This document shows, piece after piece, positions 1 through 41,421 of a stretch of DNA of 41,421 nt. The position numbers were made by a program, and so were the translations under genes. Position 1 is the stretch's first letter. Every line of letters starts with the position of its first letter. Origin of the DNA: an uncultured Bacteroidota bacterium. GTDB lineage: Bacteria; Bacteroidota; Rhodothermia; Rhodothermales; UBA10348. The stretch is from positions 1-41,421 of the forward strand of contig CALFHN010000123.1 of NCBI GenBank assembly GCA_937876355.1. Reading direction: 5' to 3'. The notes under the pieces were generated by a model. The model saw only the letters and a program-made list of their open reading frames with translations, was not told where the DNA came from and ran no database searches.

Positions 1-1
1 A

Positions 2-532
2 GGACTCGGATTTATAAGCCCAGAAATCGGCTGGGCCTCTGGGCGCGGTGTAACCTCCTTAACTACGGATGGTGGAGAGTCGTGGCAGCAATTATTCAAT
101 TACAATCTTGATACTGGTACCGGCCAATTGGATGGGTCAATGAACCGATTCATTATGGTCAACGACACATTAGCGTACGGCGTCGGTCGCCGATTGTATC
201 GACTTTCCGGTTTCGGAGCACAAAGTGTTGCCATCGAATCTGCAAATTTGCCACGCTCATTCACCCTTGACACCTCTTTTCCTAATCCCTTTTCAGAATC
301 AACAACTCTTCGATACACCCTTGAAGCACCGACCAGCGTTAGTCTTCGGGTCATTGACCTAACCGGCCGAATGCACAAACATTTCCAAGCAACATATCAG
401 GAAAGCGGTACGCACGAATTCGTTTGGGACGGAAGAAACGATTCAGGTCAAAAATTGGCCTCTGGAAGTTATATATTCCTAATTGATATAGGGTCTTCAA
501 TTGAAATGAAGCAGGTAGTCCTGCTCAAGTAG
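2..532 (+). CDS. T9SS-secreted BNR/YCF48-like repeat protein, C-terminal part
   Basis: The reading frame is open from base 2, so the gene starts outside the window. The first visible residues include GWASGRG followed by TTDGGESW, the pattern of BNR/sialidase or YCF48-type beta-propeller blades. The last ~85 residues form a T9SS type A sorting domain: FPNPFSEST near its start, then VSLRVIDLTGR, a GTHEFVWDGRND stretch, LASGSYIF, and a basic-hydrophobic end (KQVVLLK). In Bacteroidota this domain directs a Sec-exported protein through the T9SS to the cell surface or medium, where it is usually cleaved off. The matching translocon gene sprA lies 12 kb downstream. The substrate or ligand of the propeller cannot be read from this fragment. 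Confidence 0.85.
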   Translation, partial: GLGFISPEIGWASGRGVTSLTTDGGESWQQLFNYNLDTGTGQLDGSMNRFIMVNDTLAYGVGRRLYRLSGFGAQSVAIESANLPRSFTLDTSFPNPFSESTTLRYTLEAPTSVSLRVIDLTGRMHKHFQATYQESGTHEFVWDGRNDSGQKLASGSYIFLIDIGSSIEMKQVVLLK

Positions 533-545
533 CGCGAGATCATTT

Positions 546-1070
546 ATGGTTAAATCTCAGTTTTTCCGTCTGATTGGCATTTGCATCTTGACGATTGTGT
601 TTTCTATACATTCAAATTTGGATGCTAAAGCCCAATCTGACCAAGAAAATGTTTTGTTAGTTGTTCAAAACGTCTTTGACGGAATCAACACTAAAAATGG
701 GCCGTTGATTGAATCGGTCATGGCGAAGGGTAGTGTCTTGTATTCAACAGGCGTTAACGACAAAGGACCCTTTTTCAATCCGCAGACGGGAATCCAATTC
801 GCGGGAAGCATCGCTTCCGCCACTTCCGAGTTCCACGAACGCATGTTCGAAACGGAGGTAAAAATTCAGCAAGGCGTGGCTATGGTTTGGGCAAATTACG
901 ACTTCCATGTAAACGGTAATTTTAGTCATTGTGGAGTGGATACATTTACGTTGGTGCGCTCAGTCGACGGCTGGAAAGTAGCTTCTCTGGTCTACACGGT
1001 CGAAAGATCTGGGTGCAAAGAACGCCCCCCATTCCTTCAAAGTAGGCTCTCGGACCAATTTGGTAGATAA
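546..1070 (+). CDS. Exported NTF2-like (SnoaL/DUF4440-type) protein
   Basis: A protein of 174 residues with an N-terminal signal peptide (hydrophobic residues about 9-24, likely cleavage after DAKAQ). The mature part fits the NTF2-like alpha+beta cone fold: an N-terminal helix with FDGINTKNG, a central VWANYDF strand, then SHCGVDTFTLVR and a DGWKVASLVYT strand, a typical ending of DUF4440/SnoaL-like proteins. Two cysteines (in SHCG and SGCK) could form a disulfide in the periplasm. Members of this fold bind small ligands or act as isomerases, but no catalytic set can be assigned here. It begins 13 bases after the T9SS cargo gene, so the two may be co-transcribed. Confidence 0.7.
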   Translation: MVKSQFFRLIGICILTIVFSIHSNLDAKAQSDQENVLLVVQNVFDGINTKNGPLIESVMAKGSVLYSTGVNDKGPFFNPQTGIQFAGSIASATSEFHERMFETEVKIQQGVAMVWANYDFHVNGNFSHCGVDTFTLVRSVDGWKVASLVYTVERSGCKERPPFLQSRLSDQFGR

Positions 1071-1125
1071 TTGACTGTTGATTCCCTTCTTGGAGCAGGT
1101 AAATCCTCGATTTATGTTTTAACCC

Positions 1126-2505
1126 ATGCCTATGTCATATTCCCGATATACATTCCCATTGGCGAAATTCGCTTTTGTTCTTCTACTGATCTTCGGTCTA
1201 AAACCGTTTACGGTTCTAAGTCAAACATTAAATAAAGAAGTACAGAATCGAAGAGAAAAATTAGTTGAGATACTTCCTGATGGCCTCATTGTCCTGCCAT
1301 CAAAATGGGAAGAAAAGGCCATGGAACAACCTGCTTGGATCCAGGATGCGACGTTTTATTACTTCACGTCACTTGCCACCGCTCCTGGTGCAATCCTCCT
1401 AATTGATGGGCCTGCAAATCGCACGATACTTTTTTCAGGTCCAGATCCGCAGACCTTTGGCGTCCCCATACCAGATTTCAACGTTCAAAATAGACCAGAT
1501 TGGATAGGGCAAAGTGGAGTTTCGGCTGTGATGCCCAATTCGGAATTTGTTACTTATGTCCGTTCCAGGATGAATGAAGGAGTTAAAACAGTGTATTTGG
1601 ACCAGCCCCGGCGCCCATCGCCTTCGGAGGCCCCAGAAGGCATGCTCGAGGTATCAGGTTTCCATCGAATGTGGCAGCAATCGATGTCGATAGCCTTTCC
1701 AAACGTCGAAATAAAGTCCGCAGCCGCGGCCATAGGAGAATTGGTTTGGATTAAAAGCGATTATGAGGTTGCTCAACTAACAAAAAACGCCTCGTATTCG
1801 GCAAAGGCGTTACGAGAGGGTATGACCAGCATTCGCGATGGTTTAACTCAGCGCCAAGTCGAGGGCGAGGTTGTAAATGCTTGCCTTCAAGCTGGGGCAG
1901 AAGGCCCTTCCTTTTGGCCGTGGGTTATGACCGGACCAAATGCCCAAATGAAACGCCTTGTCAAATCGTTTTATGATGATAGCAACCTCAACCGAACTTT
2001 CAAGAATGGAGAGCTGGTGCGCGTTGACGTAGGGTGCATGGCCGGTGGATATGGGGGTGACGTCGGGCGAACAGTCCCCGTTTCAGGTACTTTTTCCAAG
2101 GACCAGGCTACGATTTGGGACATTCTTATTTCGGGCTATTTGGCTGGAATGAAAGCCATGATGCCCGGCAAAACCCTCGATCAAATACGCGAAGCAAGCA
2201 TCCTTGGAATGAAAGAGTGGGGCCGAACTCATCCCAAAGACGCTGAAATAGTATCGGTAATGGCCGCCGAATCAGGCGGAGTTGGATGGCATATCCATGG
2301 AGTGGGCATTGAGTCGGGCGAAACGGCTGAACCGGTTTTGGAGGCCGGATCAGTGATCGCGTTTGAACCTGGCTTCGCAACCGCAGCAGACGCTTACTAC
2401 TTGGAGGACATGATCTTGATCACCCCGACTGGATACCAAGTTCTAACACAAGATCTTCCTTACACATCATCAGAAATGCACTCCTTTCTTTCCAAGTCGC
2501 GGTGA
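1126..2505 (+). CDS. Exported M24 family metallopeptidase (Xaa-Pro aminopeptidase-like)
   Basis: A protein of 459 residues with a signal peptide (hydrophobic about residues 11-31), a creatinase-like N-terminal domain (about 35-200) and a C-terminal pita-bread M24 catalytic domain (about 205-450). All five expected dinuclear metal ligands are visible: D301 in VRVDVG, D312 in GGDVGRT, H391 in IHGVG, E414 in AFEPG and E427 in YLEDM. The family removes N-terminal residues next to proline from peptides. Export suggests breakdown of peptides in the periplasm. ATG at 1132 is an alternative start. It precedes a saccharopine-dehydrogenase-like gene, which could indicate a shared amino-acid theme. The family call is firm; exact specificity is inferred. 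Confidence 0.85.
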   Translation: MPMSYSRYTFPLAKFAFVLLLIFGLKPFTVLSQTLNKEVQNRREKLVEILPDGLIVLPSKWEEKAMEQPAWIQDATFYYFTSLATAPGAILLIDGPANRTILFSGPDPQTFGVPIPDFNVQNRPDWIGQSGVSAVMPNSEFVTYVRSRMNEGVKTVYLDQPRRPSPSEAPEGMLEVSGFHRMWQQSMSIAFPNVEIKSAAAAIGELVWIKSDYEVAQLTKNASYSAKALREGMTSIRDGLTQRQVEGEVVNACLQAGAEGPSFWPWVMTGPNAQMKRLVKSFYDDSNLNRTFKNGELVRVDVGCMAGGYGGDVGRTVPVSGTFSKDQATIWDILISGYLAGMKAMMPGKTLDQIREASILGMKEWGRTHPKDAEIVSVMAAESGGVGWHIHGVGIESGETAEPVLEAGSVIAFEPGFATAADAYYLEDMILITPTGYQVLTQDLPYTSSEMHSFLSKSR

Positions 2506-2590
2506 AAAACATTCAATATCCAACAATAGTTTCACTCACCGGAATCTGAGAGTTTCAATCGTCGAGAGTGAATCCAATTACGTACAAACT

Positions 2591-3763
2591 ATGTCTATGA
2601 AATCAACAAATAATAAAACTTGGATTACCGTTTTAGGGGCCGGGCTCGTAGGAAGTGCCATTATTAAGGACCTTGCGCTGGAGCCAAAATTTAATATAAT
2701 CGCTGTAGACCTCGCGGCCGAAGGATTGGCTTCAGTCAATCATTTGGAGAACGTCCATACTCGGCAGGGTAACGTATTAAATCAGGAAGTTTTACACGAA
2801 GTCTGCGAAAATGCCAATTTAGTAATTTGTGCTGTCCCTGGATTTATGGGGTTTGAGACCCTTAAAAAGATAATTGAGTTGGGTAAAAATGTCGTAGACA
2901 TTTCCTTTTTTCCAGAAGATGCGTTTGAATTAAACGCACTGGCGCTAGAAAAAGGCGTGACAGTTGTAGTGGATTGCGGCGTAGCTCCCGGTCTCTGCAA
3001 TATTCAAGCTGGATACCTTCAGACCAAAATGTCGGAAGTACACTCCTATGTATGTTTTGTTGGTGGGCTCCCTAAAACCCGTACTTGGCCCTTTGAATAC
3101 AAAGCAGTTTTTTCGCCAGCTGACGTAATCGAAGAATATACCCGGCCTGCTAGGTTTGTCGAATATGGCAAAATCGTAACTCGAAAAGCACTTACAGACC
3201 TCGAAAAAATTGACCTCCCGGGAGTAGGCACACTTGAGGCCTTTAATACGGACGGTCTCAGGTCACTGCTCTTTACGCTTGAAGCTCCTTTTAAAAAAGA
3301 AAAAACCCTGCGATACGCCGGTCATGTGGAATTGATGAGAGCGTTCCGAGAGGCTGGATTTTTCGACTCCTCTCCTGTTTCAATAAACGATCAAGAAGTG
3401 ATTCCTCTTCAATTGACAAGCAAGTTGCTTTTTGACCAGTGGAAAATGGGACCCGGAGACGAAGATCTTACTGTAATGCAGGTTGAAATGAAAGGACTTG
3501 AAGGTGGCCAAAAAGTAAAATACACCTTCGATCTACTCGATTATTTTGATACGGAATCGGGCATCCACTCCATGGCTAGAACCACGGGCTATACATGTAC
3601 TATCGTGGCCAGGCAGGTCCTTTCTGGGTTATTTTCTCGCAAGGGTATTTCTCCGCCGGAGTACATCGGTCAAACCAAAGGATGTTATTCTAACTTGCTC
3701 GAAGAGTATAAAACTCGGAGAATTGAAATACGTGAACGGCGCACAGTCTTAGACCAGTATTAA
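2591..3763 (+). CDS. Saccharopine dehydrogenase-like oxidoreductase (LYS9/lysine 6-dehydrogenase type)
   Basis: A protein of 390 residues. It opens with a Rossmann NAD(P)-binding fold (ITVLGAGLVGSAI, glycine motif about residues 16-21) and continues with DCGVAPGLCNI at about 133-143, a signature of the saccharopine dehydrogenase NADP family. The C-terminal catalytic domain contains YAGHVELMRAFREAGFF. Relatives interconvert saccharopine with glutamate and aminoadipate semialdehyde, or oxidise lysine at the epsilon carbon; the exact substrate is not readable. A paralogue with the same architecture lies at 11338-12495. ATG at 2597 is an alternative start. The gene is followed by a strong hairpin, so it probably ends its transcript. 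Confidence 0.8.
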   Translation: MSMKSTNNKTWITVLGAGLVGSAIIKDLALEPKFNIIAVDLAAEGLASVNHLENVHTRQGNVLNQEVLHEVCENANLVICAVPGFMGFETLKKIIELGKNVVDISFFPEDAFELNALALEKGVTVVVDCGVAPGLCNIQAGYLQTKMSEVHSYVCFVGGLPKTRTWPFEYKAVFSPADVIEEYTRPARFVEYGKIVTRKALTDLEKIDLPGVGTLEAFNTDGLRSLLFTLEAPFKKEKTLRYAGHVELMRAFREAGFFDSSPVSINDQEVIPLQLTSKLLFDQWKMGPGDEDLTVMQVEMKGLEGGQKVKYTFDLLDYFDTESGIHSMARTTGYTCTIVARQVLSGLFSRKGISPPEYIGQTKGCYSNLLEEYKTRRIEIRERRTVLDQY

Positions 3764-3861
3764 GCTAATCAGTCGTTTGGCAATTCGAACGTTACATGTT
3801 CTGCTCATTCAGCCTCTAGGAGATGTGGAATGAAACCCGCCTAGTGGTTTAGTTTATTTTT

Positions 3862-3891
3862 GAGGGTATGACATTTCATTGTCATACCCTC
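3862..3891 (+). terminator. Hairpin after the saccharopine dehydrogenase-like gene
   Basis: A perfect 12-bp inverted repeat (GAGGGTATGACA with its complement) encloses a 6-base loop, TTTCAT. It lies about 100 bases after the stop codon at 3763. The bases that follow are only moderately T-rich (CATTCTATCTTTG), so it is either a weak intrinsic terminator or an mRNA 3'-end stabiliser. The structure is seen directly; termination is inferred from position. Confidence 0.5.
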
Positions 3892-3935
3892 CATTCTATC
3901 TTTGATTTAGAAAGAAAAGGGATCCATTTAAGCCC

Positions 3936-3967
3936 AGTGAGTCTTTCCAACTAGTGAGTCTTTCCAA
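3936..3967. repeat. Short tandem duplication, 17-base period
   Basis: Two exact copies of AGTGAGTCTTTCCAA occur at 3936-3950 and 3953-3967, separated by two bases. They lie in the 295-base gap between the saccharopine dehydrogenase-like gene and a small unknown gene. Besides this duplication and the hairpin at 3862-3891 I see nothing else recognisable in that gap. Similar short duplications occur in other gaps of the window. Confidence 0.8.
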
Positions 3968-4058
3968 GTGGCGCCACCGACTTTTCTTTGCGATCAGAAA
4001 ATGTGTGCCTGAATCAAAAACAGTAACGACCTAGATTACCGAAATACCGAGCACGAAC

Positions 4059-4427
4059 ATGAAAACAAACACATTGATATTGCCAGAAGTCAATCATCTG
4101 CAAAACACTTCATTTTACCTAAGCGTTTCCAACCGAATACCCGAATTGGTCTCATCTGATGGCACTATGCGAATTCCAATGGCAAGTTTGGATTCAAACG
4201 GGCTAATTCGAGCAAAAAACTTCGCCCACAATCAATACATCAACGCCATGATGCAAGACTCAGATGAGTTGGACGTGCATCGCGCAACCTTAAATTTTCT
4301 TTGCAAAACGATTGAAAGGACCGGAAATCCCACCGTTCGTCCGCATACTGGCAAGCCTATCCCTGCCCCTTCCAGAAAAATGGCACCGAAATTTGAGCGC
4401 AAAACCAAACAGACCCAGGCCGCCTAA
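4059..4427 (+). CDS. Hypothetical protein, basic C-terminal tail
   Basis: A protein of 122 residues that I do not recognise. It has no signal peptide or membrane span. The first ~50 residues look beta-rich (TLILPEVNHLQNTSFYLSV), the middle (about 48-88) looks helical (LIRAKNFAHNQYINAMMQ, then HRATLNFLCKTIER), and the last ~35 residues are lysine/arginine/proline-rich and probably disordered, as in small nucleic-acid-binding or ribosome-associated proteins; that resemblance is only compositional. It converges on dinB with a 25-base gap and no obvious terminator between. It is the only long frame in this stretch and has an ATG start, so it is probably a real gene. Confidence 0.5.
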   Translation: MKTNTLILPEVNHLQNTSFYLSVSNRIPELVSSDGTMRIPMASLDSNGLIRAKNFAHNQYINAMMQDSDELDVHRATLNFLCKTIERTGNPTVRPHTGKPIPAPSRKMAPKFERKTKQTQAA

Positions 4428-4452
4428 ACATGATTTTGTAGGAACTACCAGG

Positions 4453-5544
4453 CTACGCTCCAAGCTGAAAACCAAGCTTCAACTGTTGATCAGGAGGATA
4501 TTCCGAAATACTCCGAAGGCTCGAAATTGTAATTCCGAGAAGCCGAACTGGTTTTGATGGCAAGCCAGGAGCATGGAATAACAATAACGACACAAGTTCA
4601 AAAATTTCTTCTTTTTGAGACACTGGGGTTTCGGTCGTAGTCTGCCTGGTAGTTACTTCAAAATCATTCGTTTTAATTTTTATCGTAACAGTGTATCCAA
4701 TTAAATTGTTGTCCTGCAAGCGTTTAGTAACTTTATCCGCAATCTCTTCAAGCTTCTGAAGAAATGCTCCGGACGTCTCCAAATTGATTTCAAATGTGCG
4801 CTCCGCACCGACCGATTTCCTAGTGCGAAATGTTTGGACGGGCCGATCATCCAAACACCGGACCATGCGAAAGTAATATTGGCCCGATTTTCCGAACATC
4901 GAATTCAGTTCGTTCAATGAATGTCGGGAAAGGTCTGAACCATAGTGAATCCCGTTCCTCTTCATTTTGTCAGCCGTTACTGGTCCCACACCGTAAAATT
5001 TTTCGATTGGAAGTCGAGCTATAAGACCCAATGCCTCGTCGGGCTTGATCACCGTTAGGCCATCGGGCTTATCGTAATCAGAGCCTATTTTTGCCAAAAA
5101 CTTGTTGAATGAAACACCTGCGGAAGCCGTTAACCGAACTTCAGACAAAATTGCTGCCTTTATTTGACGTGCAATCGAGGTTGCCGAGGCAGGACCCATC
5201 TTCGGCTGAGTTACATCCAGATAGGCTTCGTCCATTGATAGCGGCTCAATGATATCGGTATAACGCTGGAAAATGGCTCGGATTTGCCGCGATGCTGCTT
5301 GGTAAGCATCAAATCTAGACGGCACGAAAATAAGTCCCGGGCACTTTTTTGCAGCAAGTGCAGAAGGCATTGCAGAATGAACCCCAAATTTCCGTGCTTC
5401 ATAGCTAGCAGCAGCAACCACCCCGCGTTGTGACGATCCCCCAACGGCTACTGGCCGTCCGCGCAAATGAGGAAAATCTCGCTGTTCGACGGAAGCGAAA
5501 AACGCATCCATATCCACATGGATAATTTTTTTGCCGATGTACAT
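4453..5544 (-). CDS. dinB: DNA polymerase IV (Y-family translesion polymerase)
   Basis: A protein of 363 residues, full length for bacterial Pol IV. The palm carries the catalytic metal-binding residues: D11 in IIHVDMDAFFASVEQRD, and D105-E106 in LSMDEAYLDV. Further family marks are VAAASYEARKFGV in the fingers and the helix-hairpin-helix stretch around FYGVGPVTADKMKRNGI. The little-finger domain follows, and the C-terminus ends with QLKLGF, a sliding-clamp-binding motif like that of E. coli Pol IV. It copies past damaged bases with low fidelity. It is divergent from the lipoprotein gene and has a candidate Bacteroidota promoter directly upstream. I saw no clear LexA box. Confidence 0.95.
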   Translation of the reverse strand: MYIGKKIIHVDMDAFFASVEQRDFPHLRGRPVAVGGSSQRGVVAAASYEARKFGVHSAMPSALAAKKCPGLIFVPSRFDAYQAASRQIRAIFQRYTDIIEPLSMDEAYLDVTQPKMGPASATSIARQIKAAILSEVRLTASAGVSFNKFLAKIGSDYDKPDGLTVIKPDEALGLIARLPIEKFYGVGPVTADKMKRNGIHYGSDLSRHSLNELNSMFGKSGQYYFRMVRCLDDRPVQTFRTRKSVGAERTFEINLETSGAFLQKLEEIADKVTKRLQDNNLIGYTVTIKIKTNDFEVTTRQTTTETPVSQKEEIFELVSLLLFHAPGLPSKPVRLLGITISSLRSISEYPPDQQLKLGFQLGA

Positions 5545-5567
5545 CTAGTAAATAAGTGAATTTATTC

Positions 5568-5597
5568 GAAAGCTAAGAAGGCAGCGGCGTAAAACAA
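5568..5597 (-). promoter_or_regulatory. Candidate Bacteroidota-type promoter for dinB
   Basis: Read on the minus strand, TTG (5597-5595) is followed after 19 bases by TAGCTTTC (5575-5568). Bacteroidota housekeeping promoters have TTTG near -33 and TAnnTTTG near -7 with about this spacing; this site has one mismatch in the -7 element. The dinB ATG lies about 23 bases further on. It is a pattern match only. Confidence 0.35.
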
Positions 5598-5670
5598 GAA
5601 GGGAATTCGTTTCGACTGTTACAATGTGGTGTTATTTGCGCATTTGTTGGACCCGAATTTACGAGCGTCG

Positions 5671-6141
5671 ATGACCTCCCTAAATCCCTCTTTTCATCCA
5701 CGGAATCACGTCAAGATATTTTCGCGAGTACTTTTACTCGCGACCTGTTTACTATTTGTATCGTGCTCACCCGCCATTGCCCCATTTAGTCACGCAGCCT
5801 ACGAGTTAGCCGTCGACCTCAAGGTGGATAGTTTGCGCTTGATGGACTCAGCAGAGCTACCCTATTCCGAATCGAAAAAAAAAGTGGGAAACCTACAGGT
5901 TCGCATGCAAAAAGCGTTTGAATTTGCCTTAGGAAGACCAAAAAACAGTTACTCAACAGAACAGTGGCGAATTATGAATGATTCTGAACGCCATTTGTTA
6001 GGCGGCTTTTTGCGGCGTTGGGAGGAAGAGTCTAGTCTGTCCAGGTCGTTCATCGTCGAAGCAAAAACGATCGTGGCCCACTCTTTTGATGCCATAATCG
6101 GCCTCGAAAGCGGAAAAATAGGAGGTGCCGATGTTAGGTAA
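5671..6141 (+). CDS. Putative lipoprotein of unknown function
   Basis: From ATG 5671 the product has 156 residues: a basic N-terminus, a hydrophobic segment (VLLLATCLLFVSC) and a lipobox-like cysteine, consistent with a lipid-anchored exported protein. The frame extends upstream to GTG 5626, but that adds 15 residues ahead of the signal peptide, so the ATG is preferred. The mature part is helical and charged (AYELAVDLKVDSLRLMD, GNLQVRMQKAFEFALG, LLGGFLRRWEEES) with no family I recognise. Its stop codon overlaps the start of the next gene by about 11 bases, so the two are translationally coupled and probably work together. Confidence 0.6.
   Translation: MTSLNPSFHPRNHVKIFSRVLLLATCLLFVSCSPAIAPFSHAAYELAVDLKVDSLRLMDSAELPYSESKKKVGNLQVRMQKAFEFALGRPKNSYSTEQWRIMNDSERHLLGGFLRRWEEESSLSRSFIVEAKTIVAHSFDAIIGLESGKIGGADVR
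6120..6125 (+). promoter_or_regulatory. Strong Shine-Dalgarno sequence deciding the start at 6131
   Basis: AGGAGG lies five bases before ATG 6131. Most genes in this window have no such motif, so this one is unusual and favours ATG 6131 over the in-frame GTG at 6125. It sits inside the end of the upstream lipoprotein gene, consistent with translational coupling. Confidence 0.65.
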
Positions 6142-6475
6142 CATCAATACGACGACATCATTAGTAGATGATTTTATTCCTCAATTTCTAAACTACTTAA
6201 AGAAGTCTCTCCCTGGGCTTCAGCATGATCTACTTGAGCATGCAGGTCGTATTGTGAAAGATCACGCATCAAGCGTTCAGAAGTGGATCGCCCAATCTTC
6301 AACCGGAGAAATATCTGTTAGCGATCTACGGTGGCTTGTTCAGTCTCAAATGGATCTTTCAAGCCTAAATACCCTAAAGGAAACAGGATTATCACTGGTT
6401 AAATTGGATGAACTTAGGCAGGCTATGGTCTCGTCATTGGTAACCACTATTTTTAAAGTGAACATTTTTAGATAG
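6131..6475 (+). CDS. Hypothetical helical protein coupled to the lipoprotein
   Basis: A protein of 114 residues, largely alpha-helical by composition (LVDDFIPQFLNYLKKSLPGL, LLEHAGRIVKDHASSVQKWI, LDELRQAMVSSLVTTIFK). There is no signal peptide and no cysteine. The start is set by the AGGAGG at 6120-6125. It overlaps the lipoprotein gene by about 11 bases, so the pair is probably made together. I do not recognise the family; it could be a cytoplasmic or periphery-associated partner, but nothing in the sequence shows this. The 125-base gap that follows precedes dnaX and contains a TACCTTG resembling a Bacteroidota -7 element at 6514-6520, with no matching -33 element. Confidence 0.55.
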   Translation: MLGNINTTTSLVDDFIPQFLNYLKKSLPGLQHDLLEHAGRIVKDHASSVQKWIAQSSTGEISVSDLRWLVQSQMDLSSLNTLKETGLSLVKLDELRQAMVSSLVTTIFKVNIFR

Positions 6476-6600
6476 GGCCTGGCCTACGACCATAAATAGA
6501 TTCTGCTTTTTTGTACCTTGCGTAGGTGTCACTTACCTACTATGTTGGCTGTCCGCTTATCGATTGTCTGGCCAAATAGGTCCCGTAACTAGTCTTTTTT

Positions 6601-8541
6601 ATGTCGAATACGACGTACCTCGTTTCTGCTCGCAAGTACCGTCCATTGTTATTCAAGGATATGGTGGCTCAGGAGCATGTTACCGAAACGCTGAAAAATG
6701 CGATCCGATTGGACCGACTCGCACACGCTTATATGTTTACCGGCCCAAGAGGAGTGGGCAAAACGACGGCAGCGCGAATTGTAGCAAAAGCGATTAACTG
6801 CACAACCCCTGCTGAAGAACGAGAAGACCCTTCCGAACCGTGTCGTCAATGTGTCTCTTGTAAGTCCTTCGAAGAAGGCCGAAACATGAACATCATTGAA
6901 ATTGATGCCGCTTCGAACAATAAAGTTGAGGATGTCCGTGATTTACGGGAAACCGTTCGCATTCCTCCGCAGGGCAATCGGATGAAAGTGTACATCATCG
7001 ATGAGGTCCACATGTTGTCGAACGCGGCCTTCAATGCCCTTCTGAAAACATTGGAAGAGCCGCCCCCTCATGCCATGTTCATATTTGCCACTACCGAGCC
7101 TCATAAAGTTCTTCCTACAATTCAGTCACGTTGCCAACGCTTTGATTTTAGGCGTATTGCTACTGGAGAGTCTGTTGAAAGACTTCGTCATATTTGTCAG
7201 ACGGAGAATATTTCGGTAGACGAAGAGGCCCTTATGCTGATCGCTCGCAAAGGCGACGGTGCACTTAGGGACGCTTTATCCGTATTTGACCAAGCTGTAT
7301 CCCTTTGTGGGACACAAATTACCTATCCTGAATTGATTGCAGCACTCGGTGTTGTGAGCGTGGACGTCTATTTCGAAGTAACCCGTGCTGTGAAATCGGG
7401 TAGCGGCGCGGATATGATCTTGCTAGTTGACCGAATTGTTCGATCAGGATACGATCTTCAGGAATTTGTGGATGGATTAGCCGAGCACATTCGTAATTTG
7501 CTGGTAGCCATTAGTGTTGATGATCCAAGATTAATTGAAGCAACCGAAGCCGATCGAAAAAGACTAAAATCCCATGGTACAGAATTTTCTGAGTCAACTC
7601 TTCTGACTTTGATCCACATTATTGGTGAGCTTTCGGACACGCTTCGATTATCGCGTCAACCAAGGCTAAAGCTCGAAATGGCCTTACTTCGAATGTCGAA
7701 TATTCCTGATGCAACGGACATTCGAAGCGCATTAGAGAAACTCAATAATCTCGAAAAGATGGCCGTTACGGGAGTAGTTCGAATAGAATCGAGCCCAAAA
7801 CCCGAAGGATCTAGCCCGTCGATAGCTAGCTCATCCTCGATTGAAACTGTTGCTCCACCTCCAAAAAATATTCCCGTTGCCCGCCCGATTCCAACCGAGC
7901 CGGACCGCTCTGTGGTGGACGACCAAGATGTAAGTTCTGACCCAGACCTCACAGTTAAACCGCTACCGTATGCTCCTGCACCCACATCAGGAGCCATTCC
8001 TAGAGCGGTTCCTCAAGCAGACGATATGTCGTTGTTTTTGGAACGTCCTGCAATTAGTCGACCGAAACCTCGGCCCGATACGGAAGCGCAGTTTACGGAC
8101 CTAACAGAAGTGTTGGAGTTGGACCCAAATGAAAGCGCTCCAATCACTGAAGGCGCTCCTGAGTCCGAAGAATTGACCATCCTTCGGTCCGCTTGGTCCG
8201 CATTGATTCAGGAAGTAATGGAATCAGAAAAACAACTTGGGTCATTTCTAAATCATGCCGGAATATTCGCATTCGATTCTAAGACCGTTTTCCTTAGCGT
8301 TCCCGACGATTTCCATGCCACAGCCCTTCGTTCTGAGTGCGTCAAACTTACTCATCGCTTAAACGATCTGACCGGGTTTAAAATTGACAATATCGCCTTT
8401 CGAATTAAAATCAATAAGGCAGATACGGACCTTGTGCCTGAATCCGAGTCCTCCATGCGTGAATCTCTTGAACATTTGTGTGAAAACTACCCGGCTGTAC
8501 GATCCCTCGTGGAGCGTTTTGGTGGCGAGATCGTATGGTGA
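6601..8541 (+). CDS. dnaX: DNA polymerase III subunits gamma/tau
   Basis: A protein of 646 residues: the clamp-loader ATPase of the replicative polymerase. The AAA+ module has Walker A GPRGVGKT at 48-55, four zinc-binding cysteines (C67, C81, C84, C87), a Walker B IIDEVH (D134-E135) and an SRC sensor/arginine-finger motif at 176-178. Clamp-loader domains run to about 370, then a Pro/Ser/Glu-rich linker (about 390-530), then a tau-like C-terminal domain. The linker contains a zero-frame A AAA AAT heptamer (7863-7869); a -1 shift there would stop at 7938-7940 and give about 446 residues, the size of a gamma subunit. It leads the conserved dnaX-ybaB-recR block. Confidence 0.96.
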   Translation: MSNTTYLVSARKYRPLLFKDMVAQEHVTETLKNAIRLDRLAHAYMFTGPRGVGKTTAARIVAKAINCTTPAEEREDPSEPCRQCVSCKSFEEGRNMNIIEIDAASNNKVEDVRDLRETVRIPPQGNRMKVYIIDEVHMLSNAAFNALLKTLEEPPPHAMFIFATTEPHKVLPTIQSRCQRFDFRRIATGESVERLRHICQTENISVDEEALMLIARKGDGALRDALSVFDQAVSLCGTQITYPELIAALGVVSVDVYFEVTRAVKSGSGADMILLVDRIVRSGYDLQEFVDGLAEHIRNLLVAISVDDPRLIEATEADRKRLKSHGTEFSESTLLTLIHIIGELSDTLRLSRQPRLKLEMALLRMSNIPDATDIRSALEKLNNLEKMAVTGVVRIESSPKPEGSSPSIASSSSIETVAPPPKNIPVARPIPTEPDRSVVDDQDVSSDPDLTVKPLPYAPAPTSGAIPRAVPQADDMSLFLERPAISRPKPRPDTEAQFTDLTEVLELDPNESAPITEGAPESEELTILRSAWSALIQEVMESEKQLGSFLNHAGIFAFDSKTVFLSVPDDFHATALRSECVKLTHRLNDLTGFKIDNIAFRIKINKADTDLVPESESSMRESLEHLCENYPAVRSLVERFGGEIVW

Positions 8542-8623
8542 TTTTTAAGTCCCTCTTTTGCTCGCCAGTTTATCGCCAGCTCGATCGGGACGTTCTCCGT
8601 TCAACCTCAAAAACAATTTCAGA

Positions 8624-8962
8624 ATGAGTGACGGTTTAAACATGGCTGACATGATCAGCAAAATGGCTGACATGCAGAAAAAAATGGCTGAAGCACAAAC
8701 CGCTTTGAGCACTAAAACGGTATCGGCAGAGGCTGGCGGCGGAATGGTAAAGGTTACAGCCAATGGCCTGCAACGAATTACTTCGATTACGATTGAGAAA
8801 GAAGTTGTTGATCCAACGGATGTTGAGCTGTTGGAAGACTTGATTATGGCCGGTGTAAACAAAGCACTTGAGGAAGCCTCAGGGATTGCCAAACAAGAAA
8901 TGGCCAAATCTGCCGGCAGTATGCTTCCACCCGGAATGGATCTTGGAAAATTCGGACTGTAA
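8624..8962 (+). CDS. Nucleoid-associated protein, YbaB/EbfC family
   Basis: A protein of 112 residues from ATG 8624. YbaB/EbfC proteins form tweezer-like dimers that bind DNA. The sequence shows the family layout: an N-terminal helix rich in Met, Lys and Gln ([19 protein letters not shown]), a beta-hairpin with [19 protein letters not shown], then [24 protein letters not shown] at 8558 would add 22 residues unlike the family, so the ATG was chosen. It lies between dnaX and recR, a very widely conserved order. The function of the family is only partly understood; a link to recombination/repair follows from the neighbourhood. Confidence 0.92.
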
Positions 8963-8973
8963 ATACCATTCCT

Positions 8974-9603
8974 ATGCAATTTACGTCTGAGACGGTCGAA
9001 ACGTTGGTCGATCAGTTTGCTCGTCTACCCGGAATAGGGCGCAAGACGGCCAGACGACTCGCTGCTTTTGTCCTAAAACTGCCCAAGTCTGAAGTAGAAC
9101 AAATGGCTAAGGCACTAATTGCCGTAAAAGAAAAGGTTGTTTTTTGCTCTATTTGTTTTAACGTCACCGATGCAGATCCTTGCCCCATCTGCGCCTCAAA
9201 TAAGCGTAATCACGAAGTGATTTGTGTGGTTGAAGAACCTAACGATGTGATGGCAATTGAGCGCACCAATGGCTTTAATGGGGTCTATCATGTTCTCGGT
9301 GGAGCCATATCCCCACTCGATGGAATTGGTCCAGAAGATCTGAAGATTCGCGAGCTAATTGCTAGAGTTAACGGAAAAGGACCTCGTTCAGAAAATGAAG
9401 ATGCTACTTTGCCTACAGAAATTATTTTAGCGGTGAATCCTAGTGTTGAAGGCGACACGACTGCCTATTATATCTCCCAATTGGTTTCCCCCTTTGGGAT
9501 CAAAGTAACTCGTTTGGCTCAGGGAATTTCTATTGGAAGTGATCTTGAGTTTACAGACGAGGCAACATTGACGCGAGCTCTTGAAGCGCGCGTTACGGTC
9601 TGA
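8974..9603 (+). CDS. recR: Recombination mediator protein RecR
   Basis: A protein of 209 residues, the usual length. In order: a helix-hairpin-helix ([13 protein letters not shown], about 18-30), a C4 zinc finger (C58, C61, C70, C73), a Toprim domain ([15 protein letters not shown]) and a C-terminal region with [14 protein letters not shown] and [14 protein letters not shown]. RecR works with RecF/RecO in loading RecA on gapped DNA. Ten bases separate it from ybaB, so the two are co-transcribed. recF and recO are not in the window. Confidence 0.96.
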
Positions 9604-9611
9604 ATAGAATA

Positions 9612-11315
9612 ATGGGCCTTACCCTTCCTAAAATGAAGTCACCAGGAGGTTTAGTTTCCACATCAGGAAACTGGATTTTTCTGATCTCTTTATCCGCCAT
9701 TTTGATTGGGTACGTTCTATGGCCTTCGCTGCGTTTATTTGCTGAAGGGCTCAAAATTCCGCTGTTGTTGGAATTATTCAGCAGCTTCAGTTCCGGAAAT
9801 AGCCGCGCTTTATTCAACTCTGTCTGGATTTCTATCTGGACGGTGATTGGGTCTGGAATACTTGGGACCGTGATGTCCTTTCTCTTTTTTCGCTACGAAT
9901 TTCCTTTAAAAAAAGTCCTCGTAGCCATGGCCGCCCTCCCCCTTGCATTGCCACCGCTCGTAGGAGTCCTTGCATTTTTGTTTTTGTACGGCGAAAGTGG
10001 AATTCTCCCCAGGGGATTGCAAGCTATTTTATCTCTGGATGGGGTGCCCTTTTCCTTCCAGGGAATGTGGGCTGTTTGGCTCGTGCATGTCTACTCGATG
10101 TATGTTTATTTTTATCTATTTTGCTCCGCTGCGCTTCAAAACGTAGATCGGAGCCTATTGGAAGCCTCTTCCGATCTTGGAGCTCATCCTGCGACTACGT
10201 TCCGCACAATCATTCTTCCGCACCTCAGACCTTCGCTGGTAAGCGCCTCGTTGCTGGTATTTATGATCTCCATGGCCTCCTTCACAGCTCCACTTCTGTT
10301 TGCGGGCAGTGAAAACTTTTTAACACTCCAGATTTACAATTACAAAGTGAACGGCAATCTAGAGTACTCAGCAGCCATTTCTGTCGTTTTGACCCTCATT
10401 TGTTTACTTTTTTTGCTCCTTATTGAACTTAACAGGCGTGGTTCACGCGTGTCGACGGCCTCAAAAGGTTCGTCTCCGATACCTATCCCGGTTCGCTCCG
10501 GAGCTGCCCGTTTCGTCGCCCTCTTTTGTGCAATTTTGATCATTGTATTTCTTGCCCTTCCTATTTTGACCATCATTCTTATTTCATTCGTGAAAGAGGG
10601 TAGCTGGACCTGGCAAATATTGCCTCAGGCGTATACATGGGACAATTATATAAATCTATTGGGGCAATCTGATGTGGCGGCACCCATATTAAACAGCTTT
10701 CGCATGGCGTTTGCCGCGACATTTGCCAACCTACTTTTTGGAGTATCTGCCGCCGTTTTTATCGTAAAAGGTCGGTTTCCCGGGCGCGGATTCATCCGCC
10801 TACTGTCCATATTACCTTTTGCAATTCCTGGCACCGTCATCGCCATTAACCTTATCGTTACATTCAGCGGTCCGCACCCTTTGGCAGGGGGAGCGATCTT
10901 GGTAGGCAGTTTATGGCTTCTGCCCCTCGCCTACTTCATTCGCCATATCCCTCTTATTGTTCGGTCCACGGTAGCTTCGCTGGAAACGTACGATGATCGA
11001 TTAACAGATGCCTCCCAAGATCTCGGAGCCAGCGGAATGAGGACGTTTCGAAAAGTGGTTCTCCCGTCGATCTTGCCCGGAATTCTTGCTGGAACACTTT
11101 TAACTTTTGTCACCGCATTAGGGGAGTTTGTATCCTCAATTCTTTTATACGTGTTCGACAATCGCCCCATCTCTGTGGAGATCCTTTCTCAACTCAGACT
11201 GTATGATTTTGGTGCCGCTGCTGCATATTCTGTTTTATTAATGATCTTGATTGGCTCTGCTACACTAATAGTGTCGTATTTTGGTGGATCTAGCAGATCT
11301 GGTGTTGTTAGGTAA
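9612..11315 (+). CDS. Fused two-domain ABC transporter permease (ferric iron/thiamine type)
   Basis: A protein of 567 residues with about 12 predicted membrane spans in two homologous halves. Each half carries the EAA loop that contacts the ATPase: EASSDLGAHPATTFRTIILP from about residue 183 and DASQDLGASGMRTFRKVVLP from about 465. This duplicated layout is that of FbpB/SfuB/ThiP permeases, which import ferric iron or thiamine with a periplasmic binding protein and an ATPase. Neither partner gene is in the window, so the substrate is undecided; iron is the commoner assignment. It starts 8 bases after recR and is followed by the second saccharopine-dehydrogenase-like gene, whose frame overlaps its end only if an upstream start is used. 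Confidence 0.85.
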   Translation: MGLTLPKMKSPGGLVSTSGNWIFLISLSAILIGYVLWPSLRLFAEGLKIPLLLELFSSFSSGNSRALFNSVWISIWTVIGSGILGTVMSFLFFRYEFPLKKVLVAMAALPLALPPLVGVLAFLFLYGESGILPRGLQAILSLDGVPFSFQGMWAVWLVHVYSMYVYFYLFCSAALQNVDRSLLEASSDLGAHPATTFRTIILPHLRPSLVSASLLVFMISMASFTAPLLFAGSENFLTLQIYNYKVNGNLEYSAAISVVLTLICLLFLLLIELNRRGSRVSTASKGSSPIPIPVRSGAARFVALFCAILIIVFLALPILTIILISFVKEGSWTWQILPQAYTWDNYINLLGQSDVAAPILNSFRMAFAATFANLLFGVSAAVFIVKGRFPGRGFIRLLSILPFAIPGTVIAINLIVTFSGPHPLAGGAILVGSLWLLPLAYFIRHIPLIVRSTVASLETYDDRLTDASQDLGASGMRTFRKVVLPSILPGILAGTLLTFVTALGEFVSSILLYVFDNRPISVEILSQLRLYDFGAAAAYSVLLMILIGSATLIVSYFGGSSRSGVVR

Positions 11316-11337
11316 TATTCGAACAATTTGGCTCTGT

Positions 11338-12495
11338 ATGAAAATTTCGATAGTTGGGGCGGGAAATATGGGCTCCGCCATCGCCCATGAATTGGTTTCA
11401 AACGAAAACATTGAACTAATTCGTATTTGCGATGCAAGATCGTCGGCCCTAGATCAATTGCAGCGGCGCCTGAATAGCCCCAAAGTTCGAACTGTGAACG
11501 TAGATGCCCGAAATAAAAGAGCGCTGGCCTCAGTTTTAGCCGGTAGCGACTGTATTGTAGGCTGCTCGTCCCCAGAAGTAAATCCTTTGCTGGCCAAAAT
11601 AGCGGTTAACTCACGCAGTCATTATTGTGATCTAGGAAGCACTACGGCCATTGTGCGGGAAGAGGCCAAATTGGCACCGCTAGCTCGTGACAATGGCGTA
11701 TGGGTTGTTCCGGGTTGTGGCTTAGACCCGGGATTGGTTCACATCTTGTGTCATTCTGCTATTGGGCACCTCGACGAACCATTTGAGGCTAACATTTGGG
11801 TAGGAGACGTTCCTCTTTATCCTCAGCCTCCGTTTAATTTTAGAATTGGCTGGTCCGCAGATAAACTTTTGGACGACTATACTAACGAAGTTAAAGTGGT
11901 CGAAAATGGCCAATTAGTGTTAAAAACGCCACTTACTGGTACCGAAACGTTATCTTTTGGCAACGAATATTCCAATATGGAGGCGTTTTATACGGCGGGC
12001 GATCTCGAGTCGCTGTGGAATTTGTCTGGTCAACAACTTAAAAGTTTATCCCATAAAACGGTAAGATGGCCAGGCCATGCTGAGCAAATGGCATTCTTGC
12101 TGTCTCTCGGATTTGGAGATAAACGTTCAATTGATGCCCAGACTCACTTAACGTATCGAGATGTGCTGGCTCGAAAGTTGAAACAACGACTGGGTGGTCC
12201 TTTTGAAGATGTTGTCTTAGTCCGATCGTCTGCTACCGGCCTTAAAGATGGAAAACGAACAACGTGTTCTTACGAATTGGTCGATACGTATCAAGAAGAT
12301 CGAAAAATAAGTGCCATTCAGCGGTGTACTGGGATTCCCGCTGCATCGATAACCGTTTTACTGGCCAGTGGTGAGATCAAAGGTGGAGGCGTCTCCTCAC
12401 CTGAAAGCATAATTCCTATCCCCGCATTTTTAGCCGATGTGCGGCGGCGAGGACTGGACATCCAATTTTCCTGTGAACAAGAACAGCCTAATTAA
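11338..12495 (+). CDS. Saccharopine dehydrogenase-like oxidoreductase, second paralogue
   Basis: A protein of 385 residues from ATG 11338, chosen because the Rossmann strand starts immediately (MKISIVGAGNMGSAI, glycine motif at 7-12); a frame extension to 11281 adds a 19-residue tail overlapping the permease. VVPGCGLDPGLVHI matches VVDCGVAPGLCNI of the copy at 2591-3763, and WPGHAEQMAFLLSLGFGD matches YAGHVELMRAFREAGFFD. Both therefore belong to the same NAD(P)-dependent family (saccharopine or lysine 6-dehydrogenase type), but the sequences have diverged enough to suggest different substrates. Its substrate is not known. Confidence 0.8.
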   Translation: MKISIVGAGNMGSAIAHELVSNENIELIRICDARSSALDQLQRRLNSPKVRTVNVDARNKRALASVLAGSDCIVGCSSPEVNPLLAKIAVNSRSHYCDLGSTTAIVREEAKLAPLARDNGVWVVPGCGLDPGLVHILCHSAIGHLDEPFEANIWVGDVPLYPQPPFNFRIGWSADKLLDDYTNEVKVVENGQLVLKTPLTGTETLSFGNEYSNMEAFYTAGDLESLWNLSGQQLKSLSHKTVRWPGHAEQMAFLLSLGFGDKRSIDAQTHLTYRDVLARKLKQRLGGPFEDVVLVRSSATGLKDGKRTTCSYELVDTYQEDRKISAIQRCTGIPAASITVLLASGEIKGGGVSSPESIIPIPAFLADVRRRGLDIQFSCEQEQPN

Positions 12496-12973
12496 TTCCA
12501 CAAAAGGAACACATTTGTTTCCTGTCCAGGCCCTTTTCCAGGCCCTTTTCCGGTCACCTACCCCCTCGTCCATTCCCATTGCCGCTACCAATCCTAGAAT
12601 GCGTTTTGAAAATGGGTAGTCGAGAGTACCCTGCTTCCCATTGGGTAATTTGCATTTCCAGATCGTATTAGTGTTATAAAATCGCCATCTTCCGATTTCA
12701 GTTCGCAGAACAAAAATTAATCAGTCAGGTAAGCCGATCCCCAACCCGTATTTTCGCCGTAAGCTAATTCAAAGGCTGTATTTTCAGCCGATACCTAGTA
12801 CAAATTGAACCGGCTGGGCCAAAGATCCGAATTTTCCTTAAAAAAGCACGTTTTCCACCAGAACCTCTGAGTCTTATACGCTTCTATCGTTACTATTTTA
12901 AAATTTTTGATTCCTAGATAGAAGACTGATTGCTCAGAACTAAGCTGTAGCATTCGTCGCGAGTTTATTATAC
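12496..12973 (+). other. 478-base gap upstream of sprA with repeats and possible competing hairpins
   Basis: No convincing gene is present. It holds a tandem duplication (12526-12551), a cluster of complementary short blocks at 12611-12647 (AATGGG, GGGTA, TACCC, CCCATT, GGGTA) that can pair in mutually exclusive ways, and a repeated GTATTTTC block 30 bases apart (from 12748 and 12778). The last ~120 bases are AT-rich. No confident promoter was found. It is most simply the leader and promoter region of sprA. Confidence 0.5.
12526..12551. repeat. Short tandem duplication, 12-base period
   Basis: CCAGGCCCTTTT occurs twice in direct succession (12526-12537 and 12538-12549) followed by CC, about 30 bases after the stop codon of the saccharopine-dehydrogenase-like gene. 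Confidence 0.85.
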
Positions 12974-15900
12974 GTGCTTACTCGAACTGAAGAACAATCA
13001 AATCAACTTGCGAGCTCTCCCCGTAGGAGATCGGCGGTGAGGTACATGCTTTCCGCTGCTCTAGGAGTGTTTGTGGTCTCGATGGTTCTAGTAAGCTTTG
13101 CTTCGACCAAACAGAATCCGTCTACCTGGCGAGATGCACGGATGAACGTTGCAAGAGCCGACACTGATTCTGTCGCAGTGGACACGTTGGGACTCGATAG
13201 CTTGATGATAGACTCGCTCCTAACCAACACGCTCCTAACCGACACACTAGGCGTAGTAGTAGACTCACTTTGGCTTCCAGACTCTGCGCTGGTATTTAAA
13301 TATGTGCCCGCCTTTAAAGGAGACATTAAAACGGCGCGTTTGGCTCCACAAAACAGACTTCCCTTTTCCCCGCCCCTTGGCCGATTCTGGCAATACAAAG
13401 TAGTCTTCGATACGACAGCCCTGACGTACACCGCCCATGAACAAGTCGGTCAAGAAGATGTCCGTTTTCCCGTTGAGTTGGACTATGCCGGTTATCGGTC
13501 TGCTCGGTTGGATAAAGACCTCAAACAAAATTGGCAGCAGATGATATTGCAGCGTTCTAGAGAACAAGAACGCAAACGACGAGGCGGGCTAGGATTTAAT
13601 ATTGTGGTACCAGGAGGGCGCCAAAGTGCGTTCAGCACGATTTTTGGTACCAGTGACGTGGATCTTCGAGTCAACGGCACCGCAGATATCCAAGCCGGTT
13701 TTGACTATCGAAAAAGTGACCAGCAAGTCTCTATAACTGGAAAACCAAGCCAATTGGATCCGGAATTCAAGCAAGATCTTAGCCTTGGAATCACGGGAAC
13801 CATCGGGGACAAACTGCGCATCAATGTCAATTATGACTCACGCAATCAATTCGATTTCCAGAACCAATTAAAGTTAGAATACACGGGCTACGAAGACGAA
13901 ATCATCCAAAAAATTGAAGCCGGAAACGTATTTCTACAAACGCCTTCGACGCTAATCAGGGGTGGACAAAGCCTGTTTGGTATTAAGAGTGAATTCAAGT
14001 TGGGTGGGATAAAACTAACCACCGTGATGAGCCAGCAAGAAGGTCAAGCAAACAGCCTAAACATTGAAGGCGGATCTGAAGAAACCAAATTTGACCTCCG
14101 CCCCACTGATTACGACGAATCTACCCACTTTTTTATTGGATACTACTTCAGAAACCGATTTGAATCGGCCTTGATCGATCCACCCAATATCCGAGTGGCA
14201 AACGGTTTTGAGCGTATTACTGAAATCGAAGTCTGGAAGCTCATGCCAACTCGACCAGAAGAAGAAAACGTTCGACAAGCAGTTGCAGTGGTTGACCTAG
14301 GAGAAGTCCCCGACATACTATTTCAGGCTGATAGTTACACCTCCCAGGTACTCCCTAATAGCAATATTGACCAATATGATGATTCGCCTGGCGGAGAATT
14401 GGACACGAAGCTTCGGGACGGTAACGGCGCTCCAGGGTCGTACCTCGAATCAACTAAAGACTTGTCTTCGTCTGACTTTCAGGTAGGAAAGTTTAAACGC
14501 CTAGAAAAAGGACGTGACTACGATATTGATCAGGTCCTTGGTTACTTGACCATGCGGCAGCGCGTCCAGGAAAGTGAAGCCCTTGCTATCGCTTTTAGAT
14601 ATCGGGCTAATGGTAAAACATCCCAAATTGGAGATTTTTCGACCGAAACAGGTGGATCCAACGGGGGGCAGAATGAAGACAAAATCGTTCTGAAACTGAT
14701 TCGACCAGTTCAACTCCGGCAACCCGCACCTGAAGCCAATTTTAATCCGGCTGCTTGGTATTTTGAAATGCGTAACATTTACCGACTGCCTGGTCGAAGC
14801 ATTTCTCCGGCTGAATTTGATCTTCAAGTTTACTACGAACCTCCTGGACAAACCGCCTCCAAAACGCTTCCAGCGGTGGGCGGGACACAAACTGTTCTCC
14901 AAATTCTTGGTCTTGACAGAGTAAATGAGGACCAAGCACTTAGCCCGGACGACGTGTTTGACTTTTTGGTCAACTATACCATTATCCCGGGAGATGGAAC
15001 TCTAATATTCCCTTATCTCGAACCTTTTGGGAATAGACTTAAGACTGTTATTGCGGAAGGTGGCGGTTCGCCGGATGCTCAGACTCAGCTAGAGAATGTA
15101 TATGTCTTCAAGTCGTTGTATCGAGAGAAAAAAGCAAACGCTCGCCGCGATAGCCAACATGACGTGTATCGGATTCGCGGCTCGTACAAAGGTTCAGTAC
15201 AATCTTCATACGATCTGAATGCCTTTTCGGGGGTAATTCAGGGTTCCGTGCGGGTGTCATCCGGGGGAACCCCTCTCCAAGAAAACACTGACTTTGTAGT
15301 TGAGTATTCAGGTACAGGACTCGTCCAAATCACTAATCCTGCCTTTTTATCCTCCGGTCGAGATATCTCAATCGAGTTTGAACAGAACTCATTTTTTAAC
15401 GTCCAGAAGAAGACGCTGATTGGGATGCGTGCGGACTATTATGTAGATGAACGGTTTTCCTTCGGCGCGACAGTCATGCGCTTGACTCAAAAGTCTGCTA
15501 TCGACAAATTCCGAATTGGAGAAGAACCCATTGCCAATACCATATGGGGAGTAGACGGCTCGATTAAATTGAAACCTCGCTGGATGACCCGAGCCATAGA
15601 TTTTGTGCCACTTCTTCAAACCAAGGAAGAAAGCAGCATCACGCTGACGGGGGAATTTGCTCAACTCAGGCCTTCCAACACACAAACGATTGCATTTGAC
15701 CGCACACGCAGGGAGCTCAAAGATGCGGGCCAAGATTTCAAATCGGACGAACTCAACGGCACATCGTATATAGATGATTTCGAAGGATTCGAAAATACGT
15801 TCACTTTGATGCAACCAGGGACCTGGGCGCTGGCTGCCGCTCCCGATTCAGTCGGAGCCATCGATCAATTTGGAGTGGTTGAAGGATCTTTTGCCGATTC

Positions 15901-18900
15901 CTTGAGAACGAATTGGCGAGGTAATTTCGCGTGGTATAGGATTAACGCAAATATGCTTCGCGAAGTGCCAACCGTGGCGTACAACGTCGAATCTATTAAA
16001 ATCTTTAGAATAGACGAGGTTTTTCCGAATCGCGATACGCGTGCCGAGATCGACCCGACTCTTGAAACTTTTGATATTTACTTTAATCCGTCGGAACGCG
16101 GGCCGTACAACTATACCAGAAATTTGCGCTCGTTCATGGACAACCCCAAACAAGCGTGGGGTGGAATGACGCAGCGCCTTCCGGAAGGATTTACCGACTT
16201 CAGCCTCAAAAATGTTGATTTCGTCGAGTTTGTGTTCCAGCCATTTCCGGAACGACCAGGTGAAGATGCAGGTCCAGATGCATCCCTGTTCGTCGATTTA
16301 GGTTCTATCTCTGAGGATATTCTCCCTGATGAAAAGCTAAATAATGAAGACGGACTTTCGACCGTCGCGGTTACAGAAGCAGGCATTCTGGAATGGGGAC
16401 GTACTCCGACCGGGGCCCAAAACAACGTGGTTGATGTTGATGATGGATCAAGGCGAACAGAAGACTTGGGACTCGACGGCTTGGCGAGTGGCAGTTTAGA
16501 CTATCCTCCATTTGCAACTGAAGAAATCCACTTCCGGGACTTTCTAAACTCTTTAGATCAATCCTCGACCGATCCGCGTTACCGTGCCGAAGTAGCGAAG
16601 GCATTTGTGGACCCCTCTGGAGACGACTACCACTACTTTGGAAATGACCAATACTTCGGCTCCGCCGTATATTTTCCCGAAAAAGCTTCATTTCAGCAGC
16701 ATTTTTCTCGATACTTCGCCGGTCATGAATTAAATGCCTTCGAAACTCAGACCAAACTGGCTACAAACACCTCTGTCAAACGAGGAAATTCTCGTTTTCC
16801 TGATTCTGAAGACCGAAATTTAAACTCAACTGTAGATACCGATAACAGTTATTTTCAGTATAAAATTCCGCTATCGAAGAGCCGGTTGGATTCCCTGGCA
16901 GCCCCAGATAAAATTGACGACTTTATCGTTGGAGAGATTGCAGATGCCGACGGAAATGGAACCGGTTGGTACCAGGTGCGCATTCCTGTTCAGCAGTATT
17001 CCAGAAAAGTTGGTGATATCCAAGATTTTTCACTCATTGAATTTCTTCGGATATGGACGACGGGGCATGAAGTCCCGATCACGATGCGCTTTGCATCATT
17101 GGAGTTAGTAGGCTCGCAATGGCAAAAATCAGATCGAATTGCCGAGGAACATGATACCGCCTTTGATTTAGCCTCTGCAGACACCAGATTAACGATTTCC
17201 AGTATCAACAACGAAGAGAACGCCGAGACCTATCAGCCCCCTTTGGCTGCGGTTGTAAGTCAATCCCGACTGGCAAGTGGACGTGTTCAAAATGCACGTG
17301 AACAATCGCTTGTGATTCGAACAGAAAACCTGCTTCCGGGAAAACAACGCGCCATTTTCAAGACTCAAAACAGTGGCTTGGACCTCTTAAAGTATTCCAA
17401 CCTTCGCATGTTTGTCCACATGCATGGGCAATTAGCTGACGGGACTAACTTGGCGTCATTGCCACAGGAAGAAGGTAGATCGAAAGCCAAACTTTTCGTT
17501 CGCCTCGGATCTAACGAGACTAATGACTATTACGAATATGAGCAACCCCTAACCCCGAGCTTTGAAACGTCCGGATCGCCCGACGTCCTATGGCAAACAA
17601 ATGTCGACTATGAGGGGGTTTTCAGGGACCTCGGTTCCATGAACATTGAGTTATCCTCTTTGAATCAGCTAAAAGTGGCTCGTGACCGCATCGCTTTCCC
17701 GACGGATAGCCTTTTCTATAACACGATTAACGGTGAGTTGGCAACGCCCGATTCACCGGATGCGACAACGTTCGCACCTCCAGGCACACGGCTTGGTATT
17801 CGGGGCACCCCTTCGCTGGACAAAGTAAATAGTATCGTAATCGGGGTCCGAAATGCTGCTGACTCAACCAATGTTGGTTTTGATACCATTTTAGAGGACA
17901 TCTCTGTTTGGATCAATGAACTAAGAGTTTCAGGGTATGATTCGGAAAACGGGTGGGCGGCCCTTTCTAACATCGATATTAAATTCGCCGACTTAGGCCG
18001 GGTGAAAGCCAGCTTCCAGAGACAAACGGATGGTTTTGGATCATTATCGTCTAGTCTTGGTGAACGCGAGCAGTTAAACATCAATAACTGGACAGTAACC
18101 TCTGAAGTCAACGTGGACAAAGTATTACCAGAGCGCTTTGGCTGGGATATGCCCGTGAACGTCCAAGTTCAATCTAACACGACGACTCCTCGATTTTCCC
18201 CAACCCGGGGAGATATCCGCCTCGATGATCTACTTAGCCAAATCGAAGATCGAGAAGATTTAACTTCCGAAGAAAAGTCCATAGCCAAGACAGAAGCCGA
18301 AGAAGCTGCCCAAACGTTCACGTTGACAAAATCAGTGTCCGCACGACTGGGAAAGTCGGGATCTCGGAATAAGCTAGTCCGAAATACGGTCGATGGAATA
18401 TCGTTGGCATATTCCCAGTCTACAATTGACGGCCGCAGCCCATCTCAGGAATTTAATGATTCGTGGAGATGGGCCTCTACCTTGAGCTATCGTTTTCAGT
18501 CTCGAAAACCGAAAACGATTCGCCCGCTCTTCTTCTTAGACCCGATTCCTATTTTGAACAAACTGAGTGGGCTGGCTCTGAGTTACGTCCCATCTCTGGT
18601 CTCCACTTCTGGCACTTTCTCCAGAAATTTCAGCCAAACACGAGAACGAGCACTGGTTTCTGCAGGCGATACAACACAAACTCCGTTGGACGTCCGTTTC
18701 CCTCTCCGTGAAAAACATGCGTTTAGTCACGGTCGGAATTTTCAGATGCAATACAATCCGTTCGGATTTTTAAACCTCACTTTCGACACAACAACGGACC
18801 AAAGTTTTAATACTGCAGGAGTTGATACGCTATTTAATGTGGTAACTCCAGATACTACGATATTTGGCACAAGGTTGAATGATGCCATTTTAAATGGTTC

Positions 18901-20869
18901 TATTTCTGAAGCCCAAGCCCTAAACGCATTTGAGGTTACTCAATTATCCGTAGTGCCCGGGTCTTCCGTGATTAGCGAATTTCTTTCAGGCGGATTTACT
19001 CCTCGTACCGAACGACATACTCAAAAATTCGGAGCGACTTTGCGTCCGAAATTAGACCGCATCAAAGCTCTTAGCTGGATCCAAATTCAAGATGTGAGCT
19101 ACAGTTCGGGCTTTAATTGGGCCAACGGACCGGTAGGCCGTAATTCGGGTGCTTCAATTGGCAATACAATGGACCTCAGAGGCGGCATATCCCTGAAAAT
19201 GCAGGATATGTGGCGTAAGTTCGGCTTCTACAAATCAATTGAGGACGATCAGCAACGGTATATCAAAGCTAAGGAATCGGCCCGGGTTGCACGAAGTACA
19301 GCGAAGGAGCAAGAAAAAAAGATGAAAGAGGCTCGCAAGATCGCGGCAAAATCTGGAGTTGAATTGCCCGAACAGTTGCCTGCTGAAAAGCGTCCCGCAG
19401 CAAAAGCTGCCGCCGAAACAGTAAGTCTAGGCATTACGGGCACGCTAAAATCGTTTGCCCGCCAACTGATGCTTGGAATAACTGGGATCAGAGATTTTAA
19501 TGTTACCTATGCCGGAAGCCAAACGAGTTCCTCTACAAATGTTGGAACGGCCGTCTATAACGAAGATGGAAGTCTTGCAAGAGTTGTTACCCATTACAGC
19601 CTTCTAGACGCGTTTGGAGGCCGTGGAGCATCTCTCGCCTATCGGTTTGGGCGAGCTAGGGGATTTGATATTGAAGATCGGTTTATCGATCCGTCCTTAC
19701 AGGTTGGCGATCTACTCAACAATGGCCACCGTTTTCAGGCAAGAACATCCTTAAATCCGTCGACGGCCCTTGCCGTAACGTTGAATTGGAATCTAGAATT
19801 ACAGAAAGGTGAAAACTTTACATTCCGACCCATCACGGATGATGCAGGAATGTTTTTTGGCGTGGATACAACGATCACTCAAAACGGAACCAATAAGGCC
19901 AGTGTGTGGGCTTTTGGCTCAGACTATTTAAAAATGTTTGAAAGCCAATTGAACATGTATAACAATGACTTTAATGCACTGACAGAAAATGATGACCCCT
20001 CTATCGTGCCGGATGCCAATGGAGATGGACGGATTGTGTTGACAAACTCTTCCGTTGTAGATGACTTTAGAAATGCATTTGTAAAAGGTGGTACGACGGT
20101 AGATGATCTTGGCCTTGCTCCATTCCCTAAACCCACTTGGAATATCACCTATTCGGGCTTGTCCAAATGGCCTCTTTTACGAATTCTTACGGAGTCGGTG
20201 TCGCTTCGTCATTCGTATTCCGGAGACTATGCGGCGGACTACAATACGAATACCTCCTTCTCCGCTGAAGACGGAGAGCGAACCCTTGACCTTGGGGATA
20301 AAAAGATCCTATTTACTCCATCGGAGTTTCAAATCAACAACGTTCGAATCAATGAACGATTCCAACCGCTTCTTGGCGTGGACATTACCTGGAAAGGAAA
20401 AATTTCTACTTCAGTTACGTGGAGTAAAAGTAATTCGTATTCGCTGAGCACGTCGAATTTTGAAGTGAGTCAAAACAACACGAACGAACTTGGAATAGTA
20501 ATTAGTTATCAAAAAACTGGGTTGAAACTTCCGTTTTTCAAAAAGGCCCTTAATAATCGAGCTAATTTCACCGTCAACATTACTCGTTCAAATACTATTG
20601 ATCAGCGTCTTCGGTTGAGAAGAGCCTTGGAAAACGCTCTTTCCGATCCTGAGTTTTTATTAGGAGATGCGCTTAAAGGTGACAACATATCTTTGGTAAC
20701 CGCTCATACGCGCCTCGTCGTCTCCCCACAAATCGCGTATCAATTCAGTAATCGAGTTCAAGCCAACTTTACGCTGAAATACGAAAAATTTGACTCTGAG
20801 GACTCACGACAACCTTCCGCTGTGAATATTAATGGGACGTTTAACATCCGAGTAAGCATCGCGAATTAA
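12974..20869 (+). CDS. sprA: T9SS translocon / gliding motility protein SprA (Sov)
   Basis: A protein of 2631 residues, slightly longer than typical SprA (about 2400-2500). SprA is the giant outer-membrane beta-barrel through which T9SS cargo leaves the periplasm. An N-terminal hydrophobic export signal spans about residues 24-43. Family hallmarks include a SprA N-terminal motif (SDVDLRVNGTADIQAGFDYR, then DKLRINVNYDSRNQFDF), repeated amphipathic strands with alternating aromatic residues throughout, and the conserved SYSSGFNWANGPVGRNSGAS region. A charged Lys/Glu/Ala-rich helical insert lies at about 2095-2150. The start is GTG; ATG 13046 would leave only the signal core. lipB follows three bases after its stop. 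Confidence 0.95.
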   Translation: MLTRTEEQSNQLASSPRRRSAVRYMLSAALGVFVVSMVLVSFASTKQNPSTWRDARMNVARADTDSVAVDTLGLDSLMIDSLLTNTLLTDTLGVVVDSLWLPDSALVFKYVPAFKGDIKTARLAPQNRLPFSPPLGRFWQYKVVFDTTALTYTAHEQVGQEDVRFPVELDYAGYRSARLDKDLKQNWQQMILQRSREQERKRRGGLGFNIVVPGGRQSAFSTIFGTSDVDLRVNGTADIQAGFDYRKSDQQVSITGKPSQLDPEFKQDLSLGITGTIGDKLRINVNYDSRNQFDFQNQLKLEYTGYEDEIIQKIEAGNVFLQTPSTLIRGGQSLFGIKSEFKLGGIKLTTVMSQQEGQANSLNIEGGSEETKFDLRPTDYDESTHFFIGYYFRNRFESALIDPPNIRVANGFERITEIEVWKLMPTRPEEENVRQAVAVVDLGEVPDILFQADSYTSQVLPNSNIDQYDDSPGGELDTKLRDGNGAPGSYLESTKDLSSSDFQVGKFKRLEKGRDYDIDQVLGYLTMRQRVQESEALAIAFRYRANGKTSQIGDFSTETGGSNGGQNEDKIVLKLIRPVQLRQPAPEANFNPAAWYFEMRNIYRLPGRSISPAEFDLQVYYEPPGQTASKTLPAVGGTQTVLQILGLDRVNEDQALSPDDVFDFLVNYTIIPGDGTLIFPYLEPFGNRLKTVIAEGGGSPDAQTQLENVYVFKSLYREKKANARRDSQHDVYRIRGSYKGSVQSSYDLNAFSGVIQGSVRVSSGGTPLQENTDFVVEYSGTGLVQITNPAFLSSGRDISIEFEQNSFFNVQKKTLIGMRADYYVDERFSFGATVMRLTQKSAIDKFRIGEEPIANTIWGVDGSIKLKPRWMTRAIDFVPLLQTKEESSITLTGEFAQLRPSNTQTIAFDRTRRELKDAGQDFKSDELNGTSYIDDFEGFENTFTLMQPGTWALAAAPDSVGAIDQFGVVEGSFADSLRTNWRGNFAWYRINANMLREVPTVAYNVESIKIFRIDEVFPNRDTRAEIDPTLETFDIYFNPSERGPYNYTRNLRSFMDNPKQAWGGMTQRLPEGFTDFSLKNVDFVEFVFQPFPERPGEDAGPDASLFVDLGSISEDILPDEKLNNEDGLSTVAVTEAGILEWGRTPTGAQNNVVDVDDGSRRTEDLGLDGLASGSLDYPPFATEEIHFRDFLNSLDQSSTDPRYRAEVAKAFVDPSGDDYHYFGNDQYFGSAVYFPEKASFQQHFSRYFAGHELNAFETQTKLATNTSVKRGNSRFPDSEDRNLNSTVDTDNSYFQYKIPLSKSRLDSLAAPDKIDDFIVGEIADADGNGTGWYQVRIPVQQYSRKVGDIQDFSLIEFLRIWTTGHEVPITMRFASLELVGSQWQKSDRIAEEHDTAFDLASADTRLTISSINNEENAETYQPPLAAVVSQSRLASGRVQNAREQSLVIRTENLLPGKQRAIFKTQNSGLDLLKYSNLRMFVHMHGQLADGTNLASLPQEEGRSKAKLFVRLGSNETNDYYEYEQPLTPSFETSGSPDVLWQTNVDYEGVFRDLGSMNIELSSLNQLKVARDRIAFPTDSLFYNTINGELATPDSPDATTFAPPGTRLGIRGTPSLDKVNSIVIGVRNAADSTNVGFDTILEDISVWINELRVSGYDSENGWAALSNIDIKFADLGRVKASFQRQTDGFGSLSSSLGEREQLNINNWTVTSEVNVDKVLPERFGWDMPVNVQVQSNTTTPRFSPTRGDIRLDDLLSQIEDREDLTSEEKSIAKTEAEEAAQTFTLTKSVSARLGKSGSRNKLVRNTVDGISLAYSQSTIDGRSPSQEFNDSWRWASTLSYRFQSRKPKTIRPLFFLDPIPILNKLSGLALSYVPSLVSTSGTFSRNFSQTRERALVSAGDTTQTPLDVRFPLREKHAFSHGRNFQMQYNPFGFLNLTFDTTTDQSFNTAGVDTLFNVVTPDTTIFGTRLNDAILNGSISEAQALNAFEVTQLSVVPGSSVISEFLSGGFTPRTERHTQKFGATLRPKLDRIKALSWIQIQDVSYSSGFNWANGPVGRNSGASIGNTMDLRGGISLKMQDMWRKFGFYKSIEDDQQRYIKAKESARVARSTAKEQEKKMKEARKIAAKSGVELPEQLPAEKRPAAKAAAETVSLGITGTLKSFARQLMLGITGIRDFNVTYAGSQTSSSTNVGTAVYNEDGSLARVVTHYSLLDAFGGRGASLAYRFGRARGFDIEDRFIDPSLQVGDLLNNGHRFQARTSLNPSTALAVTLNWNLELQKGENFTFRPITDDAGMFFGVDTTITQNGTNKASVWAFGSDYLKMFESQLNMYNNDFNALTENDDPSIVPDANGDGRIVLTNSSVVDDFRNAFVKGGTTVDDLGLAPFPKPTWNITYSGLSKWPLLRILTESVSLRHSYSGDYAADYNTNTSFSAEDGERTLDLGDKKILFTPSEFQINNVRINERFQPLLGVDITWKGKISTSVTWSKSNSYSLSTSNFEVSQNNTNELGIVISYQKTGLKLPFFKKALNNRANFTVNITRSNTIDQRLRLRRALENALSDPEFLLGDALKGDNISLVTAHTRLVVSPQIAYQFSNRVQANFTLKYEKFDSEDSRQPSAVNINGTFNIRVSIAN

Positions 20870-20872
20870 AGA

Positions 20873-21649
20873 ATGGATGCACCCCAAACCGTTATTTTTT
20901 GCAGAATGGGTAGACTCGACTATCTGGAAGGATGGGCGCTTCAACAGAAAATTCAGCAACGCTTAATTTCCAACAAACGTTCGGATAATCCTGAAATTAT
21001 TCCGCATGTCTGTCTTTTAGTCGAGCATCCGCCCGTCTTCACGCTGGGCAAAAGCGGAAGCGAAGCCAATTTGATAGCTTCACCAGAAGAATTGGAAGCT
21101 GCTGGAGCAAGTTTTGTGCGCATAGACCGCGGCGGAGATATCACCTATCACGGACCAGGTCAAATTGTTGGATATCCCATTTTAGACTTGGGCCATTTTT
21201 ATACCGACATACACAGATACCTTCGCGATCTGGAAGAAGTAATTATTCGGACTTGCCTAACTTTTGGCATTAAAACAGACCGGTTTGAAGGCAAAACCGG
21301 AGTTTGGGTGACGAATCCCGTCGGTTCTGAACGGAAAATATGTGCAATGGGTATCCGTTGCAGCCGTTGGGTAACAATGCACGGCTTCGCATTGAATGTA
21401 GCCACAGAAATTGAGCACTTTTCAATGATCGTACCGTGTGGCATTCGGGATCATGGCGTCACTTCTATGGAAATGGAAACGGTAACAAAACTAGATCGGG
21501 CTAAAGTGGAATCTGAAATTGCAAAGAACTTTTCAGAAGTATTCCAGGTTGAGATTAAAATGCTAGTTGAGGATGATGCACGCAGGTTTTTGCAAGCGTA
21601 TCTTAATTCAGAGGCGCCGTTGCCCGATCAACCCGAAAAGAGTCATTAG
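20873..21649 (+). CDS. lipB: Lipoyl(octanoyl) transferase
   Basis: A protein of 258 residues that moves octanoate from acyl carrier protein to lipoyl domains of 2-oxoacid dehydrogenases and GcvH, the first step of lipoate assembly in the cytoplasm. It has EHPPVFTLGKSG, the RGGDITYHGPGQIVGYPI signature (about 86-103), the active-site lysine K155 in RKICAMGI, and the catalytic cysteine C189 in VPCGIRDHGVTS. It begins three bases after the sprA stop codon without a Shine-Dalgarno motif, indicating co-transcription and likely coupled translation. lipA is not in the window. Confidence 0.95.
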   Translation: MDAPQTVIFCRMGRLDYLEGWALQQKIQQRLISNKRSDNPEIIPHVCLLVEHPPVFTLGKSGSEANLIASPEELEAAGASFVRIDRGGDITYHGPGQIVGYPILDLGHFYTDIHRYLRDLEEVIIRTCLTFGIKTDRFEGKTGVWVTNPVGSERKICAMGIRCSRWVTMHGFALNVATEIEHFSMIVPCGIRDHGVTSMEMETVTKLDRAKVESEIAKNFSEVFQVEIKMLVEDDARRFLQAYLNSEAPLPDQPEKSH

Positions 21650-21660
21650 AGGCCGAGTTT

Positions 21661-22017
21661 ATGCCAGCATTCAACTCCGACCAATTCACTATTCGCCTTA
21701 TCGCCGAGACGCTCTTTTATGATGAAGAGTACGAAGCACTAGGTAATCTAAGCTTGATCGATCTAGAGGAAAAGTGCGAGCGTTTTGTAGCTTCCTTTGC
21801 ACCAGAAGATGGTCTGTTCGTGTTGGAAGAAGCGACAGAATGGGAAGAATATGAACCCGGGGAAGCCGATGATATCGGTTATGCTCTGGCCGTTGATAGC
21901 CGAGAAGTTGGCACTTTTGAGTCAGCTGAAGGTGTTGCCGCCGAACTCTTAGCACTGGCAAGAGCTCATAACTTGGCCCCAAGTATCACCCTCTTATTCG
22001 AGGAAGAGGAGGCGTAA
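21661..22017 (+). CDS. Hypothetical acidic protein
   Basis: A protein of 118 residues, strongly acidic (many Glu/Asp, ending FEEEEA), with no signal peptide, membrane span or cysteine-based metal site (a single Cys). Predicted helices (LSLIDLEEKCERFVASF, SAEGVAAELLALARAHN) flank a short beta-rich middle. No family recognised. It starts 11 bases after lipB on the same strand, so it belongs to the sprA-lipB transcript. A lipoylation or acyl-carrier role is tempting from the context, but there is no acyl-carrier DSL motif and no lipoyl-lysine motif to support it. Confidence 0.6.
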   Translation: MPAFNSDQFTIRLIAETLFYDEEYEALGNLSLIDLEEKCERFVASFAPEDGLFVLEEATEWEEYEPGEADDIGYALAVDSREVGTFESAEGVAAELLALARAHNLAPSITLLFEEEEA

Positions 22018-22080
22018 CAACTCCCCTCTCCAACTGGGACCCTGTCCTATTGACCTTAGTAGGTGCCAGGCTCTAGTTAC

Positions 22081-22106
22081 GCCACACTTTTTATAGGCCA
22101 CACTTT
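22081..22106. repeat. Short direct repeat, 16-base period
   Basis: GCCACACTTT occurs at 22081-22090 and again at 22097-22106, in the gap between the converging acidic-protein gene and the DUF423 gene. No clear terminator hairpin was found in this gap. Confidence 0.75.
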
Positions 22107-22119
22107 GCGCATCGTGACA

Positions 22120-22506
22120 TTACGATTCGATTAGTCCAACATGCAAACCGCGTGCGATTAACAACCAAGAGCCAATAAACAGCGCCCCACCAACCGGAGT
22201 AATTGCTCCAAAAAGAGATATGTCGGTGGCAATCAGCGCAAATAGGCTTCCACTAAAAAACACCATTCCCAGAACGAGTGTTATGGAAGCAAGTCGGAAA
22301 GATGGCTGCTTGGTTTTCAAAAACAGCAATCCAACAATCATTAAAACCAAAGAGTGCCACTGGAAATACGAGACGGCGGTGTGGTACGTTTCTAGACGCT
22401 CTGGACTTAACAGACCTTTGAGTGCATGCGCACCAAAAGCCCCCAAAGCGATGGCAAGACCACTTAAAAGTGCACCAATTACGGCAATCTTTTTTCCAGT
22501 TAACAT
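22120..22506 (-). CDS. DUF423 family small membrane protein
   Basis: A protein of 128 residues with four predicted membrane spans (about 6-27, 46-65, 72-92, 97-118). The N-terminal pattern IGALLSGLAIALGAFGAHALK and then YHTAVSYFQWHSLVLMIVGLL is diagnostic of DUF423 (YgdD-like) inner-membrane proteins, whose molecular role is not established. It is divergent from the gene at 22717 and converges on the acidic-protein gene. It is a single-gene transcript by layout. Confidence 0.85.
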   Translation of the reverse strand: MLTGKKIAVIGALLSGLAIALGAFGAHALKGLLSPERLETYHTAVSYFQWHSLVLMIVGLLFLKTKQPSFRLASITLVLGMVFFSGSLFALIATDISLFGAITPVGGALFIGSWLLIARGLHVGLIES

Positions 22507-22641
22507 CTAGTTCACACAGGTATATGTAACAAGCTGAATCCAACACGTAACATACACCACATTTCAAGTTGTGGGGGCCGTCCGAGTGGCTTGTTGTGTT
22601 TTTGCATTGTTTTTTCGCTTATCAACCTCCAGTATAATTCG

Positions 22642-22671
22642 TTGGATTTGGCCGATAAAGCCTCTATCTTG
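22642..22671 (+). promoter_or_regulatory. Candidate Bacteroidota-type promoter for the 22717 gene and ybeY
   Basis: TTG at 22642-22644 is followed after 20 bases by TATCTTG at 22665-22671, close to the TTTG / TAnnTTTG promoter pattern of Bacteroidota, with one base missing in the -7 element. The ATG at 22717 lies about 45 bases downstream. A perfect TATAAT at 22633-22638 has no well-spaced -35 partner. Pattern match only. Confidence 0.35.
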
Positions 22672-22716
22672 ATGCCCACTGGCTGGTTTTACTTAATCTG
22701 TCGACCCAATTAAAGT

Positions 22717-23169
22717 ATGTCATTTTTATTCAGCGACGCAGACATCGAACGCATCGAAGACGTTCTCGGAGTTAAGGCCAAGAAGGATCAAACCCTTGCC
22801 CGATTCGAATTGTCCGACAAAAAAAGCGGACGTCGTATCACCTTAGAAATACACAGAATTGTCCAAACTGCGGGATTAGCTAGTAGCGAGTCGACGACCT
22901 TGGTCTCGGTGTATGCGACCAGCTCTTTCCTCCAACTTCAAGGATGTACTGGTTTTTGGGGAAGTAAAGAATTAGGAGAAGTTATTTTTGTTGCTCGCAG
23001 TGGTGAAACCGCAAACGGATTGGTTGTAGAACGCGAAGCTGGTTGTTCTATTTACGCAAATGTAGATACCAAACTTTTATCGACCGACTTTACACAATTG
23101 GCTCCTGAACTGATAATGAGCAGCTTAGCGCTTTCTGTGGCGGAAGATTTATTTGGCGATTTAGGCTAG
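22717..23169 (+). CDS. Hypothetical protein coupled to ybeY
   Basis: A protein of 150 residues that I do not recognise. No signal peptide or membrane span. It reads as an alpha/beta cytoplasmic domain: an N-terminal helix (ADIERIEDVLGVKAK), a strand-rich middle (RRITLEIHRIVQ, TLVSVYATSSFLQLQGCTGFWG, GEVIFVARS) and a C-terminal helix (LAPELIMSSLALSVAEDLFG). Its stop codon is two bases before the GTG of ybeY, so the genes are tightly coupled. Being first in a transcript with an rRNA-maturation nuclease suggests a translation- or RNA-related role, but this is context only. Confidence 0.6.
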   Translation: MSFLFSDADIERIEDVLGVKAKKDQTLARFELSDKKSGRRITLEIHRIVQTAGLASSESTTLVSVYATSSFLQLQGCTGFWGSKELGEVIFVARSGETANGLVVEREAGCSIYANVDTKLLSTDFTQLAPELIMSSLALSVAEDLFGDLG

Positions 23170-23171
23170 CC

Positions 23172-23591
23172 GTGGCAGAGTTTTCACTTTCAATCTCTAT
23201 TGAAGACACCTCCGATTGCCCCTCAAAGGAGCGTGTGCGTGCCCTTACGAACGCCGTGTTTGATGACGTTGGAATTACATGGTCTTCAATTGGCGTCGTG
23301 CTAACAGATCACCAAACGGTTTTAGAGCTCAATAAATCTTGGCTGCAACACGACTATATCACGGATGTGTTGTCCTTTCTTTTGGAAGACAACCCCAAGG
23401 CGCTCGAAGGCGAGGTATATGTCGACATCGAAACTGCGCGAGAGCGCCACGTTGAATTTTCCACCTCGCCAGCATTAGAAATAGAACGTTACATCGTTCA
23501 TGGCTTACTTCATTTAGCCGGCTATGATGACTCCACGGACGAAGAGCGCGACGTCATGCGTGTTTTGGAAAATCAATACCTTCAACGTTAG
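23172..23591 (+). CDS. ybeY: Endoribonuclease YbeY (rRNA maturation / ribosome quality control)
   Basis: A protein of 139 residues of the UPF0054 metalloprotein family, which matures the 16S rRNA 3' end. The core motif is HGLLHLAGYDD at 110-120: H110 and H114 are the first two zinc ligands, but the third ligand, His in the HGxLHLxGYDH consensus, is Asp (D120). As I recall, Bacteroidota YbeY commonly has Asp here, so this is lineage-typical rather than a defect. ITDVLSFLL (63-71) matches the conserved T-D-V-L-S-F motif. It starts with GTG two bases after the preceding gene. Confidence 0.93.
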   Translation: MAEFSLSISIEDTSDCPSKERVRALTNAVFDDVGITWSSIGVVLTDHQTVLELNKSWLQHDYITDVLSFLLEDNPKALEGEVYVDIETARERHVEFSTSPALEIERYIVHGLLHLAGYDDSTDEERDVMRVLENQYLQR

Positions 23592-23618
23592 GGCGCACAA
23601 AAGACGTCTCTGAACTAA

Positions 23619-23639
23619 GGCATTCTTTTTAAGAACGCC
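23619..23639. terminator. Bidirectional hairpin between ybeY and metF
   Basis: GGCATTCTT and AAGAACGCC form a 9-position stem with one A-C mismatch around a TTT loop. It lies in the 50-base gap between the converging ybeY and metF genes, the position expected of a shared terminator. U-tracts are short. Confidence 0.5.
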
Positions 23640-23641
23640 GA

Positions 23642-24598
23642 TCACGCCAGTTTTCGAAGTGATTTAACAACCGCTGAAGCGTGATGTGGGGTCTGAATAA
23701 TATAAAAATGAAGGTTAGAGAATCCACGACTGAGCAGTTCATCACATTGGCGAATGGCCCATTTTACTCCGATCTCCGGCACTTCATGATCTTTTGCTTC
23801 AGCGACTTCAGAGGCCAAGTCCTCTGGAATCTGAATATGGAATCGAGCGGGAAGGGACTGCAGTTGTTTTTTGCTGGTAAGTACTTTGAGGCCCGGAATG
23901 ATGGGAGCTGTGATTCCCGCCTTTCGGCAGGCGGCTTCAAATTCGAAAAAGGATGTGTTGTCAAAGAACATCTGGCTCGTTACGTATTCCGCCCCTGCTT
24001 CAATTTTATTCTTCAGGTTCATGACATCCCACTTAATATTGGGAGCTTCAAAGTGTTTTTCTGGATACCCTGCAACGCCTACACAAAAGTTGGTAGGAGC
24101 TGCATCGATTAACTCTTCTAAGAAATGTCCAGAATTCATCGCACTAATTTGGCGAACCAAGTCAATCGCATATTCATTTCGTGTACGATCTCCGTGAACC
24201 GGCTTTTGGAAGCCACTGTCGTCCCCACGGAGCGCCATTACATTTTGGATACCGAGATAATTCAATTCGATTAGTGCATCTTCACTTTCTTCTCTCGTGA
24301 ATCCTTTGCATAAAAGATGAGGAACCGTTTCAATCCCAAACCGGCCTTTTATAGCTGCACACAAACCAAGTGTCCCCGGACGTTTTCTTTTGATGTGCCG
24401 CCGCCAACTTCCATCTTGTTGTTCTTCGTAGTAGATTTGAGCGGAATGAGACGTCACATCGATAAATGGTGGCTCAAATTCCATGAGATGCTCAATGATC
24501 TCTAATATTTCAGAAACGGAACCGCCTCGTTTAGGAGGAACGATTTCGTACGATACATTGGGAGTACCGTCGTTTCTTAATAATTCGACAACTTTCAT
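23642..24598 (-). CDS. metF: Methylenetetrahydrofolate reductase
   Basis: A protein of 318 residues, a single-domain flavin-dependent TIM barrel of bacterial length. It reduces 5,10-methylene-THF to 5-methyl-THF for methionine synthesis. Visible marks are the N-terminal SYEIVPPKRGGS with the catalytic glutamate (E18), FIDVTSHSA, PHLLCKGF, NVMALRGDD for flavin/folate binding, the GVAGYPEKH motif, and QMFFDNTSFFEF with PIIPGLKVLTS. It is divergent from the nucleosidase-like gene 148 bases away. TACCTTG on the minus strand at 24664-24658 could be a -7 element, with no -33 partner. Confidence 0.95.
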   Translation of the reverse strand: MKVVELLRNDGTPNVSYEIVPPKRGGSVSEILEIIEHLMEFEPPFIDVTSHSAQIYYEEQQDGSWRRHIKRKRPGTLGLCAAIKGRFGIETVPHLLCKGFTREESEDALIELNYLGIQNVMALRGDDSGFQKPVHGDRTRNEYAIDLVRQISAMNSGHFLEELIDAAPTNFCVGVAGYPEKHFEAPNIKWDVMNLKNKIEAGAEYVTSQMFFDNTSFFEFEAACRKAGITAPIIPGLKVLTSKKQLQSLPARFHIQIPEDLASEVAEAKDHEVPEIGVKWAIRQCDELLSRGFSNLHFYIIQTPHHASAVVKSLRKLA

Positions 24599-24746
24599 TC
24601 CGACTGGCTTATTCGTTTCTTAGGCTTTCTTCGCACAATAATGTTTTTGCGCAAAGACAAGGTACGGCGATCATGTTTTTGAGACCCACTTTCCTTGCTC
24701 ATTTTGTTTTAGACAGCTATTAAATTTTTCCGGGAGTACCTGTTTT

Positions 24747-25358
24747 ATGATTGGTATCGTTTTTTCAACTGAAGAGGAGGCTCAACCGTTCCTGGCTAAA
24801 TACGAACGTGGGCGTTTTGACGGCCTCGGTGAAAGTGAAAGTTTTCACGATGACAAGATATTAGTCTCCATTTTGGGTGTTGGGAAGATTAAAGGAACGC
24901 TGAGAACGGAGCGTCTTTTACGATCTCATAAAGTTTCGACGCTCATTCACGTTGGAACGTGTACGGCTTTAAACGATAAACTTAGTATAGGATCGGTCGT
25001 TTCGGTGGCTCAAGTCTTTGAGGGCGATCGGATTGAATTATCTGCTCCCACGTATCCTCGCATGCCTCTGTCTGTCACGTTCGGCAAGCTGGAGCAGGTT
25101 GCCCTAGTTACTCAGGACCATACCGTCCACGGGGCCACAGAGCTGTCCTATTGGCAGCGCATTGCTGATGTAAGCGATATGACCGGTTATGCAGCGGCCT
25201 ATGTCTCGGCTACTCACGGAGTCGGATGCCAGATTTTAAAAGTGGTATCGGGTCACATGGGAATTGACGATCCGAATTTCAGAAAGACGCTTTCAGCATC
25301 TCATCAGAAACTTGCAGATTTTCTGTACGCTAATCTGGATGCTCTTCAACCAGCATAA
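24747..25358 (+). CDS. Divergent nucleoside phosphorylase/MTA-SAH nucleosidase-like protein
   Basis: A protein of 203 residues of the PNP/UDP phosphorylase fold. The start MIGIVFSTEEEAQPFL and LGVGKIKGTLRTERLL align with MTA/SAH nucleosidases, and VGTCTALNDKLSIGSVVSV corresponds to their G-S-A-G-x-L stretch. The two key acids appear lost: the MEA/MEG motif holding the ribose-binding Glu is DMTGYAAAYV here (Glu to Thr), and the catalytic Asp of the I-S-D motif is Gly in VVSGHMG. It may have a changed substrate, bind without hydrolysis, or use other residues. It is divergent from metF, so a link to the methionine/SAH cycle is plausible but not shown. Confidence 0.7.
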   Translation: MIGIVFSTEEEAQPFLAKYERGRFDGLGESESFHDDKILVSILGVGKIKGTLRTERLLRSHKVSTLIHVGTCTALNDKLSIGSVVSVAQVFEGDRIELSAPTYPRMPLSVTFGKLEQVALVTQDHTVHGATELSYWQRIADVSDMTGYAAAYVSATHGVGCQILKVVSGHMGIDDPNFRKTLSASHQKLADFLYANLDALQPA

Positions 25359-25428
25359 CCCCTGCCGTAAGTAGAAGATGACACGCAACGACGGGTTGCC
25401 AACTAGCGCCGCTTGCTTAACGTTTTTC

Positions 25429-25737
25429 TTAGTTGTGCCTTTTTAATAGATCGTCAAGCCATACTTCGGGCATTCCTGTGGAATTGCCCTCGTGGTATAC
25501 ATAGTCGTATTCTTGATCGCCAACCAACACACGGTCTCTTTCTAGATTTCGAATGTCCCGAAATTGGACAACTGTGCGTTTTCCAGCCTTCATTTGTACC
25601 CTTCTCACTAGGTTTGCGTCCTTATACGCAGCCAGAGAACTGTCTGGACGAATAAATTGCAAAGCATAAACGAGTGCCCAAATGAGAACGAAGCCTCCTA
25701 TGGATGCTCCAACAACAATAAAAAACATCTGAAGCAT
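25429..25737 (-). CDS. Small membrane-anchored protein of unknown function
   Basis: From ATG at 25737 the product has 102 residues: a single N-terminal membrane span (MFFIVVGASIGGFVLIWALVYALQFI) and a soluble charged domain with KRTVVQFRDIRNLERDR and DYVYHEG. The frame is open to 26007, but the first ~90 residues of that version include a perfect hairpin translated into Gly/Ala/Pro-rich residues and several AGG, ATA and GGG codons unlike the neighbours, while AGGA lies about 10 bases before the 25737 ATG; the short form is preferred. It follows the oxidase operon on the same strand, but the hairpin at 25948-25986 probably separates it. No family recognised. Confidence 0.55.
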   Translation of the reverse strand: MLQMFFIVVGASIGGFVLIWALVYALQFIRPDSSLAAYKDANLVRRVQMKAGKRTVVQFRDIRNLERDRVLVGDQEYDYVYHEGNSTGMPEVWLDDLLKRHN

Positions 25738-26049
25738 ATCCGCTTTCCTGAGCAGTGGCGTAAGGTTATGAAATGTAGACGCTTTGTAGGGCAAAAGGGT
25801 TACTGAAAACGCCCCCCTTATTAGATTTATTATCACAAACAGTTTAGCCTGGGCCAGCTTGTCCTCGCATCGGCTACCTATGCGCGTTCTTTCGTTTATT
25901 TCTCGCCCGCCGCAGTAAGCCCCAAATGTTAGACAAAGGACCATAAAGAGGAAGGAGGGGCCGGCAAAGCCGGCCCCTCCTTCCTCAAACAAAACGTAAT
26001 CGAACACACCCTACCATTCGCGACGTAACTCAAGCACGAGAAAGGTCCA
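25738..26049 (-). other. 312-base region between the oxidase operon and the small membrane gene
   Basis: If the downstream gene starts at 25737, this stretch is non-coding. It holds the strong hairpin at 25948-25986 and otherwise nothing I recognise. A TACATTTC on the minus strand about 55 bases before the start resembles a Bacteroidota -7 element, but its -33 partner is not at the right spacing. Confidence 0.45.
25948..25986 (-). terminator. Perfect 18-bp GC-rich hairpin ending the ACIII-caa3 operon
   Basis: On the plus strand GAGGAAGGAGGGGCCGGC (25948-25965), AAA, then the exact reverse complement (25969-25986). On the minus strand the stem is followed by TTTATGG, a short U-run. It starts 64 bases after the stop of the last cytochrome oxidase gene, as expected for an intrinsic terminator or a strong 3'-end stabiliser. 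It is by far the most stable local structure I found in the window. Confidence 0.65.
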
Positions 26050-26448
26050 TTATTGGGGTATTTGGTTAAACTCAAGAGCAGCGGCATCTGGTTCACGACT
26101 CTTAAGAGCTTCCTCTTCCAAGGTCTGATCTTGAATGGTCCCCTCAGTCGTATTAGATAGATCCCCTCGGAACAACGTATCCAGAAGCGTAAATGAAATA
26201 AATACAGCTACGAACAATAGGCCAATTCCAAAAATTACGGCATTAACCTTGTTATCCCACTTGAGAGCCATAAATATCACGACAACAAGCGAGGCCTTCG
26301 TAACAGCAATTGCCATTGCGAGGGGAACGTTCAATCCTCCAAGGTCCAATTGGGCCGTTAGCACGGTGGCAACGGTCAAAAAAACCAACCCTCCAAATAC
26401 AATGGAGAGCATTTTAATCGAGGAAATATGATGTTCAGCGTGTGACAT
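26050..26448 (-). CDS. Cytochrome c oxidase subunit IV (COX4/CyoD-like)
   Basis: A protein of 132 residues with three predicted membrane spans (about 14-34, 42-64, 72-92) and a histidine-rich start (MSHAEHHISS). ALAMAIAVTKASLV-type helices with VVIFMALKWDNK match the prokaryotic COX4/CyoD family, a non-catalytic subunit that stabilises the haem-copper oxidase. The polar C-terminal tail (GTIQDQTLEEEALKSREPD) faces a soluble phase. It is the last gene of the oxidase set and is followed by a strong hairpin. Confidence 0.85.
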   Translation of the reverse strand: MSHAEHHISSIKMLSIVFGGLVFLTVATVLTAQLDLGGLNVPLAMAIAVTKASLVVVIFMALKWDNKVNAVIFGIGLLFVAVFISFTLLDTLFRGDLSNTTEGTIQDQTLEEEALKSREPDAAALEFNQIPQ

Positions 26449-26538
26449 CTTTATATCAGTTTTAATCGCGTGAGTCAGTAAAAGTCTGTTACAGTAAGCC
26501 GTTTTGAATAAAATTCAGGTTCGGCTTCCTAGTTATCA

Positions 26539-26580
26539 AGTCAAACTAGTGGTCGAGTCATATTAGTGATCGAGTCTTAG
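26539..26580. repeat. Short imperfect tandem repeat, 17-base period
   Basis: AGTCAAACTAGTGGTCG (26539-26555) and AGTCATATTAGTGATCG (26556-26572) are followed by a partial third copy, AGTCTTAG, reaching the stop codon of the subunit III gene. It lies in the 133-base gap between the subunit III and subunit IV genes, the longest gap inside the oxidase set. Confidence 0.8.
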
Positions 26581-26581
26581 A

Positions 26582-27262
26582 CTAAATCAAATACAAAAGC
26601 GGAAACAGGAAAATCCAAATGATATCCACCAAGTGCCAATACAACCCGCAATTTTCGACCGGGGTGTAATACGCACTAGAAAATTCTCCTTTGAGAGCTC
26701 GGATGGTTATCCAGGTAAATAATCCCATCCCGACAAGAACGTGAAAACCGTGGATACCAGTCATCACGAAATAAATAGAGAAAAACTGGCGTGCGTAAGG
26801 AATATTGTAAAGTGCATAATCTACCCCGTGAGAAACCCCATGAGGATCAAAAGCGGCACCCGGAAAAACACCGTGTTCAAATTTGGCGGTGTACTCGAAA
26901 TATTTAACTACTAGAAAGGTCAGGGCAAACAGAAATGTTAGAATCAGATTGATGACCAATCCCTTCTTATTGTCTTTCTGAGCGTAGTGGATACCCAAGG
27001 CCACGGTAAACGACGATGCCAGCAACACAATAGTATTTAATCCCCCCATGAATGGATCTAGAAGCTCGGCCGAATGGGCAAACACTTCTGGATGCCACGT
27101 TCTGTAAACGATATAAGCGACGAACATCCCGCTAAAAAGCAAGATCTCCGTAACCAAGAACAGCCACATACCCATTTTTGCGGCATCGAACTGCTGTTCC
27201 GATGACACAAAATGATGCTGCAAGTGTGCAGGGTGATCCGAGTGCGCGTTTGCCATAGTCAA
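26582..27262 (-). CDS. ctaE: Cytochrome c oxidase subunit III
   Basis: A protein of 226 residues with five predicted membrane spans, the short form common in caa3-type oxidases. MGMWLFLVTEILLFSGMF is the conserved first helix with its glutamate, MTGIHGFHVLVGMG is the family motif in the fourth span, and YWHLVDIIWIFLFPLLYL closes the protein. Subunit III binds lipid and supports proton uptake and stability of subunit I. The N-terminus is histidine-rich and polar. It lies 38 bases downstream of the subunit I gene. Confidence 0.93.
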   Translation of the reverse strand: MTMANAHSDHPAHLQHHFVSSEQQFDAAKMGMWLFLVTEILLFSGMFVAYIVYRTWHPEVFAHSAELLDPFMGGLNTIVLLASSFTVALGIHYAQKDNKKGLVINLILTFLFALTFLVVKYFEYTAKFEHGVFPGAAFDPHGVSHGVDYALYNIPYARQFFSIYFVMTGIHGFHVLVGMGLFTWITIRALKGEFSSAYYTPVENCGLYWHLVDIIWIFLFPLLYLI

Positions 27263-27273
27263 ATGGTGTATTC

Positions 27274-27292
27274 AGGCCCTAAAAGGCCCTAA
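27274..27292. repeat. Short tandem duplication, 10-base period
   Basis: AGGCCCTAA occurs at 27274-27282 and 27284-27292, in the 38-base gap between the subunit I stop and the subunit III start. Confidence 0.75.
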
Positions 27293-27300
27293 TTTCTAAA

Positions 27301-28953
27301 TTAATGGGTTGAAGTAACAACTTCAGATACTTCCTCTCCTGTCGCAAACAATTCCTTCGCCAAATGGAAGTCGTACGCTCCTCTCGTCACGATCGGAGTT
27401 TCAAGGAAGTTATGTGGATGCGGAGGCGTGGTAGTGTGCGTCCATTCAAGCGTAAGCGCTCCCCAAGGATTGAGACCTGCTTTTTTGCCGTTGATTAGCG
27501 AAGCAAGTAAATACCCCAAAATCAAAAACAAACCAGCAGCCAAGACCCATGATCCATACGTAGAGAGCAAATGATAACCCTGAAATTCAGGTAGGTAGTC
27601 GTAGTAGCGCCGTGGCATACCCTGAGCGCCCATGATGAACTGCGGGAAAAACGTCAGGTTAAACCCAAAGAACACCAAACCAGCTGCGATCTTGCCGAGC
27701 TTTTCATTGAACATTTTACCCGTAATTTTCGGCCACCAATAATGGAGCCCACCAAGAGCGGCTATCACATTACCTCCCATCATCACATAATGGAAGTGAG
27801 CAACGACGAAATACGTGTCATGCAAGTGAATGTCGATGGCGAGTACACCGAGCATAATTCCCGTAAATCCTCCAATCGAGAACGTAAAGAGGAAGGCGAT
27901 GGCGTACAACATTGGCGTCTTGAGTTGGACGCTACCCCTGTACATCGTGGACACCCAGTTAATCACTTTCACACCAGTTGGGATTCCAATCAGATAAGTG
28001 ATTAAGGAGAACACCACTGAAGACGTCGCAGATTGCCCAGACACGAACATATGATGTCCCCAAACCAGGAATCCCAAGAAGGCGATGGCAACAGACGACA
28101 ACGCAACAAATTTATATCCAGAGACCTGGTGCCGAGAAAACGTCCCCATGAGGTCTGAGATTATGCCAAACGCTGGCAAAATCATGATATAAACAGCCGG
28201 ATGGGAATAAAACCAGAAAAAGTGTTGAAACAAGACAGGGTCACCGCCCAGAGCTGGATCAAATATACCAATGTGCATAAACTTCTCGAGGAAGAGTAGG
28301 AGCATGGTAATTCCGATTACCGGCGTGGCCAGCACCTGCACAATTGCAGTAGCATAAATGGACCAGATAAAGAGAGGCAATCTATTCCAAGTGAGCCCCG
28401 GAGCGCGCATTTTGTGGACGGTCACAATGAAGTTCAAACCGGTTAAGATGGATGAGAATCCCATCACAAAGACACCGGTTGTGACAAACAAAATTCCATC
28501 CCCAACACTCGTTGAATACGGAGTGTAAAATGTCCATCCACCATCTATACGACCAACCAATAAAGCAGCCATCGCGATAACCGCACCCAGTACATAAATA
28601 TAGAAGCTCGCCAAATTCAGTCTTGGGAACGCTACGTCCTTCGCCCCAATTTGTAGGGGAAGTACAAAATTACCCATTACAGCAGGTACAGCGGGGATGA
28701 TGAACGTAAAGATCATCAGCACGGCATGAAGCGTAAAAGACTGATTGTAGGCATCAGCGCTCATGATAGTCTCGCCGGGAGCCATCAATTCGATACGGAC
28801 AAGTATCGCTAAGATGCCACCCGCAAGGAATGCCAAGGAGACGGCTATCAAATACATGATGCCGATTCGCTTATGATCAAGCGTCAGTAACCAAGACTTG
28901 ATAGACTTGTCGTGGTTTAGATAGTTGATCGTTCCGGAAGCAGATTCACTCAT
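27301..28953 (-). CDS. ctaD: Cytochrome c oxidase subunit I, A2-type haem-copper oxidase
   Basis: A protein of 550 residues, the oxygen-reducing, proton-pumping core with 12 predicted spans. Haem and copper ligands are visible: H76 (LHAVLM), H251 and Y255 of the active-site crosslink in YSHPAVY (249-255), H300-H301 (WGHHMF), H386 and H388 (AHFHYV). YSHPAVY replaces the GHPEVY motif, so the Glu at the end of the D proton channel is absent and Tyr-Ser is present instead. This marks the A2 subfamily known from Rhodothermus and Thermus caa3 oxidases. PTGVK (326-330) carries the K-channel lysine. The C-terminal tail is hydrophilic. Confidence 0.97.
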
Positions 28954-28987
28954 TTCGATTGAGGGTTAACTCGATATCTGTTATAGA

Positions 28988-29914
28988 CTATTTAAGGGAC
29001 TTGATGTAGGCCACAAGTCCGTCAAGTTGTTTAGGTGTCATGCCGGAATACCCTGCCGGCATGATAGGCTGAAATCCTTCCGCGACTTTAATCGCTGGAT
29101 TCAGGATGGACTCCAGAATAAAATCTTCGTCCACCAGAACTGACGTCCCGTCTGTCAATTTTTGCTGGGTCCCAAATATGCCATTTAGAGCCGGGCCAAT
29201 TTTGGTGGTGCCGTCTACCGCATGACAGAGCGCGCACTGCGCAAACAATTGAGCACCTAGCTCAACAGGTGGAAGGTCTTGGCTTTGTTCGGTAATCCAT
29301 GAAGCAAATTCTTCCTCAGAAACCACAACCACTTTGGCCAACATAGCAGAATGAGCCGTACCACAATATTCTGTGCAGTAAATCTGAAATTCCCCCGTTT
29401 GAGTAGCCTCAAACCACACCGAAGAATACCTGTTTGGCACTAGATCTTGCTTGACCCGAAAAGCGGGAACAAAGAAACTATGCAGCACATCTGAACTACT
29501 CATTACAAGCTTCACCGGCCGACCAACGGGGACATACATCTCCGTAAAGGTAGTCACCCCTTCAGCATATTCGAATTCCCAAGCCCACTGCTTACCGCGA
29601 ACGGTAATTTCGTACGCATCTGGAGGTGCCGTATTCATTCTGAGATATACATCAAATCCCCAAATGAAAACAAACAAAACCAGCAACGTCGGCACAACGA
29701 TCCAAGCAGATTCCAATAGCTTGCTCTCGTGAACCGGATCGGGTACACTTGTTTCGTCCCTTCGTTTGTAACGGAACATGAAGTACAACTTTGCTGCTAC
29801 TACAGCAACAAATAAAACCGTACTAGTCCAAAAAACGAACCAGAACAGGGCATCGACTTCGCCGGCGAACGTCGACATGGCATCTGGTAACCAGAAAACT
29901 CCTTTATCGCCCAT
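28988..29914 (-). CDS. ctaC: Cytochrome c oxidase subunit II fused to cytochrome c (caa3 type)
   Basis: A protein of 308 residues. Two membrane spans (about 24-47 and 69-92) are followed by a periplasmic cupredoxin domain binding CuA: H145, C180, C184, H188 and M191 in YCTEYCGTAHSAM. A class I cytochrome c domain is fused at the C-terminus, with CALCH at 227-231 and a likely axial M285 in PIMPAG. The fusion defines a caa3 oxidase that can take electrons directly from a partner complex, here presumably ACIII. The gene lies between the SCO chaperone and subunit I. Confidence 0.96.
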   Translation of the reverse strand: MGDKGVFWLPDAMSTFAGEVDALFWFVFWTSTVLFVAVVAAKLYFMFRYKRRDETSVPDPVHESKLLESAWIVVPTLLVLFVFIWGFDVYLRMNTAPPDAYEITVRGKQWAWEFEYAEGVTTFTEMYVPVGRPVKLVMSSSDVLHSFFVPAFRVKQDLVPNRYSSVWFEATQTGEFQIYCTEYCGTAHSAMLAKVVVVSEEEFASWITEQSQDLPPVELGAQLFAQCALCHAVDGTTKIGPALNGIFGTQQKLTDGTSVLVDEDFILESILNPAIKVAEGFQPIMPAGYSGMTPKQLDGLVAYIKSLK

Positions 29915-29954
29915 GTTAGATTATGTGTATTAGTCTTGAGTTCAGAACTGTTGA

Positions 29955-30821
29955 TTAAGAATTTAAAATCGATTTATCCAACTTTTGACGTTCCCGTCTC
30001 CAGAAGATAAACAGTCCAAATCCAATCATTAATAGAGTAAACAGACCGCCGATTTTCATCAAATTGGTGGCATGCAGTACATATGAATTAGAATTCGGGT
30101 CGTATCGATAGCAATAAAGTAGAACCTGATCTAATGGCGATCCTACTTTTCCTTCCGATGCTTCCATAATTGCCCGTCGCACATCCGCACTAGGGTAATT
30201 AATTCCATTTAAATATCGTGTTATAAGCCCGTCCCCGCTAACAAAAACCAACGCCGAAGGGTGAGCGAACTCCTGAGTGGATTCAACCCATTTAAACTTG
30301 AATCCTACCGACTCGGTTAGAGCCAGTATGTTTTCCTCGGTTCCAGTGAGGAAATGCCAGCCACTTCGCGCTTCTGGTTTGCCAAGCTTCAGGAGAATTC
30401 TCTCCTTCGTTTGGGCCGCCATTTCAGGCGTTTCGATAGCCGAAAAGCTAATCGTCAACACCCTAAATTCTTGTCCCGGCACCCATGGAATGAGTTTGAG
30501 GGTCTCTGTAATCGATTCTAGCACCACACTGCACAACATAGGACAGTTGTGGTACACAAAATTGATGATTACAGGCGTTTTCCCGTCAAAAAACTCCGCC
30601 AAATGCACACTTTGACCACTTTCGTCTAAAAAAATAGTCTCTAAAGGGATCGATTTACCGAGCATCTCTTCAAGACCGACCCCCCCTAAGGAAGTTGGCA
30701 AAGACCCTGTTTGTGCATTCGCTTGGCTCGCCGAAGCTAAAACCAAAACAATTACGAGCTTACAATATGTTGAGAAAGAACAAATAGAAATAGTGGTGTC
30801 GCCAATTTTACTTTGAAGCAT
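29955..30821 (-). CDS. SCO1/SenC family copper chaperone
   Basis: A protein of 288 residues with an N-terminal signal/anchor (about 21-36), a thioredoxin-fold SCO domain and a C-terminal membrane span (about 254-274) with a basic end. The copper ligands are C93 and C97 in HNCPMLC and H187 in EFAHPSALVF. SCO proteins deliver or reduce copper for the CuA site of subunit II, whose gene follows directly. Its start overlaps the end of the preceding small gene by 14 bases, so the two are translationally coupled. The C-terminal anchor is less usual than a single N-terminal anchor. Confidence 0.92.
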   Translation of the reverse strand: MLQSKIGDTTISICSFSTYCKLVIVLVLASASQANAQTGSLPTSLGGVGLEEMLGKSIPLETIFLDESGQSVHLAEFFDGKTPVIINFVYHNCPMLCSVVLESITETLKLIPWVPGQEFRVLTISFSAIETPEMAAQTKERILLKLGKPEARSGWHFLTGTEENILALTESVGFKFKWVESTQEFAHPSALVFVSGDGLITRYLNGINYPSADVRRAIMEASEGKVGSPLDQVLLYCYRYDPNSNSYVLHATNLMKIGGLFTLLMIGFGLFIFWRRERQKLDKSILNS

Positions 30822-31116
30822 CTAGGGCTTCTAATTCCATGGCGCGCTCAATGGGAATCGTATAACGGCCGGCATCCGCCTTTCCATATCTGGTCAGCTT
30901 TGCCGCCCCCATGATAGCCGTTTCATGCATTGTCGGATAACCAGTGGTCTGGGTAGATTCTACCTTCGCTACTTGAAATTTGTGACCCGCATAGACCATT
31001 CCAATAAGTACCAAAATCACAACAACAGCAGCTGAGACAGCCATACTCCCAAAAATAGTTGGGATGCTGAGTCCTTCAGGTTCTACTCCCATCGAATTTG
31101 AATCGTGTGATGACAT
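30808..31116 (-). CDS. Small single-span protein in the ACIII-caa3 locus
   Basis: A protein of 102 residues with one membrane span (about 23-43, FGSMAVSAAVVVILVLIGMVY), a polar 20-residue N-terminus and a soluble tail containing GYPTMHETAIMGAAKLTRYG. It has no haem motif (no CxxCH), no copper-type cysteines and no match to ActA-F or CtaC-F. It lies between actF and the SCO gene and overlaps the latter by 14 bases, so it is surely co-expressed with the respiratory complexes. It could be an accessory subunit or assembly factor of ACIII or caa3; the sequence alone does not decide. H-E in TMHET are the only obvious potential ligands. Confidence 0.75.
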   Translation of the reverse strand: MSSHDSNSMGVEPEGLSIPTIFGSMAVSAAVVVILVLIGMVYAGHKFQVAKVESTQTTGYPTMHETAIMGAAKLTRYGKADAGRYTIPIERAMELEALDASK

Positions 31117-31182
31117 AATAAAGTAGTTTCTAATTATTGAAGCATCGCGTCGAAACGCAAAACCAAAATTGGTTGATTAGGT

Positions 31183-32445
31183 CTACGAATTGGTAAAAGA
31201 CAATGACTTGTGCAAACGAGGATCTCGCTGCGGAACCAGAGCATGTCGACTCAAGCGATACATAAATGCCGCAGAGAAGACCCCAAATAATCCAAACCAA
31301 GCCGAAATGTCATACAGACTCAAAGCGGCATGATCTGCTTCCATCACTGGTTTAATGAGCCAAAACATGTCAAACCACTGCATTCCGAGCATCCAGATGG
31401 CCATAAAGCCCAAAAACGGTAGCCAGCGCTTACCCCATCTACCAATCAGCATGATAAATGGAAACACGAAATGGCCCAGGAGTAGGATGGCTGAATACGT
31501 TCCCCAACCGTGCTCCAGTCTATGACGAAAGAAAATGGTCTCTTCTGGAAGGTTACCGTACCAAATAAGCATGTACTGGCTGAAAGCGATATATGCCCAA
31601 AACACCGTAAAAGCGAACAAAAACTTACCCAAGTCCTGAAAGTGATCCACTTTGATCTCTTTCTTTAACATCCCGTTGTTTCGTAAAACCAACGACACCA
31701 AAATCATAACTGCCATGATGGACATAAACGCCCCACCAAAGAAGTAGACACCAAAAATGGTCGAAAACCAATGTGGATCAAGCGACATCAGTATGTCAAA
31801 GGCTGCAAAAGATGTCACAACGGCTCCAATACCCAGTCCAATAGCCGAATACTTGCGCTGCAGCTTTGGAATCGATGGATCAGGGTCGTTGTCCTGGCGC
31901 ACGCTCAAAGTGTAGAGCTTGAAGGAAATAAAGGTCCAAAAAATAAAATAAAAGGCTACTCGAGCAAGGAAGAACGGCGTGTTCAAATAGCCTTCTTTGT
32001 CGGCTAATATGGGATCGTAATGTTCACTCGTAGGATCAAATAGATCGTGATGCGTCCAGTGATACAAATCGTGCATTCCCAAAAGAATGGGAATCCCTAA
32101 AACTGCCAGTAAAGGAAACGACCAAGTCAACGTTTCAGGAATGCGACGGACAACAACGCTCCAACGAGCCTTTGTCAGATGTTGAATTATGACAAAGAAA
32201 TATGCTCCAACGGTCAGAGAAAGGCAAAACGCCCACCCAATTAAGTAAGAGAAATAGAATTGAGCCGGATTTGTAGCCCAACCGACGGCGCTCACTACGA
32301 GACCGGCAATCCCGATAGCTAACGGTAACATCCAAGCCATTTGAGACCAGGAATACCGATAGGCCGGATCCGCCTGGCTAGCCGTGGATCTCATCGGATC
32401 TATTAGCCAGAATAATGGATTATTTCTTTTAACTGTCTCAGACAT
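31183..32445 (-). CDS. actF: Alternative complex III membrane subunit ActF
   Basis: A protein of 420 residues with about ten predicted membrane spans. It belongs to the ActF family of quinol:electron-acceptor oxidoreductases (ACIII), related in fold to ActC/NrfD-type subunits. Family-like stretches include SWSQMAWMLPLAIGIAG near the start, HDLYHWTHHD on a loop, SLDPHWFSTIFGVYFFGGAF in mid-protein and WYGNLPEETIFFRHR. In ACIII, ActF sits in the membrane alongside ActC and is proposed to help ion translocation. It follows actE by about 50 bases and closes the act gene set. Confidence 0.92.
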   Translation of the reverse strand: MSETVKRNNPLFWLIDPMRSTASQADPAYRYSWSQMAWMLPLAIGIAGLVVSAVGWATNPAQFYFSYLIGWAFCLSLTVGAYFFVIIQHLTKARWSVVVRRIPETLTWSFPLLAVLGIPILLGMHDLYHWTHHDLFDPTSEHYDPILADKEGYLNTPFFLARVAFYFIFWTFISFKLYTLSVRQDNDPDPSIPKLQRKYSAIGLGIGAVVTSFAAFDILMSLDPHWFSTIFGVYFFGGAFMSIMAVMILVSLVLRNNGMLKKEIKVDHFQDLGKFLFAFTVFWAYIAFSQYMLIWYGNLPEETIFFRHRLEHGWGTYSAILLLGHFVFPFIMLIGRWGKRWLPFLGFMAIWMLGMQWFDMFWLIKPVMEADHAALSLYDISAWFGLFGVFSAAFMYRLSRHALVPQRDPRLHKSLSFTNS

Positions 32446-32495
32446 ACAGCGTCGCTTTTTTTCCCGCCTTCAAAAGACGGATGTCGAATCAATTT

Positions 32496-33137
32496 TTATC
32501 GTTCATTTTCCGGCACGTCATTGACGTCAGCAAACTGACTTCTCTGAAGTGCTCGCACATAAGCCACGATCGCCCAGCGATCGTGAACTGGAACCTGAGA
32601 TCCATACCCATACATAGTTCTTACGCCGTTAGTTAAAGCGTCGTATAAATAGCCGTCTGGTTGAGATCTCAACATATCGGAATGATACGTGGGGGCTGGT
32701 ACGAAGCCATAACCACCCGTCATTATGATTCCTTTACCATCTCCAGCAAGTCCGTGACAAACACTGCAATAAATCTTGTAGCGATCACGTCCTCGTTCCA
32801 ATAGGTCCAAGGTAACAGGAACCGGAATGCTTGACCAAGCTCCAGATTCGGTTTTACCCGTCCACAGAGCTACGTCATCTTTTAGAAAGCCTCTTGCAAC
32901 GGTGCCATTAACAGGCCTCCGCATAGCTCGACCGTCCGCAAAAAATGGATTCGCTTCCTGCGCCTCGAAGCGCTCTTGTTGGTCCATATTTGGATTGATA
33001 TGGATCGGCGTTTTTTCGGATATCGTACCTTGGCAGCCCGCAAAAACAACGGTTACTACAAGCAACGTCAAAAATCCAATATGCTGAATAATTCGATTCA
33101 TCGGTGTTGATGGCTCATCGGAAGTAGAGGGTTCCAT
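32496..33137 (-). CDS. actE: Alternative complex III monohaem cytochrome c, lipoprotein ActE
   Basis: A protein of 213 residues. A hydrophobic stretch (about 20-33) ends in the lipobox VFAGC (C35), so the mature protein is lipid-anchored on the periplasmic side. A single haem c site, CSVCH, lies at 124-128 with family motifs GDGKGI and YGSQVPVHDRWAIVAYVRAL. ActE carries electrons from the ActA/ActB arm towards the oxidase. ATG at 33101 (residue 13) may be the true start because it sits just before the signal peptide. It starts eight bases after actD. Confidence 0.93.
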   Translation of the reverse strand: MEPSTSDEPSTPMNRIIQHIGFLTLLVVTVVFAGCQGTISEKTPIHINPNMDQQERFEAQEANPFFADGRAMRRPVNGTVARGFLKDDVALWTGKTESGAWSSIPVPVTLDLLERGRDRYKIYCSVCHGLAGDGKGIIMTGGYGFVPAPTYHSDMLRSQPDGYLYDALTNGVRTMYGYGSQVPVHDRWAIVAYVRALQRSQFADVNDVPENER

Positions 33138-33145
33138 ATAAATTA

Positions 33146-33766
33146 TTAGTCCTCCTCTCCGGTATCACGAATGGTTTCAATGTTCTTTCCGCCTAAGTCT
33201 TTCAACAGCTTCCCGGTCGTTTCAAGATTGAACTGCTTGTCACTGGCGGCCACATGCAAAAAGAATGCGTCGTCTGTAACTCGCAAAAAGTTGGACGAAT
33301 AAAACAATGGGTTGTATGGCCGAGGCAGCCCGTTCATCGCAAACATACCTGCAACTGTAGCCAACGACGCAATCAATACAGTCAACTCAAACATGACCGG
33401 TATGGAAGGCTCAATAGCAAAAAATGGCTTGCCGCTAATATTAATAGGGTAACTGACTTCACCCATCCACCACTGCATCCATGTTGCAAGGGTAAGACCG
33501 ACTATCCCGCCTCCAAGTGTAATCCATCCAACGATGGAGTTTCCGAGACCCATGGCTTTATCCATCCCATGAATTGGAAACGGACTGTGTGTATCGAAGT
33601 GCCGATATCCAGCTTCTCGAACAGACTGTGCCGCATGAAGTAATTCACCCGGATGGGCAAACTCAGCCATAACACCGTACACGGCGTCTTCCTGGGCTTC
33701 GTAGATGCCCATGGTAGCTTTTACTTCGCTTGCAATTTGATTCAGCATAATTGCGCTTGCATACAA
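33146..33766 (-). CDS. actD: Alternative complex III subunit ActD (DUF3341)
   Basis: A protein of 206 residues from the upstream ATG; relatives usually begin close to the YGVMAEFAHPGELLHAA segment, so ATG 33712 (residue 19) is a good alternative start. It shows the DUF3341 pattern: an N-terminal soluble domain with AGYRHFDTHSPFPIHGMDKAMG, then two membrane spans (about 74-97 and 127-147) and a soluble C-terminus with DDAFFLHVAASD. ActD is a structural membrane subunit of ACIII without cofactors. It lies 24 bases after actC. Confidence 0.92.
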   Translation of the reverse strand: MYASAIMLNQIASEVKATMGIYEAQEDAVYGVMAEFAHPGELLHAAQSVREAGYRHFDTHSPFPIHGMDKAMGLGNSIVGWITLGGGIVGLTLATWMQWWMGEVSYPINISGKPFFAIEPSIPVMFELTVLIASLATVAGMFAMNGLPRPYNPLFYSSNFLRVTDDAFFLHVAASDKQFNLETTGKLLKDLGGKNIETIRDTGEED

Positions 33767-33790
33767 CGCCTGATTTCAGGCAATTAACGA

Positions 33791-35251
33791 TTAGTGAGCT
33801 GTTTTTTTCTCTGATGTTGCCACATCTAGCGTATGGTCCGCGCCATGCCCATCTCCTTCGTGATCGTAGAAGTGTGGATCGGCCTGCGGCAAAACGCCTT
33901 TTACTTCTGAAACGGCTACCATTGGTAAAAACCGCAAGAACAGAAGGAATAATGTGAAGAATAGTCCGAACGTACCGACAAAAGTCAAAACGTCCACAAA
34001 AGTGGGGGTGTAATAATCCCAAGCACTGGGTAGGTAATCACGGTGAAGCGAAATCACTGTGATGACAAAGCGCTCAAACCACATCCCAACGTTTACAAAA
34101 ATGGAAATCGTAAACATGAATGGGATACTTCGCCGCAATTTTTTAAACCAAAAGAACTGCGGGAAGAACAGGTTGCAAGTCATCATGGTCCAATAAGCCC
34201 ATGCATACGGCCCAAACATGCGGTTGATAAACGCATATTGTTCGTACTGGACGCCTGAGTACCAAGCAATAAAAAATTCGATGATATACGCAAAGCCCAC
34301 CATGGATCCGGTCAACAAAATCACGATGTTCATCTTTTCCAAGTGATCGAGCGTGATGATATTTTCAACCTTGTAGACCTTGCGGGCCACAACCATCAGC
34401 GTCACTACCATCGCAAAACCAGAGAAAATTGCTCCAGCGACGAAGTATGGAGGGAAAATCGTAGTGTGCCAACCCGGTACCACTGACACGGCAAAATCAA
34501 AAGACACGACCGAGTGAACAGAAAGAACTAGGGGCGTACAGAGGGCAGCTAGCAACAAATAAGCTTTTTCGTAATTGCGCCAGTGACGATTTGCACCCGT
34601 CCATCCCATTGCCAATACGCCAAATATTTTGCGCCTAAAGCCGGTCGCGCGGTCACGAAGGGTCGCGAGATCAGGTACCAATCCAACATACCAGAATGCC
34701 GCGGAAACAGTGAAATAAGTCGAAACAGCAAAGACGTCCCACAAAAGTGGACTCTTAAACTGAGGCCACATTCCCATCTGGTTTGGAATGGGAAGCATCC
34801 AATAAGCGGCCCAAACACGTCCAACGTGGATTCCCGGAAAAACCAAAGCACAAATGACCGCAAAAAGTGTCATGGCTTCGGCAGATCGGTTAATGGCCGT
34901 TCTCCATTGTTGCCTAAAGAGGAATAAAATCGCCGAAATAAGCGTCCCAGCATGGCCAATACCAACCCAAAACACGAAGTTAACGATTGCAAAACCCCAT
35001 CCAACTGGGTTATTCAGCCCCCAAACACCCGTCCCGTTCCAGAACAGGTAGGCGATCATGACGATCATCAGCATCAGCCCAGAAAGGGCCAATCCAAATG
35101 CGCCGTACCACGCTAAAGGGGTTTTCTTCTCGGTGTGAGAAGAAACAATCTCAGTTATGTCGTGAAACGTGAGATTCCCTTTTACAAGCGGTGCTTCGTC
35201 GTGGAAGTCTGCTAAATGTGCGAGAGTCTTATCCATGCTAGCCGAACTCAC
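33791..35251 (-). CDS. actC: Alternative complex III quinol-binding membrane subunit ActC (NrfD-like)
   Basis: A protein of 486 residues with about ten predicted spans, the NrfD/PsrC-type integral subunit of ACIII. It docks onto the iron-sulfur part of ActB and is proposed to hold the quinol oxidation site. Recognisable stretches are [72 protein letters not shown] and [16 protein letters not shown] histidine-rich polar C-terminus ([14 protein letters not shown]) lies on the soluble side. It follows actB by 38 bases. Confidence 0.95.
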
Positions 35252-35289
35252 GGGAGCCGATGTGTCGTAAAGTGATTGATAATGATCGA

Positions 35290-38200
35290 TTAGGCGAGAT
35301 TAGGGTTTGGATTCCTAATTCTTCCCAAATAACTGACCCTAGGTTTTACGTTAAGTTCAGCCAACAACTCGTATCTCCTATCAGAAGTACGTTTTTGAGA
35401 AACGGCACTGTTAGGATCTGCGACGTTTCCGAATGTGATGGCATGAGAAGGACAAACCTGCTGACAGGCCGTCACTACTTCTCCATCTTCGATCGGCCGG
35501 CTTTCAAGATTGGCCGTTTTATTCACCTGGCGAACTCTCTGAATACAGAAAGAACATTTTTCCATGACTCCACGAGAGCGAACGGTCACATTTGGATTGT
35601 GGGCCATTTGCACCGTTTCTGGAAGAGTCCTTGTCCAGTTGTAAAAGTTAAATCGACGAACTTTGTAAGGGCAGTTATTTGCACAATACCTCGTTCCAAT
35701 GCATCGATTGTAAATCATTTGATTGGTTCCGTCCGGAGAATGAACCGTTGCAGCAACCGGGCAAACCTGCTCACAAGGAGCGTTTTCACAGTGTTGACAA
35801 GGCAGCGGCTGCATCACCATCTGCGGACTGTCAAATGAAGCTCCATCGCCGCTCACAAAGTAGCGGTCTGTACGAATCCAGTGCAATTCACGCCCGCGAC
35901 TGACTTCATCTTTCCCAACTACTTGAATATTGTTTTCTGATTGGCAAGCCACAACACAAGCACTACAACCAGTACACGTATTCAAATCTATAACCATTCC
36001 CCACTGGTAATCATGGTAATTCGAATTGGTGATCTCAGCTGTTTTGGTAGGATGGCTTTCTTGCCAAAGAGTTGGGTAGTCCGACCAGTCCTCGCGAATA
36101 GGTTTTGGTTCGCCACCCTTCACAAAATTGGGGTTTGCACGGTATTCCGCTACCGTTGCCTGACGAAAAAGGCCACGTTTTTGGACGATTTTTCCTTCTT
36201 CTTCTATTGCGCCGTGGTCCTGCGTCGAAGCAACCATGTACCCTGCACCAGACTTGGTTACAGCGGCTGTCGCAATAGGACCTGCAATCGATCTGACATT
36301 GCTTCCAACGCCTGTTGAAACAGCGCCATTTCCATAGACATCCGTATGTTCGTCACGGTCAAAAAAGTTAGTGGAGCGAATAGCTCGATCACTCAGGATA
36401 TTTCGGCCATAACCAGCGGTAACCTGAATTGAATCTTCAGCCAAACCAGGTTGAATCAAGACAGGAAGGTCTACACTTCCTCCTCCAACTTCGATTTTCA
36501 CCCTGTCCGTAATGTACTTCCCCCCTTCCAACTTATACTGCACGCCCAAATTATCGGCCGTTTTAGGGCTCATTTGGGCAATGTTGTCCCATACAACCTT
36601 TGTTGTCGGATCGGGTAATTCTTGAAGCCAAACAATATTGGCAAAACGGCCATCGAAAACTTTGGTATCCAAACGGGTAACCACTTCGATGCCGCTATGG
36701 GCTGAAACGGAAACGTCGGCCATGGCACTCTGAACGCCAGCCTTAGAAACAGACACGGAAACGGCAGAAAACCCTGGTCCGGCATTAAATCCGTCATGAA
36801 CCACTTTCCGCCACGCTTTTTCAAAGTCGCCAGATAACTGATTCCGCCACGTATCGCGAACCAAATCGTATCCAAACTGCTCTGCTCCCGATCCCAAAAG
36901 TGCGACAATTTCTAGGTTTGAATGAGCAAAATCGTACAAAGGAGCAATTAATGGCTGCACTATTGCGTGCACACCGCCACGACTACGCCCATCTCCCCAC
37001 TCCTCCAAGAAATGTGTTTGAGGAAGGCTCCAAGTGGCCAATTGCGCCGTTTCATCTTGGTGTAGGCTTAGATGAATACGTTCTGCAACCTTTGAGTATA
37101 AATCTGCAAATCCAGGAAAGTCGTAAACCGGATTTACACCCAAAGTGAGAATCAAGTCAACATTTCCTGATGCGATATCAGCATTGACGGCGGCCATTTC
37201 GGCATCAAAATCAACTGCATTGTCCCCAGCGTCCAAATAGTGAACAGTGGTTCCGACGGCGCCAATTGCGGAATTAATTGAAGCTGCAAGTGCATGGACT
37301 CCAGCAGGTTGATTGTCGCCTACTACTACTAAACCGGTCGACCCAGCGCGGGTCAGGTCCGAAGCTATTTCGCCAATCCAAGAGTGGTTTGCATGAACCC
37401 CAGCGTCTCCTTCATACGCTTTCACCGCCTTAGCAAGAGCAGCGGCAAACGAAGCAATTTCTGACGATTTTAAGCGAAGGCGATTGTCCGCCATCCCACC
37501 AGTAATCGAATAACCGCTTTCTATCACATACAAACGACTGACTTCCTGGCTCCCTTCGACATTCCGGCTAGCGGAAAACCCAGTGGCATTGGAAACGCTG
37601 TCTGTGTCTACAGATCCCAAAAAATCCGAATCGAGGCTAACAATAACTTTCGCATCGGAAAAAGAATGAGAGGCCCTTGCGGACGTACCAAAAGCAGCGT
37701 TGATTCCACGCGTTGCCGCGTTTCCTGCTGCCCCTTCATAGGTAACCCATCGAACGGAGGAGAATCGCTCTTCAAAACGACGACGAGCAGCAGCAAATGT
37801 CAATGAAGACGAAGCTTCAGCCAAGACAACAATTTTTGAACTAGCAGACAACTGAGATACAAAAGACTTAAATGATCCCCAATCTGAGTCTACAGTTGAG
37901 TGCGAGATCTTGACCTTGCGGTCTGGGTCGTACATACTCAGGATAGAGGCCTGTTCGAAAAATGAACATGCACCTGAGCTTTCTGGGTGTTCAGCATTTC
38001 CCTCAATTTTACGAGGGCGACCATCAAAACTTTCAACAACAACTGGCCGAAGCGCTCCCCTGAATGGCATTGATGTCGCGTAATAAACGGGAACACCTTC
38101 CACCCGGTCTTCCGGCATGTGGGAAAACGGAACGATCGTTTCAATAGGCTTGCGACAAGCTGTTAAACCTGCCATTGCCATAGAGGCGCCCATCAATTGA

Positions 38201-38376
38201 ATAAATTGACGGCGAGTTGCCCCTTCAGGCGCGTTCGAGGCGCCCGGAATAAACTCCTCACCTGAAACCCGTTGGAATTCCGCCGAATTCTCAAATTGGC
38301 TTACACTGCGCCAGTAGCGTGAGCGAGGAGTTTCCTCGTTGGCAGCAAAAGAATCAATGACTGGAAGCTCGATCAT
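35290..38376 (-). CDS. actB: Alternative complex III iron-sulfur subunit ActB (molybdopterin-oxidoreductase-like fusion)
   Basis: A protein of 1028 residues. A twin-arginine signal ([11 protein letters not shown]55-R56) with a cysteine C74 in LTAC suggests Tat export and a lipobox-like site. The large middle (about 80-780) is a molybdopterin-oxidoreductase-like domain which in ACIII carries no molybdenum cofactor. The C-terminal part (about 795-975) is a ferredoxin-like domain with four cysteine clusters: [37 protein letters not shown], and CSFC with CQQVCP. In the family these bind three [4Fe-4S] and one [3Fe-4S] centre that pass electrons from quinol to the haems of ActA. Confidence 0.96.
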
Positions 38377-38430
38377 AATCTATTTGGTATCGAAACGTGT
38401 TAAACCTTAACTGGTGTTCTTAACGATCGA

Positions 38431-39078
38431 CTAGTAGTGGCAAGCTGAACAGTTAGTGGGTGGCTGAATATCTTCTGAAATAATGCGAGCCAAATTAGTT
38501 GTGAGGAAGTCCTCGGGATAGGCATATCCCATCGTTGTTACCTCACTGTTAGGTCGTAAATACTGTTCCGGATTGCGATGACATTGCAGGCACCAACCCA
38601 TAGCCAAGGGCTCTACCTGCGAAACCACTTCCATTTTATCAATTCTACCATGACAGGATTCACAACCTACACCGTTGTTGGTATGAATTTCATGGCTGAA
38701 ATTGGCATAATCTGGAAGTTTGTGGACCTTAATCCACTCAATGGATTCGTCCATGGCCCAGCTTTCCCGAACCGGAAGCAATTTTAATGACTCCGTTCTG
38801 ATCTGACTATGACAATTCATACAGGTTTGCGTGGCCGGAACGTTCGAGTGACTCGCGTTCTTGACATTGGTATGACAATACTGACAATCCAAGCCAAGCT
38901 GGCCAACGTGGAGACGATGACTATACTCTACTGGCTGAACTGGAGCGTATCCAACGTCCGTGTACTCTGGGGAAAAGAAGTACCAAACAAACAAGATTGC
39001 GAAAACGCCACCGCCAAGGGTAAGCAAAAGAGATAGGGTGGGAAGAGAGTTAATCTTCCTTGAAAAAATTTGCGGCAT
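38431..39078 (-). CDS. actA: Alternative complex III pentahaem cytochrome c ActA
   Basis: A protein of 215 residues with an N-terminal membrane anchor (about 15-35) and a periplasmic domain with exactly five haem c motifs: CQYCH (65-69), CMNCH (86-90), CESCH (139-143), CLQCH (163-167) and CSACH (210-214). Five haems match the Rhodothermus-type ActA. ActA accepts electrons from the ActB iron-sulfur chain and transfers them to ActE or the oxidase cytochrome c domain. It is the first gene of the respiratory operon and needs the cytochrome c maturation system, which is not in the window. Confidence 0.96.
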   Translation of the reverse strand: MPQIFSRKINSLPTLSLLLTLGGGVFAILFVWYFFSPEYTDVGYAPVQPVEYSHRLHVGQLGLDCQYCHTNVKNASHSNVPATQTCMNCHSQIRTESLKLLPVRESWAMDESIEWIKVHKLPDYANFSHEIHTNNGVGCESCHGRIDKMEVVSQVEPLAMGWCLQCHRNPEQYLRPNSEVTTMGYAYPEDFLTTNLARIISEDIQPPTNCSACHY

Positions 39079-39223
39079 CCAGTACGTGGAGTTGAGACGA
39101 TTCGTGAAATCACCGAACGGAACGGAACAGCCGAAAAATTAACCATTTCGCAAACGCAATGATAGAAGGGAACCCTTGAATTTCAGACTAAAACCGAAAA
39201 AATTTTCGAGACTTAACTTGTTT

Positions 39224-39242
39224 ATTTATAACAATTTATAAC
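39224..39242 (-). promoter_or_regulatory. Paired ATTTATAAC repeats upstream of the ACIII-caa3 operon
   Basis: ATTTATAAC occurs at 39224-39232 and 39234-39242, a 10-base spacing that puts both copies on the same helix face. On the coding strand this reads GTTATAAAT twice, about 150 bases before the actA start codon in the 211-base gap after the MATE gene. It could be a regulator site or part of an AT-rich promoter. No clear TTTG/TAnnTTTG pair was found next to it. Confidence 0.35.
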
Positions 39243-39289
39243 TATTTCCGCTCGATGAACACTTTGTAAAGCACGTTCAACAGGCAATT

Positions 39290-40681
39290 TTATTTCGGAT
39301 GACTCAGATGGTAAAACCGCCTAGTCAACAAAATCGAAGCCGCAGCTAGTCCAACAACCAGTCCCCACCACAACCCCTTTTCACCATAGTCAAATCGAAA
39401 AGCCAAGAGGTAACCCGAAACGAGACCAACTCCCCAATACGAAAAAACACTGATCACCATTGGAGCTCTGGTGTCTTTCATTCCCCTAAGCGCGCCCATG
39501 ACGGAAGCTTGCACTCCATCAAAAACTTGAAAAACCGCGGCTATAGAAAGCAACCCCACTGCCATTTCGATGACTTCAGCATTTCCGGGTGAGTCTAAAT
39601 CTAAGTAGAGCGACACGATAGCCCGAGGAACTAACCAAAAGAGGAGGGCAGCCGAAAACATGAATATTGTTGAAAACCCAATGCCCGTAAATCCAGCTAT
39701 AGCCGCTCTATTGTGATCTTGCTGCCCAATTGCTTGACCAACACGAATCGAAGTCGCCATACCAATTCCCACAGGGACCATAAAAGTGAATGATGCACAT
39801 TGGATGGCCACTTGGTGGGCTGCCAGTTGAGTCGTCCCTATCCAGCCCATCATAAATACCGTGAGCATAAATAAGCCCATTTCAACTCCCATTGAGGAGC
39901 CAATTGGCCACCCAATTCGAAACAGGTCCTTGAAATATTGCGGATCGGGTCTCCCCAACCGTGAAAAAATGCGATACTTCAAAAAGGCCTTCTGCTTTGC
40001 GATGTAAATCAAGAGAATGACAAAATTGAAGGTGAAAACGCCAGACGAGGCCCAGCCCGTACCTACCAATCCAAGTTCTGGGAAGCCCCATTTCCCAAAC
40101 ATGAGTAGGTAATTGAGCAAAACATTCAAACCTACACCGATCAACGCGATGACCGTCACGACTTTAGGCCTAGAAACTGCCTCCACAAACGCTCTTAGGG
40201 CAATAAACCCCAAAAAAGAGGGTATCCCCCAGGAAATGGCAAACAAATAGGAGCCTGCGGCGGCGGCATTTGTTTCAGATTGACCGAGTAGAAGAAGGAA
40301 AAACTCCCCGTTGTTTGCAACTACAAAGGCGGCCAAAGACAGGGCCAACGCCATCCAGAGTCCCTGCCTGACACTTCGGCCAATAGCGTCGTTGTTCTTT
40401 GCCCCGTATGCCTGAGATACCATTGGGCCAACGGCGAGCAAGATGCCCATGCAAAAAATCATCGTGCTGAAGAATACGGTGCTGCCCAACGAGACGCCGG
40501 CGAGGGCCGAAGGGCCGAGCCGGCCCACCATAACCGTATCCACAAAACTCAATGATATATGAGCCAGCTGCGTGACCACAATGGGCAAAGCTAGGATTAA
40601 GGTTTCTCTACCTTCTATTCGATATGCGGACCAAGAATGAATAACTTCGCCAGAATTTTTTAGGTTGTCCCTGAAACCCAT
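39290..40681 (-). CDS. MATE family efflux transporter
   Basis: A protein of 463 residues with 12 predicted membrane spans in two pseudo-symmetric MatE halves (about 25-235 and 250-455). Characteristic stretches are LPIVVTQLAHISLSFVDTVMVGRLG near the start, GPMVSQAYGAKN after the second span, and in the second half GTTQLAAHQVAIQCASF and SIRVGQAIGQQD. MATE proteins export cationic drugs or metabolites using a Na+ or H+ gradient; the substrate is not predictable. It is divergent from the glycosyltransferase and upstream of the ACIII operon on the same strand, probably with its own transcript. Confidence 0.93.
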   Translation of the reverse strand: MGFRDNLKNSGEVIHSWSAYRIEGRETLILALPIVVTQLAHISLSFVDTVMVGRLGPSALAGVSLGSTVFFSTMIFCMGILLAVGPMVSQAYGAKNNDAIGRSVRQGLWMALALSLAAFVVANNGEFFLLLLGQSETNAAAAGSYLFAISWGIPSFLGFIALRAFVEAVSRPKVVTVIALIGVGLNVLLNYLLMFGKWGFPELGLVGTGWASSGVFTFNFVILLIYIAKQKAFLKYRIFSRLGRPDPQYFKDLFRIGWPIGSSMGVEMGLFMLTVFMMGWIGTTQLAAHQVAIQCASFTFMVPVGIGMATSIRVGQAIGQQDHNRAAIAGFTGIGFSTIFMFSAALLFWLVPRAIVSLYLDLDSPGNAEVIEMAVGLLSIAAVFQVFDGVQASVMGALRGMKDTRAPMVISVFSYWGVGLVSGYLLAFRFDYGEKGLWWGLVVGLAAASILLTRRFYHLSHPK

Positions 40682-40795
40682 TTAGAAAACTTCGTTCCCT
40701 CGCGGCCAACAAAAGGGGACCATCGGTAGTTCTACGCCGTATCTTGGGGGCTCAGCGGAATCCACGATAGCTTTTTGATCACGCAATTCCCACGA

Positions 40796-41421
40796 ATGTC
40801 CGATTCCATCTCATCAGATCACATTTCAGCTGTGCCTTCTTCCGAGGCTATATCCGAAACTGTTTCACCAGTGTCCACGACCCAGGCCCGCCCTCATGCG
40901 CCACCGGTGGATGTGAGCGTTGTGATCGTCAATTACAACGTAAAGGACTTCCTATCTCAAGCCCTGCGCTCCGTATATCGAGCTGCTGAAGGACTAACCA
41001 TTGAAGTATTTGTGGTCGATAACAATTCGATCGATGATTCGGTCGAAATGGTTAAACGCGAATACCCCGACGTTCTTTTAACGTCGAATTCCGAAAACGC
41101 CGGTTTTGGAGCGGCTAACAACCAAGCTATTCGCGCTGCCAATGGCCGACATATCCTCATTTTAAATCCGGATACCATTATTCAGGAGGACTCCCTTCGA
41201 GCTATGCTGGATTTTATGACGGAGCATCCAGATTGTGGCGCTTTAGGTTGCCAAATTTTAAACCCTGATGGTTCTTTCGCCCCAGAAAGCAGACGATCTT
41301 TCCCGACTCCACAAATCGCCTTTTACCGAATGATCGGTTTATCGTCACTGTTTCCGCACAGTAAAAAGTTTGGAAAGTATAACCTGACCTACTTGCCGCG
41401 CGATGTGGCTTGCGAAGTGGA
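40796..41421 (+). CDS. Family 2 glycosyltransferase (WbbL-like), N-terminal part
   Basis: The frame opens at ATG 40796 and runs off the window, giving 208 residues so far. After a Ser/Thr-rich N-terminus (about 1-37) comes a GT-A domain: VDVSVVIVNYNVKDFLSQAL, FVVDNNSIDDSVEMV, NAGFGAANNQAI, and the nucleotide-sugar/metal motif LNPDTII near 122-128, followed by GALGCQILNPDG. This pattern is that of WbbL-like rhamnosyl/glycosyltransferases in polysaccharide or O-antigen synthesis. The acceptor cannot be told from the fragment. It is divergent from the MATE gene; TATCTTG at 40740-40746 could be its -7 element. Confidence 0.9.
   Translation, partial: MSDSISSDHISAVPSSEAISETVSPVSTTQARPHAPPVDVSVVIVNYNVKDFLSQALRSVYRAAEGLTIEVFVVDNNSIDDSVEMVKREYPDVLLTSNSENAGFGAANNQAIRAANGRHILILNPDTIIQEDSLRAMLDFMTEHPDCGALGCQILNPDGSFAPESRRSFPTPQIAFYRMIGLSSLFPHSKKFGKYNLTYLPRDVACEV

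Follow-up and report, generated by a model that had tools for sequence, protein, structure and literature searches.

The window, a stretch of 41,421 nucleotides from an uncultured Bacteroidota bacterium (class Rhodothermia, order Rhodothermales), encodes on its minus strand the genes of an alternative complex III (ACIII), a SCO-family protein and a caa3-type oxidase (Table 1). Within the act cluster, adjoining actF, lies an open reading frame for 102 residues that has an ATG start and no internal stops. The preliminary description had reported a small single-span ORF between actF and the SCO gene, overlapping the start of the latter by 14 bases, and the ORF coordinates bear out both points. 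In the scan of the window, actF itself is named by none of the Pfam or NCBIfam models. After oxidase subunit IV, the window also contains a 192-residue membrane ORF (25429-26007, minus strand), which has same-place matches in many related clusters and no NCBIfam match.

Table 1. Features of the act and oxidase region, with positions in the window and the evidence for each
Feature	Position	Strand	Evidence
actG, very probably encoding a 102-aa single-span subunit of alternative complex III	30808..31116	-	ORF call, family profile versus 8k9e_G, slot, co-occurrence
Membrane span, residues about 21-41	30994..31056	-	Hydropathy; AlphaFold2 helix 18-58, confident over the span only
GVEPEG acidic stretch, residues 10-15, directly before the span	31072..31089	-	V11, E12 and E14 each conserved in ≥90% of the 22 A1 rows
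GRYTIPIERAMEL signature of the tail, residues 83-95, predicted to form a strand and then a helix	30832..30870	-	I87, P88 and A92 the same in all 22 A1 rows
14 bases shared by the actG end and the SCO start	30808..30821	-	ORF coordinates
actF, upstream neighbour	31183..32445	-	Place within the act cluster; conservation by tblastn
SCO-family gene, downstream neighbour	29955..30821	-	Pfam SCO1-SenC above cut-off
actE, actD, actC, actB, actA	32496..39078	-	Pfam ActD, NrfD, Fer4 and cytochrome families; NCBIfam Qrc-like and Tat-variant models
caa3-type oxidase: subunit II with fused cytochrome c, I, III, IV	26050..29914	-	Pfam COX2, Cytochrom_C, COX1, COX3; NCBIfam caa3_sub_IV above cut-off

Anatomy and conservation of the post-actF protein

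Hydropathy analysis finds a single hydrophobic span (mean Kyte-Doolittle value 2.66) that contains no charged residues, and the sequence as a whole has no cysteine and therefore no CxxCH heme motif; the clear membrane span and the absence of a cofactor motif noted in the preliminary description are both confirmed. In an AlphaFold2 model built from 30 rows (mean pLDDT 70.5), two further helices come after the long span-bearing one, at residues 61-75 and 89-101, with a hairpin (78-80/84-86) between them. A Foldseek search of this model against the PDB returned no matches. Since the tail signature is predicted to form a strand and a helix, it is a plausible candidate for a docking element. Counts of lysine and arginine flanking the span leave the membrane topology unfixed: the C-side is richer in 16 of the 22 rows of alignment A1 and equal to the N-side in 6, and in alignment A3 (n=30) the C-side is richer in 15 rows and the N-side in 6, with 9 equal.

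A family match at E ≤ 0.01 was found in 55 of 60 genomes, a set that includes the window's own. Five close homologues are identical to the window gene in length and start, and pN/pS against it lies between 0.25 and 0.39 in all five comparisons, a range that is only rough because synonymous sites are near saturation. The gene is under purifying selection and is a real conserved gene, beyond chance. Y60, P61, I87, P88 and A92 are invariant in A1, whose 22 rows were drawn from a whole-protein search, and V11, E12, E14, V36, G59, I89 and R91 occur in at least 90% of those rows. Conservation is quoted from A1 because the loci of alignment A2 were collected with a tail-motif pattern, which makes motif invariance there partly a matter of construction. 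The rows of A3 and of A5, the latter comprising a longer form of the protein, were hand-picked.

Assignment to ActG

Searched alone, the window protein matches no Pfam family at E ≤ 1, its best NCBIfam model reaches 15.1 bits against a cut-off of 107, and in the PDB the chain 8k9e_G appears only at E = 1.4, ranked below chance matches. Family profiles return 8k9e_G, deposited as ActG, as their sole significant PDB match. The A1 profile (22 relatives) finds it at E = 4e-5 with nothing else below E = 3, and the A2, A3 and A5 (longer form) profiles at 3.2e-5, 3.2e-4 and 1.8e-6, respectively; the next matches, not significant, are the ActA of 6btm (E = 0.24, A2) and LptG (E = 0.075, A3). The profile alignment covers mainly the tail, about 35-40 residues, and is carried by the stretch GRYTIPIERAMEL. 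The preliminary description had called the protein unnamed and without a match to known Act subunits. Both statements are wrong: the profiles match the ActG chain, and the gene is almost certainly the already described actG. It is also very likely that actG encodes a cofactor-free, single-span accessory subunit of ACIII, clustered with actABCDEF and the caa3 oxidase. Membership of the family, conservation of the slot and co-occurrence with ACIII come from the present analysis; ActG itself is a known but poorly understood optional subunit of ACIII and is not new.

We take chain G of 8k9e, 8k9f, 8x2j and 9ilt to belong to the ACIII of Chloroflexus aurantiacus. The window protein resembles chain G of 8k9e in having a single span, judged by position, and in its tail, which in 8k9e reads LNSYG...IPIDRAMDLIVE. 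It differs in that the 8k9e chain has 112 residues and a GLP tail at its end, as in the proteobacterial form, and in that the 8k9e complex is photosynthetic and comes from an operon without oxidase genes. A cryo-EM structure of the C. aurantiacus ACIII (Xin et al. 2024) is cited in the accessible part of PMC11448878.

A protein of the same name has been described in Rhodothermus marinus. According to the available portion of PMC5928083, peptide mass fingerprinting (mass spectrometry) identified ActG in the ACIII purified from R. marinus, one transmembrane helix is predicted for the protein, none of the density of the complex was assigned to it, and an ACIII-caa3 supercomplex exists in this organism. 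The ActH peptide printed in that portion of PMC5928083 was back-translated and searched in six genomes. It is present in two of them, G028 and G042. The main contig of G042 is presumably the chromosome of the R. marinus type strain. In both genomes the actF-SCO slot holds a 130-residue family member with a span and a VPIDRAM tail, matched by the A2 profile at 7.2e-28 (G042) and 4.4e-27 (G028). The R. marinus protein shares with the window protein its slot, one span and the IPI/VPIDRAM tail, and differs in length (130 versus 102 residues), with about 23% identity between them. From the gene order, we infer that this ORF is the ActG of PMC5928083. The text available from PMC9316378 restricts ActG to C. 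aurantiacus and denies its presence in the ACIII of R. marinus, in conflict with the R. marinus ActG described in PMC5928083 (also seen in part). The present assignment gives a name to an unnamed gene and joins two ‘ActG’ proteins that PMC9316378, in that text, treated as unrelated.

A fusion of ActG into ActA in Bacteroidia was also considered and rejected: the span of 6btm ActA appears only at E = 0.24 in A2 and is absent from the A1 and A3 lists. The tail signature was not seen by eye in six Bacteroidia ActA sequences.

Co-occurrence with ACIII and proposed role

The tail pattern, searched in genome contigs, matched 79 stretches, of which 36 loci were confirmed, several sharing genomes with the 60-genome search. 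actF lies upstream in 34 of these loci and SCO is the next gene in 31; three Salinibacter-type loci (L053, L054, L058) keep ActG with CoxII as the next gene, and SCO was not found in the slot. L062 and L064 (2/36) carry a tail homologue, with act genes absent within the stretch. In each, the tail homologue and its span (5503-6207) stand beside an aminotransferase and a CBS/GCS2 protein. Their genomes (1.8 Mb, hypersaline), which may be incomplete, match the tail profile at 1.9e-8 and 4.6e-7, and ActD was not found in them; both are unexplained exceptions to the pairing of ActG with ACIII.

A search of 296 Bacteroidota genomes (completeness 90% or higher) detected ActD in 219; the A2 profile matched in 82, every one of which belongs to the 219. 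Within the window's class, ActD is present in 74/74 and the ActG profile matches in 72/74, and in Bacteroidota outside this class the counts are 145/222 and 10/222. The best match shares contig and strand with actD, 1.9-3.0 kb downstream of it, in 79 of the 82 genomes; for the remaining three (G035, G037, G240), actD was not among the table entries compared. G240 has ActD on another contig, and its ActG match, weak (E = 3.4e-5) and lacking the tail, is probably false. The two class members with ActD and without ActG (G074, G126) carry a second ActE-like cytochrome after actF. No ActG matches occurred in the Bacteroidia clusters examined. Absence of the gene from all other ACIII loci would have counted against the preliminary description, and the survey of actF-sco synteny gave the opposite result; its proposal of an accessory subunit is supported by the assignment to ActG.

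The family extends beyond Bacteroidota. A longer form in G108 (L095) matches the A2 profile at 7.3e-8 via its tail and, used as a tblastn query, matched 14 plasmid records; P0001 as a single query found no match among the plasmids. Seven of the 14 records were opened (Azospirillum, Mesorhizobium, Aquisphaera, Bradyrhizobium, Nitrobacter, Paludisphaera and Paraburkholderia). In all seven loci, from Alpha-/Betaproteobacteria and Planctomycetota, a family member lies between an ActF-like gene and SCO plus oxidase genes, in act clusters that encode a multiheme cytochrome, an ActB-like protein, NrfD, DUF3341, a cytochrome c and a membrane protein. The Azospirillum locus was read by tblastn, the record being unannotated there, and the six annotated records all label the family member ‘hypothetical protein’. 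These seven proteins share with the window protein a single span, an IPI[DE]xAM-type tail and the slot, and differ in that their linker is longer and has a PxLQ motif and that their tail contains a Trp. When the profile of the longer form was compared with those of A2 and A3, the probabilities were 98.3% and 98.6%, respectively, over about 102 columns comprising span and tail, and ten A5 members matched no Pfam or NCBIfam family at E ≤ 0.01. Relatives in other phyla that are still ‘hypothetical’ could be named by a simple signature, namely a single span followed by IPI[DE]xAM in the post-actF slot.

Published gene orders add Chloroflexota to this list. In the part of PMC3150298 accessible to us, the photosynthetic Cp operon of C. 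aurantiacus is actABCDEFG, without SCO or oxidase genes, the respiratory Cr operon has actG followed by SCO1 and oxidase, and Roseiflexus is without actG. Passages available from two further papers report that an actG homologue was not found in Melioribacter (PMC3534657) and that the ACIII of Nitrospirales is without ActF and ActG (PMC12342949). A literature search covering few subscription papers found none uniting these ActG proteins or describing N-terminal domains. A lineage-specific protein unrelated to ActG, resembling it in the tail by chance, would be compatible with a PDB match of mainly ∼40 residues that is not significant for the single sequence, and membrane spans align easily. However, the slot is shared by Bacteroidota, Proteobacteria and Planctomycetota (and by Chloroflexota according to the literature), the profile-profile probabilities of 98.3-98.6% take in both span and tail, and ActD accompanies the profile match in 82/82 genomes; we consider such a coincidence extremely improbable.

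With the gene read as actG, the helix of its product would lie within or next to the membrane domain of ACIII, and the tail, made up of a helix, a short hairpin and the IPI[DE]RAM strand-helix element, would dock on the ACIII core. Docked in this way, ActG may stabilise the complex while carrying neither electrons nor protons, a role in which we place moderate confidence. The abstract of the structural study of the C. aurantiacus complex reportedly states that ActG contributes to complex stability. Judged from the sequence, catalysis by ActG is unlikely, because the protein lacks a cofactor motif and its span is free of charged residues.

Two other roles would tie the protein to the oxidase genes downstream. 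As a partner of the adjacent SCO protein, it could help caa3 oxidase assembly or copper delivery, which would suit the 14-base overlap and the place of SCO as next gene in 31/36 contig loci and 7/7 opened plasmid loci. However, the window protein has neither cysteine nor a metal-binding motif, L053, L054 and L058 keep ActG with SCO not found in the slot, and four ActD-E-fusion clusters (L108-L111) have SCO without ActG. Moreover, the Chloroflexus Cp operon contains actG without SCO or oxidase (PMC3150298, available part), and ActG was detected in purified R. marinus ACIII (PMC5928083, available part), which makes this helper function very unlikely. A linker joining ACIII and the caa3 oxidase in the supercomplex, and needed solely for that, would agree with the oxidase adjoining ACIII in most ActG-bearing clusters and with the existence of the supercomplex in R. 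marinus (PMC5928083, same portion). Yet the photosynthetic ACIII of Chloroflexus has ActG with the oxidase absent from its operon (PMC3150298, same part), the ACIII-aa3 supercomplex of F. johnsoniae forms with ActA-F only, as given in the accessible text of PMC8552683, and the Bacteroidia clusters examined yielded no ActG match; we therefore judge the linker unlikely. The presence of ActD in all 82 ActG-matching Bacteroidota genomes, the loci without SCO in the slot and the oxidase-free actABCDEFG operon of Chloroflexus (PMC3150298, as excerpted) also leave the ‘assembly factor of the ACIII-caa3 supercomplex’ of the preliminary description unsupported, and a caa3- or SCO-specific role for ActG is not supported. 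Stabilisation of ACIII by ActG remains the favoured reading, and the question is sharpened to the role of an optional Act subunit.

N-terminal modules and other occupants of the post-actF slot

Salinibacter-type members have about 150 extra residues before the span. A Pfam scan of six gave weak matches (fn3, E = 0.091; an Ig-like family, E = 0.0011), but a structural model of one of them, built from 11 rows, finds fibronectin-III domains in the PDB at Foldseek E-values down to 1.3e-5. In L054 (5566-6303), L051, L060, L048, L065, L057 and others, a fibronectin-III-like domain of ∼90 residues precedes the span, with no obvious signal peptide. Balneolia-type members, so named for what appear to be class relatives outside the window's order, have an N-terminal HTH_Tnp_1-like domain: PF01527 matches at E ≤ 0.1 in nine of ten scanned members, hand-picked from 21 read, and is above cut-off in two of the ten. 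A phmmer search with one Balneolia-type form against the PDB returned nothing. An IS3-transposase-type helix-turn-helix (HTH_Tnp_1) is fused before the ActG span in L097 (7732-8247, plus strand), L128, L131, L138, L140, L141 and L144. The window ActG carries neither module. A helix-turn-helix of the type found before the span would be expected in the cytoplasm; this points in the opposite direction from the lysine and arginine counts.

ActG could be one old ACIII family across Chloroflexota, Bacteroidota, Proteobacteria, Planctomycetota and others, in which a conserved span and IPIDRAM docking tail are combined with an N-terminal module that lies on the opposite side of the membrane and can be exchanged (none in the window protein, fibronectin-III in the Salinibacter-type, a transposase-derived helix-turn-helix in the Balneolia-type). 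We offer this wider scheme tentatively and regard it as possible but rather doubtful. If true, the Balneolia-type module would equip a respiratory complex with a domain that binds DNA or protein, and this might connect respiration with a membrane scaffold or the nucleoid. What is less ordinary in the finding is how broad the family is, that databases leave it unnamed, and that its N-terminal domains are apparently exchangeable.

Clusters without ActG differ in what comes after actF. In the Bacteroidia-type clusters L101-L107, L112 and L113, CoxII is the next gene, ActG and SCO both being missing, and ActA has 421-491 residues with an extra N-terminal cytochrome c. In L108-L111, L116, L117, L158 and L159, where ActD is large or a second ActE occurs, actF is followed by the gene for a monoheme membrane cytochrome of ∼300 residues; this cytochrome and ActG look like alternative occupants of the post-actF slot. 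A fusion of ActG with a cytochrome in the slot of the ActD-E-fusion clusters (six proteins with a span, CxxCH and an IPVxxA-like stretch) was rejected as a case of homology, the hhalign probability being 1.0% with A2 and 2.2% with A5. Finally, the actF-SCO slot of L118 (9160-9651) encodes a 164-residue single-span protein that ends in VSVEEAMKAVVEEGLP and is probably a divergent ActG overlooked by the profile.
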